From the NCBI GenBank assembly GCA_030432295.1, contig JAUIHI010000003.1, positions 124,001-188,000 on the forward strand: DNA of 64,000 nt. Direction: 5' to 3'. The stretch is from Anaerolineae bacterium (lineage in GTDB: Bacteria > Chloroflexota > Anaerolineae > Caldilineales > Caldilineaceae). Shown one piece after another: positions 1-64,000 of the stretch. Position 1 is the first letter of the stretch. The number at the start of each line of letters is the position of its first letter. A model generated the notes under the pieces. The model saw nothing but the letters and a program-made list of their open reading frames with translations, made no database searches and had not been told where the DNA came from. Made by a program: the position numbers and the translations under genes.

Positions 1-481
1 TACGGATGCCCGCCCGCTCGGCCTGATAGACGGCCATTGCGTTGGCCGGTGCGGTCGTCTCAAAGCCCACGGCAAAGAAGACGACTTCTTTGTCTGGGTT
101 CTCCCGCGCCAGCTTCACCGCGTCCAGAGGCGAATAGACGATGCGCACATCCCCGCCCCGGGACTTGACCGAAAAGAGATCGCCCTTTGTGCCGGGAACC
201 CGCAGCATATCCCCAAAGGAGCAGAAGATCACTTCTGGACGGCTGGCAATTTCCAGGGCTTTGTCGATCAGTTCCAGGGAAGTCACACAGACCGGGCAGC
301 CGGGGCCGTGGACCAGCCGGATTTCGTCGGGCAGGAGTTCGTCGATGCCAAAGCGCACAATCGCGTGGGTCTGGCCGCCGCAGACTTCCATCAGCGTCCA
401 GGGCCGGGTGGTGATGCGCCGGATGGCCGCGGCGAATTGCTGGGCAGCCGCGGGGTCCCGGTATTCGTCGATGAATTTCAT
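1..481 (-). CDS. hypD: Hydrogenase maturation factor HypD (3' part outside the window)
   Basis: HypD acts with HypC in the cytoplasm to build the Fe(CN)2CO centre of [NiFe] hydrogenases. The first 160 residues are visible. They carry the family's conserved motifs MEVCGGQTH (residues 31-39), GPGCPVCV (59-66), [11 protein letters not shown] (87-97) and [11 protein letters not shown]. The ATG overlaps the hypC stop codon as ATGA, which fixes the start and implies translational coupling. This is the last maturation gene visible in the minus-strand hox-hyp operon. A full HypD is about 360-380 residues, so more than half lies beyond position 1. Confidence 0.95.
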
Positions 482-813
482 TGGGACACCCCCTGCGGGG
501 CGGACGGCGGACCACCGACCGCAGACCGCGACTGTCCCGCCGTCTGCGGTCCGCTGTCTGCCGTCTCGCCAGCGGTCAGTTCGTCTAGCTCATCCATCTG
601 CCGTAAGTACTCAAAGACAATCCCCGCCTCTTCCTCATCCACCTGGCTGATGGCAAAGCCCACATGGACCACCACATAATCGCCCACAGTGGCGTCGGGC
701 GTGTAGGCCAGACTGACTTCCTTTACGATACCGCTAAAATTGACTCGACCCATCCGGGTAATCGGGTCGTCGCCTGTAATTGTCAAAATCTGACCGGGAA
801 CGCCGAGACACAT
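478..813 (-). CDS. hypC: Hydrogenase maturation chaperone HypC with a repeat-derived C-terminal tail
   Basis: HypC/HupF carries the Fe(CN)2CO precursor with HypD and delivers it to the large subunit. The protein starts MCLGVPGQI, with the essential Cys2, and has the small beta-barrel core up to about residue 75. It is 111 residues long, whereas typical HypC is 75-90. The extra tail, rich in Gly, Pro and Ser, is encoded by an interspersed palindromic repeat (about 502-567) whose relatives lie between hoxY and hoxU. The stop overlaps the hypD start. The core is intact, so function is probably kept, with the tail as a disordered appendage. Confidence 0.94.
502..567. repeat. Interspersed GGTCTGCGGTC-type palindrome inside hypC
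   Basis: The segment contains both arms of an imperfect inverted repeat built from GACCGCAGAC and GTCTGCGGTC units. A related copy occupies the hoxY-hoxU spacer (6733-6811). Here it is translated as the hypC C-terminal extension, so the repeat moved into or grew within the reading frame without breaking it. Confidence 0.7.
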
Positions 814-913
814 AAGAATACTCCTGTAGGAAATAAAACACGATTTGGGGTGGATTGGGTGGGCGGGAAGGATGATGGGATGACGAGATTATGGGCAGTC
901 TGCCATCATCCTA

Positions 914-3307
914 TCATCTCAGCATCCCTGCTACCACCTGCCCCAGCGCGATGCCGCCGTCGTTGGGCGGGACCTGTTTGTGCCAGATGGGATGGAAACC
1001 CGCGGCCCGCAGGCGGTCAATCGTCGTTTCGCTGAGCAGCCGGTTCTGGAAACAGCCGCCGGTCAGGGCCACATCGGCGACTCCGGTGATTGAGCCTGTC
1101 GAAATCCGCTGAGCCACCGCCACGGCGATCTCCGCCAGTGTGCTGTGGAAGCGGGCGGCGCACAGGCTGACCGGTGTGCGCCGGGAAATGTCTGTGAGCA
1201 GTTCTTCCAGCAGGGGCTGCCAATCGACCACCAGCACATCCCCCTCGCCTGCGCGCAGACTGAACTGATAGGGTTTGCCGCCCTGCCCGTCCGCGGTAAA
1301 CTCCAGGGCCATCGCTGCCTCGCCCTCAAAAGAGGAGCGCTGGCGCAGCCCCAGCAGACTGGCCACGCCGTCGAAAAGCCGCCCCGCGCTGGTCGTCACA
1401 GGTGCATTGACCCCCCGTTCGATCATCTGGCCGAAGAGCCGTTTTTCGTCTGCGCTCAGGGCCGCCACAGAGGGTAGCCAATCCCAATCCAACGCCTTTT
1501 CGCCAAAACATTCGTATAGCAAACCGAAGGCCGAGCGTCGGGGTTCGCGCACAGCCGTCTCGCAACCGGGCAAGCGGAAAGGGCGCAGATGGGCCACCCG
1601 TCGGAATCCGTCGCCGTCCACCAGCAGAAACTCTCCGCCCCAGATTGTACCATCCGTGCCATAGCCTGTCCCATCCCAGGCAATGCCGAGGACTGGCGAG
1701 AAGTCGGACTTTTCCAAAAAGTCTGACTTCTCCAAGAAGTCCAACTTCTGGTTCTCGGCCATACAGGCCAGCACATGTGCGTAGTGGTGTTGGACTTTCA
1801 CCAGTGGCACGCCTTGCTCCTCGGCCAGTTGCGCCGCGAAACGGGTGGACGGATAGTCCGGGTGACTGTCGCAGGCAATCAGCTCTGGTTTGGCTTCGTA
1901 TAGGGTCGTCAGACTGTCGTTCGCCTGTTCAAATGCGGCGAAGGCGTGGGCATTTTCCAGATCGCCCAAATGCTGACTGAGGAAGACATTGCCATCCACG
2001 GCCAGGGCCACTGTATTTTTCATGTGGCCACCTGCGGCCAGGATCGTCTTGCTCGGTTTGCTGTTGGCTCCAACTTCTATTGTAACCGGCAACGGCGCAT
2101 ATCCCCGACTTCGCCGGAGAATCTGCGTTTCTCCGGCCAGCACCCGCACCACAGAATCGTCCACAGGTCGTTCGATGGGCCGGTTGTGCACCAGGAAATA
2201 GTCAGCGATGCGGCTCAGACGCTCCACTGCTTCGTCGTTGTCGATGCAGATGGGTTCGTCGGAAAGGTTGCCGCTGGTGGCGACTACTGGAAATCCCAAT
2301 TCCGCGAGAAGCAGGTGGTGGAGGGGGGTATAGGGGAGAAAGACGCCCAGTGTGGGATTGTCAGGTGCGACCGCCGGATTGATACTTTCGCTGTGCCGAA
2401 CCGCCGCGGCCTTGCGTTGCAGCAGCACAATTGGCGCAGCCGGGGATTCCAGCAGTGCCGCCTCGGCCACCGACAATTGGCAGCAGCTTTCGATCTGCGC
2501 CCGGTTGGGGAACATCACCGCGAAGGGTTTGCGGGGGCGCTGTTTGCGACGGCGCAGCCGATCCACCGCGTCTGTATTGCGGGCGTCCACCAGCAGATGA
2601 ACACCGCCTAACCCTTTCACTGCCACAATCAGTCCCTGGCGAATGGCTTTGGCAGCGGCAGTCAGCGCGTCACTGCGTATCGCCAACTCCTTTCCCCGAC
2701 TGTCCCAAAAAGCTAGTTGGGGGCCGCAGACCGGGCAGGCGTTGGGCTGGGCGTGGAAGCGGCGGTCCAGCGGATTGTCGTATTCACTCTGGCAGGCGGG
2801 GCAGAGGGGGAAATCCGCCATCGCCGTGTGGGGACGGTCGTAGGGCAGGCGGCGGATGATGGAGTAGCGGGGGCCGCAGTTGGTGCAATTGGTGAATGGA
2901 TAGCCGTAGCGTCGGTCGGTGGGATCGAAAATTTCAGCTAGGCAGTCTGGGCAGGTGGCAATATCGGGCAGAACAATCGTCGTGCGGGGGCCGTCGCCGT
3001 TGCTGTGGCGGATGGAGAAATTCGTGTAGCCAACAGGAGACAACTCTTCGATTTGCAGCCCCTGCACCATCGCTCTGGGCGGCGCTTCCAGTTGGAGCAG
3101 ACGACAGAAGCTGTCGACCCCATTGGGTGTGCCTTCCACCTCTACAAAAAGTCCCTGGCTGCCGTTGAGAACCCAGCCGGTCAGCTCCAATTCCGTCGCC
3201 AGCCGATAGACGAAAGGGCGGTAGCCCACCCCCTGCACCGCCCCGCGCACAGTCACCGCCCGACGGACGAGGGGGGATGCTGGGGGATGGGCTGCTAGGG
3301 AAATCAT
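914..3307 (-). CDS. hypF: Carbamoyltransferase HypF (hydrogenase maturation)
   Basis: HypF uses carbamoyl phosphate and ATP to make the thiocarboxamide on HypE that becomes the cyanide ligand. The 797-residue protein has the full domain order: N-terminal acylphosphatase domain (about 15-105), two zinc fingers (CPDC...CTNC and CPAC...CPVC, about 115-195), YrdC-like domain (about 215-400) and a Kae1/carbamoyltransferase domain with the metal-binding HHYAH stretch and AWDGTGYGTDG. I place the start at ATG 3307 (MISLAAH), behind GAGG. The frame is open further upstream, but that stretch is an intergenic repeat. About 16 residues (520-535, FLEKSD twice) are encoded by a palindromic repeat inserted just before the AWDG motif. 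Confidence 0.95.
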   Translation of the reverse strand: MISLAAHPPASPLVRRAVTVRGAVQGVGYRPFVYRLATELELTGWVLNGSQGLFVEVEGTPNGVDSFCRLLQLEAPPRAMVQGLQIEELSPVGYTNFSIRHSNGDGPRTTIVLPDIATCPDCLAEIFDPTDRRYGYPFTNCTNCGPRYSIIRRLPYDRPHTAMADFPLCPACQSEYDNPLDRRFHAQPNACPVCGPQLAFWDSRGKELAIRSDALTAAAKAIRQGLIVAVKGLGGVHLLVDARNTDAVDRLRRRKQRPRKPFAVMFPNRAQIESCCQLSVAEAALLESPAAPIVLLQRKAAAVRHSESINPAVAPDNPTLGVFLPYTPLHHLLLAELGFPVVATSGNLSDEPICIDNDEAVERLSRIADYFLVHNRPIERPVDDSVVRVLAGETQILRRSRGYAPLPVTIEVGANSKPSKTILAAGGHMKNTVALAVDGNVFLSQHLGDLENAHAFAAFEQANDSLTTLYEAKPELIACDSHPDYPSTRFAAQLAEEQGVPLVKVQHHYAHVLACMAENQKLDFLEKSDFLEKSDFSPVLGIAWDGTGYGTDGTIWGGEFLLVDGDGFRRVAHLRPFRLPGCETAVREPRRSAFGLLYECFGEKALDWDWLPSVAALSADEKRLFGQMIERGVNAPVTTSAGRLFDGVASLLGLRQRSSFEGEAAMALEFTADGQGGKPYQFSLRAGEGDVLVVDWQPLLEELLTDISRRTPVSLCAARFHSTLAEIAVAVAQRISTGSITGVADVALTGGCFQNRLLSETTIDRLRAAGFHPIWHKQVPPNDGGIALGQVVAGMLR
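1700..1748. repeat. AAGTCGGACTT-type palindromic repeat inside hypF
   Basis: Three alternating copies of an AAGTC...GACTT palindrome are read in frame as two FLEKSD units in HypF. The same family forms intergenic hairpins at 40529-40562, 45526-45563 and 55289-55313. HypF homologues normally have only a few residues at this point, so it looks like an insertion tolerated in a surface loop. Confidence 0.75.
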
Positions 3308-3440
3308 CAGCTTTGCCTCGTGCCCATCGCTCTGCGTGGGCACAGAATAAGGACGCTCTGCGTCCGGCGCTGTTTCGAGCTTGCCGTCTGGGACGCGGAG
3401 CGTCTGGGGGAGTTCCCACGCGGGAGCGTGGGAACGAGAG
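3308..3440. repeat. GTTCCCACGC / GACGCTCTGCGTC interspersed repeat between hypA and hypF
   Basis: The hypA-hypF spacer is made of short inverted repeats: CCCATCGCTCTGCGTGGG, GGACGCTCTGCGTCC-type arms and TTCCCACGCGGGAGCGTGGGAA. The same modules recur at 20847-20920 and 26750-26880. Stem-loops are obvious, and no gene or clean terminator is seen. Confidence 0.75.
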
Positions 3441-3785
3441 TTAAGCCAGCACTTCGATCAGTTCCAAATCGTGGGCTTCGTCGATTTCCTGCACAGTGTC
3501 GCAGACGGGGCAGAGAAAGAAGTGGCCGGTCAGGTCGTCGCTGGTGATGGTCTGGCTGTGGCCGCAACTGGCACAGGTGAAGCGGGTGTCGAAGGTATCC
3601 ACCAGCAGGGCCGCACCCTCCAGTCGGGTCCCCGGCGCGAGGCTGGCAAAGGACTGTTCCAGGGCGTCGGCGCTGAAGGTGCTGCCCCGGCGCACCCGCA
3701 CAGACGAAACCCCGCGTACATTCTGGCTGGCCAGTTGGCTGTCGATATTCTCAATGAGTGCTTGAACAATACTGACTTCGTGCAT
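3441..3785 (-). CDS. hypA: Hydrogenase nickel incorporation protein HypA
   Basis: HypA helps insert nickel into the hydrogenase large subunit. The 114-residue protein begins MHEVSIVQ, with the nickel-binding His2, and has the zinc site CASCGH...CPVCD (about residues 70-95). The ATG at 3785 is chosen because it restores the invariant MHE start. The longer open frame upstream runs through an intergenic repeat. It lies between hoxW and hypF in the same direction. The usual partner GTPase gene hypB is not in the window. Confidence 0.95.
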   Translation of the reverse strand: MHEVSIVQALIENIDSQLASQNVRGVSSVRVRRGSTFSADALEQSFASLAPGTRLEGAALLVDTFDTRFTCASCGHSQTITSDDLTGHFFLCPVCDTVQEIDEAHDLELIEVLA

Positions 3786-3879
3786 GGGAACTCCGGATGG
3801 TGGGTATTGGGTATTGGATATTTGGCAGTGCCACTGGTCGCATTGAGCAGAACATCCGCCACTACGAAATACCCAATAC

Positions 3880-4461
3880 CTAATAGCTGCTTTCGACAAT
3901 TTGCGCAATCTGCCCGACCGCTTCCACTACGGCATTCTCCACTGCTGGTGACAGCCCTTCGCCGTAGCCGAAATCTGTGCCGGTGACGGTGAGCAGGTGG
4001 GCCGGGGGCGCGTGGCCGAAAAGTTCCTGGGCCGCGGCCAGCAGAGAGGCCGGGTCCACCTGGTGGGTGAAGGGCTGGGCTGTGAATCTGCCGGGCTGGA
4101 TTTCGCTCCAAGAGATTGCGCCGGGTAGATCAGCGGTTGTAGTCGCTAGACCTGCCAGGTTTTCTGAAACCTGGCAGGTCTCCGCTGCATCCACAAAAAC
4201 CACCCACTCGGCCCGGCTGATAGGTTCGGCCAGCTCCGGCGTCAACTGATGCAGTACCCGCACATCCGCCACATCTTCCGCCAGTATCTCTGCCAGCCGA
4301 TCCCCAATCACCCAGCCCACCCCGTCGTCCCGGCGCAGGGGGTTGCCGTAGGCGAGGACGAGAAATGCCAGTTGCGAATTGCGAATTGCGCAAGTAGTGT
4401 CGCCGGTTTCGTGTCTCATCTGGTTAGGAACGTGTAGAATTGAAAATTTTTCCGACATCAC
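3880..4461 (-). CDS. hoxW: Hydrogenase maturation protease (HoxW/HycI type)
   Basis: This is an endopeptidase of the HyaD/HycI family that removes the C-terminal tail of the large subunit after nickel insertion. The signature GNPLRRDDGVG (about residues 39-49) and the DAAE metal-ligand region are present. Its place directly downstream of hoxH supports HoxW. The protein is 193 residues, longer than the usual 150-170. Two segments explain the excess: a N-terminal stretch CAIRNSQLA, encoded by the genome's TTGCGAATTGCG simple repeat, and residues about 94-105, encoded by a perfect hairpin repeat (4148-4181). The exact start is uncertain: ATG 4461 or 4419 are both possible. Confidence 0.9.
   Translation of the reverse strand: MMSEKFSILHVPNQMRHETGDTTCAIRNSQLAFLVLAYGNPLRRDDGVGWVIGDRLAEILAEDVADVRVLHQLTPELAEPISRAEWVVFVDAAETCQVSENLAGLATTTADLPGAISWSEIQPGRFTAQPFTHQVDPASLLAAAQELFGHAPPAHLLTVTGTDFGYGEGLSPAVENAVVEAVGQIAQIVESSY
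4148..4181. repeat. Perfect AGACCTGCCAGGTTT hairpin repeat inside hoxW
   Basis: Two 15-base arms (4148-4162 and 4167-4181) are exact reverse complements. The same ACCTGCCAGGT family forms hairpins between osmC-like and DUF1059 genes (38911-38947, 53143-53179) and at 59337-59380. Here it is translated in frame as part of the protease. Confidence 0.85.
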
Positions 4462-4526
4462 CTGTCATTACTCCAGCGTCGCCTTCGGCATCACATAAAT
4501 TTGCAACTCGCAATTCGCAACTCGCT

Positions 4527-5957
<1,431 letters not shown>

Positions 5958-5972
5958 AAGTTTTGTCTCCGA

Positions 5973-6150
5973 GAGATGTGTATTGCGTACTGCGTACTGC
6001 GTATTTCGTATTGCGTAGGTATGTGATGTTTGAGGCGTCTCTCCATCGACGCCGGGTGATGGCAAACGATTCTTCTTTGCAACACTTCCCTAACCGTGTG
6101 CAAAGCGGAGCCAGCCCCACTACTTACGCAGTACGCAATACGCAGTACGC
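5973..6150. repeat. ATTGCGTACTGCG simple inverted repeat between hoxY and hoxH
   Basis: The 200-bp spacer has runs of GCGTACTGCGTATT units at its left end (5983-6018) and their reverse complement at its right end (6125-6152). It can fold into one long stem. The same unit type occurs at 4368-4398, 4500-4530 and 19152-19195. No coding sense is apparent. Confidence 0.7.
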
Positions 6151-6157
6151 AATGCAG

Positions 6158-6706
6158 TTACTTCCCAAACCGCGTGTACTTCTCCACCTGCGGCGTGCGC
6201 CCTGCCACCAGTTCAGTCAGTACGTAGTGGATGGCGTCCCGGTGGGGCGGGCAGCCCGGCACAAAGACATCCACATGGACGATTTCGTGGACCGGGCGGG
6301 ATTCGGGCAGGAGCGCCGGGATGATTTCGTTGGGAATCTGCTGATTGAGCTGCGCGTTCTCGAAATAGGCCCGGTGGTAGACCGCTTCTGTGCCGAAGGG
6401 ATTGCGCATAGCCGGTACGTTGGCCGTCACCGCGCAGTCGCCCAAAGAGACCAGCAGCCGGGTATGGGCACGCACTTTCTGGATTTTCGCCAGATCGTCA
6501 GTGCTGCTCACCGCGCCCTCGATGAGGGTCACGTCCACCATTTCCGGGAACTCTTTCACATCCACCAGCGGACTGTAGACCAGATTCACGTGTTCAGCGA
6601 TTTCCAGCAGCCGCTCGTCCATATCCAAAAAAGACATATGGCAACCAGAACAGCCATCCAGCCAGACCGTTGCCAGGGATACTTTGCCGTTCGTTGACTC
6701 ACTCAT
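6158..6706 (-). CDS. hoxY: NAD-reducing hydrogenase small subunit HoxY
   Basis: HoxY carries the [4Fe-4S] cluster next to the NiFe site and passes electrons to HoxU. The 182-residue protein has the proximal cluster motif WLDGCSGCHMSFLD near the N-terminus, then GDCAVTANVP and FVPGCPPHRDAI. The start MSEST at 6706 has GGAG six bases upstream. The short length, without an exported signal, is typical of group 3d enzymes. It is separated from hoxU by a repeat-filled spacer of about 108 bp. Confidence 0.96.
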   Translation of the reverse strand: MSESTNGKVSLATVWLDGCSGCHMSFLDMDERLLEIAEHVNLVYSPLVDVKEFPEMVDVTLIEGAVSSTDDLAKIQKVRAHTRLLVSLGDCAVTANVPAMRNPFGTEAVYHRAYFENAQLNQQIPNEIIPALLPESRPVHEIVHVDVFVPGCPPHRDAIHYVLTELVAGRTPQVEKYTRFGK

Positions 6707-6732
6707 TCGTTGCTCCAATCCCAAAGGATTTG

Positions 6733-6811
6733 TGGACCGCAGACGGCAGACGGCTGACCGCTCCAGATACTTCCCCTGTCCTCGGTCGGCTGTCGGTGGT
6801 CTGCGGTCTTT
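6733..6811. repeat. GACCGCAGACGGC palindrome in the hoxU-hoxY spacer
   Basis: Arms GGACCGCAGACGGCAGAC and GTCGGTGGTCTGCGGTC form an imperfect hairpin. It belongs to the same family as the hypC tail repeat. Confidence 0.65.
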
Positions 6812-6814
6812 CCG

Positions 6815-7537
6815 CTATTCATCCCCGTTGCGCATAGATGTCAGGTAGGGCAGGAATGTCCGGCGTTTGGTCATCTCGGCCACGGACTTGCCCTTTTCAA
6901 AGAGCGCGCCGGTGGGGCAGACCTGGACACACTTGCCGCAACTGGTGCAGCTTTCCGAATCGCCCCAGGCCTCGGCCAGGTCGGTGATGACCCGTGTCTT
7001 GACGCCCCGGCCCATCAAATCCCAGGTGTGCGCGCCCTCAATTTCGTCGCAGACCCGCACGCAGCGGGTGCAGAGAACGCAGCGGTTGTGGTCCAGCACA
7101 AAGCGCTCGTGGGAGGCGTCGATGCTCACCTTCGGGTATAGATAGGGCACGGTAATGTGGGTCAGGCCCACGTCCACGGCCAAGTTCTGCAAATCGCAGT
7201 GGCCATTGGATACGCAGACCGCGCAGACGTGGTTGCGCTCGGAGAAGAGCATCTCCACCGTCATCCGCCGGTAGCTGTCCAGCCGGGGCGAGTGGGTGGT
7301 GACTTCCATCCCCTCCTGCACCGTCGTCACGCAGGCGGTGAGCAGTTTGTTCGATCCCTTCACTTCCACCAGGCAGAGGCGGCAGGCGCCGATGTCCGAG
7401 AGGCCCTCCATATGGCAGAGGGTGGGAATGTCGAAGCCGTTCTCCCGAGCCACTTCCAGAATTGTCTCGTTTTCCCGTGCGCCCACATCCTTGCCGTCGA
7501 TCTTCAGTGTGACAATGCGAACTTGTCCGCGGTTCAT
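6815..7537 (-). CDS. hoxU: Bidirectional hydrogenase diaphorase subunit HoxU
   Basis: HoxU is the iron-sulfur wire between HoxF and HoxY, homologous to the N-terminus of NuoG. The 240-residue protein has a [2Fe-2S] ferredoxin domain ([15 protein letters not shown], then C for the fourth ligand, about 40-70), a His-Cys3 segment (HVCAVC...HC, about 100-115) and two [4Fe-4S] motifs ([11 protein letters not shown] and [11 protein letters not shown], about 152-215). Its ATG overlaps the hoxF stop by four bases, so the two are coupled. Confidence 0.97.
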
Positions 7538-9213
7538 TGGGCCACCTCCGCTACTGCATAACTGGGACTGTCAGTCTGGGCTACCGAACTGTGAATTTTG
7601 CAGACGCCAGCCGGACAGCGCTTCTCCTCGATGTGGGCGATATATTCGTCCCGGAAGTAGCGCAGGGTGCTGACCACCGGATTGGGTGCGGTCTGGCCCA
7701 GGCCGCACAGGCTAGTATTCTGCACCATATCGCACAGATTTTCCAACAGGGCCAGATCTTCTAGCGTGGCCCGGCCTGTGCTGATTTTGTCCAGCAGCCG
7801 GTACATCTGTACCGTCCCCACCCGGCAGGGCACACATTTTCCGCAGGATTCGGTCATACAGAATTCCATAAAATACTTGGCCACATCCACCATACAGGAG
7901 GAGTCGTCCATCACAATCATCCCGCCGGAGCCCATAATCGAGCCGAGGCTGCGCAGGGAATCGTAGTCCACCGGATTGTCCAGATAGGCGTCGGGGATGC
8001 AGCCGCCGGAAGGACCGCCGGTCTGCACCGCTTTGCAGCGCCCACCGCCGGGCACGCCCCCACCGATCTCGTAGACGATCTCCTGCAGACTGGTCCCCAT
8101 CGGCACTTCGATGATGCCGGTGTTTGTGATGGCCCCAGCCAGGGCAAAGACTTTTGTGCCTTTGCTCTTTTCCGTGCCCAGAGATGCATACCACTCGCCC
8201 CCATTGCGGATAATCGGCGGGATGTTGGCGAAGCTCTCCACATTGTTGATCAGTGTGGGTTTGCCCCACAGCCCATACTCGGCAGGATAGGGTGGGCGAG
8301 GCCGGGGCTGTCCCCGTTTGCCTTCGATAGAGGCGATGAGGGCTGTCTCTTCGCCGCAGACAAAGGCCCCCGCGCCCAGGCGGATGTCGATGTTGAAGCC
8401 GAATGTTGTTTCGGCCACGCTGCGCCCCAGCAGACCCATACGCCGGGCCTGGCTGATGGCCTTCTTCAGATGCTCAATCGCCAGGGGATATTCGGCCCGC
8501 ACGTAGACGTAGCCCTGGCTGGCTCCCACTGCATAGCCCGCCAGAATCATCCCTTCGATGACCCGATGGGGATCGCTCTCCAGCACACTGCGATCCATAA
8601 ATGCGCCGGGGTCGCCCTCGTCCGCATTGCAGATGACATATTTGTCCGGGCCGGGCGCTTTGGCAACCGTCGTCCATTTGAGGCCGGTGGGATAGCCGCC
8701 GCCGCCCCGCCCGCGCAGACCGCTGGCCGTCACTTCGTCGATGACCTGGGCCGGTGTCATTTCGGTCAACGCCGTAACCAGTCCGCTGTAGCCACCAGCC
8801 GCGATATACTCTTCGATGCGTTCCGGGTCGATGCGCCCGCTGTTTTCCAGGACAATCCGGTTCTGACGCAGGAAGAAGGGCGTGCCCGTGGGAACCCGCA
8901 GCCGCTCGACCGGTTTGGTGTTGAGACCGCCCACAATCGCTGGCGTGTCCTCTACAGTGACGTGACCGTACATTGCGGACTGGGATTCAACTTCCACCAG
9001 CGGCCCGGCAGTACACAGCCCCAAGCAGCCGACGCCTTTCACCTGACACCAGCGCTCCAGGCCGCTGCGTTCGACTTCTTTGCCCAGGGCTTCCTTCACC
9101 TGGGCCGCGCCGGAGGAGAGACAGCCCGCCGCCGTACAGACGTTGACGGTGTGGGTGTATTGCGCTTTGGCGTCCTCTTCAATGGCTTTGATTTCGGCCA
9201 GTTTTTCACGCAT
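7534..9213 (-). CDS. hoxF: Bidirectional hydrogenase diaphorase subunit HoxF (NADH/FMN)
   Basis: HoxF binds FMN and NAD(H) and exchanges electrons with the hydrogenase through HoxU. The 559-residue protein has an N-terminal thioredoxin-like [2Fe-2S] region (C...C...GCLGLC, about 25-75), a NuoF-like core with the NADH loop [16 protein letters not shown] and [15 protein letters not shown] contacts [13 protein letters not shown], an SLBB region and the [4Fe-4S] motif [12 protein letters not shown]. The start [10 protein letters not shown] at 9213 overlaps the end of hoxE by eight bases. Confidence 0.97.
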
Positions 9214-9775
9214 AGACAGCGCTCCCTTCGCTTTCTGGGGAACTTTCTGGGGAAGCCTTGACCGCGGCCGGGCCATTCTGCCAGGCGTGCAGCCGTTCGA
9301 CGACCGCCTCCCGGTTGACTTTGCCTGCTACCTGGCCGTCGAAGACCGCGGCGGGGGCCAACCCACAGGAGCCGAGACAGCGGGCCGTGAGCAGAGAGAC
9401 TTTGCCGTCCTCTGTCGTCTCGCCGTCGCCGATGTGGAACTCCTTGCCCACCGCATCCAGAAGCCCCGGCGCGCCTTTGATGTAGCAGGCCGTGCCGGTG
9501 CAGACGACGCAGGTGTGTTCGCCCGCGGGTTTCAGGCTGAAAAAGTGATAGAAGGTGGAGACGCCATAGACGTGGCTCATGGGCGCACGGAGTGAGCGGG
9601 CCACATAGCGCAGGGACTCTTCGTCCAGATAGCCAAAGGATTCCTGGACCGCGTGAAGGGTTTCGATAAGGGCGTCTCGGCGAAAACCGTTGCGGCGCAT
9701 GGCCGCCTGGACAATGCGCCAGCGTTTGTCATCCGAGGGGGGATCGACTGCTGACTGACGGGGATTGGTAGCCAT
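9206..9775 (-). CDS. hoxE: Bidirectional hydrogenase subunit HoxE (NuoE-like)
   Basis: HoxE is a thioredoxin-fold [2Fe-2S] subunit related to NuoE. The 189-residue protein has the ligands C-(4)-C (VVCTGTACY) and C-(3)-C ([11 protein letters not shown]), after a helical N-terminus containing [15 protein letters not shown] and [10 protein letters not shown]. The start MATNPRQS at 9775 has GAAAGG upstream. It is the first gene of the hox operon, so the promoter should lie in the roughly 300-bp divergent gap. I could not place it with confidence. Confidence 0.95.
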
Positions 9776-10009
9776 ACACGACCTTTCCGTGTGGGATGGT
9801 GGGTGATGGAATGGTGGGGCAGAGAAGATGAGAGGATAGGCAACACCTGCTCCCTGCAACTTTCTACTGCCACCTGTACCAGTATGGCAGCTTATGTGAC
9901 GCGGGGCGTCAGAAGGGTGGGCAGGTGTGATACTGGACAGATGGGGGGGAGGGATAGAGAGAAATTGCGTAACGAGCGCGCCCCGTATGGCCCTTTCCCC
10001 AAAGACGGG

Positions 10010-10015
10010 TACAAT
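10010..10015 (+). promoter_or_regulatory. Candidate -10 box (TACAAT) for the phosphodiesterase gene
   Basis: TACAAT lies 58 bases before the ATG at 10073. TACAAT-like boxes followed by R also occur before several other plus-strand genes here (12397, 29340, 55389). No convincing -35 box is seen. The remainder of the divergent gap 9776-10072 shows no gene. Confidence 0.35.
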
Positions 10016-10072
10016 AGACGGGCGCAGGCCGTGCAACCGAAGCCGCCACCGCCATCCACAGAAGGAACGTCT

Positions 10073-11602
10073 ATGCCCGCCACAAAGAAAGTCCTGCTCG
10101 TCATCATCGATGCCCTGACATCCCGGGTGCTGGAACCGGCTATGGACGCGGGTCAACTTCCCCATTTTGCGGCCCTGCGCCAGGCGGGCTATTTCTCTCC
10201 CCACAACACCAGCATCTTCCCCTCCATCACCCACGCCGCGCTCACCTCAATTGTCACGGGCCGTTATCCTGAGAGTCACGGCATCCTCGGCAGCCACTGG
10301 TATCGGGCCGGGGAAGACGAGATCGCCTTCTTCGCCGCGGACCCGGAGATTATTCTGAGCAAAGGGATCGGCGAGTTTGTCAAAGGTTTTCTCATCCGCC
10401 TCAACCAGACTTATTTGCGTGCGCCCACCCTTTTTCAGACCGTCGAACGTGGCGGGAAGCGGGCTGCCAGCCTGAATTTTCTTGTCTTCCGGGGGGATGT
10501 GGCCTATGAATTCGACGTGCCCTTTCTCCTCGAAATGTTGCCCGACCTGCCGAGCGAACTAACCATCCACGGCCCATCCACCCTCTATCTGGGCGACTTT
10601 GTGCAGCAGACTCCCCTGGATGTGGACGACGAAGCGGTGCGGGGTGGCGCGGCCAACTGGTTTGGCTTTGCCGACGAGACCACTGCGGATCTGCTGGTGC
10701 AACTGGCCGGGAAGCGGTTCTTCCCCGACTTCACGCTGGCCTACTTTCCCCACAACGACGCCCTCTGCCACAGCGTCGGGCCAGCCGAGGCCCTGGACGA
10801 TCTGATCGAGATTGATAGGTATCTGGGCGAGATGTTGGAAGCCTACGGCGGACTCGACCCATTTCTCGCCGATGTCTGTCTGATCATCACCGGGGACCAC
10901 TCCCAGAGTGATGTGGTGGACGACGAGGCCCTGGCTTCCATCGATTTGGACCAGATTCTCGCCGACTTTCAGCGCACCGCCGCGGGCCAGCCCTGGGACG
11001 AAGACGACGAACTAATGCTCTGCCCCAACCTGCGCGCAGCCCAAATTTATCTGAGGACACCCGACGGCGAGACCCTACAGCGGGTCATCGACCAGCTTTT
11101 GACTGACACGCGCATCGATCAGCTTTTCTGGGCAGAGAAGGAGAATGGGGCATCCCTGCGCATCCACGCCATCGCTGGGGATCGGGGCAGATTGTCCTTC
11201 TGGCCCGGCGAGGGCGGTGGGCAGACGGGCCGGGATGAGTACGACAACCTGTGGAGTTGGGAGGGGGAACTGGCCGTTGTGGGCGGGGAAGTGCGCGACG
11301 GGCAACTCAGCTTTCCCGACTATCCCAACGCCTTCGAGCGGCTGGCCGGTGTGGTGGACAGCCCGGATAGCGGTCAACTCTGGGCCACGGCCCGACCGGG
11401 GCACGAATTTGCCGTGCCCGAAGCGAAGGTACACGCGGGGGGAGGCTCCCACGGCTCCCTGCACGGGCTGGACTCGTTCACCTCCCTCTTTGTGGCGGGT
11501 GCGCCGGAACATCTGGCCCTGCCCGTTCGGCCCCGCATTGTGGACATCGCACCTCTGGCCCTGGCCGTTCTCGGCCTTTCACCCGGCCACACGGGGGAAT
11601 AG
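10073..11602 (+). CDS. Type I phosphodiesterase / nucleotide pyrophosphatase family protein
   Basis: This 509-residue enzyme belongs to the alkaline phosphatase superfamily. Visible are the metal ligand in VIIDALTS, the nucleophile region SIFPSITHAALTSIVTGRYPESHGI with the expected Thr in the PSIT motif, and the metal-binding DALCHS, ITGDHSQSD and GSHGSLHG motifs. The order matches nucleotide pyrophosphatase/phosphodiesterases. No signal peptide is evident, so it is predicted cytoplasmic. The ATG follows GAAGG. It is divergent from hox and ends at a strong hairpin terminator. The substrate cannot be read from sequence. Confidence 0.88.
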   Translation: MPATKKVLLVIIDALTSRVLEPAMDAGQLPHFAALRQAGYFSPHNTSIFPSITHAALTSIVTGRYPESHGILGSHWYRAGEDEIAFFAADPEIILSKGIGEFVKGFLIRLNQTYLRAPTLFQTVERGGKRAASLNFLVFRGDVAYEFDVPFLLEMLPDLPSELTIHGPSTLYLGDFVQQTPLDVDDEAVRGGAANWFGFADETTADLLVQLAGKRFFPDFTLAYFPHNDALCHSVGPAEALDDLIEIDRYLGEMLEAYGGLDPFLADVCLIITGDHSQSDVVDDEALASIDLDQILADFQRTAAGQPWDEDDELMLCPNLRAAQIYLRTPDGETLQRVIDQLLTDTRIDQLFWAEKENGASLRIHAIAGDRGRLSFWPGEGGGQTGRDEYDNLWSWEGELAVVGGEVRDGQLSFPDYPNAFERLAGVVDSPDSGQLWATARPGHEFAVPEAKVHAGGGSHGSLHGLDSFTSLFVAGAPEHLALPVRPRIVDIAPLALAVLGLSPGHTGE

Positions 11603-11616
11603 TTCCGCAGAAGCAA

Positions 11617-11658
11617 AAAGCGAGTGGAGACGCTTCTGCATCCCCACTCGCTCTTTTA
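11617..11658. terminator. Rho-independent terminator after the phosphodiesterase gene
   Basis: The stem GCGAGTGG (11620-11627) pairs with CCACTCGC (11644-11651), followed by CTCTTTT on the plus strand and preceded by AAAAA, so it could work in both directions. Confidence 0.75.
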
Positions 11659-11857
11659 TTCTATTGGCTATTTGGTTGTTGGGGAACCTTCGGTGGTTCC
11701 CGATCTGTCATCTGCGTCTTCCCGCGGTTGGGGCCGAAAGCTGATATTGTGAATCAGTGACCAGCAGGTGCAGCGATGGTCGCAATCCTGAACGGTCTTT
11801 GGTTGTGCGCCCCACGTGTAGGCCAGAGGACAGGCAAGACTCAGTTCTTTCTCGCGA

Positions 11858-12094
11858 TTATCCATTCTGTCTTGAAACAGCAGGCGGGGCTACGGAAAGC
11901 GGGGTGTGTGCGCGCTGTTGTAACCACAGCCCAGACGCCACCAATGCTTGTCCCATCTGGGACAGAATCCGATTTGCCGGGCTGATAGTCGCTCTGTTTT
12001 GCGCCCGTTGTCGGCGACGACGGCCCCGCTCCAATGAGTTGCTGACTCGTTCGTTATACTCCGACCGGGCCATCATAAATGTTTCCCAGTACAT
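11858..12094 (-). CDS. Small unknown protein, 78 residues, very basic middle
   Basis: Function is not recognised. The ATG at 12094 sits seven bases after a near-perfect Shine-Dalgarno AGGAGGT, the best in this stretch, and that is the main reason to believe in it. The protein begins MYWETFMMARSEYNERV, has an Arg-rich centre (SLERGRRRRQRAQNR) and then a hydrophobic helix-like part ending in VSRQNG. The last 20 residues look less coding-like, and another frame is open downstream (11668-11865), so a frameshift near the end is possible. It stands alone on the minus strand, between the terminator and the MITE. Confidence 0.5.
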   Translation of the reverse strand: MYWETFMMARSEYNERVSNSLERGRRRRQRAQNRATISPANRILSQMGQALVASGLWLQQRAHTPLSVAPPAVSRQNG

Positions 12095-12372
12095 ATTGTA
12101 CCTCCTACAATTTGCCAGGGCAGTGGGCGACCGGCTGATGCGCCGGGGGATGTATGCTCACCAGCCAACTGCCCGCTGCGCCTTTTGGACAGCGTGGAAG
12201 CAGACCGATTTCCGCTTCCCACTACCAGCCTACATCCATCCGGGCCAGGGGCGAAGGGCGTAGGTAGCCAGACTTTGCCGAGGCCGATTTGTGCAAATTG
12301 TACAGAACCAGGCACTTGACAGAACCGGAAAAAGGACTCGCGCCCGGTCTGCCCTCTCTCTGATTTTCTAGA
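12095..12372. other. Intergenic stretch without recognisable gene
   Basis: The region between the small minus-strand gene and the candidate promoter at 12373 contains no reading frame I would trust, only short inverted repeats such as GGGCAGTTGG-type arms. It probably holds the 5' region of the small gene. Confidence 0.4.
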
Positions 12373-12402
12373 TTGAGAAACAACCGACTCTCAGTGTACA
12401 AT
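12373..12402 (+). promoter_or_regulatory. Candidate promoter upstream of the MITE and glpQ-like gene
   Basis: TTGAGA (12373-12378) and TACAAT (12397-12402) are separated by 18 bases. It points to the phosphodiesterase gene at 12740. The mobile element at 12461-12707 lies between the two, so the element would be part of the 5' untranslated region. Confidence 0.5.
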
Positions 12403-12460
12403 GTGCTATTATATAGGCGATACAACAGGCTGGATTGCCAACGACGGGGCCGATTGAAAC

Positions 12461-12707
12461 GGGTGCAATTCAAGTGGGGGGCAGGGGTAGGTTTGCGACG
12501 ACCGCACCGGGCTAAAGGCCAATGGGCTGAAGCCCACAGCTACAGGGCGACGCCGGATAAATCCGGCTTAGAAACGGTTTGTCTGTTCCTCCGAAAGCCC
12601 CGTTCAGGGGGCGTAGCTCGGTAGCTGGGCTACTTTCGAGTAGCCCGGTGTCTTTAGCACCGGGCGGCACAGACGATTCCTGTTCGCCCCAAGTCTGAAT
12701 TGCACCC
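12461..12707. mobile_element. MITE-like element, 247 bp, with 12-bp terminal inverted repeats and 8-bp target duplication
   Basis: The ends are exact inverted repeats, GGGTGCAATTCA (12461-12472) and TGAATTGCACCC (12696-12707). The element is flanked directly by the same eight bases, ATTGAAAC, at 12453-12460 and 12708-12715, which is what a transposition target duplication looks like. It has no transposase. The inside is a chain of hairpins (TGGGCTGAAGCCCA, GCCGGATAAATCCGGC, GAGTAGCCCGG...CCGGGCGGC). It probably moves with a transposase encoded elsewhere. The family is not assigned. Confidence 0.8.
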
Positions 12708-12739
12708 ATTGAAACCTGACTTTCAGGTAGAGAAATCCA

Positions 12740-13597
12740 ATGTACTCTGGCAGAGAACCACGACAACGCACAGGGAACTGGTTTACCCGGGGACTGGGAT
12801 GCCTCACCCAATTTGTCGCGCTGGCCTTCATTCTCCTCCTGCTCTACTACGGCAGCTATCTTCTCCTGCGCGGCCCCATCCCCGTCCGTCCGGTCGCCAT
12901 TGCCCATCGGGGCGATTCGGCCCACCAGCCGGAAAGTACCCTGGCCGCCTTCCGCAGCGCCATCGACGCCGGTGCGGACTGGCTGGAAATGGACGTGCAG
13001 ATGAGCGACGACGGCCATCTGGTCGTCATCCACGACACAACCGTTGACCGCACAACCAACGGTAGCGGGCGGGTGGCCGACCTCACTCTGGCCCAGCTAC
13101 AGGCCCTGGACGCGGGCAACGGCGAACAGATACCCACCTTTGCCGATGTCCTGGCCCTGGCGAGTGGGGCCAATATTCCGGTCATGCCCGAAGCCAAATC
13201 CCCCGAACTCTACCCCGGCCTGGAAATGCAAATGGTGGCGGAATTGAACGCGGCCAACTATGCGGACCGGGCCGTCATCCAGTCTTTCGACAGCGCATCC
13301 CTGACACGCCTCCACGAGAGCGCGCCCGATCTGCCCCTCTGCGCGCTCTACGGCCTGGGCCACTTCAGACTCACCGGTTCCCAGCCCGGCGACGCCACCG
13401 CCGTCTGCCCCATGGCCGAAATGGTGCTGCTCTATCCGTGGATGCTGCGCCAGGCCCACGACGAAGGGCGCAAAGTCTATGTCTGGTTCGGCGCGTTGGA
13501 GCATCCCTGGACCATCCGTCTGCTGGTCGAATTCGGCGCGGATGGGGTAATTGCCGACGATCCGGGGCTGGTTTTGGCGGCCTGGCAGACCCGATAA
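12740..13597 (+). CDS. Membrane-anchored glycerophosphodiester phosphodiesterase
   Basis: The enzyme hydrolyses glycerophosphodiesters to glycerol 3-phosphate and an alcohol. The 285-residue protein has one N-terminal membrane helix (about 22-43) and then a GDPD barrel: HRGDSAHQPESTLAAF with the catalytic His-Arg (about 56-57), EMDVQMSDDGHLVVIHD with the Glu/Asp metal ligands and second catalytic His (about 83-99), PEAKSPE and the C-terminal GADGVIADDP. The catalytic domain probably faces the outside. The ATG lies 25 bases after the MITE target duplication. The ribosome site is weak (GTAGAG). Confidence 0.92.
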   Translation: MYSGREPRQRTGNWFTRGLGCLTQFVALAFILLLLYYGSYLLLRGPIPVRPVAIAHRGDSAHQPESTLAAFRSAIDAGADWLEMDVQMSDDGHLVVIHDTTVDRTTNGSGRVADLTLAQLQALDAGNGEQIPTFADVLALASGANIPVMPEAKSPELYPGLEMQMVAELNAANYADRAVIQSFDSASLTRLHESAPDLPLCALYGLGHFRLTGSQPGDATAVCPMAEMVLLYPWMLRQAHDEGRKVYVWFGALEHPWTIRLLVEFGADGVIADDPGLVLAAWQTR

Positions 13598-13821
13598 GCC
13601 GGATCGTATGGTGAACGAAGGTTTTTCAGAGTTTTTATTTTTGGAAAGGTGGTCTACAATAGGGCTGCGTTGCGTTTGGACGACTGGTTAGGATCTGATA
13701 CATTGTTCATTGCATCCCCACTTCAGGACACCGGTTGCCACACAACTTTCACGGCCGTGCCGTGCAAGCGTTTGTACTAAGTGTGACTTAAGCTTATAGC
13801 GAAAGAGAAAGGAACAGAAAG

Positions 13822-14022
13822 ATGGCATTCTCGTACACAAATTCCAAGGGGCGCACGTACTTCCTGCATTCCAAAGACACCACCCTGCGCAATGGAAAAC
13901 AACAGACCCTCTACTTCTTTGCCAGTGCGGTCAAGGAAGAGGGTTCTTTGGATGAGGTCCCGGCCGGTTTCAGCGTTTTTGAATTCAAGAACGGCGTGCC
14001 CGGACTCAAGCGCGACAAGTAA
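13822..14022 (+). CDS. Small conserved-looking protein, 66 residues, unknown function
   Basis: The protein runs MAFSYTNSKGRTYFLHSKD to PGLKRDK. It has alternating hydrophobic strands and a Y-F-L-H core, and resembles short 'KGRTYYLH...FFA...PAGY' proteins I associate with Chloroflexota and similar bacteria, but no function is known to me. AAAGGAACAG lies just before the ATG. The 224-bp gap upstream has TACAAT at 13655-13660 as a possible -10 box. It precedes sufE on the same strand. Confidence 0.75.
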   Translation: MAFSYTNSKGRTYFLHSKDTTLRNGKQQTLYFFASAVKEEGSLDEVPAGFSVFEFKNGVPGLKRDK

Positions 14023-14126
14023 AGCGGCCTGCCGTTTATAGATTGCAAAAGAGGTGGCTGTCGCTGTAGTTGGCGGCAGTCACTTTTTGTGTTTGAGGAA
14101 AACAGACCAGCGAAGGAAATTGTGTG

Positions 14127-14591
14127 ATGTCCCCTGATTTGACCACCGAAGAAAAACTTGACAACCTGCCCCCGGCTCTGCGCGAAATTGTGGACGATTT
14201 CCGGGATGTGGAGCCAGCTGAGCGGCTGGAATATCTGCTCGACTTTGCCATGGGCATGCCCGACCTGCCCGAACGGCTCCAATCCCACCGGGACGAGATG
14301 GATCAGGTCCACGAGTGCCAGACCCCCGTCTTCGTCTTCACGGAGATTGAGGACGACGCAGTCCATTTCTACATCGACGTACCCAGAGAGTCTCCCACCG
14401 TGCGCGGCTACGCGGCGATTGTGGCCGAAGGGTTGGACGGCGCTTCCCCCGACGAAGTGCTGCAAACCCCGGAGGATGTACACTTCCTCCTCGGCCTGCA
14501 AGAGGCCATCAGCCACCAGCGCCTGCGCGGTCTCCACGCGCTGATGGGCTATTTGAAGCGGCAAGTTGTGGCGAAAATGGGCGAGGCGTAA
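14127..14591 (+). CDS. sufE: SufE-family sulfur acceptor protein
   Basis: SufE takes persulfide sulfur from a cysteine desulfurase and boosts iron-sulfur cluster assembly. The 154-residue protein has the family core, with YLLDFAMGMPDLPE and the active cysteine in VHECQTPVF (about residue 64), in the position of the usual GCQS/V motif, with Glu replacing Gly. GAAGGA precedes both an in-frame GTG (14124) and the ATG (14127); either may be used. No SufS or SufBCD gene is nearby. It abuts the next gene with no gap. Confidence 0.88.
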   Translation: MSPDLTTEEKLDNLPPALREIVDDFRDVEPAERLEYLLDFAMGMPDLPERLQSHRDEMDQVHECQTPVFVFTEIEDDAVHFYIDVPRESPTVRGYAAIVAEGLDGASPDEVLQTPEDVHFLLGLQEAISHQRLRGLHALMGYLKRQVVAKMGEA

Positions 14592-15587
14592 ATGACGAAT
14601 GCACTAACCGACATCCCCGGCCTGCTCGTGGGCCACTGGACCGACGCTGCCAACGGCACGGGCTGTACGGTTGTACTCACGCCGGAAGGCGCGTGCGCTG
14701 GGGTGGATGTGCGGGGTTCGTCGCCGGGGACACGGGAGACGGATCTGCTCGACCCCACCACCGGCGTGGACCGGGTACACGGGGTGGTTCTCAGCGGTGG
14801 CTCGGCCTACGGGCTGGGCGCGGCCCACGGCGCGGTGCGCTGGCTGGCCGAGAACGGCTACGGCTGGCCCACGGCTGCGGCTCGGGTGCCGATTGTCTCC
14901 TCTGCGATTTTGTACGATTTGGGATTCAACGGTTCGGCGGTCTACCCCACCGAAGCCGACGCCTACGCCGCCTGTCAGACGGCCAGCGCCAGCGACGCCA
15001 GCCGGGGCAACATCGGCGCGGGGACCGGCTGTACAGTGGGCAAACTCCTCGGCTTCGCCAATGCCAGCCGGGGCGGGCTGGGACAGGCGTCGGTCACACT
15101 GCCCGGCGGCGCGATTGTGGCCGCGCTGGTGGCTGTCAACGCCATCGGCGATATTGTGGACCCGACCAGCGCCCAGATCATCGCCGGTGCGCGGGACCCG
15201 GAAAGCGGCCAATTGGCCGATGCCCTCGCCAGCCTGACCAGCCGCTTCGATTCATTTCTCTTTCGGCGTCCGCCTGTGCGGGAAAACACATCCATCGGCG
15301 TCGTCGCTACTAATCTGCCCCTGACCAAAGCTCAGGCTACCAAACTGGCCCAGATGGGGCAAGCGGGCATCACCCGCACCACCCGCCCGGCCCACACAAT
15401 GTACGACGGCGACTGTCTCTTTGCCCTGGGCACGGGCAGTCTGGACATCCCCTACGAACTCAGCCTGCTCGGCGCAATCGCAGCCCAGGTCGTCGCCGCG
15501 GCTGTGTTGGATGGCGTGCGCAATGCAGCGGCTGGCTTTGGATTACCCGCTGCGGCCCACCTGACCCCCTTGCCTTTGAACCCGTAA
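14592..15587 (+). CDS. P1-family peptidase (S58, DmpA/EndoType)
   Basis: This 331-residue protein belongs to the self-cleaving S58 aminopeptidase family. Family marks are VLSGGSAYGLGAAHGAV, the autoprocessing and nucleophile site in ENTSIGVVATN (about 230-240), and HTMYDGDCLFALGTG near the C-terminus. Autocleavage before the Ser/Thr would give alpha and beta chains of an N-terminal nucleophile hydrolase. The ATG directly follows the sufE stop, so the pair is probably co-transcribed. No signal peptide is seen. The physiological substrate is unknown. Confidence 0.92.
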   Translation: MTNALTDIPGLLVGHWTDAANGTGCTVVLTPEGACAGVDVRGSSPGTRETDLLDPTTGVDRVHGVVLSGGSAYGLGAAHGAVRWLAENGYGWPTAAARVPIVSSAILYDLGFNGSAVYPTEADAYAACQTASASDASRGNIGAGTGCTVGKLLGFANASRGGLGQASVTLPGGAIVAALVAVNAIGDIVDPTSAQIIAGARDPESGQLADALASLTSRFDSFLFRRPPVRENTSIGVVATNLPLTKAQATKLAQMGQAGITRTTRPAHTMYDGDCLFALGTGSLDIPYELSLLGAIAAQVVAAAVLDGVRNAAAGFGLPAAAHLTPLPLNP

Positions 15588-15634
15588 ACCCCGCAGACCC
15601 CGCAGGCCAGCCGCATCATCAAAAACAGGCTGCT

Positions 15635-18358
15635 TTATTTATGCACAACGGGGAGATACAATTGGTTTGCCGCAGAGATCACGCCGATATCCGTGGCCCA
15701 ATCTTCGAAACTTCGGTCTACAAAATCCTGCAACTGATGGGTCTCGGCCAGCTCAGCATTGATGACTGTAGCCAGCGCGGGCGACGACGCGCTGGCAATG
15801 CGCTGCCACAGCGCCAACGCCTGGTCCACCATCTCCTGCGTGACAGGAATCTCATCCCCGCGACCCGCAGCCCAGGCTTCCAATCCCGGCATAAAGTTGT
15901 GCAGGGTGCGATACCCATCCCAGACCAGGCCGGGGTCTTTGCGGGCAATCGTGGCCATTTCCTGGGCGTAGCGGGTGAAGAGATCGATATAGCGCTGGCC
16001 CTCCGCACTCTGCTGGAAACGCCGGGTCATCTCCTGCATAACCGCTCCATCAGTCAATGGCGCGGCAAGCGTGAACTGCGCAATCCGCGAGAGAGTGCTG
16101 TCTGGCGCGAATTTCGATGATTTTGGCTGCACAAAGAAATAGAGACAAACCGGCAAATCCAGACCTGCGCCTGCCAGTTGTCCCACCGCCAGACCGCTGT
16201 CGTTATGGATAGCCGCGGGGACAGCCGTGCGGGCCGTGGGGAATGCGTAAACGATAGCGCCTGCTCCATTGCGATAGACCAGCCGCGGCTGGTTGTCATA
16301 GGCCAGTTTTACCTGCGAGGGAGTCGTCCCACTTTCCTGCGCCACTACTTCTTTGCTGATAGTCTGCAAATCGTCGTCCGAATAGGCCAGGCGCACACTT
16401 CCATCCTGTGCCCCGTAGGCCACATAGGGCAGACTGTGGGTCTCGCCCGCCACGGCCAGGTCCAGACTGTTGAGCACACCTGCGTCTGGGACAAGCGTTG
16501 TGGTTACCCACTGGCCGTTTGCGTTGTGGCTATAGCGAATGGCCTGGTTGGTCCGGTCATAATAGGCAATTGCCAGCACTTGGCTTGTCACCGGCTCGCC
16601 CGTGGCGTCCAACCCCTGGGCCAATGCGTTGAACTCGCCAACGACCTCTCCGTTTTCCCCTGGGTCCACCAGACTGTCGAACCAGCCGCTTCCGTTCCAG
16701 GAGGCCAGCCGCAGGTCTCCATTTTCGGCGTCAAAATAGCTGATCACAACTGTGCCGTTCCCAAGCACCAGCGCGTCAAAGGTCGGTTCGGTGCCTAATG
16801 GGGCAGCGCTGCTGTGGACGTTGGTCTGCCACACGCCGTTGACGCGGCGCACCAACCGCATGGACACGCTCCCATCATAGGCGGTATAGACGATCGCCGG
16901 GTCGCCTTGGGTGAAGACCAGACGCAGGTTTGGTTGAAACAGAGTGCCTTCGGGCAGGGTGGCAACTTCGTCGAATTCCCAAAGCCCGTTCACTTGGGTG
17001 GCATAGAACAGACGACGGGTGGTGGACTGATAGAATGCAATGTGATGCCCACCGTTTTCGTCTACGACGAAGCCATTTTCGCTATCCCCTGGCGCGGCGC
17101 GGATGAATCCTTCGCTCCAGGCGCTTCCGCTACTTGCCGTGGAAAGAACCAGGCTGCTTGGCCCATCGCTCTTGCGCCAGGCAATCTTCGGCTGGCCGTT
17201 GCGCACAACCAGCGATGCTCGATCGCCCTCGCCCAAAACCCGTTCTTGCCAGGTCGGCCCCCAGGTAGCGTAGACCAGGTCCCGAAAACCTTCTTCCGCA
17301 TAGACCAGATGCTCCCGCTCGCTGCTCGCATCCCAGGCCAGGCTAATCGTACGCCCCAGGCGCGTCTCACCGTCAACGAGTTCCAGATTCCAATTTCCAT
17401 CCACCAGCCTGGCCAGACGAATGCCATTCCGCCGATAGGCAATCACCGGTAGCCCCTGACGGCCTATGGCGATGGATGTGCCCATTTGTATACCGCTGTC
17501 CACCGTGCGCGTTGTCCAGGTTGTGCCGCTGCCCTGGGCGTGCCTGAGTACATTGTCGGCACCGATTGTGCCGTAATAGCTGATGTGGGCCGCGCCTTCG
17601 CTGTCGAACACAATCGATGTGGTGTGGCCCACATCCCCCTCGCTGTCCACAGTCTGCGCAGCCCAAGTCCGGTTGGAAGGGTCCCATTGGGCGTATTTCA
17701 GATTTCCGTTCGTGCGGTCATAATAGCTGGCGCCGAGGATGCCGCCCGTTCCCCAGGCCAGTGCCGCATCTTCCCCGACGCTGGCACTTTCGTCCACTAT
17801 TTTATATACCCACTGGTTTCCGCTGCGCTGGACGTGCAGCAGGCGCTCCCCCTGCGCTTCGTAGTAGATGATATTGGGGATGCCGCTGATGGGATCGAGG
17901 ACCAGAGAAGAGAAGCGACCCCGATCCAGATTGCCATCGACGACTTCGGTCTGCCAGCCGTTGGCAGTGCGCGTGGCATATTTGAGCGCAGTCTGGGCGC
18001 GATGGAAGTAGCTGATGCGGGGTTGCCCATCGGCGGTGAGGCCGATTGACACATATTCACCTGTGCTGACGGCTTCGTCGACTACTTCTGAATGCCAGCG
18101 AAAGCCGTCGAAATAGGCGTATTTCAGTTCGCTTTTCGCCGCCCCGTCGTAGGAATAGGCCACATGCGGATGCCCGGCTGCGTCGAGTGCGATGTCCGCG
18201 CTGGAGCCGACAGCGCCGCGCACTTCCAGCACCTGTACCTGCCAGGAGGAATCTGGCACTTCCGCGGCCAACACACCTGACGGCCCTGAGGAACCAGCCA
18301 ACACCAGCAACAGGAGTAGCCCGGCCAGCCAGATATATTTTTGCGACCCATTCTTCAC
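15635..18358 (-). CDS. Secreted beta-propeller-like repeat protein with YLP tail
   Basis: This 907-residue exported protein has a signal peptide (basic start, then leucine-rich helix, about 1-31). Most of the chain is about a dozen imperfect repeats of 45-60 residues with the pattern G..SLALD..G.PHIAYYD....LKYA...G..W....VD, as in propeller-forming extracellular repeats. The C-terminal 180 residues are helical and different. The last residues are LYLPVVHK, matching the tail of three other exported proteins here. No enzyme motif is visible. It is a single gene, convergent with the P1 peptidase, and transcribed away from the pyrK-like block. Confidence 0.75.
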   Translation of the reverse strand: MKNGSQKYIWLAGLLLLLVLAGSSGPSGVLAAEVPDSSWQVQVLEVRGAVGSSADIALDAAGHPHVAYSYDGAAKSELKYAYFDGFRWHSEVVDEAVSTGEYVSIGLTADGQPRISYFHRAQTALKYATRTANGWQTEVVDGNLDRGRFSSLVLDPISGIPNIIYYEAQGERLLHVQRSGNQWVYKIVDESASVGEDAALAWGTGGILGASYYDRTNGNLKYAQWDPSNRTWAAQTVDSEGDVGHTTSIVFDSEGAAHISYYGTIGADNVLRHAQGSGTTWTTRTVDSGIQMGTSIAIGRQGLPVIAYRRNGIRLARLVDGNWNLELVDGETRLGRTISLAWDASSEREHLVYAEEGFRDLVYATWGPTWQERVLGEGDRASLVVRNGQPKIAWRKSDGPSSLVLSTASSGSAWSEGFIRAAPGDSENGFVVDENGGHHIAFYQSTTRRLFYATQVNGLWEFDEVATLPEGTLFQPNLRLVFTQGDPAIVYTAYDGSVSMRLVRRVNGVWQTNVHSSAAPLGTEPTFDALVLGNGTVVISYFDAENGDLRLASWNGSGWFDSLVDPGENGEVVGEFNALAQGLDATGEPVTSQVLAIAYYDRTNQAIRYSHNANGQWVTTTLVPDAGVLNSLDLAVAGETHSLPYVAYGAQDGSVRLAYSDDDLQTISKEVVAQESGTTPSQVKLAYDNQPRLVYRNGAGAIVYAFPTARTAVPAAIHNDSGLAVGQLAGAGLDLPVCLYFFVQPKSSKFAPDSTLSRIAQFTLAAPLTDGAVMQEMTRRFQQSAEGQRYIDLFTRYAQEMATIARKDPGLVWDGYRTLHNFMPGLEAWAAGRGDEIPVTQEMVDQALALWQRIASASSPALATVINAELAETHQLQDFVDRSFEDWATDIGVISAANQLYLPVVHK

Positions 18359-18424
18359 AGCTAAAGTCCCTTCTCTGTGGTTTTGTCAATATCAGAAAAA
18401 GCGGACGAAGTTGGGGTTGTCAGC

Positions 18425-19210
18425 CTAGGCTTGCCAGGTAGTGCCCAACACCGGTCCGTCCATACACAACACTTTCCCCTCGAATTCACACGCGCCGCAG
18501 ATGCCGATGCCGCAGCGCATATAGGCCTCCCAGGAAAGTTGGGTTTCCACGCCGTGTGCCTGGCCCAGCTTTTCCAGCGCGGCCAGCATCCCGTGGGGAC
18601 CGCAGGCGCAGATGGCGTCGATTTCGCCCCGTTCCAGCAGGGGTGCAAGCGCGTCGGTCACCCGTCCGTGGATGCCCCGGCTGCCGTCTTCGGTGGTAAC
18701 AACCGCTGCCACACTGCTCAAGCCTGCAAAGCGCTCGGCGTAGAGAATATCCTCCCCCGTGCGTGCGCCGATGACCGCCGTCACTGATGCAGCCACACCC
18801 AGTTGAGTGCGTGCCAGCCAGTGCAGGGGCGCCACGCCGTAGCCGCCGCCTACCAGTGCCAGCCGCTTGCCCGCGCCTTCCACCCCGTAGCCCATCCCAA
18901 ATGGACCCCGCAGCCAGACAAAATCCCCCGGCTGCTTCGCATGCATCAAGCGGCTGAAGGGGCCGACCGCCGTAATCATCAGCGTCACCGGGTCGGCGTT
19001 GACCAGCGAGAAGGGCTTCTCGTCGAAGCGGGGCAGCCAGGCCATCACAAATTGGCCGGGGTATGCGTCCAGGCTGGCGTCCAATACGAAGGTTTTGGTG
19101 CGGTAGTTGTCGGTCTGAATGTCGAGAATGCGCACCCGCTGGGGCAGGGAAAATTGCGAATTGCGTATTGCGAGTTGCGAATTGCGAGTTGCGTAGGCCG
19201 GTTCCATCAT
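18425..19210 (-). CDS. pyrK: PyrK-like dihydroorotate dehydrogenase electron-transfer subunit
   Basis: PyrK-type proteins carry electrons from class 1B dihydroorotate dehydrogenase to NAD+. The 261-residue protein has an FAD-binding ferredoxin-reductase barrel (KPFSLVNAD, about 65-75), an NAD-binding domain (ALVGGGYGVAPLHWLA) and the C-terminal [2Fe-2S] site CGIGICGAC...C followed by MDGPV. The first 20 residues (ATRNSQLAIRNSQF) come from an intergenic simple repeat. The ATG overlaps the methyltransferase stop (ATGATG), so I keep this start, although the conserved part starts about residue 22. No pyrD gene is in the window. Confidence 0.88.
   Translation of the reverse strand: MMEPAYATRNSQLAIRNSQFSLPQRVRILDIQTDNYRTKTFVLDASLDAYPGQFVMAWLPRFDEKPFSLVNADPVTLMITAVGPFSRLMHAKQPGDFVWLRGPFGMGYGVEGAGKRLALVGGGYGVAPLHWLARTQLGVAASVTAVIGARTGEDILYAERFAGLSSVAAVVTTEDGSRGIHGRVTDALAPLLERGEIDAICACGPHGMLAALEKLGQAHGVETQLSWEAYMRCGIGICGACEFEGKVLCMDGPVLGTTWQA
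19152..19195. repeat. TTGCGAATTGCG simple repeat at the 5' end of pyrK
   Basis: The segment is made of alternating TTGCGAATTGCG and TTGCGAGTTGCG units and is translated as RNSQLAIRNSQ at the PyrK N-terminus. Related units lie in the hox region (4368-4398, 4500-4530, 5983-6152). Confidence 0.7.
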
Positions 19211-19959
19211 TTCATTATCCCATCATTTTTGGTTGCTTCGATGACCATCACCTGGGGCAGAAACGCTGCAATATCCCGGGTATATTCGTCCATATCCGGG
19301 TCGTCGGCCCATCCATCGGGCAGGGGCAGTTCCCGGAGTTGTGTCACTGTAAATCCTGCTTCGTGTAGCGCAGAGAACCACCACTCCAGCGGGCGGTGGT
19401 GGGAAGTCATCGCCGCGTCTGTGCCCACAAATGTCCAGTGTAGGGGCGAATCGTCAAAATAGCTGCGCGCGGGTAGGACCGACTCCTCCTGCATCTCCTC
19501 GTCCCAGAAACAGGCGCGGATGGGGTGGTCATGCGCGAAGATCAACCGTCCGCTGGGGCGCAGCAGTCGGGCACATTCGGCCAGACAAGCGGTCATCTCC
19601 GCCAGATATTGGAAGGCGTAAATCGCCACAATCGCGTCGACGGAAGCGTCGGGCACGGGGGAGAGGTCGGCAGCGTCTGCCCGCAGGAGACGAATGGAAA
19701 GATTCGCAGCTTCCACCCGCTGCTGGGCCAGGGCAATCTGCGCATCGCTCACGTCCACGCCTGTCACCCGTGCGCCCCGGCGGGCCATCTCCACGCAATT
19801 GCGCGCATCCCCGCAGCCGATTTCCAGCACATCCAGGCCAGCCACCGAACCGAGCCGCGCGTTTACTTCACGGGTCGCTGCGGCGATAGCCGGGCGGTCG
19901 TCTTCGTGTAGCGAGTTGAATGCGTCTGATGCCTGATTCCAGGCGTTTCGTTGAGACAT
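19207..19959 (-). CDS. SAM-dependent methyltransferase (class I)
   Basis: The 250-residue protein has a Rossmann methyltransferase fold: motif I VLEIGCGDARN (about 45-55), motif II VTGVDVSD, motif III RADAADLSPVPDASVDAIVAIYAFQYL and motif IV LLRPSGRLIFAHDHP. The C-terminal half resembles the WW...AGF..... methyltransferases of the UbiE/Coq5-like group. It sits between two PyrK-like genes and overlaps the following one by four bases. Its substrate is unknown. The gene neighbourhood alone does not tie it to pyrimidine synthesis. Confidence 0.88.
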   Translation of the reverse strand: MSQRNAWNQASDAFNSLHEDDRPAIAAATREVNARLGSVAGLDVLEIGCGDARNCVEMARRGARVTGVDVSDAQIALAQQRVEAANLSIRLLRADAADLSPVPDASVDAIVAIYAFQYLAEMTACLAECARLLRPSGRLIFAHDHPIRACFWDEEMQEESVLPARSYFDDSPLHWTFVGTDAAMTSHHRPLEWWFSALHEAGFTVTQLRELPLPDGWADDPDMDEYTRDIAAFLPQVMVIEATKNDGIMK

Positions 19960-19967
19960 TGCATTTG

Positions 19968-20016
19968 TAACGCAAGCTGTTAGCTTGCGCCTGTGCGAAC
20001 TAACAGTTCGCGTTAT
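19968..20016. repeat. ACGCAAGCTGTTAGCTTGCG palindrome pair
   Basis: Two adjacent hairpins, ACGCAAGCT/AGCTTGCG and GCGAACTAACAGTTCGCG, fill the gap between the second pyrK-like gene and the methyltransferase and overlap the stop codon of the former (TAA at 20013-20015). A related AAGCTGTCAGCTTGCG unit occurs near 26788. Confidence 0.7.
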
Positions 20017-20846
20017 TGGGCCAGCCGCGTCAGATCAAAGACCGGCCCGTGAGTGCAGGCCCGGGTGATGCCGCCGTTGGCCGTGGGGATCACACAGGCC
20101 AGGCACGCGCCCACCGCGCACAGAATATCGGCCTGGACGAGCACCTGGCAGAAGCCTTCTTCCAGCCGGAAGCGTTTGGCCTGAATCGCCTGGGCCAGGG
20201 CAGTATAGCGTCCGCGGCCCACCCCCGCGCAAATCTGGTCCGCCCAGGGAATGGCCGTGGCCAATGCCTGCTCCCACGCGCTTTCGTCCGGCGCAGTGTG
20301 GATTTCCACAGCGATGGGCAGATGGGAGAGCGCGGCTTCGTCCAGCGACCCGTCGAGGCGCAGAAGCAGTGTCACCCGCCCGCCCCGGTCCAGCATTGGC
20401 TCCAGCAGGGCCAGGAGCAGGGCCAGCCAGCCGGGGTTGTCGGTCAGATCGGCCAGAATGAGCAGATTGCGTCCGCTCTCGGGCAGGGAAAAGCCGTTGC
20501 CAAAAGGACCGAGCAGATCGATCGACGCACCTTCCGATCGACGCCGCAGCCAGCCGTGGCCCGGGTCTTCATCCGGGGGCAGATGGAGCAGCCACTCGTC
20601 TCCGGGCAATTGCACCGGCGCCCGCTGTTGCACTGCGTAGAGCGGGCGGCGCAGGTAGAGGCTCCAATCCGTGCGCTCTCCGTCCACCTCCTCGGCGCAG
20701 CGGGCCAGGAAATAGCGCCCCGCCACCGGCCCTTCCAGCGACGCGCTGCCCTCTGGCAATATCAGCGGCAGACAGGGCGCGCCCGCAACCCAGCGCACGG
20801 GTCCGGCGATGTGGGCGGTGAGGCTGATGGAGGGGGATGTGTTCAT
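20013..20846 (-). CDS. Second, divergent PyrK-like electron-transfer flavoprotein
   Basis: The 277-residue protein aligns by eye with PyrK. It has a beta-barrel N-terminal domain, a central Gly-rich nucleotide region (GPFGNGFSLP, LLILADLTDNPGWLALL) and a C-terminal [2Fe-2S] site LCAVGACLACVIPT...C followed by THGPVFDL, which strongly resembles the PyrK ending. It is shorter and more diverged than its neighbour two genes downstream. The start is ATG 20846; the open frame upstream lies in repeats. A complex of two PyrK-like subunits, or replacement of one by the other, are both possible. Confidence 0.8.
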   Translation of the reverse strand: MNTSPSISLTAHIAGPVRWVAGAPCLPLILPEGSASLEGPVAGRYFLARCAEEVDGERTDWSLYLRRPLYAVQQRAPVQLPGDEWLLHLPPDEDPGHGWLRRRSEGASIDLLGPFGNGFSLPESGRNLLILADLTDNPGWLALLLALLEPMLDRGGRVTLLLRLDGSLDEAALSHLPIAVEIHTAPDESAWEQALATAIPWADQICAGVGRGRYTALAQAIQAKRFRLEEGFCQVLVQADILCAVGACLACVIPTANGGITRACTHGPVFDLTRLAQ

Positions 20847-20921
20847 AAGTCTTCTCGTTCCCATCGCTCCGCGTGGGGACGCTTTTTCGACGCTCCGCGT
20901 CGGTTTGATGGGCGGGCAAGC
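20847..20921. repeat. CGTTCCCATCGCTCCGCGTGGGGACG repeat block
   Basis: Contains CTCGTTCCCATCGCTCCGCG and GACGCTCCGCGTC, the same modules as at 3308-3440 and 26750-26880. It directly precedes the pyrK-like gene and adjoins the terminal-repeat element at 20922. Confidence 0.65.
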
Positions 20922-21072
20922 TTGTAGGTTGGGTGAATGCCGTCCGCCAGGTCTCGAATATCCCGTCAGCAACACAGGCATTCACCCAACGGTGACGGGC
21001 TGGTGTTGGGTTCTCGCCGCACACGCGACCGGGCATTCGGCGATTTCCGGCGGCGAGAACCCAACCTACAAA
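20922..21072. mobile_element. Small palindromic element, 151 bp, TTGTAGGTTGGGT ends
   Basis: It starts with TTGTAGGTTGGGT and ends with its reverse complement ACCCAACCTACAA. Inside are two nested hairpins: GGTTGGGTGAATGCC pairs with GGCATTCACCCAAC, and GTTGGGTTCTCGCCG pairs with CGGCGAGAACCCAAC. There is no coding sequence. The layout suggests a non-autonomous repeat, similar in style to REP or MITE elements of other bacteria. I see no clear target duplication. Confidence 0.6.
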
Positions 21073-21149
21073 TAATTGCCGCCTGTGGTAGAATATCCGT
21101 GCGTTTGAACCGCGCTATTGTGGCACAAAAACCCAGGAACTTCCAATCC

Positions 21150-22556
21150 ATGACCCGTCAGCGCCTGCCTGCCCCCACCCACAGCGCATCCTCGCGTGCA
21201 CCTGTGCGGAGTGCCATCACCCGCTTTCTCAACCGGGAACTGCCATCAGATCAGCAGATTCAGCCCCGTCTGCTCTGGCCTCTCTACCTCACCCCCTGGC
21301 TGATTCTAATCCATCTGCTCAACCCCAGCCCGATTTGGGTGCTGCTGGTGATTACACTGCTGGGCGTCTATGCCGCGGCCTATTTTTGGGTGCGTCGCCA
21401 GGCCGGGACCATCCGTCTGGAGCGGCGACGCCGGGGCACAATGCTGGTGGCCGGTGATTCCTTGCAGGAGGAGTTTGTGCTGCACAACGAGGGGGTGCTG
21501 CCTCTGCTCTGGCTGGAATTTGACGATGACTCCTATCTGCCCGGCTACAATCCCAGCCAGGTGGTAAGCTGTGGAGCCAACCAGAAATACACCTGGCGGG
21601 CCGAGGCCACCTGTGAGCAGCGGGGGGTCTTTCGCCTAGGCCCACACCGCCTCTCCGCTGGCGATCCCTTCGGTCTCTTTCGGGTTGAGGTGCAGGGAGA
21701 GAGCAGCGAAGCTCTGCTCGTCTACCCCCGGGTGGCCCAACTGCCGCCAATGGAATTGCCTCGGGGCGCGCTGGTCGGGCGGGATCGCCGCCGCCGTCCG
21801 TTGGCCGGGGATGACCGTTCGCCGGTGGTGCGGGGCTACCGGCCCGGCGACAGCCTGCGCCATATCCACTGGCCCAGCACAGCCCACCGGGGCGACCTGA
21901 TGGTGAGCGAACGGGAGGCCGAACCCAGCGGCGATCTCTGGATTGTGCTGGACCTGAACGGCGCGGCCCACCGGGGCATCGGGCCCTCCAGCACACTGGA
22001 ATATGCGATTGTGCTGGCCGCCAGCCTGACCGCTGAACTGCTCTCCGGCGGGGACCGGCGGGCTGTGGGTTTGCTGGCCGCGGGCACAGGACCGGACGGC
22101 GCTCTCTCCGTCACCGTCCCACCCCTGCCTGGCAAAGGCCATCTCTGGCAGATTCTGGCCGCGCTGGCCCCGGCCCAAATTGGCGACACGCCATTGGACG
22201 CGCTTCTGCGCCACAACCGGGACCTGCTGGGTCGGGGCCAGACAGTCGTCGTCATCACCCCAGACCTGGCTGAGACGTCTGCCCTGTGGATGGCCGAACT
22301 GCTCCATCTGCGCCGGGCGGGCGTGGCGGGCAGCGCACTGCTGGTCACGCCCGCCCCCGCGGATGAGAGAGAGGGAGAGGATTCCTCGGAAGAGGTTCTG
22401 CGGGAACTGTTGACCCGGCACGAAATCCCAGCCCAGTTTCTTCAGGCTGGCACACCCCTGGCGGCTTCCCTCACCTATCGACGGCGGCGCACGGTGCTGC
22501 TCACCACCCCTACAGGCGGCGTTATCTCCCGGGAAGTGGAAGAGGAGGTAGGCTGA
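21150..22556 (+). CDS. DUF58 domain protein
   Basis: The 468-residue protein has two N-terminal membrane helices (about 48-85), a cytoplasmic beta-rich part and the DUF58 signature around residues 220-260 (RGYRPGDSLRHIHWPSTAHRG), followed by a von Willebrand A-like fold (WIVLDLNG). DUF58 genes commonly pair with MoxR ATPase and TgpA-type transglutaminase genes. Here the transglutaminase follows with a one-base overlap (TGATG). The ATG at 21150 starts MTRQRLP, directly after the repeat element. No MoxR gene is present next to it. Confidence 0.9.
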   Translation: MTRQRLPAPTHSASSRAPVRSAITRFLNRELPSDQQIQPRLLWPLYLTPWLILIHLLNPSPIWVLLVITLLGVYAAAYFWVRRQAGTIRLERRRRGTMLVAGDSLQEEFVLHNEGVLPLLWLEFDDDSYLPGYNPSQVVSCGANQKYTWRAEATCEQRGVFRLGPHRLSAGDPFGLFRVEVQGESSEALLVYPRVAQLPPMELPRGALVGRDRRRRPLAGDDRSPVVRGYRPGDSLRHIHWPSTAHRGDLMVSEREAEPSGDLWIVLDLNGAAHRGIGPSSTLEYAIVLAASLTAELLSGGDRRAVGLLAAGTGPDGALSVTVPPLPGKGHLWQILAALAPAQIGDTPLDALLRHNRDLLGRGQTVVVITPDLAETSALWMAELLHLRRAGVAGSALLVTPAPADEREGEDSSEEVLRELLTRHEIPAQFLQAGTPLAASLTYRRRRTVLLTTPTGGVISREVEEEVG

Positions 22557-24889
22557 TGGCCGCAGGCGCATTGTATGGGCAGGAGACGCCCCCCTGGTTT
22601 GTCCGTTTCCTGCATTGGATCGACCGGCACTTTCGTCCAGCCCTGGGCTGGGGCGTCTTTGTGGCCGGGTTGATTTTGTCGATTCTGCCCGCAATAGGTG
22701 TGCGCAGCGCCCGCTGGATCAATATGGACTCCAGCGGGGTTGTGCTGGAATGGGTCGGCCCCCTGGCGCTGCTCATATCCTGGCTGCTGGTGACAGGTGT
22801 GGGAGCGCTGGCCCGGCGGCGGGGAAGGGTGGCGGGGCTGATCGCAGGTGGGGTATCGCTGGTGCTGTGGCTGCTGCTTGGCCTGGCAACGCTGACGCAG
22901 GTGATTGTAGATTGGCTGCCCGGTTTTGGCGCGTTGCGGACCGCCTTTGCCAGCGGCGACTGGCAGCCTGTGGCCGAAGGGATCGGGGCCGACTGGCTCA
23001 GTCTGGTCTGGCGTTTTGGCGAATGGCAGCAGGGCATTCTCTCCGGCGGAGCGCACCAGGACGATCTGGTCTTTCTCTGGCTGGCCGGTGCAGTGATCTG
23101 GCTGGCGGTCTCGGCCACGGCCTGGCTGCTCCTGCGCACCCGCAACGGGCTGGTCGGCAGTCTGCCCGTCCTCTGGCTGCTGGGCACAATCCAATTCTAC
23201 GGCTCCGGCCAGCGTCTTCCTCTGGCGCTGGCGTTGGCCCTGGCCCTGGCCCTGCACTTCTGGCTGGACCAGCGCACACTGGAGGCAAGCTGGCAGGCCC
23301 GTAAAATCGACTACAGTCCCGGTCTGGCGCTGGACAGGACACTGACCGCGGCCGGGCTGATTGTGCTGATTCTGCTGATCGGCCTGCTCGTTCCGCCGGT
23401 GTCGGTCAACAGCCTGGCCTGGCGGGTCTACGAAGTGATGCAGCCGGTCTATCAGCCGATGGAGGATTTGAGCGAGCAGATGTTCCCGGAACTGGAGCGG
23501 CGTTCCGGTCTGCGCTTCGGGCGCATCGGCAGCGGTCTGCCCAACCGTTTTCTGCTGGACGGGGGCGCTGAACTTTCCCAGATTGTAGTGATGAAAGTCA
23601 GCACCAGCGAGGGTGGCAGCGGTGGGCCGGATGCGGTCCCACCCCGGGTCTATCTGCGCAAAGCCACTTTCTCCCTCTACGACGGCAGCGGCTGGGAGAA
23701 TCCCGCTGGCCTGGCGCGCCAGCCGGAGGATGCCAACAGCGATTGGCGCAGCGAAGAATGGCAGGGGCGCAAGGAACTGGTCCAGCGCATCACTACCAGT
23801 TCCCCGACGGCCCTGCTCTACGCCGCGGGGGAGGCCAAGGCTGTGCTGACCGACTACAGCGTCCAGGCTCGCTCCCCGGATGATCTGGTGGCCCTGTGGG
23901 TGCAGTCCGCGCCGGTGAGCCGCTACGATGTGGTCTCCTCCGTGCCTGCTGTCAGCGAGCAGACATTGCAGAACACCCCCGGTTGGTCGGAGAGCCGTCC
24001 CCTGCCGCCTGAGTTGGCCGTGCATCTGGCCCTGCCCGATACGGTGACGGAGCGCACCCGCCAGTTGGCCAGGGAACTGGCTGCGGGGCGCACCTCCCCC
24101 TACGAAATCGCGGCGACGATTGAGAGCTATCTGCGCGGCTTCCCCTACGATCTGGACGTGCCCGGTCCACCGGAAGGGGTGGATGTGGCCGACTTCTTCC
24201 TCTTTGACCTGGCCCGCGGCTACTGCGACTACTACGCCACAGCTTTCGCCACCCTGGCCCGGCTGAATGGGCTGCCCACCCGCTTCGCCACGGGCTACAT
24301 CACCGCCTTCTGGGATTGGGAGGCCGGGGAGTGGATCGTCACCGAAGCCGAGGCCCACTCCTGGCCGGAGGTCTATTTCCCCGATCTGGGCTGGATTCCC
24401 TTCGAGCCGACCGCGGGGCGACCGGCCTTGGAGCGCACGGGCCTGCCGACGATTGAATCCCGGCCCTTTGTGCCCGCGCCTGTGCAGCCGGAGGTGATCG
24501 ACGAAGTGCCCACCGACGGCTGGAACTGGCAGATGCTCTTCTGGCTGCTGCCTGTGATCGGGCTGCTCTGGGGGCTGCTGGCCTGGCTGGACCGTCGCGA
24601 CCCGGACGACCCCTGGGTAGCGCTGGTGGGCTGGGGGCGTCGTCTGGGCCGGGGTCCCCAGCAGACCGAGACCGAACTGGAGTATGGCCGAGAACTGGCC
24701 GAGCATCTGGACGAACACCCCATCGACGAAGGCGAACGGCAGCGGCGTATCACCGGCAATGTGCTGGGCCTCTCCCAGGCGGTCAGCGAAAGCCGCTACG
24801 GGACAGGCCAGTTCAGCGCCCTGGCGGCGAGAAGGGCGACGGCGCGGTGGAAGGCGATACGCAAGGAAATCAGCAGATGGCGAAGATGA
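22556..24889 (+). CDS. Transglutaminase-like membrane protein (TgpA type)
   Basis: The 777-residue protein has about six N-terminal membrane helices (to about residue 275), a large extracytoplasmic region with a transglutaminase core and a further membrane helix (about 660-685) before a short C-terminal tail. The catalytic Cys is in ARGYCDYYATAF (about 560), the His in EAEAHSWPEVYF, and the Asp/Trp segment is LGWIPFEPTAG. GAGGAGG ahead of the ATG and overlap with the DUF58 stop indicate coupling. The family is linked to cell-envelope peptide processing or crosslinking; the substrate is unknown. Confidence 0.93.
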   Translation: MAAGALYGQETPPWFVRFLHWIDRHFRPALGWGVFVAGLILSILPAIGVRSARWINMDSSGVVLEWVGPLALLISWLLVTGVGALARRRGRVAGLIAGGVSLVLWLLLGLATLTQVIVDWLPGFGALRTAFASGDWQPVAEGIGADWLSLVWRFGEWQQGILSGGAHQDDLVFLWLAGAVIWLAVSATAWLLLRTRNGLVGSLPVLWLLGTIQFYGSGQRLPLALALALALALHFWLDQRTLEASWQARKIDYSPGLALDRTLTAAGLIVLILLIGLLVPPVSVNSLAWRVYEVMQPVYQPMEDLSEQMFPELERRSGLRFGRIGSGLPNRFLLDGGAELSQIVVMKVSTSEGGSGGPDAVPPRVYLRKATFSLYDGSGWENPAGLARQPEDANSDWRSEEWQGRKELVQRITTSSPTALLYAAGEAKAVLTDYSVQARSPDDLVALWVQSAPVSRYDVVSSVPAVSEQTLQNTPGWSESRPLPPELAVHLALPDTVTERTRQLARELAAGRTSPYEIAATIESYLRGFPYDLDVPGPPEGVDVADFFLFDLARGYCDYYATAFATLARLNGLPTRFATGYITAFWDWEAGEWIVTEAEAHSWPEVYFPDLGWIPFEPTAGRPALERTGLPTIESRPFVPAPVQPEVIDEVPTDGWNWQMLFWLLPVIGLLWGLLAWLDRRDPDDPWVALVGWGRRLGRGPQQTETELEYGRELAEHLDEHPIDEGERQRRITGNVLGLSQAVSESRYGTGQFSALAARRATARWKAIRKEISRWRR

Positions 24890-24939
24890 AAGAGTGAAGT
24901 GAAGTTTGTCGGATACATCAAACACATTTGGAGGAAGCT

Positions 24940-25239
24940 ATGACTATCGAAATCTTCGACAATGATGACAATTCCTATCAACGATGGATGAGTCGAAATA
25001 GTAGGGGATATGTACTCAGCGCTAACCGTAATCCTCGGTCTGTTCAGGTCGTATCTCTACATAGATCGGGGTGCAATCACATCACAAATTATGGGCCAAC
25101 CCAACCTCCAGGATGTTTCACGGGCAACAAAGCGATCAAAATCTGCTCATTGGATCGCTTTGAACTTGATAAGTGGGTTAAAGAAAACAGACCCAATGCA
25201 AAAGCGATCAAAGGGTGTCACACCTGTGGCACTGCGTGA
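24940..25239 (+). CDS. Small protein with GYVL...LHRxxC and CHTCG motifs, unknown function
   Basis: The 99-residue protein begins MTIEIFDNDDNSYQRW. It resembles a widespread group of small bacterial proteins with a D-D-Y-W start, then GYVLSANR, a VVSLHRSGCNHIT segment and a C-terminal cysteine pair (CHTCG). The conserved His and Cys suggest metal binding, but the function is not known. GGAGGAA lies four bases before the ATG. It follows the transglutaminase by 50 bases. Its lower GC than the neighbours hints at separate origin. Confidence 0.8.
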   Translation: MTIEIFDNDDNSYQRWMSRNSRGYVLSANRNPRSVQVVSLHRSGCNHITNYGPTQPPGCFTGNKAIKICSLDRFELDKWVKENRPNAKAIKGCHTCGTA

Positions 25240-25289
25240 ACGCACCTTACAGTAAAACGACTGGTTCTTCGGAAGCTAACTGGAGATCA

Positions 25290-25450
25290 GCCCAGATCAG
25301 CGCTGGTTGAGTAGGCTGGTGCTTTTTCCAGCCGTATCGAAACCGAGCGGGTCGGCGCCTCAATGCCAACTTTACGTGTACCCGCCGTCTGGGTTTCGAT
25401 ACGCCACCGCCAAGAGAACGCGTGTTCAATGTCGTCGTGGCGGCTACTCA
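25290..25450. repeat. GGTTGAGTAG / GTATCGAAACC interspersed inverted repeat
   Basis: GGTTGAGTAG (25306-25315) pairs with CTACTCAACC (25443-25452), and CGTATCGAAACC pairs with GGTTTCGATACG within it. A degenerate relative lies at 40655-40780. The remaining bases up to the next gene (25524) are ACCCAATCACC simple repeats; no gene is seen. Confidence 0.75.
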
Positions 25451-25523
25451 ACCGGCGACGGCTGACCCCTCAACCAATTACCCAATAAACCAATCACCCA
25501 ATCACCAAAGGAACCTTCCCCCA

Positions 25524-26666
25524 ATGAAAATCACATCCATCGAAACACATCTGGTCAATATGGGTCACCGCAATATCCCGTATGTGCGGATACAGACCGA
25601 CGAGGGCATCCACGGCATCGGCGAGGCCTACTCGTGCGGGCCGGATAAGGCGACGGTCGAGTGCATTCGGGACTTCGAGGGGTGGCTGATCGGCCACGAC
25701 CCCCGGGACATCGAAGGGCTGTGGCAGTTGATGTACGCGGGTTCCCGCTTCCCCGGCGGGATGGTGCTCAACGCGGCCATCAGCGGCATCGAGCACGCGC
25801 TCTGGGATATTGCGGGCAAGGCCGCGGGGTTGCCCGTCTACCGGCTGGTGGGGGGCAAATGCCGCAACAAAATCCGGGTCTACCAGGCCCCGCGGGGCAA
25901 TACGCCGGAGGAGTTGGCCGAGAATGCCGTCGCCCTCATCGAAAAGTACGGCTACACAGCCATCAAAATGGGACCCCTGCCGAGCGGCTGGCAGGCGATG
26001 CCCTGGAACAAAGCTATGCGCGAGACGGAACGGCGGGTGGAAGCGGTGCGGGAGGCCGTGGGCGAGGACATCGACATCGGCCTGGACCCCCACGCCCGGC
26101 TCTTTGAGGTCTCCCAGGCCCAGGAACTCTGCCGGGTGGTGGCTCCCTATCGCCCCTTCTTTGTGGAGGAACCCCTGCGCCCGGAGAACTACGACGCGAT
26201 GCAAAAGTTGAGCCAGCAGGTGGATGTGCCCCTGGCGACCGGCGAGATGCTCTACACCCGCCACGAGTTCCGGGAACTGCTGGCCCGCCAGGCCGTCAAT
26301 ATCATCCAGCCCGACATCTGTCTGATGGGCGGTCTGTGGGAGATGAAGAAGATCGCAGCGATGGCCGATGCCCATTACGTGAGTGTTGCGCCCCACAACC
26401 CCTGCGGCCCGGTGGCCACCGCGGTGAATGTCCATTTTGCGGCGAGCACCCACAATTTTCTGATTCTGGAATATCACGCGGACGACGAGGGGGCGCGGCG
26501 GGATATTGTGGACGAGCCGATGAAGCTGGTGGACGGCTATCTGGAAATTCCGGAGAAGCCGGGGCTGGGCATCGACCTGAATGTGGAGGCCCTGGGCGCG
26601 TATCCGTTCAAGTCCTGGCACCGGGGATTTACGTTCCGGGAGGATGGCGCGCTGGCGTATCAGTAG
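25524..26666 (+). CDS. Enolase-superfamily sugar-acid dehydratase (mandelate racemase/galactonate dehydratase group)
   Basis: The 380-residue protein has the N-terminal capping domain (MKITSIETHLV...) and C-terminal barrel of the MR/MLE family. Metal ligands appear as Asp in GLDPHARLF (about 190), Glu in VEEPL (about 217) and Glu in TGEMLYT (about 243). The general acid/base His is in VAPHNPCGP (about 293), and the ARGAMAG-like DIAGKAAGLPVYRLVGGK region is present. The pattern points to an acid sugar dehydratase like D-galactonate dehydratase, rather than a racemase, but I cannot assign the substrate. It stands alone, and no sugar transporter or aldolase is next to it. Confidence 0.85.
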   Translation: MKITSIETHLVNMGHRNIPYVRIQTDEGIHGIGEAYSCGPDKATVECIRDFEGWLIGHDPRDIEGLWQLMYAGSRFPGGMVLNAAISGIEHALWDIAGKAAGLPVYRLVGGKCRNKIRVYQAPRGNTPEELAENAVALIEKYGYTAIKMGPLPSGWQAMPWNKAMRETERRVEAVREAVGEDIDIGLDPHARLFEVSQAQELCRVVAPYRPFFVEEPLRPENYDAMQKLSQQVDVPLATGEMLYTRHEFRELLARQAVNIIQPDICLMGGLWEMKKIAAMADAHYVSVAPHNPCGPVATAVNVHFAASTHNFLILEYHADDEGARRDIVDEPMKLVDGYLEIPEKPGLGIDLNVEALGAYPFKSWHRGFTFREDGALAYQ

Positions 26667-26749
26667 GGGAGAAGGGAGGAAGGGATGACAAGAGGACAGG
26701 ATGAGTTTCTCGTCCCTTCCTCCTTCCGTTTGTGTTACAATAGCGTCAG

Positions 26750-26880
26750 CTTCTCGTTCCCATCGCTCTGCGTCGGGGTGGCGGCGCAAGCTGTCAGCTT
26801 GCGTTACAAGGGCTGGGGACGCGGAGCGTCCGTTGGGAGTTCCCAAGCGGGAGCGTGGGGAACCAGCAGTGTGGAAAGGG
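26750..26880. repeat. Composite CGTTCCCATCGCTCTGCG / AAGCTGTCAGCTTGCG repeat block
   Basis: Upstream of the SUMF1 gene: CTTCTCGTTCCCATCGCTCT, GCAAGCTGTCAGCTTGC, GACGCGGAGCGTC and GTTCCCAAGCGGGAGCGTGGG. These modules are shared with 3308-3440, 19968-20016 and 20847-20921. TACAAT at 26736-26741 could be a -10 box for the downstream gene. Confidence 0.65.
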
Positions 26881-26887
26881 CACGCGG

Positions 26888-28354
26888 ATGAGCGAACAGA
26901 AACCACCCAATCCGGGGCGACGCCGATTCTTTGGGGAAATTCTCTCCAATTTGGGGCGCGAGGCGGGTCTGCTGGCCCGGGAGGCCCGGCGCGCAGCGCG
27001 GGAAGTTGACGACGCTTTGGCAGATGCCGGTGTGAAGCAGCCGGAACAGCCGACAATGGAAACGGCCACCCACACCGAACTGGACGAAGGCGCGCTGGCT
27101 GAACGGCTGGACGCTATCGACGCCGAACTTTCGGAACTGGACGGGCAGGTGCAGCAACTGTTGGAGGCTGCTGCCCAGCCCCAGCCCCTGGCCGGGGAAG
27201 ACCGGGAACTGTTGCGCCGGGTGGCGGAACTACTGGCCGCACGCCATTCGGAATTGGCGGACGAGCCGTCTGCGATGGAAGATGCAGAAGAGGAAGCGGG
27301 CGATTCTGACGACGAAGCGTCTATACTGCGCCGCCGTCGCAGAGTTTTGCGCGAGAAAGTCTGGGCGTTGATTTCGGCGCTGCTGGGCGTGCGCCTGTTT
27401 GATGCGCTCTACGAGACATTCGTAGCCGAGGAATTGGTTCCGTGGGCCAAAGCACAGTGGCAGAGTATCTTTGCCCAGGCCGAAGCCGCCGGAGTCATTG
27501 AGCAGTCGCCTCTCTCCTCGCCACTGCCTTCGCCCACCGCAGAATCGCCCTCGCCCATCGAAACGCCCATCCCCAAACCGGAGACGCCCACGCCGCCCCG
27601 CCGCTCTTCGACAGGCTCAGGACAAGAGACCCGCCGCGTGGGACGAATTCCCGTGCCCGAAACGGTGACTGTGCCCGCAGGCCATTTCTGGATGGGCAGC
27701 GACAAACGCATTGACAAAGACGCCTGGGACCACGAACTGCCCCAGCACCGGCTCTATCTGCCCGGCTATCGTATTGGCAAATATCCGGTGACGAACGAGG
27801 AGTACGCGGCTTTTCTGACCGCTACCGGTCATAGCGTGCCACACCGCTGGGAAGAAAACCGGACAAAACTGGACCATCCGGTTGTATACGTTACTTGGCT
27901 GGATGCCACGGCTTACTGTCGCTGGCTGAGCGAAACGACAGGGCGAGACTATCGCCTGCCCAGCGAAGCCGAATGGGAGAAGGCAGCCCGGGGCAGTGAC
28001 GGGCGTATTTATCCCTGGGGCAACCAGCCGCCGGATGAACGGCGCTGCAATTTCGACAATAATGTGGACGATACAACGCCCGTCGGTAGCTACCCGGCTG
28101 GCGTCAGTCCCTACGGCTGTTTCGATATGGCGGGTAATGTGTGGGAGTGGACGAACAGTTTGTATCGAGGATATCCGTACCGTTTTGATGACGGGCGGGA
28201 GGAATCAGAACATAAGGGAAATGAAAGTCGTGTGTTGCGGGGCGGCGCATTTTATGGCAACCGTAAGGAGGCGCGCTGCGCCTCCCGCTGGTACGACCCT
28301 TGGTTCAGGCACTACTACCGCGGGTTTCGCCTCGCCACGGGCCTCTCTCGTTAG
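26888..28354 (+). CDS. SUMF1 (formylglycine-generating-like) domain protein
   Basis: The 488-residue protein has an Arg-rich N-terminus, an acidic coiled-coil-like region (about 60-130), a basic segment, a Pro/Thr-rich linker (about 210-250) and a C-terminal SUMF1 domain (about 258-488) with YRIGKYPVTNEEYAAFL, YRLPSEAEWEKAARG, YPWGNQ, DMAGNVWEWT and RVLRGGAFY...YRGFRLA. The paired active cysteines of true formylglycine-generating enzymes are not obvious, and no sulfatase gene is near, so a binding or other enzymatic role is as likely. The linker includes a fragment of the TTCGACAGGCTCAGGACAAG repeat. The ATG follows a weak ribosome site. Confidence 0.83.
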   Translation: MSEQKPPNPGRRRFFGEILSNLGREAGLLAREARRAAREVDDALADAGVKQPEQPTMETATHTELDEGALAERLDAIDAELSELDGQVQQLLEAAAQPQPLAGEDRELLRRVAELLAARHSELADEPSAMEDAEEEAGDSDDEASILRRRRRVLREKVWALISALLGVRLFDALYETFVAEELVPWAKAQWQSIFAQAEAAGVIEQSPLSSPLPSPTAESPSPIETPIPKPETPTPPRRSSTGSGQETRRVGRIPVPETVTVPAGHFWMGSDKRIDKDAWDHELPQHRLYLPGYRIGKYPVTNEEYAAFLTATGHSVPHRWEENRTKLDHPVVYVTWLDATAYCRWLSETTGRDYRLPSEAEWEKAARGSDGRIYPWGNQPPDERRCNFDNNVDDTTPVGSYPAGVSPYGCFDMAGNVWEWTNSLYRGYPYRFDDGREESEHKGNESRVLRGGAFYGNRKEARCASRWYDPWFRHYYRGFRLATGLSR

Positions 28355-28466
28355 GCAGTTGTCTTCTGTCCGCTGTCAACTGTCCCCTGTTGTCATAAAC
28401 ACAAAATTCCCCGTGAGATTCTCCGTGGCTGTTCGCTTCGGCCCGTGAGGGCCGCCGCGGTGCGGC
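28355..28466. other. Spacer between the SUMF1 gene and the tandem array
   Basis: Short CAGTTGTCTTCTGTCC and GGGCCGCCGCGGTGCGGCCC inverted repeats; no gene. Confidence 0.4.
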
Positions 28467-28998
28467 CCTCACCCCCGCCCCCTCTCCCAGCCGCGGCGAT
28501 GGCGGGTGGGGGCTGTTGGTTGGACTGGGAGAGGGGAGTCTGTCGATGGCGATTGGGGGACTGATGGATGATTGGGTGTCGATGACGAAATGCACCAATT
28601 TCCCCTCACCCCAACGCCTTTGGCGTCCCCCTCTCCCAGTCGTGGCGTTGGTGGGTGGGGGCTGTTGATGGGACTGGGAGAGGGGAGTCTGTCGATGGCG
28701 ATTGGGGGACTGATGGATGATTGGGTGTCGATGACGAAATGCACCAATTTCCCCTCACCCCAACGCCTTCGGCGTCCCCCTCTCCCAGTCGTGGCGTTGG
28801 TGGGTGGGGGCTGTTGATGGGACTGGGAGAGGGAAGTCTGTCGATGGCGATTGGGGGACTGATGGATGATTGGGTGTCGATGACGAAATGCACCAATTTC
28901 CCCTCACCCCAACGCCTTCGGCGTCCCCCTCTCCCAGCCGTGGCGTTGGCGGGTGGGGGTTGTTGGTCGGGCTGGGAGAGGGGAGTCTGTCGATGGCG
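28467..28998. repeat. Tandem array of a 149-bp unit, about 3.5 copies
   Basis: The marker GAGTCTGTCGATGGCG begins at 28536, 28685, 28834 (first base changed) and 28983, exactly 149 bases apart each time. Units are almost identical. Each unit contains a strong hairpin with CTCTCCCAG / CTGGGAGAG arms and a TGCACCAATTTCCCC stretch. No reading frame has a start and ribosome site, and the unit length is not a multiple of three, so the array is not coding. Confidence 0.92.
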
Positions 28999-29316
28999 GC
29001 AGGACCCCACCCCAGCCCTCCCCTTGCCGCTGCGCTAAGGGGAGGGAGCCGATTGAGGCGTTGATGGCATCGGCTGCGTAATCAGAAACTCAACGAGAGA
29101 CCCGCTCCTCCCCCGGAACGGGGGAGGCTGGGTGGGGGTTCTGTGTGGATGACGAATTGCACCAATCGTCACTGACCCCCGCCTCTCCCAGCGCGTAGGT
29201 CAGCACAGACGAACCGCTGCCATCGCCGGGAGAGGCGGGGGTGTCCCTCCAACAGCCGACCTTCCCTTCACTGGTAGGGGGCGGTGAGGGCGGCGGCAAT
29301 CCAACTTCTCCGTGGC
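28999..29316. other. Repeat-rich intergenic stretch before moaD-like gene
   Basis: It contains ACCCCACCCCAGCCCTCCCC and its inverted partner (CGGGGGAGGCTGGGTGGGGG) and CGCCTCTCCCAGCG/CGGGAGAGGCGGG, which are further intergenic palindromes. No gene is recognised. Confidence 0.5.
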
Positions 29317-29345
29317 TGGACCAATCGGACCGTCTCGCCTACAAT
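29317..29345 (+). promoter_or_regulatory. Candidate promoter for the moaD-AOR pair
   Basis: TGGACC (29317-29322), 17 bases, then TACAAT (29340-29345), located 49 bases before the moaD-like ATG. The -35 box matches the consensus poorly. Confidence 0.4.
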
Positions 29346-29394
29346 ACCCGTAGCGGTAGTACAGTTTGGGTCGTTCTTCTCTTGAGGTAGCGCT

Positions 29395-29616
29395 ATGTCC
29401 ATCACAATCAAAGTCGCAGGCCCTCTCAAACAGCACCTCCCGCCGGGCGGGTCCATCCCCGACGCCGCTACTGTGGGCCAGGCCATCGAGCGGCTGGCCC
29501 TGCCCGAAGTCGGCTCCCTGATTATGCTGGTCAACGGGCAGATGGTCCACTGGCACACGGAACTGAACGACGGCGACACCCTGGAACTCATCCCCGCCAT
29601 GTGCGGCGGGGCCTGA
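29395..29616 (+). CDS. MoaD/ThiS-family ubiquitin-like protein
   Basis: The 73-residue protein has the beta-grasp pattern and a C-terminus ending CGGA. MoaD proteins are activated at a terminal Gly-Gly and carry sulfur for molybdopterin or tungstopterin synthesis. Here one Ala follows the Gly-Gly, which might need trimming. Its location 186 bases before an aldehyde:ferredoxin oxidoreductase gene suggests a dedicated sulfur carrier for the tungsten cofactor. GAGGTAG precedes the ATG. Confidence 0.85.
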   Translation: MSITIKVAGPLKQHLPPGGSIPDAATVGQAIERLALPEVGSLIMLVNGQMVHWHTELNDGDTLELIPAMCGGA

Positions 29617-29802
29617 ATTGAAGATAGGATTGTATACACGGATGGGATGGAACACGGATTTCTTCTGCAAAAATCTGTGCAATCTGCGTCTACTGCCTCC
29701 CTTTTTTCATACTTCCTTGTACCCAATCGGGCGCGAATACGAACCGCATAATCGCGCAATCTCATAATCTCAATTTTTTCAACCACAACGGAGGAATTTC
29801 TC
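29617..29802. repeat. ACACGGAT-type repeat in the moaD-AOR spacer
   Basis: Contains TTGTATACACGGATGGGATG and a GGAACACGGATTTC unit, relatives of the perfect hairpin after the AOR gene (31767-31839). CATAATCGCGCAATCTC simple repeats follow. No gene is seen. Confidence 0.55.
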
Positions 29803-31731
29803 ATGGCAGTTGGTGGCGTATGGGGCAAACTATTGCATGTGGACCTGACCGATGGACGGCAATGGATCGAAGAGCCGTCCGACGAAATCTATCTCAAACT
29901 GCTGGGCGGGCGGGCGATGGCGGCCTGGCTGCTCCTGCGCGATCTGCCCGTGGGCGCGGACCCGCTGGGGCCGGAGAATCTGCTCATCTTTGCGCCGGGC
30001 ATCCTGCAAGGCTCCAACCTGCCCGGCGCGGGTCGCCACGGCGTCGCGGCCAAGAGTCCCCTGACCGGGGCCATTGCCAGCTCGGAAGCGGGCGGCTGGT
30101 GGGGCCACGAATTCAAGCGCACGGGCCACGACGCGCTGATCGTCCACGGTAAATCTGACAAACCCGTCTACCTCTGGATCAAAGATGGCGAAGTCGAGAT
30201 TCGGGACGCCGCGCATCTCTGGGGAAAGGACACCGCGGATGTAGAGTGGGCCATCCAGGGCGAACTGGACGACAAGCGCATTCGGGTCTCCCAGTGCGGC
30301 ATTGCCGGGGAGAATCTGGTGCTCTACGCCAATGTCATCAACGACATCAACCGGGCCGCGGGCCGGGGCGGGCTGGGCGCGGTGATGGGCAGCAAGAATC
30401 TGCGCGCCGTGGCTGTGCGGGGCAATCAGAACCCGCCGGTCGCCACCCGCAAACGGGTCACCGGCGTCTCCAAATGGCTGGGCGACAACTACAAGACCAA
30501 AGCGGCTAGTTTCGTGGCGATTGGCACGCCGGGCGGTGTAAATAACCTGGCCGCGGCCAGCGCCCTGCCCACCCACAATTTCCAGGACCCCTTCTTTCCC
30601 CAGCACCAGAGCATTAGCGGCCAGTTGATGCAGGAGACAATCCTCATCGGGCGAGACACCTGCCAGGCCTGCCCCATCAGTTGCAAGCAGGTGGTGGAGC
30701 ACGAGGACCAGACCTATCCAGACAGCCCCTATATGCGCTCGGACTTTCTGCACAAACTCAAGCTTTCCAAAGAGTATGGCGGACCGGAGTACGAGTCCAT
30801 CGCCGCCCTGGGCAGCGCGTGCGGAGTGGACGATTTCATCGCCATTGCCAAAGCCAATGAGCAGACCGCCCGCTACGGCTTGGACTCCATCAGCCTGGGC
30901 ATGACCATCGCTTTTGTGATGGAGTGTGTGGGCCGAGGACTGCTGACCGCAGAACAGACCGGCGGCTTTCTGCCCCGTTTTGGCAGCGCCGCGGATATGA
31001 TGGAAGCGGTGGAGATGATCGCCCACGGCGAGGGCTTCGGTGCCCAGATGGGCCAGGGGTCCAAGCGGCTGGCGGCCTGGATCGGCGGGGACGCGGCCGA
31101 CTCTCTGGTGGAAGTGAAGGGCCAGGAGTTGCCTATGCACGAACCCCGGGCCAAGCACGCCCTGGGCGTGGGCTATGCGGTAGCTCCCGTGGGCGCGGAC
31201 CATATGATGAATATGCACGACACCGGCTTCGCCCAGCCCGGCGAGGGTCTGGAGCGGGTGGCCGAAATCAAGCGCTTCCCGCCGATGGCCTTCAACGATC
31301 TGAGCCACCAGAAGATGGACCTTTTCTACCACGAAGTCAACCGCAAGCATATGCTGGACAGCGCCATCATCTGCCACTTCCTGCCCTACTACCCCAGCCA
31401 CGTGGCTGAGGTGTTGGGCGGGCTGACCGGCCACGACTATACGCCCCAGGACCTGCTGGATGTGGGCGAGCGGGCGCAGACCCTCTGCCGTCTCTTCAAC
31501 CTGCGCGAAGGTTTCACCGAGGAGGATGACCGGATGCCCCGCCGGGTGATGAAAGCCTTCAAAGAGGGGCCGCTGGCCGGGGTGGAGATCACCCAGGAGA
31601 TGTTCCTCAACGCCCGCAACCACTGGTACGGGCTGATGGGCTGGACCGAGGCCGGCGTGCCCACCGCGGAGCGCTTGCAGTCGCTGGAACTCACGGAGAT
31701 TTTGGACGGCATGGAATTTGTGGCCGCCTGA
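29803..31731 (+). CDS. Tungsten aldehyde:ferredoxin oxidoreductase
   Basis: AOR-family enzymes oxidise aldehydes to acids (or the reverse) using a tungsten bis-pterin and a [4Fe-4S] cluster. The 642-residue protein has the N-terminal AOR domain (about 1-210, with GGRAMAAWLL, GPENLL, AGRHGVAAKSPLTG), the cluster motif DTCQACPISCK (about 285-295) and a fourth Cys in AIICHFLPY near residue 525. Length is normal for the family (600-650). GGAGGA lies upstream of the ATG. It is grouped with the MoaD-like protein. Cytoplasmic. The substrate is not inferable. Confidence 0.93.
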   Translation: MAVGGVWGKLLHVDLTDGRQWIEEPSDEIYLKLLGGRAMAAWLLLRDLPVGADPLGPENLLIFAPGILQGSNLPGAGRHGVAAKSPLTGAIASSEAGGWWGHEFKRTGHDALIVHGKSDKPVYLWIKDGEVEIRDAAHLWGKDTADVEWAIQGELDDKRIRVSQCGIAGENLVLYANVINDINRAAGRGGLGAVMGSKNLRAVAVRGNQNPPVATRKRVTGVSKWLGDNYKTKAASFVAIGTPGGVNNLAAASALPTHNFQDPFFPQHQSISGQLMQETILIGRDTCQACPISCKQVVEHEDQTYPDSPYMRSDFLHKLKLSKEYGGPEYESIAALGSACGVDDFIAIAKANEQTARYGLDSISLGMTIAFVMECVGRGLLTAEQTGGFLPRFGSAADMMEAVEMIAHGEGFGAQMGQGSKRLAAWIGGDAADSLVEVKGQELPMHEPRAKHALGVGYAVAPVGADHMMNMHDTGFAQPGEGLERVAEIKRFPPMAFNDLSHQKMDLFYHEVNRKHMLDSAIICHFLPYYPSHVAEVLGGLTGHDYTPQDLLDVGERAQTLCRLFNLREGFTEEDDRMPRRVMKAFKEGPLAGVEITQEMFLNARNHWYGLMGWTEAGVPTAERLQSLELTEILDGMEFVAA

Positions 31732-31766
31732 TGTAAGGTCCGAAGTTGAAGCTGGCGCGAAATTTT

Positions 31767-31839
31767 TGTATACACGGATGAAAAGGAACACGGATAGGCG
31801 GCAAAGCTATCCGTGTTCCTTTTCATCCGTGTATACAAT
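31767..31839. repeat. Long perfect hairpin of the TGTATACACGGATGAA family
   Basis: About 32 bases beginning TTGTATACACGGATGAAAAG are repeated as an exact reverse complement after a 9-base loop. It could act as a terminator for AOR transcripts or as a processed mRNA end. Related units are at 29617-29690 and 38130-38206. Confidence 0.85.
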
Positions 31840-31882
31840 TTCTTCAATGGTTCTGGCTACGCCAGGTTAGGAGAACCCCCCA

Positions 31883-32284
31883 ATGACCTCTGCTGAAATC
31901 GAAGAATTTCTGGCCGCGGATCGCAATGCCGTGCTGGCGACGAATGGGGCCAACGGTATTCCCCAACTGACGCCGGTCTGGTATCTCTACGAGGATGGAC
32001 TGCTCTACGTCAGCGCCCAGGCCGACACGGTGAAGGTGCGCAATCTACGCCGGGACCCGGCCATCGCCCTCTGCATTGACGGCGGACGGGGCGATGCCAG
32101 CTATGTGACCGTGCGCGGTCGGGCCGAACTGATCGAGCCGGGCCAGCCCCGCCAGGAGGAGATGCGCCGCCGCATCATCCACAAATATCACAGCAGCGCC
32201 GAGGCCGCCGATGCCTACTACGCCAGCGTGCGCGGGAGCCGGGCGGTGCTGATCGTTGTGCAGCCGGAGAAGATTGTGAGGTGA
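31883..32284 (+). CDS. PPOX-class (pyridoxamine 5'-phosphate oxidase-like) flavin or F420 protein
   Basis: The 133-residue protein has the split-barrel family pattern: AVLATNGANGIPQLTPVWYLYEDG, YVSAQADTVKVRNLRRDP and YVTVRGRAELIE. These small proteins bind FMN or F420 and reduce various substrates. The exact cofactor cannot be read from sequence. It ends at a strong terminator. Confidence 0.87.
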   Translation: MTSAEIEEFLAADRNAVLATNGANGIPQLTPVWYLYEDGLLYVSAQADTVKVRNLRRDPAIALCIDGGRGDASYVTVRGRAELIEPGQPRQEEMRRRIIHKYHSSAEAADAYYASVRGSRAVLIVVQPEKIVR

Positions 32285-32308
32285 GACGATTGATGCCAAC
32301 CGATAAAC

Positions 32309-32352
32309 ACAACGAAACGGCCCGCCGGGACACCCCCGGCGGGCCGTTTCGT
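32309..32352. terminator. Strong hairpin terminator after the PPOX gene
   Basis: ACGAAACGGCCCGCCGGG pairs with CCCGGCGGGCCGTTTCGT around a six-base loop. There is no long T-tract, but the stem is 18 bases. Confidence 0.7.
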
Positions 32353-32369
32353 GAAGAATAGCACCCACC

Positions 32370-32447
32370 CTATCCTTCTCCCTTCTTGGCAACTTCCTCC
32401 GTTGTCACCGCCACCCCTTGGACCTCCTGGGCTTGGACCGAGCACAT
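32370..32447 (-). pseudogene. Remnant of a DUF1059 gene (C-terminal half)
   Basis: The minus strand reads M C S V then QAQEVQGVAVTTEEVAKK, clearly the second half of DUF1059 as in the intact copies (HAQEVHGVAVTAEMAEEI). The first half, with the Cys residues, is missing. At base level the stretch matches the GTCACCGCCACCCCGTGGAC segment of the intact copies with few changes. No ribosome site is seen. It sits next to the stop of the surface-protein gene. Confidence 0.7.
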
Positions 32448-32455
32448 CGATTTTC

Positions 32456-35400
32456 TCAGCGCACCACTCCTGGCAAGTAAACCCGGGGCGTGAGCGCGAT
32501 GCCGCTGGGTACTGTCAATAGCGCACCGTTGTCCTGCTTGCTTCTCACTGGCGAATTGGCGTCCAGGTGGAGTACAAACGTCGCCGTCGGGTTGACCTGC
32601 ACGGTCACGACATAAATACCTACGTCAGCACCGGCTGTGTCCAACTCTACCTGTAGCACACCTTTGCTGTCGGTCTGTCCCGTTCCCACCTGATGCCCGT
32701 TGAGCAGGATCGTTGCCTGGGCATTGGGCGGGAAGTTCTCGGCCCGGATGGTGAAGAAGCTGCCCGGCGCGCCGTCGGCAAAGTTGCTGGTGACCGTAGG
32801 CGTCGCCACAGCCAGTTCCAGGCTTACATCGTCCAGCAGAAAGGTGCTAGGGTCGGAGATGGCGTCGTTGCGCAGTTTGAAGCGCAGGTTCACTTCCTGG
32901 CCCCGGTAGGCGTTCAGGTCAAGCGTGTGGTGGGTCCACCCACTACTGTTCTGCGACTGGCAAAAGGGATGCTCACCGATCTTCGTCTGGCCGATCCAAA
33001 CTTCGGTGATTTCAACCGTGCAGTTGGTCTCCGTCGAGTGTAGATAAGAATAGTAGTGCAGGCGCAGGTCGCCGCCAGTAGGCAACGTCACCTGTTGGGA
33101 AAGCTCGCTGGTCTCGTCGTCGATCTGACCGAGAACTGCGGCCCAGCTACCGGAACGGGGGCTGGTGTGGGGCACATCCCCGCCCTGGCGGATGAGGGCA
33201 CGGCCCTGGGTTGAGGACTCGTCCCAGCCTGTACGTCCGACCTCGAAGTTGCCGTTCTGGAGCAGATGGGCGGCGTTGATGATGCGCAGGGTCACCTTCA
33301 CTGTCTGGGGACTTTGCAGCGCGCCGTCGGCGTTGAAGGTCACATCGCCGCTGTATGTGCCTTCGCCCATCCCGTTGCTGTCAACAGAGAACACAACCTG
33401 CGCGGATGGCGCACCGCTGCTCGCATCCAGCGCGAGCCAGGGAATCGATTCGGACGCGTTCCAGGTGAACGAATCGGTGCCGTCATTCAACACCTGAATG
33501 CTCTGATCTGTGGGGGAGGTGCTGCCGGCAACCCCGATGAATGTCAATTCGGTGGCAGACAGGCGCAGGATGGGCTTGTCGATTACATACTCGTAGGCCC
33601 CGATGTCGCAGTGCGCCCCCCGAGGACGGGTGATGCCCCGCTGATCTGTGGCTGGGCAGGCAGTGTCGTTGCCCGCATCAATGGCCGGACTGCCGTCCAG
33701 GAGGGCATGGGTCAGGGTCGGGCCGCCGTTGTCCTGCAGGGGGCCGAGATTGGCATCGACTTTTGTGATATCACCTATCGATGTGAATACACAGGTGCCG
33801 TCGTCGGAGAGGTTGTGGCCTTTGGAGGCATCACTGGGAACGTCGGTACAGTTGTCGCCGTCGTTGTTCGATACGATGGTGTTGTCTAAACCGAGAGAAA
33901 TTGGATCAAATTCGCCTTGCGCCAACAGTCCAGCACTGCCCTGGCTAGAACGGTTGAATGCTACGGTTGTGTTGTGCAGGTTGATCTCTCCGCTCCACTG
34001 AACACTTCGTACAGCAGCGTCAAAATCGGTCACCAACGCGGTATCGATGGCACCACCCTCCGGTGCCTGGTTCCCACTGAAGGTGCTATTCGTGATTTCG
34101 ACAATGGGAATGCCCGGGCCTATGTGTTCTGGCATCAACCCTCCACCGCGTACAGTGGCTGTATTATTGGCGATAAGACTTTGGGAAATCTCGATGGCCT
34201 TGCCCCAAGCCACGATACCGCCTCCATAGGCCGCGGTGTTGTCGCGCACTGTGCTGCTGATCAATGCGAATCCGCCGCGGATGCCCCCACCCGCGAAGCC
34301 AGCCTGATTGTGGGCGACCAGACTGTTCTCAATTCGCGTATTCCCATCGGCGCGGATGCCACCACCCCAGGTCGCTGCGCGATTGTGGCTGATCTCGCTG
34401 TTAATGATCACCAAATCCAGCGCTTCAATGCCTCCGGTCATACCATTCCCGTTGGTATCCGGGTTGAAACTGTCGGCCCTGTTATAGGCAATAATGCTGT
34501 TTTCGATGCGTCCGCCTGCGCCTGAATGAATGCCGCCAGTATAACTTGCCACGTTACTCATCACCTGCGTGTTGGTCAAATACAATCCTGAGTACTCTAC
34601 ACCCCCGCCTCCAGCGTGATAGATGCCGCCGCCAGAGGGAGCACTGGGGCAATATTTGCTGCTGCTCTTCAAGCCAGTACTATTGCTGATCACCTGGCTA
34701 TCTTGCAGGACAAGACGTCCATAGTCGACATAGATGCCTGCACCGCTAAGACCACAACTATCGCTCTCGTCTCTGTCAAGCTGGTTATTGCGGACAATCG
34801 TGTTGGTGAGTGTGATGTAGCCCATACCCGACAGCCCACCTCCTTGAGAGGCGACATCACCGAGCACAACATTGTCCTCAATCACGCTATCCACAATCGT
34901 GACCTGAGCGGTGTTGCCGGTAGCGATTCCACCGCCGTAGCGCAGGGCAACGTTATCGGCAATCAGACTGTTCTCGATCAGCAGGGGCGCGGTGGCAGCG
35001 AACTGGTCAATGACAAGTTCTGCCTGATAGATCCCGCCAGCATAGTTGGCATAGTTGCTGATAATCTGACTATCCCTCACTGTCAGTGTGCCCTCGCTGC
35101 GGATGCCGCCGCCACAACAATCGCTGGCGAAGTTCGAGTAGTTACGGGCGTCGCCGCCGGTAATCGAGACATTCTCGATGGTCACCGTCGGCGTGAAGGC
35201 AGACAGAAACTCACCGGGATTGGACGGGTCAAATTCCCCCTCATACGTGTGACGAATATGCAATACCCGGTCTGGATTGTTACTGGGAAAGCCGCTGGCA
35301 TCGATAATTGTCTGGCCAGCGCCGCTGCCCTGGAGGATCGTGTCGCCGCGGATGTCCAGGTCCCCGGTAGCGCTGTTATCTTCGTCGTTGCCGCCAATGG

Positions 35401-35641
35401 TCAGGCGATAGATGCCAGGCCCCAATACAATTGTATCTAGCCCTGTGTCCTGATTGGCGGCAATGATGGCCTCGCGCAGGGAGCAGTCCTCGTCGCAGTT
35501 ACCGTCGTTGGTGTCGGCGGTCTTGGTCACGGTGAAGGTCTGGGCGTGGGCGGTGGGTGTAGGAGCCAGCGTCCACAGCAGGGCCAGACTCAGCAGCCCG
35601 GCCAGGAGCACTGTACAGAGAAGAGAGATACGATGTGTCAT
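32456..35641 (-). CDS. Large secreted protein: CSLREA and parallel beta-helix domains with YLP tail
   Basis: The 1061-residue protein has a signal peptide (about 1-33), a CSLREA N-terminal domain (FTVTKTADTNDGNCDEDCSLREAI, split here for length), a right-handed parallel beta-helix (about 60-620, with GGG.....N..... turns), a choice-of-anchor Q segment (HALLDGSPAIDAGND, RGAHCDIGAYEY), a BACON-like domain (about 690-790), a carbohydrate-binding-like jelly roll (about 790-925) and an Ig-like module. It ends PRVYLPGVVR. It resembles surface adhesins or carbohydrate-active scaffolds. No catalytic motif is visible. The gene is single, on the minus strand, after a small gap. Confidence 0.85.
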   Translation of the reverse strand: MTHRISLLCTVLLAGLLSLALLWTLAPTPTAHAQTFTVTKTADTNDGNCDEDCSLREAIIAANQDTGLDTIVLGPGIYRLTIGGNDEDNSATGDLDIRGDTILQGSGAGQTIIDASGFPSNNPDRVLHIRHTYEGEFDPSNPGEFLSAFTPTVTIENVSITGGDARNYSNFASDCCGGGIRSEGTLTVRDSQIISNYANYAGGIYQAELVIDQFAATAPLLIENSLIADNVALRYGGGIATGNTAQVTIVDSVIEDNVVLGDVASQGGGLSGMGYITLTNTIVRNNQLDRDESDSCGLSGAGIYVDYGRLVLQDSQVISNSTGLKSSSKYCPSAPSGGGIYHAGGGGVEYSGLYLTNTQVMSNVASYTGGIHSGAGGRIENSIIAYNRADSFNPDTNGNGMTGGIEALDLVIINSEISHNRAATWGGGIRADGNTRIENSLVAHNQAGFAGGGIRGGFALISSTVRDNTAAYGGGIVAWGKAIEISQSLIANNTATVRGGGLMPEHIGPGIPIVEITNSTFSGNQAPEGGAIDTALVTDFDAAVRSVQWSGEINLHNTTVAFNRSSQGSAGLLAQGEFDPISLGLDNTIVSNNDGDNCTDVPSDASKGHNLSDDGTCVFTSIGDITKVDANLGPLQDNGGPTLTHALLDGSPAIDAGNDTACPATDQRGITRPRGAHCDIGAYEYVIDKPILRLSATELTFIGVAGSTSPTDQSIQVLNDGTDSFTWNASESIPWLALDASSGAPSAQVVFSVDSNGMGEGTYSGDVTFNADGALQSPQTVKVTLRIINAAHLLQNGNFEVGRTGWDESSTQGRALIRQGGDVPHTSPRSGSWAAVLGQIDDETSELSQQVTLPTGGDLRLHYYSYLHSTETNCTVEITEVWIGQTKIGEHPFCQSQNSSGWTHHTLDLNAYRGQEVNLRFKLRNDAISDPSTFLLDDVSLELAVATPTVTSNFADGAPGSFFTIRAENFPPNAQATILLNGHQVGTGQTDSKGVLQVELDTAGADVGIYVVTVQVNPTATFVLHLDANSPVRSKQDNGALLTVPSGIALTPRVYLPGVVR

Positions 35642-35697
35642 GGGTTACTCCTTCTTACCTCATTAGTTTCTTTGCAGTACGAGTTTGTATATCACAA

Positions 35698-36627
35698 TCA
35701 CGGTAAGGCTACGCGCCCTAGTTCTAACCAGCGCGCACATTCCGGAGTCAGAACCCGAGACTTTGTTGCTTCACACATCGCTAACTCATTTTCTGAAAGA
35801 ACACCTTTCCACCTGCCATTCGTCCCTTTATAGAAGAAGGTCTTGGCGCCACCCTTAAATACCATGCTCGGCTCCTTTTCATCCGCGATGGCTTTCTTCT
35901 TCAATGCGGAAAAACGAACCGCTTGGGCAACATTGACAATGGATTCAGCAGATACTTCCATCTCCAGAAATGAGGTAATGGTTCTCATCTCCTCTTCCAG
36001 GTTGGCCAGGAGATCATTGAAATGGACAAAGAGAATATTGTTGAGATGACGAAAATTCCACCACGTTTGCGTATGGTGCATATTCCCCCAATATGGATAT
36101 CCTTCCTCCTCCCACTCAAACCAGCCTCGATTGATCCAGGTTTGCCAAAACGTATGAATATCCGACGGAGCCGCTGGAAATGGTTCTCCCACCCGTCCAG
36201 GGAGCTGGTTGACATAGGAGATGAATTCATCGGAATGATTGGAATAGTGATTCCACAGCGACATAAACACATCACGGGGTGATCGTCCCACGACGATGTA
36301 TTTGACTTGAGGGAAAAAGGGTAAACCATCCAGCGGTAGATGCGTTTTGATACATCGCCGGTGCTCTTGGGCTTCCAACATAGCCAATGCCCTCTCTAAA
36401 GGACGAAAACGGGTGTCCAGCCATGGAGAAACCTTCAGCACAGGCGGCACATCTTGCGCCAGGAAGATCAGGCGCAGGATGATGTGTTGCATCCAGGTTG
36501 TTCCCGACTTGATCGATGTGGCAATGACAATATCGTCGTCCCGAGGAACGTAGTGGTCCCAGTGGGTGCTGTCCAGGATGTGATTCTGATAAATCCGTGT
36601 CACTTGGGGTAGCGCGTGGACATTCAA
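35698..36627 (-). CDS. PAPS-dependent sulfotransferase
   Basis: The 309-residue protein is a cytosolic-type sulfotransferase that transfers sulfate from PAPS to a hydroxyl or amine. Visible marks are the 5'-phosphosulfate loop TSIKSGTTWMQ (about 37-47), the catalytic-His region KTHLPLDGLP, the 3'-phosphate site GRSPRDVFMSLWNHYS and the C-terminal FFYKGTNGRWKGVLSENE. The gene has lower GC and AT-rich third positions compared with its neighbours, which suggests it was acquired recently. It is followed by nothing co-directional for 56 bases. The substrate is unknown. Confidence 0.9.
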   Translation of the reverse strand: MNVHALPQVTRIYQNHILDSTHWDHYVPRDDDIVIATSIKSGTTWMQHIILRLIFLAQDVPPVLKVSPWLDTRFRPLERALAMLEAQEHRRCIKTHLPLDGLPFFPQVKYIVVGRSPRDVFMSLWNHYSNHSDEFISYVNQLPGRVGEPFPAAPSDIHTFWQTWINRGWFEWEEEGYPYWGNMHHTQTWWNFRHLNNILFVHFNDLLANLEEEMRTITSFLEMEVSAESIVNVAQAVRFSALKKKAIADEKEPSMVFKGGAKTFFYKGTNGRWKGVLSENELAMCEATKSRVLTPECARWLELGRVALP

Positions 36628-36650
36628 GGCAGGCTCCTCTGCTGTACTTT

Positions 36651-37103
36651 TTATAGCCGTTTCTTCATATTAAGATGGTTGCTGCTGAGCATATTGCACT
36701 TACCTATCGCCAGTGCCCCGATCAGGTCAACAATAGCTTCTGATGACCTACCAGCCCCGCAAGTACAGCCCGCTCGGCCGGGTCGAGTTGTACTTCCGTA
36801 GCGCCATAGACCGACGTCGAGCAGCAGGATCCCGGCGCCGATGGCGACAAAGCCGGTTGTGATCACATGTCCATAATCAGAAAGCGCGTAGGCGCTGAGA
36901 AAATCCCGGGCCGGGCTCAGGTCCGGGCGCAGCACCTGGGAAACGACGACGGTAAGGAGGAACACGAGGAAGCAGGCCAGCGCAAACGTGGCAAGCGGGC
37001 GGACCGTGACATGGACCCTTGCTCGGGCAGAGCATTGGTGGATTTTGGGGTAGTCATCTACATTTGTCTCGTGTGCTTGACGTTCAGTTCGATTGCTCGG
37101 CAA
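36651..37103 (-). pseudogene. Truncated DUF998-like membrane protein
   Basis: The 150-residue frame has a hydrophobic helix (LATFALACFLVFLLTVVVS) followed by QVLRPDLSPARDFLSAYALSDYG and a second helix, the beginning of DUF998 membrane proteins, which normally have six helices over about 200 residues. After YGSTTRPGR the sequence stops resembling the family. It therefore looks like a 3'-deleted or frameshifted gene. The start codon is uncertain. Confidence 0.5.
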
Positions 37104-37109
37104 GCATTT

Positions 37110-37230
37110 TCAGGCGGTCAACTGTTGCTCGCGTAGCCGGTAGAGCGACCCCTGGACAATCTCGTCTGCGTGTCTGAAAATTCCGCCGTGCTGATTGGGG
37201 TGAATCCGCAGCCGGTTGTGAGCCAAGTCG
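37110..37230 (-). pseudogene. Possible gene remnant with coding-like C-terminus
   Basis: One minus-strand frame reads HNRLRIHPNQHGGIFRHADE and continues to LYRLREQQLTA before a stop at 37110-37112. It looks protein-like but has no start, no ribosome site and no recognised family. It lies between the DUF998 fragment and the methyltransferase stop. Confidence 0.25.
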
Positions 37231-37236
37231 CATAGG

Positions 37237-38082
37237 TTACTCTGCTTTGATGGGCTTACGGCCTCTGGCAATGAACAGAAGGGTCATACAGAAGAACAGA
37301 CCCTCTCTGCTCGCTTGCGCCAATTGCCCTAACCAATCCTCGACCTGTTGGGATGACAGTTCCCCAGAATGTCTGAGCGCTTCGGCCGCGTCACGCAGGC
37401 CCAGCACGTGCTGGTCCACGAAGTCAAAGTCCTCGAAAACGATCGGTGTCGGAGCAACGGTCACATCCGTCAGGCCAGCTTTCTTGAGCAGACCGAATAG
37501 CTGACGACCACAGCGGCCATTCGGGTACAGGTCTGATCGTTTCTGCATCACCTTGCGTGTCGCCGCTTTGTCAGGCGAATCGATCAGGAAGCCATCGAAA
37601 TCGGGATCTACAAGAACAATCCACCCACCGGGGCGGACCACACGAATGATCTCAGCCAATGCTGTTTGCGGCCTGTCCAGATGGTGCAGGACCCGGTCGG
37701 CGCGGCAGCCGTCAAATGCGTTGTCCGCAAACTCCAATCCGTATGCATCGCCGATCTGATATTGGAGCGGCAGGTTTTGGTTCTGGATCAGTTGCCGGGC
37801 CTCGGCAATCATCGTTTCGCTCTTATCGACGCCAACGACGCGACCATCAGGTCCGACAAGGGCAGCCAACTCTCTGGCGTCTGTGCCTGGCCCGCAGCCG
37901 ACGTCCAAGAGCTTGGCGCCTGCCTTCGCTTCCAGCAGGCCGAAGGTCTCCTGCTTGTAGGCCTTTACCAAGTCCAAGCCAGCGAGCGTGTTCATGTGCC
38001 GCACAAAGGCCGCCGGCTCAGCCTCTTGGTCGACATTTGCGAACCGACTCCATGTGGCGGTTCTCTGCTGTCTCTTTGGCAT
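37237..38082 (-). CDS. SAM-dependent methyltransferase (UbiE/Methyltransf_11 type)
   Basis: The 281-residue protein has a clear class I methyltransferase core: motif I LLDVGCGPGTDARELA (about 57-72), GRVVGVDKSETMIAEAR, motif III GLEFADNAFDGCRADRVLHHL and LRVVRPGGWIVLVDPD. The start MPKRQQRTATW at 38082 has GAAGGAGA upstream. The open frame extending upstream is only a shadow of the DUF4242 gene. It is last in the minus-strand cassette downstream of OsmC-YdhR, DUF1059 and DUF4242. It resembles small-molecule methyltransferases; the substrate is unknown. Confidence 0.88.
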   Translation of the reverse strand: MPKRQQRTATWSRFANVDQEAEPAAFVRHMNTLAGLDLVKAYKQETFGLLEAKAGAKLLDVGCGPGTDARELAALVGPDGRVVGVDKSETMIAEARQLIQNQNLPLQYQIGDAYGLEFADNAFDGCRADRVLHHLDRPQTALAEIIRVVRPGGWIVLVDPDFDGFLIDSPDKAATRKVMQKRSDLYPNGRCGRQLFGLLKKAGLTDVTVAPTPIVFEDFDFVDQHVLGLRDAAEALRHSGELSSQQVEDWLGQLAQASREGLFFCMTLLFIARGRKPIKAE

Positions 38083-38129
38083 AACAAATCTCCTTCTTTG
38101 AGAGCAACTACAGGGGCTCTTCTTTGAAC

Positions 38130-38206
38130 AAAGGGACACGGATGGGATAGATTTGCACGAATCCGTGTCAATCCGTTTCATCCGTGTCATCCGCGTTCCA
38201 TTTTTC
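38130..38206. repeat. ACACGGATGA repeat between DUF4242 and methyltransferase genes
   Basis: Contains GGGACACGGATGGGATAG and tandem TCCGTGTCAATCCGTTTCATCCGTGTCATCC-style units (given here as short parts). It is the same family as at 29617 and 31767. Confidence 0.7.
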
Positions 38207-38266
38207 TGGACAGGATGCTCATTCCTCATCTCAGCCGAAATTGGACGGATCCGTCTGGTTTGCCGT

Positions 38267-38542
38267 CTACCCCTCCCGCGTCGTCGGGTCGATGATCGCC
38301 CGCACCTCGGAGATGCGGTTGGCCGGGAAGCCGCTCTGGGCCGCGTGCCGGCGGATGGCTTCGGCGTCGGGCGCGATATAGACGCAGTAGGTCTTGTCCG
38401 CCACCACATAGCTGTGCAGCCACTGGATGTGGGGACCCATCTCTTCCAACACACTGCACGACTGGCCAGCGATGGCCTGGTACTGCGCCGGCGACGACGC
38501 ACCGATCTTCGGAATTTCTCGTTCAATCACAAACTTTGGCAT
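38267..38542 (-). CDS. DUF4242 small protein (copy 1)
   Basis: The 91-residue protein starts MPKFVIEREIPKIGASSP and has SYVVADKTYCVYIAPDAEAI with a conserved Cys, then FPANRISEVRAIIDPTT. DUF4242 proteins are small ferredoxin-like (dimeric alpha/beta barrel) proteins. SCO4226 of Streptomyces is reported to bind nickel. AGGAGAAG precedes the ATG. It lies in the cassette after DUF1059. It is nearly identical to the copy at 52388-52663, which shows recent duplication. Confidence 0.88.
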   Translation of the reverse strand: MPKFVIEREIPKIGASSPAQYQAIAGQSCSVLEEMGPHIQWLHSYVVADKTYCVYIAPDAEAIRRHAAQSGFPANRISEVRAIIDPTTREG

Positions 38543-38572
38543 AGTTCTTCTCCTATTTTGTAGTCGTCAAGA

Positions 38573-38697
38573 AGATGGTGGAATTTTCAACGCAATGGCG
38601 CAAAGGAGCAGAGACGCAGAAATTGCTTTTCTCTCTGTGCCTTTGCCTCTTTGCCCCTTTGCGTTAAGAAACAGCTATTCCACCATCCCGTTGACCA
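38573..38697. repeat. GCAAAGGGGCAAAGAGG-type inverted repeat in the DUF1059-DUF4242 spacer
   Basis: GATGGTGGAATT pairs with AGCTATTCCACCATC at the ends. Inside, AACGCAATGGCGCAAAGGAG pairs with the CTTTGCCCCTTTGCGTT arm. Nearly the same spacer, end to end, follows the second cassette (52799-52923), so the spacer was duplicated with the genes. Confidence 0.8.
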
Positions 38698-38711
38698 GTA
38701 CAGTTCTTCTC

Positions 38712-38882
38712 CTATTTCTCCTGAATCTTCTGGGCAATCTCCTCGGCCATCTCCGGCGTCACCGCCACCCCGTGGACCTCTTTGGCGTGGGCCGCGGCCT
38801 GGGCCAGCACTTCTTCGACAGTCTCCGCGGTCACAACCGCCTGGCAGTCGAAGCCCACATCACTACATTTGAGCGTCTTCAT
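38712..38882 (-). CDS. DUF1059 small protein (copy 1)
   Basis: A 56-residue protein, MKTLKCSDVGFDCQAVV then ETVEEVLAQAAAHAKEVHGV. DUF1059 is annotated as a predicted small metal-binding protein. Cys6 and Cys13 plus the two His are the likely ligands. Too short for most gene callers. GAGAAGCAACAATG gives a usable ribosome site. It follows the OsmC-YdhR gene, from which it is separated by an ACCTGCCAGGT hairpin, and is followed by DUF4242. Confidence 0.85.
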   Translation of the reverse strand: MKTLKCSDVGFDCQAVVTAETVEEVLAQAAAHAKEVHGVAVTPEMAEEIAQKIQEK

Positions 38883-38910
38883 TGTTGCTTCTCCTTTGAA
38901 TGAAAAAGGT

Positions 38911-38947
38911 GCATACCTGCCAGGTTTCTGGAATCTGGCAGGTATGC
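38911..38947. repeat. GCATACCTGCCAG hairpin between OsmC-YdhR and DUF1059 genes (copy A)
   Basis: GCATACCTGCCAG (38911-38923) pairs with CTGGCAGGTATGC (38935-38947). The second cassette has the same hairpin at the same place. It could attenuate or stabilise the mRNA. Confidence 0.85.
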
Positions 38948-38963
38948 GTTCAGTTGTGTCAGA

Positions 38964-40190
38964 TTACTGCCCGTTCACCGGTGCCCGGGTGACGTGGCTT
39001 TCGGCAGCCATCACCTGATACGTTGCGATCTCGTAATTACTCAACGCAGGATGGCTCTTGACTGCACCAAACAACTCGCCGTCCATATACGTTTGCAGGG
39101 CATCGGCGTCGGCAAAGTAGTAGGCCGCACCGGCTGTCTTCGCTTCAGGATTCAGCGTCCACACCTTCCAGACCAGCCCCGGCACAGCCGCAAACATCTC
39201 AGCCATTGGCGACACTTCAGCGATATATTCATCCGCCGTGTCAAAGTCATAGGTGAACTCGACATCGAGTATCATTCCAGACTCCGCACTGGCATCAGCC
39301 ATACCCTCGCCATCGCCCCGCAACTGCGCGTGGGTAACCAGCGACTCGCTACGCATGACATCGTAGGTGCGAATGCGATAATCGCTCAGAGCGGGATGGC
39401 TTTGCACAGCGCCAAACAGTTCGCCGTCCATATAGGCCTGCCGGATATCAGAATTTTCGAAGAGGTATACGGCACCGGCACGTTTGGTTTCGGGATTCAG
39501 TGTCCAGGTCTTCCAGACCAGCCCAGGCACTGCCGCAAACATCTCGCCCATTGGCGACACTTCGGCGATGTACTCGTCCGCGCTGTCAAAGTCATAGGTG
39601 AAGGTAACATCCAGCACAGCCGTGCCCTCGCCCGCCAGCCGATTGGTAATCTCAATCGGCGCTGCCAGTTCCAGCGTGGTGTAGATAGGGCAACGCAGCC
39701 GCCACTGATCGGCCAGCGCGTCCATCTCTTCCATCGAAGGGCCGTCTGCTGTGACAGCGGCCCGGAAAGCGCGCACACGGGGGTTGACCGCCCCGTCGCT
39801 CATACCCGCCGGTGCGAAGTCGGCTTCCACATTCACGCTCAGGCTGTTCAGCGGGATATCCATCTCCACAGCAGCAGCTTCGTAGAGAAAAGCGCCGCAG
39901 GTACCCAGTGAGCCTAGAAGCATATCCATCGGATTGATCTCCTCGTTAGGACCGCCCAGCGGGGGCACGGAATCGACGAGGATGCGGTTGCCTCGGGCCG
40001 ACACAATCGCCCGTCCGTCCTGCACCATCTCCACATTGGCTTTGGCCGTAGCCAGGGTCACATCTTCCTCATCGGACTGAATAGCTGGTGCAGCGTCCGG
40101 GCCTGCTGTTTCTCGGCCCAGGGCCGCGCCGGCCACGAGCAGAGACAGAATCAATACACTGGCAAGTAAAATCGATATTCGTCGGTACAT
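38964..40190 (-). CDS. Exported OsmC - YdhR - YdhR fusion protein (copy A)
   Basis: The 408-residue protein has a signal-like N-terminal hydrophobic segment (MYRRISILLASVLILSLLVA), then an OsmC domain (about 45-190), then two copies of a YdhR-like monooxygenase fold (about 190-295 and 305-408). The OsmC thiol-peroxidase cysteines appear as Cys98 (GSLGTCGAF) and Cys167 (RLRCPIYTT), with PNEEINPMDMLLGSLG as the family helix. The YdhR repeats share EVSPM.EMFAAVPGLVWK.WTLN and YMDGELFGAV.SHPALS.Y. GGAGAG precedes the ATG at 40190. The exported thiol peroxidase fused to YdhR modules is unusual. It follows the small YFQGWEAL gene. Confidence 0.9.
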   Translation of the reverse strand: MYRRISILLASVLILSLLVAGAALGRETAGPDAAPAIQSDEEDVTLATAKANVEMVQDGRAIVSARGNRILVDSVPPLGGPNEEINPMDMLLGSLGTCGAFLYEAAAVEMDIPLNSLSVNVEADFAPAGMSDGAVNPRVRAFRAAVTADGPSMEEMDALADQWRLRCPIYTTLELAAPIEITNRLAGEGTAVLDVTFTYDFDSADEYIAEVSPMGEMFAAVPGLVWKTWTLNPETKRAGAVYLFENSDIRQAYMDGELFGAVQSHPALSDYRIRTYDVMRSESLVTHAQLRGDGEGMADASAESGMILDVEFTYDFDTADEYIAEVSPMAEMFAAVPGLVWKVWTLNPEAKTAGAAYYFADADALQTYMDGELFGAVKSHPALSNYEIATYQVMAAESHVTRAPVNGQ

Positions 40191-40242
40191 CGGATAACTC
40201 TCCTTTGTGAAAATTGGATGGCGATAGGGTACTGATAACGGC

Positions 40243-40446
40243 TCACTCTTCACCTTCCCCATCCTCCTGTAACATAAACTTCCGTAACATCTCCACCAGC
40301 GCCTCCCAGCCCTGGAAGTAGCGGACTTCGCCGTCGGCGATGTATTGGATGCGCCCTCGCCACACGGATTCTTCGCCGATACTCTCCTCTTCCCAGAGAC
40401 GCAGGGTAAAGAAGTGGCTGGGCGGGGAACGGGTTTGTTGAGACAT
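40243..40446 (-). CDS. Small YFQGWEAL-motif protein (copy A), unknown function
   Basis: The 67-residue protein reads SPPSHFFTLRLWEEE, then VWRGRIQ, then GEVRYFQGWEALVEMLRKF. Copy B (55010-55198) shares the same pattern. I know of no function. The beta-strands and W/F conservation suggest a small folded domain, perhaps a partner or sensor. AAAGGACAGG lies before the ATG. It is the first gene of cassette A, directly downstream of the heptamer repeats, and precedes the OsmC-YdhR gene by 52 bases. Confidence 0.8.
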   Translation of the reverse strand: MSQQTRSPPSHFFTLRLWEEESIGEESVWRGRIQYIADGEVRYFQGWEALVEMLRKFMLQEDGEGEE

Positions 40447-40500
40447 CGACCTGTCCTTTCATTTGGCTTTGAAACCGGTAGCAATAGCCTCCCACACATA

Positions 40501-40518
40501 GCGTTTCATAACCGTTTC
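40501..40518 (-). promoter_or_regulatory. Candidate SARP/BTAD operator: two heptamers GAAACGS with 11-bp period
   Basis: On the minus strand GAAACGG (40512-40518) and GAAACGC (40501-40507) are direct repeats separated by four bases. They lie 54 bases before the ATG of the YFQGWEAL gene. The sequence after them aligns with the equivalent position in cassette B, with a shared AGGCT about 10 bases on. Heptamer direct repeats with an 11-bp period are the known operator layout of SARP/AfsR regulators. Confidence 0.6.
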
Positions 40519-40812
40519 GCACAAAAAAAGAAGTTCGACTTTTGCCAAAAGTCGAACTTCTTGAAGGACTCACAATCGATTGTTCTACCGCTGTGCGCCT
40601 ACCCCAGGGCTTTGCAGCAGTCACGAGGCCCGGAACAAACGAGTCCGAGAGAGAGTGAGCGTCGGTTGAGTAGCGGCTTTGACGCGGCCAACTCGCTTGG
40701 TTTCGACACGCTGCGCTGCTCAACCGGCGCTGATCTTGGGTGGATGACAGCGTATCGAAACCAGCGAACGGCTGACAACCGAATACTTCTCGACTTTTGA
40801 AAAGCCCTGAGC
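40519..40812. repeat. AAGAAGTTCGACTTTT hairpin and GGTTGAGTAGCG repeat between cassette A and the DinB gene
   Basis: The first part, 40529-40562, is a perfect hairpin of the AAGTTCGACTT family (also at 1700, 45526 and 55289). The second, 40655-40780, is a degenerate GGTTGAGTAG/GTATCGAAACC element. No gene is seen here. Confidence 0.75.
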
Positions 40813-41817
40813 CTACCCGGCCTGGCACTGACGGCGGATCTGCGCGATGTGGCCGATGTCGTGATTCGCTACCCAGCGGCCCAGGTCCAGGACGGACGTA
40901 ATGCGCCCCGGTCTGCTGCCCCAGCGCGACCAGAGGTCCGGCGTCAGGTCGCGCAGCAGATCCAGAACTTCCGTCCGTGTCTGGCGGAATCCAGCCACCA
41001 ACTGGGCCGCAGACCAGCTTTCGTAACCTTTGCCCTCGTGGGTCTTCCAGGCCACCTCCCGAAACACAAGTGGCTTGACCTCTGCGTCGGCCAGAAGGCT
41101 CGGCGTCAGATCCAGAAAGAGCCGGTCGGTTTCGATCAGATGGGCCATTAACTCCCAGATAGCCCACTCCTCCGGCGTAGGTTTGCGTGTCAGTGCCCCG
41201 TCGCTGATTCCCTGGACCGCGGCGGCCAGATTGTCCGGCGCTGCGGCCAAAGAAACCAACATTTCCAGAGGCAGCAGGCGGCCCAAATGTTGCGGCGTGT
41301 CATTGTAATAGGGGCCAAACTTGGCTAGCTCTGCCGACGGGGCCGCGCACAGAGGACATTGTGCCGGTTGTTCCCCTTCAATCAAATAGCCGCAATTGTA
41401 GCAGCCATAGAGAAAAATTTTTACGTCCTTTTCCAGCACATCAGGATTGCTGCTGAGACTGGCCAGACCCCGCTGTAAGATATCCCGCAACTGCTCGCTC
41501 ACCCGCTGGTTCCGTTCCAGAATAGCGTCTGCCACCGTGTCAGCATCTCCAGCTTCGCCGGTTGCAACGCCGCCGTCGGTCAGGTCCAGTTCATCCAAAA
41601 TGGCGTGAAAAAGTTGGGGGCCGTCGATGCGGGGCTGAAGCAGCCGGGCAGCATTCATCGCCAACACCCATTGAGTATGCCCAGCGGCGCGCAGAATCTT
41701 CGCCACATTGAACTGTCCCTGCAAGACTGCCGTTTCCGCCGCGCTCAAATTGCGCACATAGGCCTGTCCGCCGATGGCAACTTCGCGGCGCAAAGCCTCT
41801 GTCACTGATTTCTCCAT
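40813..41817 (-). CDS. Helical domain - rubredoxin-like - DinB-like fusion protein
   Basis: The 334-residue protein has three parts. Residues 1-130 are helical and resemble a rubrerythrin-type bundle, but I see no clear four-helix iron motif. Residues 135-162 form a rubredoxin-like knuckle, CYNCGYLIEGEQPAQCPLC. Residues 185-334 form a DinB-like four-helix domain with possible metal ligands in LMAHLIE and VANHDIGHIAQI. The gene starts inside the 3' end of the BTAD regulator gene (16-base overlap), so it should be co-translated with it. A role in thiol or peroxide chemistry is an inference from rubredoxin and from the neighbours. Confidence 0.75.
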   Translation of the reverse strand: MEKSVTEALRREVAIGGQAYVRNLSAAETAVLQGQFNVAKILRAAGHTQWVLAMNAARLLQPRIDGPQLFHAILDELDLTDGGVATGEAGDADTVADAILERNQRVSEQLRDILQRGLASLSSNPDVLEKDVKIFLYGCYNCGYLIEGEQPAQCPLCAAPSAELAKFGPYYNDTPQHLGRLLPLEMLVSLAAAPDNLAAAVQGISDGALTRKPTPEEWAIWELMAHLIETDRLFLDLTPSLLADAEVKPLVFREVAWKTHEGKGYESWSAAQLVAGFRQTRTEVLDLLRDLTPDLWSRWGSRPGRITSVLDLGRWVANHDIGHIAQIRRQCQAG

Positions 41818-44800
41818 TGCACACTCCCTTTGCGATCGTCTGGTAGTATCGCCTGCACGGGCTGTGCGGCCAGGAAAATGGCGCGCAGCTTTTCGTCTTC
41901 CAAACCGGCGGCAATGGCCTGCACAATCGACTGCGCCTCGGCCAGTAGAGCCGCTGCCTGCTCCGCCCTGCCGGTTCGTTCCATTTCCTGGGCCAGTCGC
42001 CAGCGACCCTGCCAGCGCAAGGGCTGATATTCAATGCGATCGGCCAATGCAACCGCGGCTTGCAGGCGGGGGATGCTCTCTTCAGCCCGGCCCAAGGCGG
42101 CCAGGGCCGCGCCCGCCAACTCGTGACTCAGCGCCACATACTTTTGCGCGCCTGCCGACTGGGCCAGGGAAAGGCCCTCTGCGGCCAGAGCCAGGGCATC
42201 GCTCGCCCGGTCCAGCGCCAGATAGCATAAGCCTCTGGTGTGGAGCAGACGCAGACGCCAGCGCCAGGCGTGATAGCCGTACTGCTTCTCGCCCAGTCTG
42301 GACTCCAGCCGGGCCAGTTCGTCCAGCGACCGGGACGGTTCGCCCAAACACAGCCAATCGAGGCAAAGATTGAGGCGGGCGCTGACCTCCGCCGTGATCT
42401 TTCCCCATTCCTGGGCCAGGGCCACCCCGGCCTGATCGAATGCCAGCGCGCCCGCGTAGTCGCCCAACTGCTGGTGCAGCCAGCCCCGCATATTGGGGAT
42501 TTGGGCCAACAGCGAGCGATGTTCGATGGCAGTGGCGATGGCCTCGCTGCGGTCAAAAGCAGCAAAGGCAGCGCTGTATTCGCCCAGCCCGCCCAAGGCC
42601 CGACCCCGCATATTCCAGGCAAAAGCCACCCCGGCCCGGTGTTCATCAGTCGCCTGCAACAGGTCCAATGCTTGGCCAGCGGACACAGCCGCGGCCTCAA
42701 AGTCGCTCTGCTGCCCCTGCAAAAAGGCCAGATCGGCCAGGGCACGCCCTTCCCGCCAGCGATTGTTCGTGCGCCGGGCAATCGCCAGGGCCTGCCCAAT
42801 CAGTCGGGATTCTTCGTCCAAATTGCCCCAGCGGCTGCTGTGATATTGGCCCAGCAGAGAGAGGCTCTGGGAGACGGTCTCCCAATCTTCTACCGCTTCC
42901 GACGCGGCCAATGCCTGGCGAATGTACGGTTCCGCCGCTGCCAAATCGTAGAGAGCGGAATAATAGACATCCGCCACAGCATAGAGCAGGCGGACGCGGA
43001 GGGGATCGGTATCAGGTAGCAGGGCCAGGGCCTGCTGAAAAGCCTCTACCGCGGCTGGGTAGGCTTCCACGCCAAAGCGCGCCCGGCCCAGTCCGTGCAA
43101 CGCAGTGGCCTTTGGCTCATCTGTCTGGGCCAGCGCCACGGCCTGGGCAAACAGCCCCACGGCTTGGGCAGGCAGATAGGCAGATAGTGCGTGTTCACCG
43201 GCTCGGCAGTAGTGGTGAACGGCCCGCGCCGGTTCGCCCGCGGCTTCGTAATGGGAGCCGATACGACCACCCAGCGCGTCCAGTTCATCCGCGTAGAGAC
43301 TTTCCAGGGCTGCCGCCACCCTGCGATGGAGCAGACGCCGACGTGCCCGGCTGAGTTCGCCATAGGCGGCGTCCCGGATGTAGCCGTGGCTGAAATCGTA
43401 AGCGTCCGCCCCCTGCTCGACCACAATCCCGCGCTGCCAGAGTTCGTCCAGAGCCTGCACCAGTTCGTCGTCACTCTTCTCACTGGCCCCAGCCAGAATG
43501 GCGAAGGTGAAGGCCCGCCCCACCACCGCGGCCAGCCCAGCCAGTTGGCGGGCGGATGGAGAAAGTTGGGCCAGCCGTGCGCCGATCACCGCCTGAATTT
43601 TGGGCGGTACATAGGGTATTGGGTATTGGGTGCTGGGTGCTGGTGTCGTGTCGTCAGCGTCAATAGCCGATACCCAATATCCTTCTTTTGCCCGCACGGT
43701 TTCCACCAGATAGAGGGGATGGCCTTCGCTGGCCTGAAAGAGCCGGGCCTGGGCCGCGGCGGGGAGGGCTGTCCCTGCGGCAGAGTCGGCTAGGCGCGCG
43801 GTCTCCCCAGCGTTGAGAGGCCCCAACGCAATTTCGCGCAGACGGCCAGCCATCTGTAAATGGCTGGTCAACTGAGCCAAGGGGTGATCCCCATCCAGCG
43901 TCTCCCGGCGAACGGTTCCCACGACGAGCAGGCGCACGGGAAGGGACGAGCGTAGCAGAAAGTGCAGCCATTCCAGTGTCGCCGGATCGGCCCATTGCAT
44001 ATCGTCCAGCAGTAGCAACAGGGGTTGGGGCGCAGCCGCGAAAAGTCGGGCCAGCCCTTCGAAAAAGCGCTGTCGCTGCCAATCTTCCTGTAACGGTCCA
44101 GGCTGGGGCAGGTCGGGCCTGCGCTGGAGAATTTCCGGCAACAGGCGTGCGGATTCCACCAGCCAGATGTCATCCACCTGCTCCAATGCGCTGTGCAGGG
44201 CCGGGCTGCGCAGCCATTCGGCCACAGGCGCATAGGCCAGACCGCCTTCCGCTGCATAGGCACGGGCCGTAGCTGTGGCGTGGCCTTGGCGACGTACCCG
44301 CTCCACCAAATCCTCGGCCAGTCGGGTCTTGCCGATACCGGCTTCCCCGCTGACCAGAACGAGACGGTTCTGTCCCCGGACGGCTTCCTGCCAGATCGCA
44401 TAAATCTGCCGGGATTCCCGCTGCCGTCCTATCAGCGGTAGGGTATGGGTTACGGGCGCTTCCTGGCGGCGACCAGCTTCGAAGTTCAACAACCGTTCGT
44501 AGGCTTGCCGGGTCTGGGGGGAAGGCTCGACGCCCAATTCCCGTTCCAGTGTGGTGGCGCAGGTGTGATAGATGCGCAGGGCCGCGGCCCGGTCTTCGCT
44601 GGCTGCGTACAGGCGCATCAGATCGCGATAGACGCTCTCTTGCAGGGGTTCGTGGCGCAGTAGTTGTTGGCAGCATTCAATCGCAGCCGGGTAGCGTCGA
44701 TCTTCCTCCAACAACTGGGCCAATTGTTCCAGAGCCTGGGTATACAGATTGCGCAGTCGTTCCCGGGCCCGCAACGCCCAGTCGTCGTAGATGTCGGGGA

Positions 44801-45212
44801 GCAAATCGCCGGCGTAGAGATCGATGGCCTGGCGCAGCAGTGCCTCTCGCCTGGCTCGATCGTCTGTCTCGCCGGCTGCGGCCAATGCCTGCTCAAATTG
44901 CTCCACATCCAATTCGAAGGCGTCTTCAGCCAGCCAATGCAACTCCGAGCCGCTGGTCTCCACCCAACGGTCCATCTCTGGCCAGACCTGGCGCAGCCGG
45001 TAGAAAAGGTTGCGCAGATTGGTACGGGCCTGGGCGTCGGAGGAGTCGGGCCAGAAGAGAAAGGCGATGCGCTGACGGCTGAGCGGCGTGTGGCGGTGGA
45101 GGAGAAGAAAGGCGAGCAGCCTCTGGTAGCGCGGCTGATCCAGCCCGGTCAGGGGTGTCTGATTCGACTGCAAGAGGAAGCCGCCAAGAAATTGTGCGCG
45201 TAGCGTTGTCAT
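41802..45212 (-). CDS. AfsR/SARP-like transcriptional regulator: BTAD, AAA ATPase, TPR (copy A)
   Basis: The 1136-residue protein has an OmpR-type winged helix (about 1-90, LTGLDQPRYQRLLAFLLLHR and ARTNLRNLFYRLRQ), a bacterial transcriptional activation domain of TPRs (about 95-245), an AAA/STAND ATPase with Walker A SGEAGIGKTRLAE (288-300) and Walker B LLLLLDDMQWAD, and about 12 C-terminal TPR-like repeats (about 600-1120). It should bind DNA and be switched by nucleotide and ligand. A repeat-derived linker lies at about 511-533. A strong promoter, TTGACG-N17-TATACT, ends 7 bases before ATG 45212, so the mRNA may be leaderless; ATG 45218 is an alternative start. Confidence 0.92.
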   Translation of the reverse strand: MTTLRAQFLGGFLLQSNQTPLTGLDQPRYQRLLAFLLLHRHTPLSRQRIAFLFWPDSSDAQARTNLRNLFYRLRQVWPEMDRWVETSGSELHWLAEDAFELDVEQFEQALAAAGETDDRARREALLRQAIDLYAGDLLPDIYDDWALRARERLRNLYTQALEQLAQLLEEDRRYPAAIECCQQLLRHEPLQESVYRDLMRLYAASEDRAAALRIYHTCATTLERELGVEPSPQTRQAYERLLNFEAGRRQEAPVTHTLPLIGRQRESRQIYAIWQEAVRGQNRLVLVSGEAGIGKTRLAEDLVERVRRQGHATATARAYAAEGGLAYAPVAEWLRSPALHSALEQVDDIWLVESARLLPEILQRRPDLPQPGPLQEDWQRQRFFEGLARLFAAAPQPLLLLLDDMQWADPATLEWLHFLLRSSLPVRLLVVGTVRRETLDGDHPLAQLTSHLQMAGRLREIALGPLNAGETARLADSAAGTALPAAAQARLFQASEGHPLYLVETVRAKEGYWVSAIDADDTTPAPSTQYPIPYVPPKIQAVIGARLAQLSPSARQLAGLAAVVGRAFTFAILAGASEKSDDELVQALDELWQRGIVVEQGADAYDFSHGYIRDAAYGELSRARRRLLHRRVAAALESLYADELDALGGRIGSHYEAAGEPARAVHHYCRAGEHALSAYLPAQAVGLFAQAVALAQTDEPKATALHGLGRARFGVEAYPAAVEAFQQALALLPDTDPLRVRLLYAVADVYYSALYDLAAAEPYIRQALAASEAVEDWETVSQSLSLLGQYHSSRWGNLDEESRLIGQALAIARRTNNRWREGRALADLAFLQGQQSDFEAAAVSAGQALDLLQATDEHRAGVAFAWNMRGRALGGLGEYSAAFAAFDRSEAIATAIEHRSLLAQIPNMRGWLHQQLGDYAGALAFDQAGVALAQEWGKITAEVSARLNLCLDWLCLGEPSRSLDELARLESRLGEKQYGYHAWRWRLRLLHTRGLCYLALDRASDALALAAEGLSLAQSAGAQKYVALSHELAGAALAALGRAEESIPRLQAAVALADRIEYQPLRWQGRWRLAQEMERTGRAEQAAALLAEAQSIVQAIAAGLEDEKLRAIFLAAQPVQAILPDDRKGSVQWRNQ
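43613..43680. repeat. Intergenic-type GGGTATTGGGTATTGGG repeat inside BTAD regulator A
   Basis: ATAGGGTATTGGGTATTGGG and CGATACCCAATATCC flank the segment as inverted arms. It is translated as a linker just before PPKIQAVIGARL. The same repeat type occurs at 3800-3890 near hypA. Regulator B has a different repeat at the same position of its protein. Confidence 0.75.
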
Positions 45213-45219
45213 AGGCATA

Positions 45220-45248
45220 AGTATAGATTGGGGAAAGCGGTTCGTCAA
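45220..45248 (-). promoter_or_regulatory. Consensus promoter of BTAD regulator A
   Basis: TTGACG (45243-45248) and TATACT (45220-45225), separated by 17 bases. The palindrome CAACCGGCGGTTG (45246-45258) overlaps the -35 box and could be an operator. Transcription would start at or next to the ATG. Confidence 0.8.
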
Positions 45249-45273
45249 CCGGCGGTTGAAGACTCTGAAAGGG

Positions 45274-45308
45274 AAAAGGCCCGGCGAGATACACTCGCCG
45301 GGCCTTTT
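45274..45308. terminator. Bidirectional hairpin terminator AAAAGGCCCGGCGAG
   Basis: AAAAGGCCCGGCGAG pairs with CTCGCCGGGCCTTTT, with A and T tracts on both sides. It separates the DUF1059 gene (stop 45331) from the BTAD regulator promoter. The same stem core recurs at 59087 and 62545. Confidence 0.85.
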
Positions 45309-45330
45309 CTCTTGTCGAATAGAAAACGCT

Positions 45331-45498
45331 CTACCCCGAAATCTTCTCGGTAATCTCCTCTGCCATCTCCGCCGTCACCCTCACCCCGTGGACCTCCTGG
45401 GCGTGGGCCGCGACTTGGGCCAGGACCTCCTCGACGGTTTCCGCAGTCACAACCGCGACGCAGTCAAGCCCGACATCGCTGCATAAGCGGTTTTTCAT
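45331..45498 (-). CDS. DUF1059 small protein (copy 2)
   Basis: A 55-residue protein, MKNRLCSDVGLDCVAVV then ETVEEVLAQVAAHAQEVHGV, ending KISG. It is more diverged than the others (Asn-Arg at 3-4, Leu at 11), so it is an older duplicate. Both Cys are kept. AGGAGG precedes the ATG by a few bases. It ends in front of the terminator at 45274 and starts 29 bases after the AAGTTCGACTT hairpin that follows the surface-protein gene. Confidence 0.85.
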   Translation of the reverse strand: MKNRLCSDVGLDCVAVVTAETVEEVLAQVAAHAQEVHGVRVTAEMAEEITEKISG

Positions 45499-45525
45499 CG
45501 TCGGGCCTCCTTTGGATTGGGTGTC

Positions 45526-45563
45526 TCAGGAGTTCGACTTCTCGGAAGAAGTCGAACTCCTGA
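45526..45563. repeat. AGGAGTTCGACTTCT hairpin
   Basis: AGGAGTTCGACTTCT pairs with AGAAGTCGAACTCCT. It lies between surface protein 2 and the DUF1059 gene, and may stop transcription between them. Confidence 0.8.
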
Positions 45564-45580
45564 CTTGGGCTATAGCATAC

Positions 45581-47368
45581 TCACCGAACGGTCATAGGCA
45601 GATAGAGCTTTTCCGTCAGTTCTGTGGGTGTGGAGGGGTTCAGGGGCGCGGTGGGCAGGGCCAGTTGTGCGCCAGGGATACTGTTCACCGCCAGGACGGG
45701 TGTGTTGCGTTCTGGCTTCGTCTCGTCCATGCCTGCCGTCCACCCATCACCCGCGCCCAGGCTGCGCCGGTTGGCTGCTGTCACTTCCACGGCCAACTGA
45801 TATTGGGCCGCGCTGTAGCCGTAGACTTCCACCTGATAGACACCGCTGACCGGCGCTTCCCAGACCACCGACTCCACCGCATTCCCACTCAGATTGCTGA
45901 CTTTGGGCGGGCGGGTATCCGCGTCCGGCGGCCAGACGTAGAGGTCCGGGTCGCCGCTGATGGGCGTTACCTGCGCGCTGATCTGCTGGCCTGCCTGGAC
46001 CGAGAAACGGTAGACCCGGCCCTGGTCCGCGCCCACCGAATCGCTGGGCGGGATGTAGCTGACAAAGCCTTTGAAGGGCAAAATGCTTACATTGCCTTCG
46101 CCGTCCGAGGCCCAGGCTTGCAGATACTTCACACCGGCAGAGGGCAGGAGGGTCCAGGGATAGTTGGTGCGATTGGCTTCGTAGGCCAGCCAGCCCGAAT
46201 TCTGGGCCGGAACCCACTGGCCCGCGCCCTGGCTGTATTCGTATTCCTGGAAGAGCAGGGACGCCACCCCCGTGCCGGGCGCAGGGTCCGACGCGGCTGT
46301 GCTGAGACGAATCAACGGCTCGGTGGTGTTTTCGCTGCCGCCGAAGTTGAACTCGTCCACGTGGGGCGCAATCGCATCCGCGGCTGGCCCCAGGACAGTG
46401 ACCGTCCGGCTGACGACGTTATTCGTCTCCAGGGCCTCGGTTATTTCGTTGTCCGGGTCGATGACGCCGTAGAGAATGTAGGAGCCGGGCGCAGTCGGTG
46501 CCCAGTCCACAGTGCTGGTGTTGTCCGAGGAGCGGGGCGAAAGCAGCAGAATCGTGCCGTCGCCCAGTTCGGTTCCGTTGGGCCACGCCTCGCCCACACT
46601 GAAACGGACTTTCACATTTTGCAGGACCTGTTTGCCGCCCTGGCGGTGGACGGTCAGGGCCACCCGCGCGGTGTCGCCCTGGCGCACAGTTGTGGGGTCG
46701 GTCCACAGTTCGTAGCCGTAGCCGTAGAGATCGTCGTTTGTCACCTCAAAGACGGTGTAGGCATCGGGCAGGGTGTGGCTGCTGTCGTCGATGTTGCGCA
46801 CAGTCACGTCGTAGACGCCGGGCGTCAGACCCGCGGGGATCACCGCGCGCAGTTGGGTGGCGTTGATGCGGGTGGTGGTCAGGTCGGTCACTATTGGGTT
46901 GGGGCTGTCGGCCAGGCGGATGGAGACGCCAGTGGCAAAGTTGAAGCCGTAGAGATTGATGTCGTTGGGGATGTCCGAACGGCCCCGGTCTGGGCGCAAA
47001 CTGAGCACCTGGGGCGTTGGCGTGCGCACAGCGAATCCGGCGGGCAGAATCGCAACCTGACTGTCGGGATTGGTGACGAACAGGTCATATACCTGTGGCG
47101 ATAGGCCGGGAGGCACAACGGCCAGAATTTGGGTGCTGTCCAGCAGGGAGACGTCGGCCAGGACATTCGTGCCCAGGGCGACGGTGGGCGTGCCAAAGAA
47201 GCCGCTGCCCCGGATGATGATATTGGTGGCGGCTGTGTTGAGACCGCTGTCCGGGTCCACACTGGTGATGGACGGCGCAGGGGATTGGGCAAAGGCCAGG
47301 CTGGCCCACGACAATCCGACCAGCAAGCCGATGACAGAGAGCCAACGGACAATTCGTGTAGAGGGCAT
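45581..47368 (-). CDS. Secreted IPT/TIG - CARDB - PPC surface protein with YLP tail
   Basis: The 595-residue exported protein has a signal peptide (about 1-28), two IPT/TIG immunoglobulin-like domains (about 30-205, SVDPDSGLNTAATNIIIRGS), a CARDB-like domain with a PGSYILYGVIDPDNEITEAL motif (about 220-330), a fibronectin-like part with LLFQEYEYSQG and a bacterial pre-peptidase C-terminal domain (about 450-540, YRFSVQAGQQISAQV and SGDPDLYVWPP). It ends LYLPMTVR. It is a shortened paralogue of the C-terminal 580 residues of the next gene upstream. A ribosome site lies in ACAGGAGAAA. Confidence 0.85.
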   Translation of the reverse strand: MPSTRIVRWLSVIGLLVGLSWASLAFAQSPAPSITSVDPDSGLNTAATNIIIRGSGFFGTPTVALGTNVLADVSLLDSTQILAVVPPGLSPQVYDLFVTNPDSQVAILPAGFAVRTPTPQVLSLRPDRGRSDIPNDINLYGFNFATGVSIRLADSPNPIVTDLTTTRINATQLRAVIPAGLTPGVYDVTVRNIDDSSHTLPDAYTVFEVTNDDLYGYGYELWTDPTTVRQGDTARVALTVHRQGGKQVLQNVKVRFSVGEAWPNGTELGDGTILLLSPRSSDNTSTVDWAPTAPGSYILYGVIDPDNEITEALETNNVVSRTVTVLGPAADAIAPHVDEFNFGGSENTTEPLIRLSTAASDPAPGTGVASLLFQEYEYSQGAGQWVPAQNSGWLAYEANRTNYPWTLLPSAGVKYLQAWASDGEGNVSILPFKGFVSYIPPSDSVGADQGRVYRFSVQAGQQISAQVTPISGDPDLYVWPPDADTRPPKVSNLSGNAVESVVWEAPVSGVYQVEVYGYSAAQYQLAVEVTAANRRSLGAGDGWTAGMDETKPERNTPVLAVNSIPGAQLALPTAPLNPSTPTELTEKLYLPMTVR

Positions 47369-47442
47369 AGGGGTTTCTCCTGTGAAATTGCCATCCGGGA
47401 AGCGCAGTGCTTCCCGGATGGTTGTTCATATATGGGCAACGA

Positions 47443-50400
47443 CTACCGAATTACTGTAGGCAGGAAGAGCTTCTGCTGTGCCGCCGCTGGTGCATCTGGC
47501 GCGGTGGGCGCAGTGGGCAGGGCCTGTTGATTGCTGGGGGTATTGCCCGCACCAATCAACGGCTGGCTGCGTTGAGTCTTGTTCGGGTCTTCCCCACCGG
47601 TGGGGGCACCAGTCGGGACAGCGGATCGGGCCTGACCAACGGGTACGATATCGACCGTCAGCCGGTATTCCGACGCGCTGTAGCCGTAGACCTCCACCTG
47701 ATAGACACCAGCCACCGGCGCTTCCCAGCTTACATCTTCGATGGCATCGCCAGAGAGGTTGCTGACTTTGGGCGGGCGGGTCTCCGCGTCTGGCGGCCAG
47801 ACGTAGAGGTCCGGGTCGCCGCTCACCGGGTCAATCTGGGCGGTCAGCACATCGCCAGCCTTCAACTCAAAGCGATAGACACGCACCTGATCCGTGCCCA
47901 CCCGATCCGTGGGAGGGCCGTAGTTGACAAAGGCCCGGAAGGGGAAGATGGAGACATTGCCTGCCCGATCCGAGGCCCAGGCTTGCAGATACTTGACTCC
48001 GGCATTGGGCAGCAGGCTCCAGTTGTGGTTGGCCCGCGCCGTCTCGTAGTCGAGCCAGCCCGAATTCTTGACCGGAACCCACTGGCTGGAACTCTGGCTG
48101 TACTCGTACTCCTGGAAGAGCAGGGATTTCAGGCCGCTGCTGGGGTCCGGGTCCGAGGCGCTGGTGTCGAACTGCACAGTCTGGCTGACTGTCTGGCTGG
48201 CCCCGCCGTTGACTACGAAAGTGTCCACGTGGGGTGCGATTTCGTCTGCCGACTGGCCCAGAACGGTGAGGGTGCGGCTGACGATATTGTTGGTTTCCAG
48301 ACTTTCGGCGAAGGTGTTGTCCGGGTCTATTGAAGCCCACAGGGTGTAGGAACCCGCCTCAGCCGGTGTCCACTTGACCTCGGATGTGCTGATTGAACTG
48401 CGGGGCGAGAGCAGCAGAATTGTGCCTGTGCCCAGAGACTCACCCGTTTGGATGGAATCGCCCACATAGAAGTTTACCGGCACATTGGACAGAACCTGCT
48501 TGCCGCCCTGCCGGTTGACCACCAGTCCCACATCGGTGGATTGCCCGGCCCGGGGCGCCACCGGGTCAGTCCAGAGCTGGCTGCTGTAGCTGTACATATC
48601 GTCGTTGCCGCCTTCGATGGCGGTATAGGCGTCGGGCTTCATTGCGGAGACATTGCCGGGATTCTGCACGCTCACGTCGTAGGAACCGGGCGCAACACCG
48701 GCAGGAATCTCGGCCTGGAGATAGCCACTGCCGATGAATGTAGTCGTTAGCGCCTGGTTGCCCAGTTTGACCACCGCGGCCGCATCGAAGTTGAAGCCGT
48801 AGACGTTGATGGTATTGGCGATAGTCGCCACGCCCTGGGAGGGGCGCACTTCGGCGATGGCCGGGCCGCTGCTCACAACCGTAAAGGCCTGGGCCAGAAT
48901 GACTGTTCTGCCGTCCGGGTTTGTGATCAGCAGATCGTGGGTTCCCAGAGGCAGACCCGGTGGGACCACAGCCGTCAACTGCTGGCTGCTCACCCGGCTG
49001 ACGCTGCCCAGGTCATGGCTGCCCAGCTTCACAACTGGCGTGCCCTGGAAGCCCTGGCCCAGAATCACTACATTGGTCGCGCCACTGCCATCCCCCTCGT
49101 TCGGGTCGATAGAGAATACTTGCAGGTATTCCTCGATAGCTGTGGCCGTTGCCGTGGGTGTGTTGGTCGGCGCCTGGGTTGTGGCGGTCGCTGTGGCGGT
49201 CGGCGGTAAGCTGGTTGCCGTTGCGGTTGCGGTTGCGGTCGCTGTGGCGGTCGGCGGTAGGCTGGTTGCAGTTGCCGTAGGCGTGGCTGTCGGCGGTATG
49301 CCGGTAGCGGTAGCGGTGGCCGTGGCTGTCGGTGCTATACCGGTAGCTGTCGGCGTGGGCGTGTTTGTGTTGGGGTTTGCGCTGCCCACGGCCAGGGAAG
49401 GCAGATGACTGAAGCTGCTCAGTCCCATACTGTCGAAGAGAGTCTCCATATTCGAACCGTTCAGATCGGCCCGCTGGATGGAGCCGCCGTCGCTGCCGTT
49501 GGCCCAGACCAGCTTGAAATAGGTCAGGTCGATGTCGAAGCCCCGGGCAATCTGTATGCCGGAGACCAGCACTTCCTGACCGCTGCCGTCCAGATTGGAT
49601 CGCTGGATGGAATCGTCGCTGTCGTTGGCTGTCCAGTAGAGCTTGGCCGTGATCGGATCCAGACGCAGACTCATCGGATTGATGCCGGCTGAGGAGATCA
49701 GCACCTGACGGCCGCTGCCATCTACATTGGCCCGCTCGATAGAAGAGGTGCCGTTGGTGTTGGTCCAGTAGAGGTAGCCGCCGGAACCGTCTACCTGGAT
49801 GTCGGAGGCCATGTAACTGGTCTCCGGATGGACAGTGAAGAGCGTCTCGTCGCCGCTCCCGTCCAGATTCATGCGGTGCACATCGTCGTCGATGCCGTAG
49901 CGGTTCAGGTAGTAGAGCTTATCGTAGAAGGGGTCCAGAGCCAGGCTGGTGAAGAGTCCCTGGCTGGCCGTGGCCAGAGTTTCGATGGCCGTGCCGTCCA
50001 GGTTGGCCCGCTTGATTTTGGTGCCTTCGCTCCAGTAAATCTTGCCTCCGTCCAAATCCAGGGCCAGGTCGCCCCCATTCTGATTGGCTTCGAAGGTGAT
50101 CAGATTCGAGTAGCTGCTAGTGTCCAGGGCGGTCTGGATCGTGCCCGTGGTGTTGTTGATCCAGAAGAGTTGGCGGGTTCCGCTGGCCTGGCCTGTAGGC
50201 GTGGCCGTAGGCGTCGCCGTAGCCGTGGGGGTGGGCGGCCGGGTCAGAACCGTCCCGGTGATGGTCTGATCCGACTGCACCACCACCTGACCGGTCCAGC
50301 CATTGGGCAGGCCGGTCACATTCTGCAGAACCACGGTCTGGCTGCCAGCCGGCGGAATTTGGCCAGGCATCTGGTAGTCGGGAACGCCGTTGTGGCTAAA

Positions 50401-52335
50401 AGTGTGGAATACCTGGGCCACAAGATTGGTCGTGTTGGTGATCGCATAGGCAAAGCGGATCCCATCCCGGCTCATATTCTCGAAGATCACCACATTCGGT
50501 TCCGACTGGGTGGTCGCTGTGGCCGTGGGCGTCTCTGTAGGCGCTTGGGTAGTGGCCGTTGCCGTCGGTGTATTGGTGGGCGACTGAGTTGTGCTGGTCG
50601 CCGTGGGTGTCGCCGTCGGTTGACCCGTGGGTGTGGGACCGGTGGGTGTGGGTGTGGCCGTGGCCTGCACGCCGCCGATGGCCTGAATCTCTTCCAATGC
50701 ATACCAGCTTTCGCCCGCCCACTCGTCGCCGCTGCTGTCATAGGCCAGCACGGTGAAGTAGATGTTGCGGTTGGCAGGCAGTCCGTTCAGCGCATAGCTG
50801 GTGACGTTGCCCACATCAATGCCCGACGCGCCCTCGGTTGCGCCCGTACCCGCATAGGGATAGCCGCCGTCAAAGTCGTAGTAGACCCGGTAGCCGGCGA
50901 TGTCAGCTCCGGCATTGGCGTTCCAACTCAGGTTGAAAGTGTTGCCGCTGACTGTGGCTTGCAGACCCGTGGGCGGGGCAGGCGGTGCATCCGTATCCGG
51001 GGCCTGGAGAAAGTTGCCGTAGTTGGTAACAGCCAGGGAGCCGTCGTCGAAGAAATCGTAGATTTCGTTGTTGATGGTGGCGGTATCGGTCGTCCCCCAC
51101 CAGTTGGATTGGGCGTCCAGCGTGCCATCAGATTGACGGTTGTTGTTATAGAACTCGTAGCCCGGGTTGCCATAGAGATTGTTGTGGTGGAAGGGACAGT
51201 CGATGGTCCCAGATAGAAAATTGACGCCACCGGTGTTGCCAGAACCGATATTCTGGCCGAGGACGGTGTTGTAGCTAAATGTGCCACCGGAGCTACTGCA
51301 ATAACTGTTGATATCAGCGGCTCCGACTCCGCTCTCCGAATAGTTGAAGACAATGCTGTTATAGGCAACAGTAGATCCACCAATGCCGCCAGCTCTTCCT
51401 CTCAGATCTCTGTTATGCGCAACCTTGTTGTATCGAATCGAGTTGCGATAATTATCATTAATGCCGGTTCCCTGGTTGTGGGCGACCAGGTTGCGGATGA
51501 CAGCACAGTTGCTTTGAGGCCATACGCCCGTGCCACCGTTGCGATAGATAGCATTGCGCTGAAGCAAGGTGTTCGAACAATAGACACCCTCGCCAAAATT
51601 GTTGCGGATGACATTCTCCTCGACCACAGCCGATGTATCACTGGTGCCGTTTATATTAATGCCGGACCCATTGTTGGCAAGCGTATTCCCGGTCATCAGG
51701 ACGGGCGACCGGCGGGCGTAAATCCCATAAGAGTGATTCGTGATGGTGTTGTTTATGAGGTGGCTGCTGCTATCGTACAGCTCGATGCCGTCCTCATCGC
51801 CGTAGCGCACTGTGCTGGCGTTGATGAAGGGGGACGCCCCGTCAATATAGATGGCGGCGCCGTTGCTGCTGTCGCTGCCCGTGTATTCCACCACCGCGTG
51901 CTGGATGATGGAGCCACTGAGATAGTTACCGTCGGTGTCGTATTCTGCGTTTACGCTTGTGCTTTCGAACTTGATATAGCCCCAGTCGCCGGATTGGGGC
52001 GAGACTGAGTTCGATGTAAAGACGATGGGCTGAGCCGCGCTGCCAATGGCGATCAATTCGCCGCTGACAGAGAGCGCCTTGCCCAGATCAAATTTCACCG
52101 TCACCCCGGGTTCGATGGTCAGGGTGGCCCCTTCCATCACCTGCACGCTGTTGGTGGCCAGATAGGGACTGTTGGCCGCTGTCCAGGTGGTGCTGGCGAA
52201 GATGGGACCGCCCACATTGGTGGTCACTTCGGCCCGGCTCACCCCCTGGCTGCTGACGAGCAAAAGCGCCAACAGCAGGGGTATCCAGAGAACGAAAATT
52301 TTGTATGATAGATGTTTGAGACTGCGCTGGTTCAT
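47443..52335 (-). CDS. Giant secreted multidomain protein: beta-helix, FN3, YWTD-like propeller, IPT, CARDB, PPC, YLP tail
   Basis: The 1630-residue exported protein begins with a signal peptide (about 1-35) at ATG 52335 (GGAGGAG before it). It has a right-handed beta-helix (about 60-440), an FN3 domain (about 470-560), a TPT-rich linker, an extracellular Ig-like domain (about 630-720), another linker, a YWTD-like six-bladed propeller (about 745-1010), a long Thr/Pro linker and then IPT/TIG, CARDB and PPC modules that match surface protein 2. The end is LFLPTVIR. It lies directly downstream of cassette B genes. It may be an adhesin or matrix protein. No enzyme site is seen. Confidence 0.87.
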   Translation of the reverse strand: MNQRSLKHLSYKIFVLWIPLLLALLLVSSQGVSRAEVTTNVGGPIFASTTWTAANSPYLATNSVQVMEGATLTIEPGVTVKFDLGKALSVSGELIAIGSAAQPIVFTSNSVSPQSGDWGYIKFESTSVNAEYDTDGNYLSGSIIQHAVVEYTGSDSSNGAAIYIDGASPFINASTVRYGDEDGIELYDSSSHLINNTITNHSYGIYARRSPVLMTGNTLANNGSGININGTSDTSAVVEENVIRNNFGEGVYCSNTLLQRNAIYRNGGTGVWPQSNCAVIRNLVAHNQGTGINDNYRNSIRYNKVAHNRDLRGRAGGIGGSTVAYNSIVFNYSESGVGAADINSYCSSSGGTFSYNTVLGQNIGSGNTGGVNFLSGTIDCPFHHNNLYGNPGYEFYNNNRQSDGTLDAQSNWWGTTDTATINNEIYDFFDDGSLAVTNYGNFLQAPDTDAPPAPPTGLQATVSGNTFNLSWNANAGADIAGYRVYYDFDGGYPYAGTGATEGASGIDVGNVTSYALNGLPANRNIYFTVLAYDSSGDEWAGESWYALEEIQAIGGVQATATPTPTGPTPTGQPTATPTATSTTQSPTNTPTATATTQAPTETPTATATTQSEPNVVIFENMSRDGIRFAYAITNTTNLVAQVFHTFSHNGVPDYQMPGQIPPAGSQTVVLQNVTGLPNGWTGQVVVQSDQTITGTVLTRPPTPTATATPTATPTGQASGTRQLFWINNTTGTIQTALDTSSYSNLITFEANQNGGDLALDLDGGKIYWSEGTKIKRANLDGTAIETLATASQGLFTSLALDPFYDKLYYLNRYGIDDDVHRMNLDGSGDETLFTVHPETSYMASDIQVDGSGGYLYWTNTNGTSSIERANVDGSGRQVLISSAGINPMSLRLDPITAKLYWTANDSDDSIQRSNLDGSGQEVLVSGIQIARGFDIDLTYFKLVWANGSDGGSIQRADLNGSNMETLFDSMGLSSFSHLPSLAVGSANPNTNTPTPTATGIAPTATATATATGIPPTATPTATATSLPPTATATATATATATSLPPTATATATTQAPTNTPTATATAIEEYLQVFSIDPNEGDGSGATNVVILGQGFQGTPVVKLGSHDLGSVSRVSSQQLTAVVPPGLPLGTHDLLITNPDGRTVILAQAFTVVSSGPAIAEVRPSQGVATIANTINVYGFNFDAAAVVKLGNQALTTTFIGSGYLQAEIPAGVAPGSYDVSVQNPGNVSAMKPDAYTAIEGGNDDMYSYSSQLWTDPVAPRAGQSTDVGLVVNRQGGKQVLSNVPVNFYVGDSIQTGESLGTGTILLLSPRSSISTSEVKWTPAEAGSYTLWASIDPDNTFAESLETNNIVSRTLTVLGQSADEIAPHVDTFVVNGGASQTVSQTVQFDTSASDPDPSSGLKSLLFQEYEYSQSSSQWVPVKNSGWLDYETARANHNWSLLPNAGVKYLQAWASDRAGNVSIFPFRAFVNYGPPTDRVGTDQVRVYRFELKAGDVLTAQIDPVSGDPDLYVWPPDAETRPPKVSNLSGDAIEDVSWEAPVAGVYQVEVYGYSASEYRLTVDIVPVGQARSAVPTGAPTGGEDPNKTQRSQPLIGAGNTPSNQQALPTAPTAPDAPAAAQQKLFLPTVIR

Positions 52336-52387
52336 CTTCTCCTCCTTAGAAAGATGGATGTAGAGACGACAAAATAATGGGTCTTTT

Positions 52388-52663
52388 TCACCCATCCCGG
52401 GTCGTCGGGTCGATAATTCGCCGCACCTCCGAAATCCGGTTGGCGGGGAATCCGCTCTTGGCCGCGTGCTGGCGGATAGCCTCGGCGTCGGGCGCGATGT
52501 AGACACAGTAGGTTTTGTCCGCCACCACATAGCTGTGCAGCCATTGGATATGGGGACCCATCTCTTCCAACACACTGCACGACTGGCCTGCAATGCCCTG
52601 GAACTGCTCCGGTGACGAAGCGCCGATCTTCGGAATTTCTCGTTCAATCACAAACTTTGGCAT
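52388..52663 (-). CDS. DUF4242 small protein (copy 2)
   Basis: The 91-residue protein is nearly identical to copy 1 (MPKFVIEREIPKIGASSPEQ, KTYCVYIAPDAEAIRQHAAK, RRIIDPTTRDG). DUF4242 members are small metal-binding candidates; nickel is reported for SCO4226. It precedes the giant surface-protein gene by 52 bases, and follows DUF1059. Confidence 0.88.
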   Translation of the reverse strand: MPKFVIEREIPKIGASSPEQFQGIAGQSCSVLEEMGPHIQWLHSYVVADKTYCVYIAPDAEAIRQHAAKSGFPANRISEVRRIIDPTTRDG

Positions 52664-52710
52664 ATCAATTCTCCTTTTGTGTGTAAAGAGTAAACGGATG
52701 AGTCCAGCGA

Positions 52711-52923
52711 AAAAACCGAGTTTTTGGCGAAAGTGGCTGGGAATCCCAGAAGTGAGTCGGCCTTAAAAACTCGGTTTTTAGCCTATTCTGTAGTCGTCAA
52801 GAAGATGGTGGAATTTACAACGCAATGGCGCAAAGGAGCAGAGATGCAAAGAGATTGCTTTTCTCTCTCTGCCTTTGCCTCTTTGCCCATTTGCGTTAAG
52901 AAATAGCTATTCCACCATCCCGT
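52711..52923. repeat. AAAAACCGAGTTTTTGG and GCAAAGGAG-type repeats in the cassette B spacer
   Basis: The left part has AAAACCGAGTTTTTGG and its partner AAAAACTCGGTTTTTAG. The right part (52799-52923) is the same inverted repeat as at 38573-38697. Together they fill 280 bases between DUF1059 and DUF4242. Confidence 0.75.
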
Positions 52924-52943
52924 TGATCAGTACAGTTCTTCTC

Positions 52944-53114
52944 CTATTTCTCCTGAATCTTTTCAGCAATCTCCTCAGCCATCTCCGGGGTCACCGGCAC
53001 CCCGTGGACCTTCTGAGCGTGGGCCGCGGCCTGGGCCAGCACTTCTTCAACGGTTTCCGCGGTCACAACCGCGGCGCAATCAAAGCCCACATCACTGCAT
53101 TTGAGCGTCTTCAT
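52944..53114 (-). CDS. DUF1059 small protein (copy 3)
   Basis: A 56-residue protein, MKTLKCSDVGFDCAAVV then AQAAAHAQKVHGVPVTPEMA, almost identical to copy 1 in both sequence and position (after the OsmC-YdhR gene, before DUF4242). The Cys pair is present. GGAGAAGC precedes the ATG. Confidence 0.87.
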   Translation of the reverse strand: MKTLKCSDVGFDCAAVVTAETVEEVLAQAAAHAQKVHGVPVTPEMAEEIAEKIQEK

Positions 53115-53142
53115 CGTTGCTTCTCCTGTGAATGCAAAAGGT

Positions 53143-53179
53143 GCATACCTGCCAGGTTTCTAACACCTGGCAGGTATGC
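53143..53179. repeat. GCATACCTGCCAGG hairpin between OsmC-YdhR and DUF1059 genes (copy B)
   Basis: GCATACCTGCCAGGT pairs with ACCTGGCAGGTATGC. It is equivalent to 38911-38947 in cassette A. Confidence 0.85.
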
Positions 53180-53195
53180 GTTCAGTGGTATCAGA

Positions 53196-54983
53196 CTATT
53201 GCCCGTTGACCGGTGCCCGGGTGACGTGGCTTTCGGCAGCCATCACCTGAAACGTTGAGATTTCGTGATCACTCAACGCCGGATGGCTCTTGACTGCGCC
53301 AAACAACTCACCGTCCATATACGTTTGCAGGGCATCGGCGTCGGCAAAGTAGTAGGCCGCGCCAGCCGTCTTCATTTCAGGATTCAGCGTCCACACCTTC
53401 CAGACCAGACCGGGAACAGCCGCAAACTGCTCGGCCAGGGGTGACACTTCGGCGATGTATTCATCCGCCGTGTCAAAGTTATAGGTGAACTCGACATCGA
53501 GTATCATTCCGGACTCTGCACTGGCATCAGCCATACCCTCGCCATCGCCCCGCAACTGCGCGTGGGTGACCAGCGACTCGCTACGCATCACATCGTAGGT
53601 CCGAATCCGGTAGTCGCTCAGGGCAGGATGGCTTTGCACAGCGCCAAACAGTTCGCCGTCCATATACGCCTGCCGGATATCAGAATTTTCGAAGAGGTAT
53701 ACGGCACCGGCACGTTTGGTTTCGGGATTCAGCGTCCAGGTCTTCCAGACCAGCCCGGGCACTGCCGCAAACATCTCGCCCATTGGCGACACTTCGGCGA
53801 TGTACTCATCTGCGCTGTCAAAGTCATAGGTGAAGGTGACATCCAGCACAGCCGTACCTTCGCCCGCCAGTCGATTCGTAATCTCAATCGGCGCGGAACG
53901 CTCGAAAGTAGTGTAGATGGGGCAGCGGCGGCTGAACTCGCCGGCCAGCATCTCCGCTTCCTCGGCAGTGGGGCCGTCTACGTGCATCGTCACCCGGAAG
54001 GCCCGTACCCGGGGATTCACATCGACACCAGCCACGCCCCGGGGATCCAAGTCCGCTTCCACATCGGCGCGCACACTGTTCAGGGTGATGTCGTTCTCTT
54101 TGGCTGCGGCTTCGTAAACCATAATGCCGCAGGCGGGCAGGGCACCGACAAAGGCGTCCAGCGGATTGACTTCCTCATTCGGACCGTGGATAGGCGGCAC
54201 AGAGTCGAAAATCCAGTGGTTGCCCCGTGCGCTCATCACACTGCGGCCAAAGCCGAACATCACACCGCTGGCCGACGGTTTGCCCAACTCCAACTCCAGT
54301 TCGTCCAGGGCGTCGTGATCCACAATGGGATCGGCCTCGGTGCTGATCGGCTCTTGGGCCATGCCCATCACCACATTCGTTACGTGGATAGGGGCAGAGG
54401 GGGCCAGGGTTGTATAGATGGGGCAGCGCTGGCTGAAAGCTTCGGCCATCATCGCCGCCTGCTCCGCATCGGGTCCCTCTACATTCATCGTCACGTGGAA
54501 AGCCCGCAGCCGGGGGCTGACAGCCGCACCAGCCACACCGCGCCCGTCCAGTTCACCGGTGACAGTGGACGACAGGTGGTTCACCGGGATATGCTGCTCG
54601 CGACCCACGGCTTCGTAGATGTACATCCCGCACGCGCCCAGCGCGGCCAACAGTCCGTCCAGGGGGTTGACCTCCTCATTCGGGCCATTCAGTGGCGGCA
54701 CAGAGTCGTAAATCCAGTGGTTGCCTCTGGCCGACATCAGCACCCGGCCCGGTCGCACCAGATCGGCGGAGGCTTTGGCTGTCACCAGTTCCAGCTCTTC
54801 CTCCTCGACATTTTCAGCCTCTTCAGCCATTGCATCAGTCTGTTCGCTCGCGCTCTCCTCTTCCGGCGCAGGCGTCGGCGTGGGGGAAGCGGTCTGGGCT
54901 GTGCCCTTTCCCACCACTGCGCCAGCCGCCAACAAAATGACGAGCAGCACACTTGCCATAGCAATCGATATTCGTCGATACAT
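53196..54983 (-). CDS. Exported OsmC - OsmC - YdhR - YdhR fusion protein (copy B)
   Basis: The 595-residue protein has a signal-like segment (MYRRISIAMASVLLVILLAA), an acidic linker (about 35-65), two OsmC domains and two YdhR-like domains. OsmC 1 (about 68-205) has Cys118 (ALGACGMYIYE) and Cys187 (QRCPIYTT). OsmC 2 (about 240-372) has Cys285 (ALPACGIMVYE) and a second RRCPIYTT cysteine. Both carry a SARGNHWIYDSVPP...GPNEEVNPLD motif. The two YdhR repeats are almost identical to copy A. The extra OsmC domain arose by internal duplication. The ATG at 54983 has AAGGAGAG upstream. Confidence 0.9.
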   Translation of the reverse strand: MYRRISIAMASVLLVILLAAGAVVGKGTAQTASPTPTPAPEEESASEQTDAMAEEAENVEEEELELVTAKASADLVRPGRVLMSARGNHWIYDSVPPLNGPNEEVNPLDGLLAALGACGMYIYEAVGREQHIPVNHLSSTVTGELDGRGVAGAAVSPRLRAFHVTMNVEGPDAEQAAMMAEAFSQRCPIYTTLAPSAPIHVTNVVMGMAQEPISTEADPIVDHDALDELELELGKPSASGVMFGFGRSVMSARGNHWIFDSVPPIHGPNEEVNPLDAFVGALPACGIMVYEAAAKENDITLNSVRADVEADLDPRGVAGVDVNPRVRAFRVTMHVDGPTAEEAEMLAGEFSRRCPIYTTFERSAPIEITNRLAGEGTAVLDVTFTYDFDSADEYIAEVSPMGEMFAAVPGLVWKTWTLNPETKRAGAVYLFENSDIRQAYMDGELFGAVQSHPALSDYRIRTYDVMRSESLVTHAQLRGDGEGMADASAESGMILDVEFTYNFDTADEYIAEVSPLAEQFAAVPGLVWKVWTLNPEMKTAGAAYYFADADALQTYMDGELFGAVKSHPALSDHEISTFQVMAAESHVTRAPVNGQ

Positions 54984-55009
54984 CGGGTTTCTCTCCTTTG
55001 TGAATTGGT

Positions 55010-55198
55010 TCAACTCTCTTCTTCCATCAAGAACAACAGTACCTCTTGCAGGGCCTCCCATCCCTGAAAGTAGCGAACATCCCCGCTGGCGGTGTCCTGC
55101 ACGCGGCCCCGCCAGACCGGTTCGTCGTCCTCGCCTTCCTCCGGCCAGAGACGCAGGGTGAAAAAGTGGGAGGGTGGCGAGCGGGCATCGTCTGCCAC
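55010..55198 (-). CDS. Small YFQGWEAL-motif protein (copy B), unknown function
   Basis: The 62-residue protein reads SPPSHFFTLRLWPEE, then VWRGRVQ, then GDVRYFQGWEALQEVL. It starts at a GTG (55198) six bases after AAGGAG, which is a better start than any ATG. It precedes the OsmC-YdhR gene by 26 bases, hence the same operon. Function unknown; shared only with copy A in this window. Confidence 0.8.
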   Translation of the reverse strand: MADDARSPPSHFFTLRLWPEEGEDDEPVWRGRVQDTASGDVRYFQGWEALQEVLLFLMEEES

Positions 55199-55257
55199 AG
55201 ACGGCTCCTTCCATACAGGTCAATTGCGGCACGGGTGCATACAGCCTGTCAGAGACA

Positions 55258-55286
55258 CCGTTGCATGACCGTTTCACAGCCGTTTC
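55258..55286 (-). promoter_or_regulatory. Candidate SARP/BTAD operator: three heptamers with exact 11-bp period
   Basis: On the minus strand GAAACGG (55280-55286), GAAACGG (55269-55275) and GCAACGG (55258-55264) are direct repeats, each separated by four bases. They lie 60 bases before the GTG of the YFQGWEAL gene. The stretch after them aligns with cassette A. The BTAD regulator B gene starts on the other side of the same gap, so it could share this site. Confidence 0.65.
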
Positions 55287-55288
55287 AA

Positions 55289-55313
55289 AGCCAGAAGTCG
55301 AACTTCTCTGGCT
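55289..55313. repeat. AGCCAGAAGTCGAACTTCTC hairpin
   Basis: AGCCAGAAGTCG pairs with the CGAACTTCTCTGGCT arm. The same family is next to the heptamers in cassette A (40529-40562). Confidence 0.75.
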
Positions 55314-55365
55314 GATCCATTCCTATCCAATCTCTGATCCAGCAGCCCAATTTGCCCTTTTTTGG

Positions 55366-55394
55366 TTGAAACTACTGCTGCTTTCCGTTACAAT
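55366..55394 (+). promoter_or_regulatory. Consensus promoter of BTAD regulator B
   Basis: TTGAAA (55366-55371) and TACAAT (55389-55394), separated by 17 bases. The leader is about 97 bases to the ATG. Confidence 0.75.
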
Positions 55395-55498
55395 GGGGCT
55401 ACCCAAATTCCGCGTAATTGAACATTGGGATAGATACCCGTTCCGCGCCCAAAGCCGCGCAACGCAACGCATCACGCCTTTTTCCCGGAGCAACTGCC

Positions 55499-58400
55499 AT
55501 GCCACCCATCGAGATTCGCCTGCTGGGCGGGTTTCAGATGAGCGCTGATGGAGTCTCTGTGGCCGACCTGTCAGGCCGCCAGCAGGCTTTACTTGCCTAC
55601 GTTCTTCTTCAACCCAACCAGAGTGCCTCCCGGCAACAGATCGCCTTTGCCCTCTGGCCCGAAAGCACAGACAGCCAGGCCCGCACCAATCTGCGCCGCC
55701 TGCTGTTGCTGCTGCGCCGCGCCCTGCCCCCAACCGATGAACTTTTCGACATCACACCGACTGCCGTAGCCTGGAACCCACAGATTCCCGCCTGGGTGGA
55801 CCTGCGCCGCTTTGAAGATGGGCTGAGCGAAGCCCCGGCCAGTGGTCACCCCCGGCGGGCGGCACTGGATGGGGCAGTGGCCCACTACAGCGGCGATCTG
55901 CTCCCCGACTGCTACGACGAGTGGATTCTGCCCGAACGGGAGCGGCTGCGCGTCGTCTACGGCCAGGCCCTGGCCGAACTGACCCAACTGGCCGAGAGCG
56001 AACGGGACTGCCCGGCTGCCATCGCCTATGCCCGCCGTCTGCTGCGTCACGATCCGCTCCACGAAACCAGCTACCGGCGGCTCATGCGTCTGCTCGCCCT
56101 GACCGGTGACCGGGCCGGTGCTTTGCAGAGCTATCACACCTGTGCCACCCTCCTGCACCGGGAGCTGGGCGTGGAACCCGGCCCGGAGACCCAGCAACTC
56201 TACAGCCAATTGCTCCAGCAAGACGGAGCGAGCACATCTCACTTCGCCCCCGATCACTTCGTCCCCGAACACTTCGCCACTGAACACGACCCGGCTGCCG
56301 CTCGTCTGGTCGGGCGGCTGGACGAATGGAAGGCCCTTCAGACCGCGTGGCGGCAGGCCACACCTGGCCACGCCCGCTGGGTACTCATCAGCGGCGAGGC
56401 GGGGATGGGCAAGAGTCGTCTGGCCGAGGAGATGCTGGCCTGGGCCGAACGCCAGGCTATCCCCGCGGCCCAGGCCCGGGCCTACGCCAGCGCAGGCAAT
56501 ATCAGCTATGGGCCGCTGGTCGATCTGCTGCGCAACGAAAGCCTGCGTCCCGGCTGGGAAAGGCTGGCCGACCACTGGCTGGTGGAAATCGCCCGTCTGC
56601 TCCCCGACATCCACAGCAGCCGCCCGGAACTGCCCCCGCCCCCGCCTCTGGCCGAGGAGTGGCAGAAACGGCGTCTCTTCGAAGCCCTGGCCCAGGCCCT
56701 GACCGGGGATGGCCGCCCCCATCTGCTGGTGCTGGACGATTTGCATTGGGCCGACCGGGAGAGTCTGGAATTTCTGGCCTTTCTCCTGCGCCATCCTGCC
56801 CCGGCCCGACTGCTGCTGGTGGGCACAGCCCGCACAGTCGAGATGCTGGACAACCCGGCCCTGCAAACGGTCATCCGGGAGGCAGAGGCCCAGGGACAAT
56901 TGACCCAACTCGCCCTCGCGCCACTGACTGCGGCAGAGACAGCCGAACTGGCCGTCCAGACCGGTGGGGTGGCTTTGGGTGAAGAAGCAGTGGCCGCACT
57001 CCACGCGGACTCCGGTGGCAACCCGCTTTTTGTGGAGGAGATTGTGAGATTGGGCGATTGGCGATCGGGCGTGACGACGCGCCAATCGCCAATCGCCAAT
57101 CTCGAGTCGCCAATCTCACCCCTCCCCCCCAAAATTCAGGCAGTGATTGAAGGACGACTTGCGCGTCTATCCGCCTCTGCCCGGGAAATTGCGGCCCAGG
57201 CCGCGGTGCTGGGGCGATCCTTCACCTATCCGGTGCTGGCGGCAGCGACGACGCTGGATGAGGTTGCGCTGGTGGATGGGCTGGACGAACTCTGGCGGCG
57301 GCAGGTGATCCGGGAAGTGGGCGTGGGCGGCGACGGCTACGACTTCAGCCACGACCGCATCCGGGATGTGGCCTATGGGGTGATCAGCGCGGCCCGGCGA
57401 CGACTGCTCCATCGCCGGGCCGGGGAAGCGCTGTTGCAAGTCCACGCGGGGCAATTGGGACCCGTGCGGGGGCAATTGGGCCATCACTTCGCCAGCGCGG
57501 GGGAAAATCTGACTGCCATCAGCCACTACCGCCAGGCAGCGGCTGTAGCCCTGGAACGTTACGCCCACGCCGAGGCATCCGAATACCTCACTGCCGCTAT
57601 CGGCCTGGCCGATAGCGGGGGCGACGCCGCGGTCTATCCCCTCCTGGCCGAGCGGGAGCGGGTCTATCGGCTGGCCCGGCGCACGGAAGAGTGGGTGGCA
57701 GATCTGGCCGAGTTGGCCCAACTGGTGGAACGGCTGGACGACGGCAGCCCAGCGGCTATCCAGCGTCGGGCGGGGCTAAAATTGGAAGAACACTACCGGG
57801 AGTCCCTGCTGGGAGAGAGCCATCTGGCGCTTCTCTTTGCCGAGGAGGCCGTGACCCTGGCCCTAAAGGGCAGCGATTCTCTATTGAAGGCGGAAGCGAT
57901 GATGCGGGCCGGCCACGAATTATGGGGACAAGGCAGCTTTGCCAAAGCCCGTGCCGTGTTGGAAGAGGGAGAAGCCGTGGCCCGATCCGCTGGACTGCCC
58001 AGTCTGGCCGCGGCCTCTTTGGAAAGGCAGGCCGCTCTGCAAATGTTCAGCGGCGGCAGCCCGACCCACATCCGTGGGATGCTGGATGAATGTCTACGCC
58101 TCTATCGGGAGGCAGGCGAGGTGGTAGGCGAGGCCAATATTCTGAACAAATCCGGCTATTTGACTATTGCCCAGGGGGTAGGGAATTACAGCGAGGCGCT
58201 GGAAGAGTTCAGGCAGGGGCTGGTGATTGCCGAACGCATCGGCCATCACGCAGCCGCGTTGATGTTACAACGCAATCTGGTGATGCTGCATACCTGCCAC
58301 GGAGACTACCGCCAGGCCAAGGAACATCTGATCCAGGCCCCGGTGATCCTCCGTCAACTGCAGGACGAGCCAAACCGGCCCCTGCTGCTTAACTATCAGG

Positions 58401-59071
58401 GCTTCTGGCTGCTACAGCAGGGGCGGCTGGCCGAGGCCAAAGCCATTCAACAGGAAGCCCTCGGCATTTTGCAGAAGCAAAAGCAGCAGTTGTGGGCAGT
58501 AAAAGCGATGACTGCCCTGGGGTGGAATGGGTTTTTTGAAAGCCGGTGGAAAGAGGCAGAGGCGCGGGCAACAGAAGCAATTGCCGGGAGTGAATCCTTC
58601 AGCGAAGAGCGGCAGATCGCCCACGCCTGCACACTGCGGGGCTGGGCGCGGCTACGGCTGGGCCGGGTGGACGCGGCCATCCCCGACTTTCAGCGCTCCG
58701 TCGAAATCCTTCTGCGGCTGGAAATGGCGAACCGGGCGCAGGAACCCCTGGCCGGTCTGGCCGAAGCCGTCTGCCTGCGGGGGGACGGGACCGCGGCCCA
58801 CGCCCAGGCCGTGCCCATCGCCCGCCATCTGCTCAGCCATCCCCTGGACCGCACGACGGATACATTCCTGGCCATCCAAACCGTCCACGCCATCCTCCGC
58901 GCCGGGCTTGATCCCCTGGCCGAGGATGTGAAAGGGCTGGCCCAGGCCCATCTCCAATACCGGGCGGCCCAGATCGAGCCAGCGCATTTGGATGGCTTCT
59001 GGGCATTGCCGGGTCACAAAGAGATGTTGGAGGAAAGGGCATCTGTTCCACCGTTAATCCAGAATGTGTAA
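55499..59071 (+). CDS. AfsR/SARP-like transcriptional regulator: BTAD, AAA ATPase, TPR (copy B)
   Basis: The 1190-residue protein has the same order as regulator A: OmpR-type winged helix (about 1-95, LSGRQQALLAYVLLQPNQSA), BTAD TPRs (about 98-250), an AAA/STAND ATPase with SGEAGMGKSRLAEEML and LLVLDDLHWADRES, and a TPR array (about 650-1190). It shares the PPKIQAVI box after the ATPase. Residues about 515-541 are a repeat-derived linker at the same position as in regulator A. It is divergent from cassette B and ends at a bidirectional terminator. The ligand is unknown. Confidence 0.92.
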   Translation: MPPIEIRLLGGFQMSADGVSVADLSGRQQALLAYVLLQPNQSASRQQIAFALWPESTDSQARTNLRRLLLLLRRALPPTDELFDITPTAVAWNPQIPAWVDLRRFEDGLSEAPASGHPRRAALDGAVAHYSGDLLPDCYDEWILPERERLRVVYGQALAELTQLAESERDCPAAIAYARRLLRHDPLHETSYRRLMRLLALTGDRAGALQSYHTCATLLHRELGVEPGPETQQLYSQLLQQDGASTSHFAPDHFVPEHFATEHDPAAARLVGRLDEWKALQTAWRQATPGHARWVLISGEAGMGKSRLAEEMLAWAERQAIPAAQARAYASAGNISYGPLVDLLRNESLRPGWERLADHWLVEIARLLPDIHSSRPELPPPPPLAEEWQKRRLFEALAQALTGDGRPHLLVLDDLHWADRESLEFLAFLLRHPAPARLLLVGTARTVEMLDNPALQTVIREAEAQGQLTQLALAPLTAAETAELAVQTGGVALGEEAVAALHADSGGNPLFVEEIVRLGDWRSGVTTRQSPIANLESPISPLPPKIQAVIEGRLARLSASAREIAAQAAVLGRSFTYPVLAAATTLDEVALVDGLDELWRRQVIREVGVGGDGYDFSHDRIRDVAYGVISAARRRLLHRRAGEALLQVHAGQLGPVRGQLGHHFASAGENLTAISHYRQAAAVALERYAHAEASEYLTAAIGLADSGGDAAVYPLLAERERVYRLARRTEEWVADLAELAQLVERLDDGSPAAIQRRAGLKLEEHYRESLLGESHLALLFAEEAVTLALKGSDSLLKAEAMMRAGHELWGQGSFAKARAVLEEGEAVARSAGLPSLAAASLERQAALQMFSGGSPTHIRGMLDECLRLYREAGEVVGEANILNKSGYLTIAQGVGNYSEALEEFRQGLVIAERIGHHAAALMLQRNLVMLHTCHGDYRQAKEHLIQAPVILRQLQDEPNRPLLLNYQGFWLLQQGRLAEAKAIQQEALGILQKQKQQLWAVKAMTALGWNGFFESRWKEAEARATEAIAGSESFSEERQIAHACTLRGWARLRLGRVDAAIPDFQRSVEILLRLEMANRAQEPLAGLAEAVCLRGDGTAAHAQAVPIARHLLSHPLDRTTDTFLAIQTVHAILRAGLDPLAEDVKGLAQAHLQYRAAQIEPAHLDGFWALPGHKEMLEERASVPPLIQNV
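57041..57118. repeat. GATTGGCGAT-type repeat inside BTAD regulator B
   Basis: GATTGGGCGATTGGCGATC pairs with GCCAATCGCCAATCGCC and CGCCAATCTC. It is translated in frame as LGDWRSGVTTRQSPIANLES just before PPKIQAVIEGRL. The repeat family differs from the one at the same site in regulator A. Confidence 0.8.
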
Positions 59072-59086
59072 AAGGGGAGAAAACAG

Positions 59087-59122
59087 AAAAGGCCCGACGA
59101 GACACATCTCGTCGGGCCTTTT
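59087..59122. terminator. Bidirectional terminator AAAAGGCCCGACGAGA
   Basis: AAAAGGCCCGACGAGA pairs with TCTCGTCGGGCCTTTT. It lies between convergent BTAD regulator B (stop 59071) and the DUF1059 gene (stop 59145), so both can use it. Confidence 0.88.
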
Positions 59123-59144
59123 ATTTTGTGGAATCGCAAACGTT

Positions 59145-59312
59145 CTACCCCGAAATCTTCGCTGCAATCTCCTCTGCCATCTCCGCCGTCACCGCCACCC
59201 CGTGGACTTCCTGGGCGTGGACCGCGGCCTGGGCCAGCACTTCTTCGACTGTCTCCGCGGTCACCGCCGCTGCGCAGTCAAAGCCGACATCACTGCATTT
59301 GAGCGTCTTCAT
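59145..59312 (-). CDS. DUF1059 small protein (copy 4)
   Basis: A 55-residue protein, MKTLKCSDVGFDCAAAV then AQAAVHAQEVHGVAVTAEMA, ending AAKISG. The two Cys and both His are present. It follows a truncated DUF4242 gene here, with the order of DUF4242 and DUF1059 reversed against the two cassettes. A hairpin with a T-run lies upstream, so it may have its own promoter that I could not identify. Confidence 0.85.
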   Translation of the reverse strand: MKTLKCSDVGFDCAAAVTAETVEEVLAQAAVHAQEVHGVAVTAEMAEEIAAKISG

Positions 59313-59336
59313 TTTGCTTCGCCTCTGGATGTAAAA

Positions 59337-59380
59337 ACGGTAGACCTGCCAGGTCGGCGGAAACCCGGCATGTCTACCGT
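59337..59380. repeat. ACGGTAGACCTGCCAGGT hairpin between truncated DUF4242 and DUF1059
   Basis: ACGGTAGACCTGCCAGG pairs with CCCGGCATGTCTACCGT, then TTTTT follows on the minus strand. It has the shape of a terminator at the end of the DUF4242 gene. Confidence 0.7.
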
Positions 59381-59382
59381 TC

Positions 59383-59628
59383 TCACTCCTCCTGTGTCGT
59401 CGGGTCGATAATTCGCCGCACCTCCGAAATCCGGTTGGCGGGGAATCCGCTCTTGGCCGCGTGCTGGCGGACAGCCTCGGCGTCGGGCGCGATGTAGACA
59501 CAGTAGGTCTTGTCCGCCACCACATAGCTGTGTAGCCACTGGATGTGGGGACCCATCTCTTCCAGCACCGCGCAGGACTGGCCAGCGATGGCCTGGAACT
59601 GTTCCGGCGACGAATACTGTAGTGACAC
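59383..59628 (-). pseudogene. 5'-truncated DUF4242 gene (copy 3)
   Basis: From SPEQFQAIAGQSC onward the frame matches the two intact copies, including HIQWLHSYVVADKTYCVYIA (split here for length). The normal start MPKFVIEREIPKIGA is missing and replaced by MSLQYS, because unrelated sequence joins at about 59614. The first beta strand is lost, so the product is probably unfolded. The join is next to the lipoprotein gene end. Confidence 0.7.
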
Positions 59629-59649
59629 CTACAGGCTGGTTTTCGCAAC

Positions 59650-61623
59650 TTACTGCTTGATACCAATTACCCAAATCGATATCGATGCCGGAGATGACGG
59701 ATTGGGGTCCTTACCGGCAGAGTGGTCCTTACTTGCTGCATTCCATTCTGTAGGGGGATCTCCGCTTGGATAGGATGCAAATAACAGATTACCTTTACCT
59801 GTCCAGTTAACCCTAGCTCCACCGCCTATCAGTTGATATCCTGCGTCAGCTCTAGCACTACCGGAGGGATGCGGGAGGACATCTGTTTCTTTCGGCGGGA
59901 ACAGCTTGGTATCGGGAAAACGCCCATAAGGGTTGCCACTTCGTGCCCTAACGCCGATAGCGTATGCGATAATCGTTGCAGGCGATCCGTTTCCACCATG
60001 ATCCTTACTCGTGGCCATCCATGTGCTGGCGTTTAACGGGTAGGAAGCAGTCAACAGATTGCCATCTCCACTCCAGTCTACGCGAGCACCTCCACCAGTC
60101 ATGATATAACCTGGGTCCACTTCCATTTTCTGCGATGGCCATGAATCAGAAGCACTTGGTTCGCTCGGGAAGATTCTTACTTCCCATATGTCATCAGGAT
60201 CCCAGAGTGCAACGACACAAGCTTCCACGAATGCATTCTCTGGTACCCAATGACTTTTTGCTGCTGCAACCCACTTCTGGGTGCTCTCAGGATACGAAGC
60301 TGTAAGCAAGGCGCCGGCAAACTGCCAGTGGACACGCGCTCCTCCGCTCACGATTTTCCACTCGTCGCTGACGACCTCGTATTCTGCTGTCGGCGATAGG
60401 TCGTTTTTGCCGGCTGCACAAAACACTTCAAACGTCAACGGCGGCAGAGGGGTGGGTGTCGGTGTTGGCGTAGGCGTAGGCGTAGGCGTCACAGTCGGTG
60501 TTAGTGTGAAAGTTGGTGTTGGACTGGGTGTGGGCGTGGGTGTGTGGGTTGGTGTGGGAGTATCCGTTGCCGTTGGTGTATGTGTATGTGTAGCCGTCGG
60601 TGTCGGTGTCGGTGTCGGCAGCAGAATCGGGATCTCGTTCTTACCAGCGTCCAGGAATGTCAGCACAAAAGCATCGCGCGCCAACACTGAACTGAAGTCC
60701 ACACCCTGAAGATTGAGTTGCAGAAGGTAATGCGTAGTGTGTTGAACCTCCAGCTTGTCAAATCCTGGCCTCAAAGCATCGCCCTGTCCCTTCACCATAA
60801 TTCCCGGTTTGAAATCATCAGCAAAATTGAAGCCATATATCTTGACAAGCAACTCTTTGGCTTCTTTTTGTCCGTTCGCCGCCACAGTAAGCTCAATTGC
60901 TTCAGGAGTGATAGCGCATATCCAGGGTAATGCACGCGATTCCGCTAGCTTGCCAGTAATCGCCTCTCTAAACTTTCCGAGCAATGTCTTGCCAATGAAC
61001 CCCTTGAAGGTGTTGGCTCCCTTGATGGAGAGAAAATCCACGTTGCAGCGGAACTCGGTGCCTACGCCGTGTGTTGTCGCCTCGATCTCCGTCCGTGCTG
61101 ATTCGAGTACACCTTTCGCATCTTCAGCAATTGCGCCGCTCATGGTCGTGCCCGATGCCTCCAGAGTTGCGATCACTGTCGTGATCGTCTCTTCCCATTT
61201 CTCTGGCTGATGATCAATGGTTTCAAAAGCTTTGTCCACCGATGCCCGGGTTTCAGCGTTGAGTCCGGTACCATATTCCAGTATGCGTGTCAGGTTATCT
61301 ATCCGGTCGAGTGTGCTCTGCTCCACCTTTATACCATTGGCGAGCGTTTTATTAACCTCCAACACCGTCGTTTCCAGTTGTTCGATTGTCTCCAGGTTGT
61401 CAGGAGTCAAACCGATCCTTGCTCCTTCTTTCTGCAAACTTTTCAAGATTGCATTGACTTCAACAAATCTGTTATTGAAATCTACAAGACTGCCCTTTAC
61501 TTCAGGTCCGATGTCGATGGGGTCAATATGAACATTGGCATCCACCCCTCCTAAATCACAGGCAGAGAGTACAATAGAACAACAAATCAGAATAACAGCG
61601 AGAATTTTTGAGTGTGAAAACAT
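59650..61623 (-). CDS. Large lipoprotein with triple SYP/W repeat domain
   Basis: The 657-residue protein has a lipoprotein signal with lipobox LSAC (Cys22), an acidic helical region (about 40-210), a mixed domain (about 215-330), a TPT-rich linker (about 345-400) and a C-terminal domain of three repeats of about 65 residues with GGGARVxW.G.GNLL.ASYP.....W.A.SKDH (about 425-657). GC is lower than the neighbours, hinting at acquisition. GAGGAGA lies before the ATG, with a TATAAT box 30 bases before it. There is no YLP tail. It may be an envelope-attached, repeat-bearing binding protein, but no function is known. Confidence 0.85.
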
Positions 61624-61651
61624 AGCGGCAAATCTCCTCAGATAGGACTAC

Positions 61652-61657
61652 ATTATA
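61652..61657 (-). promoter_or_regulatory. -10 box TATAAT of the lipoprotein gene
   Basis: TATAAT is read on the minus strand, with about 30 bases to the ATG at 61623. A -35 box is weak (AAATTC at the right distance). Confidence 0.5.
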
Positions 61658-61717
61658 GCGTGGTACGGTGGTAAGAATTTGACGAAAATGGGTTCATAGA
61701 CACAATATCTCCAGGTT

Positions 61718-61861
61718 TCAACGCCAAGGATGTGTATCGACAGTCACCCCCAGCGCAGTAAGTCGTGGAGTCAATTCCTTGATCAGGCCAGGGACGCCAT
61801 CGCCACCAGCGCGGCCCCAAATACCTATGACAACCACGTGCGTTAGCTGATTTTCTGACAT
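61718..61861 (-). pseudogene. 5' fragment of an unrecognised gene
   Basis: An ATG with GAGGT at the right distance starts a 47-residue frame, MSENQLTHVVVIGIWGRAGG and so on to VDTHPWR. The glycine-rich strand-loop after VVVIGIW resembles the start of an alpha/beta hydrolase or nucleotide-binding fold. It ends early at a stop. A real start with a missing rest suggests a broken gene. Family not known. Confidence 0.4.
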
Positions 61862-62136
61862 CGGGTTACCTCATGGCTGGTAGACTGACCAATGACGCAG
61901 TGCCCAACATGTAGGTTGGTAAGATAGGGTCGGGCTTATTCTGCCACTGTAGTGTTCCCGTGCTTTTGTCGTCGGACTTAATGCCAGAGTCTAATCCGCT
62001 GAGGGTTGCAGGAACGTTGCAAAGCATGTGATTGTAAAATATTGCGATGTGAAGAAACCGAAGGACGGTTTGTGCTCCTGGTACGTCCCGATTTGCGCAG
62101 ACCTTGACACTCTTTCACTCTATGTAAGGGGCTGTT
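61862..62136. other. Intergenic region without recognised gene
   Basis: Low-complexity AT-richer DNA between the gene fragment and the fifth DUF1059 gene. No promoter or gene is clear. Confidence 0.4.
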
Positions 62137-62292
62137 CTACCCCCCAATCTCCCCCGCCATCTCCACAGTCACCGCCACCCCGTGGACCTCCTGGGCGTGG
62201 GCCGCGGCCTGGGCCAATACTTCTTCAACGGTCTCTGAGGTCACAACCGCGGCGCAGTCAAAGCCAACATCACTGCATTTGAGCGTTTTCAT
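62137..62292 (-). CDS. DUF1059 small protein (copy 5, shortened end)
   Basis: A 51-residue protein, MKTLKCSDVGFDCAAVV then SETVEEVLAQAAAHAQEVHG, ending VEMAGEIGG. The last helix is shorter than in the other copies. The Cys and His ligands remain. AGGAGAAGC precedes the ATG. It has its own upstream region with an 11-bp-period repeat (62378-62417). Confidence 0.85.
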   Translation of the reverse strand: MKTLKCSDVGFDCAAVVTSETVEEVLAQAAAHAQEVHGVAVTVEMAGEIGG

Positions 62293-62377
62293 CTTCGCTT
62301 CTCCTGTGGAATGGATAATGCCAAGTACATAGGCCCGCCGTACATTGCACTGGCAGTCAGCGAGATTTTCGCACCGC

Positions 62378-62417
62378 AGATCTATCGCTGATCTGTCCTA
62401 TATCTATTCTCGATCTA
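62378..62417 (-). promoter_or_regulatory. Four heptamers with exact 11-bp period upstream of DUF1059 copy 5
   Basis: On the minus strand, TAGATCG (62411-62417), TAGATAT (62400-62406), CAGATCA (62389-62395) and TAGATCT (62378-62384) are direct repeats, each separated by four bases. This is the same geometry as the cassette sites but a different sequence. It lies 86-125 bases before the ATG. The layout fits a SARP/BTAD or other winged-helix site. Confidence 0.55.
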
Positions 62418-62544
62418 ACCACTCTGGCTTCTAATGAACTCACCCCTGCCCGCGCCTGCTCTGACGGTAGGCGGTGACCTGCTCGACTGCTATGGCCCGG
62501 TAGGAAGCATTTGTCGCAGTCCATTGAAAATAGCTGAAAAAGAG

Positions 62545-62579
62545 AAAAGGCCCGACCAGAATTTTCTGGTCGGGCCTTT
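62545..62579. terminator. Hairpin terminator AAAAGGCCCGACCAGAA
   Basis: AAAAGGCCCGACCAGAA pairs with TTCTGGTCGGGCCTTT and is followed by ATCTTG. It has the same GGCCCG core as 45274 and 59087. It is followed by TCAGCGTCTATCAGCGTG repeats (62606-62640). No gene is seen between 62418 and 62683. Confidence 0.75.
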
Positions 62580-62683
62580 ATCTTGTCGCCGATATAGAGA
62601 CAAAAATCAGCGTCTATCAGCGTGAATCAGCGTCCCATTTTTGCTACGATGTCCCTCTGTTCAACGCGCTTTTGGCCAATCTC

Positions 62684-63322
62684 CTACGCCAGCGTCATCC
62701 GCCCCTTTGGCGTATCGATCACCGCGTAGAGAGCAGGCGCGGAGCCTACTGTCACCGGTACATCCAGCCCCAGCGCGGCCAACATTCGGCGGATGGGTTC
62801 CGGCTCCGGGTGTTCGGCGCGCAACCCAACCAGCGAACACCCCTGGGGCGAATCGCTGGACGGGTGAGGCGTGCCATCGCCCCATTCGATCAGAAAGGGA
62901 ACCAGCCCATCGCCCGCTGGGGGCCAGCCCACCAGCCGGGTCGAGCGCCATTCGATCTTCATCCCATCTGGGCGCAGACGGCTGCCGTCCATCACCGCGC
63001 CGGCGTCGTAGCCCTTCGCCCGCGCCGCTGCGTGGGTGGCGTCCAGATCGCTGACCGTCGCGGCCCAGGTCACCAGCCGGGTCTCGCCGGGGCGCTCGTC
63101 AATGCCGAAGTTGCGGCCCAATGGCGGATCGGGCTGGGCCGGGTCCGGCGCGATGATTTCCAGATAGGTGTGTGGGCCCAGGGCCAGGAGCGCGTTGTGG
63201 GTTCCATTGGGGTGCTGGCCGCCGATGGCAGGGCGCACACCCCAATCGGCGGCAATGCGTTCCACTGCCGCGGCCAGATCGGGCACGGCATAGACCAGGT
63301 GGTCGGTGCGAATAGTTGTCAT
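62684..63322 (-). CDS. Glyoxalase-like domain protein (VOC superfamily)
   Basis: The 212-residue protein has MTTIRTDHLVYAVPDLAAAV and WGVRPAIGGQHPNGTHNALLAL, then PHTYLEIIAPDP, and a second half with VPFLIEWGDGTPHP. These are the features of the VOC-type 'glyoxalase-like' group, which has two VOC modules and metal ligands His and Glu. GGGAGAG lies before the ATG at 63322. It is divergent from the phytoene synthase gene. The substrate is unknown. Confidence 0.85.
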   Translation of the reverse strand: MTTIRTDHLVYAVPDLAAAVERIAADWGVRPAIGGQHPNGTHNALLALGPHTYLEIIAPDPAQPDPPLGRNFGIDERPGETRLVTWAATVSDLDATHAAARAKGYDAGAVMDGSRLRPDGMKIEWRSTRLVGWPPAGDGLVPFLIEWGDGTPHPSSDSPQGCSLVGLRAEHPEPEPIRRMLAALGLDVPVTVGSAPALYAVIDTPKGRMTLA

Positions 63323-63463
63323 TGCTCTCTCCCAAAATGTGTGGTGTGCTAACCGATAGCAGATGATATTCCGATTATGGGGGATGTAAGCGCCATTTGC
63401 AAAGCCGTAAAGGTTGGCTTGGGCCAATGGATCGATGTGGTTGTTCAAAATGATTTCAATATA

Positions 63464-63492
63464 TTGACAAAATATAATTTTCGTGATATAAA
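63464..63492 (+). promoter_or_regulatory. Consensus sigma-70-like promoter for the phytoene synthase gene
   Basis: TTGACA (63464-63469), 17 bases, TATAAA (63487-63492). It lies 54 bases before the start codon, in a markedly AT-rich pocket. This is the best promoter in the window. Confidence 0.85.
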
Positions 63493-63545
63493 ATCTGTAC
63501 AGGCAATCCCGATCTTGCATTCTGTCCAGCGAAAGGACCACCAAA

Positions 63546-64000
63546 ATGGCGACCGCCTCCATCTCCTGGGAAGAAAAGCTCTTCCATCGAGCCAATGTGA
63601 CCGCGACCCCTGCGCTGATCTTCGGTCACGACGTAGACAGGGAAACTCTGGATGCGGCCTATCTACAGTGTGCCCACATTACCCGTAGCAACAGCCGCAC
63701 CTTTTATATGAGTTCCCGGCTGCTGCCCAGAGAGATGCGGGCTGCGGCCCGGGCGCTCTACGCCTTCTGCCGCATCACCGACGACATTGTGGACGAGCCG
63801 GCCAGGGATGTGAGCAAGGAAAGCCGCCTGGCTGATCTGCAAAACTGGCGGCGGCGCAGTTTGGATGGCAGCCAGGCCTCTGTGAATCCGACATCCACGG
63901 ATCTGGCAACCCTGGCCTGGACCGACGCCCGCGCCCGCTATGGCATTCCCAAAGCCTATGCCGAGCAGTTGATCGAAGGGGTGGGCCAGGACCTGACCCA
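63546..64000 (+). CDS. crtB: Phytoene/squalene synthase (3' part outside the window)
   Basis: The enzyme condenses two prenyl diphosphates, as in the first step of carotenoid or squalene synthesis. The 151 visible residues include SRTFYMSSRLLP, AARALYAFCRITDDIVDEPA with the first Asp-rich motif DDIVDE, and WTDARARYGIPKAY. The ATG at 63546 has AAAGGA just before it. The motif is typical of CrtB, but squalene synthase-type relatives share it, so the symbol is tentative. The second Asp-rich motif is beyond the window. Confidence 0.85.
   Translation, partial: MATASISWEEKLFHRANVTATPALIFGHDVDRETLDAAYLQCAHITRSNSRTFYMSSRLLPREMRAAARALYAFCRITDDIVDEPARDVSKESRLADLQNWRRRSLDGSQASVNPTSTDLATLAWTDARARYGIPKAYAEQLIEGVGQDLT

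Follow-up and report, generated by a model that had tools for sequence, protein, structure and literature searches.

A predicted SARP-type operator between an AfsR-like regulator gene and a small-protein gene in Chloroflexota

Three direct repeats at 11-bp spacing lie upstream of cassette B in the window (the whole 64-kb stretch of DNA that was analysed). They very probably form a SARP-type operator that is bound by the adjacent AfsR-like protein, regulator B, and that activates the putative operon of the small YFQGWEAL gene and the OsmC-YdhR gene (Table 1). The first-pass annotation had described three heptamers with 11 bases between their starts; this was confirmed, with exact coordinates on the minus strand, and the triple is the sole site in the window with three period-11 heptamers differing at no more than one position. 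Its reading of this geometry as that of a SARP operator is supported by a conserved -10 at the SARP distance, by the AfsR-type regulator and by an 11-bp signal that recurs across the phylum.

Table 1. Coordinates of the features of cassettes A and B and of their regulators in the window
Feature	Positions	Strand	Sequence	Remarks
Cassette B, direct repeat 1	55280..55286	minus	GAAACGG	preceding T at 55287 would be position -51
Cassette B, direct repeat 2	55269..55275	minus	GAAACGG	preceding T at 55276 = -40
Cassette B, direct repeat 3	55258..55264	minus	GCAACGG	preceding T at 55265 = -29
Cassette B, predicted extended -10	55243..55251	minus	TG-A-CAGGCT	hexamer 55248-55243; TG and hexamer at conserved distance in orthologues; offset histogram
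Cassette B, predicted transcription start	about 55236	minus		from predicted -10
Cassette B, ribosome binding site of small gene	55205..55212	minus	GGAAGGAG
Cassette B, small gene (YFQGWEAL), 62 aa	55010..55198	minus		GTG start 55198; predicted beta-beta-beta-alpha; unnamed BTAD-linked family
Cassette B, OsmC-YdhR gene	53196..54983	minus		N-terminal hydrophobic signal-like stretch; second gene of putative operon
Cassette B, DUF1059 gene	52944..53114	minus		downstream of OsmC-YdhR
Cassette B, SCO4226-like (PF14026) gene	52388..52663	minus		downstream of OsmC-YdhR
Regulator B (P0001)	55499..59071	plus		OmpR-type winged helix, BTAD, AAA, TPR; large SARP, AfsR-like
Sigma-70-like promoter of regulator B	55366..55394	plus	TTGAAA-17-TACAAT	separate from operator
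Cassette A operator	40501..40518	minus	GAAACGG-N4-GAAACGC	third unit degenerate (TGTGGGA)
Cassette A, predicted TG and hexamer	40483-40475	minus	TG-C-TACCGG	after degenerate third unit
Cassette A, small gene, 67 aa	40243..40446	minus
Cassette A, OsmC-YdhR gene	38964..40190	minus
Regulator A (BTAD/AAA/TPR)	41802..45248	minus		paralogue upstream of cassette A; start is the ORF's first codon, true start may be later

Operator and promoter of cassette B

The array reads GAAACGG-N4-GAAACGG-N4-GCAACGG (55286-55258, minus strand), with start-to-start distances of 11 and 11. Every heptamer is preceded by T, giving the 8-mer units TGAAACGG/TGAAACGG/TGCAACGG, and the minus-strand sequence from 55292, GGCTTTGAAACGGCTGTGAAACGGTCATGCAACGGTGTCTCTGACAGGCT, contains the complete triple. 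Markov sequences modelled on this 300-bp intergenic region gave an equally good period-11 triple once in 20,000 trials, while a triple of that quality at any period from 8 to 22 arose in 9 of 3,000. Genome-wide scans (pattern searches and fetched loci) found one further match to the triple pattern in the 6.7-Mb genome when up to 3 mismatches were allowed, and this match lies upstream of another BTAD gene. Searched genome-wide with one mismatch, GAAACGG-N4-GAAACGG gave 5 hits, two of them overlapping at the cassette B site, versus 8 control hits, which is chance level; hence, single sites of this kind mean little out of context.

A canonical -35/-10 pair was sought on the minus strand at the cassette B promoter and was not found. 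If CAGGCT, a weak hexamer, is taken as the -10, the repeats begin at -51, -40 and -29; the TGCAACGG 8-mer plus the 9 nt that separate it from CAGGCT then place the start of the -10 17 bp after that of the repeat, the same distance as in afsS. The 3′ repeat thus lies about 8 bp from the predicted -10, with the start position being likewise predicted. At 17 nt from this -10 the sequence is CGGTCA (55271-55266), which is unusable as a -35, and the promoter therefore looks activator-dependent. Given that the operator overlaps the would-be -35, and that the direction of regulation is not readable from sequence alone, it might be proposed that the BTAD protein represses, with the repeats over the -35 region blocking polymerase. 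We consider this very unlikely: there is no usable -35, the register is the one that the activator AfsR uses, and the same layout recurs at many loci. Within the putative operon, a perfect 15-bp hairpin followed by TTTT (53143-53179, minus strand) separates OsmC-YdhR from the DUF1059 gene and is possibly a terminator or attenuator.

Regulator B, its paralogue and the orthologous promoters

The BTAD/AAA/TPR regulator that had been noted across the gap is borne out as a divergent gene on the plus strand, of AfsR type by domains, sequence and predicted fold. Its product has an N-terminal OmpR-type winged helix followed by BTAD, as defines the SARP family, and the nucleotide-binding and TPR domains that define a large SARP; Pfam matches are BTAD (3.6e-22), AAA_16 (1.7e-24) and TPR_12 (4.1e-16). 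By sequence it matches AfsR at 2.9e-10 and EmbR at 2.6e-12, and by profile the value is 1.6e-28. The N-terminal 250 residues were modelled with an AF2 pLDDT of 95, and the predicted fold of residues 1-250 has a Z of 21.7 to AfsR (8k60) and 19.2 to EmbR, the next best being 11.8. AfsR contacts DNA through Q48, W74, P79, T88, R94 and K95 (PMC10936776). In the alignment, W74, S80, Q81, R87 and R94 of AfsR are kept in regulator B, while K95 is changed to R, Q48 to R, P79 to D, T88 to R and R92 to L. The specificity of AfsR is hence not transferable to regulator B, since both base-contact residues (T88 and R92, here R and L) differ, in line with its different heptamer. The consensus-like promoter of regulator B lies 80 bp from the cassette B operator, and the gene is divergent from the small gene.

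We envisage the following mechanism. On the three 8-mer units, regulator B monomers would sit next to one another, each contacting one 11-bp turn with its winged-helix domain. The two downstream monomers, at -40 and -29, would stand in place of a -35 element and bring RNA polymerase to TGaCAGGCT, the weak extended -10, from which both minus-strand genes, the small gene and OsmC-YdhR, would be transcribed. Regulator B itself would be made from its own constitutive-looking promoter and would probably be gated by ATP through its AAA/TPR part, as in AfsR.

A search with the small protein found cassette A of the same window as well as copies in relatives. The enzyme parts of the two cassettes share 86-89% DNA identity from mid-OsmC-YdhR to the SCO4226-like gene (38267-40190 and 52388-54983), which points to a duplication of recent date or to gene conversion. 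Small genes and promoters, in contrast, have diverged, and the upstream parts give no DNA alignment; features common to both upstream regions are informative for this reason. Just before the cassette A operator lies a terminator (40528-40562), a perfect 17-bp hairpin with a T run, one arm of which, GAAGTTCGACTT, survives beside the cassette B operator, at about 55294-55311. The half-terminator GAAGTTCGACTTCTGGC beside the cassette B operator was considered as a second operator and rejected, because it matches an arm of that real terminator in front of cassette A and is more likely a relic. DUF1059-like and SCO4226-like genes occur as a pair a third time, in reversed order, at 59145-59628, downstream of a long gene.

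The first-pass annotation had proposed a search of orthologous promoters for the repeats. When this was done, the repeats were present and the -10 was conserved at the SARP distance. The named close relatives are Caldilineaceae MAGs, one of them labelled Litorilinea aerophila; four Caldilineaceae/Litorilinea loci from a narrow-alignment scan of named genomes are the promoters of L071-L073 and were not recounted. GAAACG-type units at 11-bp spacing occur in all eight promoters (cassettes A and B, same genus and same family). Three good units are found in cassette B, in the B-type copies L071 (5496) and L073 (4129), and in L072; only two are found in L069 (A), L071 (12150), L073 (6052) and L074. 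In all eight, a TG follows 7-8 nt past the third unit; the hexamer at 10-15 nt always contains A and in most cases ends in T (CAGGCT, CAGGCT, TACGCT, CAGACT, TACGCT, TACCGG, CATCGT and GAAGGT). The array might nonetheless be due to chance, or be a remnant of duplicated cassettes with no regulatory role, as the near-identity of the enzyme parts could suggest. This we find scarcely credible: promoter and small-gene parts have diverged yet the repeats are kept, other genera included, their distance to the -10 is fixed, and the 11-bp signal recurs in an independent phylum-wide set.

A more serious alternative is an operator of the same kind that has regulator A as its main binder, or that is shared by the two paralogues, with cross-regulation of the cassettes as the result. 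GAAACGG-N4-GAAACG[GC] is common to both cassettes, and the recognition helices of A and B are closely related, both with ARTNLR. However, the third repeat stays GCAACG[CG] in B-type orthologues and has this form only in B-type promoters, which adjoin B-type regulators (helix TNLR[RG]LL.LLRRAL) in four genomes, whereas A-type promoters, with a degenerate third unit, adjoin A-type regulators in two genomes. We therefore regard binding chiefly by regulator A, or by both, as rather doubtful, and regulator B as the probable main binder at cassette B.

An 11-bp signal across Chloroflexota

The YFQGWEAL small-gene family is present in 87 of 400 Chloroflexota genomes and has the motif FxVRxWxE..WRGxVxHVxSGExRYF. 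No model for it was found in Pfam or NCBIfam, and a Foldseek search of the small protein against the PDB gave nothing below E 0.6. A BTAD gene lies within 2.5 kb of the small gene at 49 of 65 loci in a first set and at 41 of 60 in a second, which comprises independent loci from other genomes across the phylum; given the 27 BTAD genes in the 6.7 Mb of the source genome, only a few per cent of loci would be linked by chance.

For a motif-free count, the best 8-base self-match of each small-gene upstream region was taken at every lag. In the first set, lag 11 gave at least 7 of 8 matches in 37 of 64 promoters and exact matches in 19, versus 2-14 and 0-5 at other lags; a control region downstream was flat at 11. 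The second set repeats this, with 37 of 60 and 18 at lag 11 versus 1-14 and 0-5. After removal of promoters sharing any 12-mer, 11-bp repeats persist in 48 of 86, versus 4-19 at other spacings. Heptameric direct repeats at 11 bp, which define a SARP-type operator, are thus found at cassette B, in its orthologues and in the locus sets, while about 40% of small-gene upstream regions show no clear 11-bp repeat. Across 74 promoters, TAnnnT hexamers cluster 6-12 nt past the last 8-mer, with 51 hits, and none occur at 13-16 nt. Upstream of 105 BTAD genes the 11-bp signal is weaker (35 versus 9-26), so that the small gene, and not the regulator gene, seems to be the main target.

The repeat sequence varies among loci, in step with the recognition helix of the closest BTAD protein. 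Helix NNLRVTINR is paired with operator CGGTAAT, NNLRQALAN with TAAACGAT, ANLRRHLH with TTTGGACG, [SN]NLRREL...RSQW with GGATCGCC, LSTTLWR/LATALWR with TGTGA/GGTGATG, and TNLR..LLLLRRAL with GAAACG. A Mantel test of helix against operator gave r = 0.27 (0 of 2000 permutations), versus 0.01 +/- 0.04 for random upstream words; among distantly related pairs (below 50% BTAD identity) the coefficient drops to 0.14 (14 of 2000), and the correlation, being partly explained by shared descent, is support and not proof.

OmpR/PhoB-family response regulators also use 11-bp direct repeats, a spacing shared by OmpR-type winged helices. In Streptomyces, PhoP binds the AfsR site (PMC10972967), and the cassette B array might accordingly be read as a Pho-box-like site for such a response regulator. 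This is highly improbable, however, as the sites adjoin BTAD genes in the proportions given above and their sequence varies by locus with the neighbouring BTAD helix; one response regulator would keep one consensus.

Two other arrays were seen in the source genome. A BTAD gene on contig 34 (L139, 4640-4760) has a divergent four-unit array, GAAACGG/GAAGCGC/GAAGCGT/GAAGCGC; TATGCT stands at the appropriate distance, and the array faces the gene of a 380-aa protein whose N-terminus is signal-like. Another, on contig 9 (L135, 5060-5110), has CGAACGC/CAAACGC/CAGACGC in front of itself, which is possibly autoregulation.

Taken together, these results incline us, with some reserve, to the view that SARP-type regulation is a phylum-wide device in Chloroflexota, where BTAD regulators of many specificities would each govern an adjacent copy of a single conserved, unnamed small protein (beta-beta-beta-alpha), as AfsR controls AfsS. 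The small protein would then be their general effector or signal partner, and the natural operator/helix pairs would let the SARP DNA code be read. If this holds, AfsR-like activation and its operator code predate antibiotic control and extend beyond it, dozens of uncharacterised Chloroflexota BTAD/AAA/TPR regulators gain predictable target promoters, and a new small-protein family becomes a defined target. The natural pairs of operator and recognition helix would likewise be material for working out SARP specificity.

Comparison with known systems

Regulator B resembles AfsR of Streptomyces coelicolor (PMC10936776) as a large SARP with an OmpR-type domain, BTAD, nucleotide-binding and TPR parts. 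At the afsS promoter, AfsR occupies 11-bp repeats at -40 and -29, the 3′ repeat being 8 bp from the -10, and the promoter has a weak -10 and a poor -35 (PMC10936776); cassette B likewise has 11-bp repeats at -40 and -29, a weak predicted -10 and no good -35. It differs in its third repeat, at -51, in the divergent arrangement of regulator and putative target, and in its heptamer (CGTT[TC]ATCGNN for AfsR), with base-contact residues changed in regulator B. Unlike that of AfsR/afsS, the putative operon also holds OsmC-YdhR, and the phylum is Chloroflexota.

In both systems a small gene appears as the target, of 63 aa for AfsS and 62 aa in cassette B, where this role is predicted. AfsS has three repeats of a 12-aa segment (PMC2267785), whereas the cassette B protein, predicted to be beta-beta-beta-alpha, has none: its best 12-aa self match has 4 identities. 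The small protein thus resembles AfsS in size and place only, although as a target it may have a role comparable to that of afsS.

The operators of ActII-ORF4, DnrI and PimR (PMC10972967, PMC5930380) also consist of three heptamers, and those of PimR are likewise separated by 4-nt spacers. Unlike these, cassette B is without an identified antibiotic pathway and its repeat sequence differs; the PimR array lies upstream of the -35, whereas that of cassette B lies over the -35 region. EmbR of Mycobacterium tuberculosis (2FEZ) shares the winged helix and BTAD of regulator B, with a fold Z of about 19, and has an FHA domain instead of AAA/TPR. Cassette B would thus represent a known mechanism in a new phylum, Chloroflexota, with a new small-protein partner.
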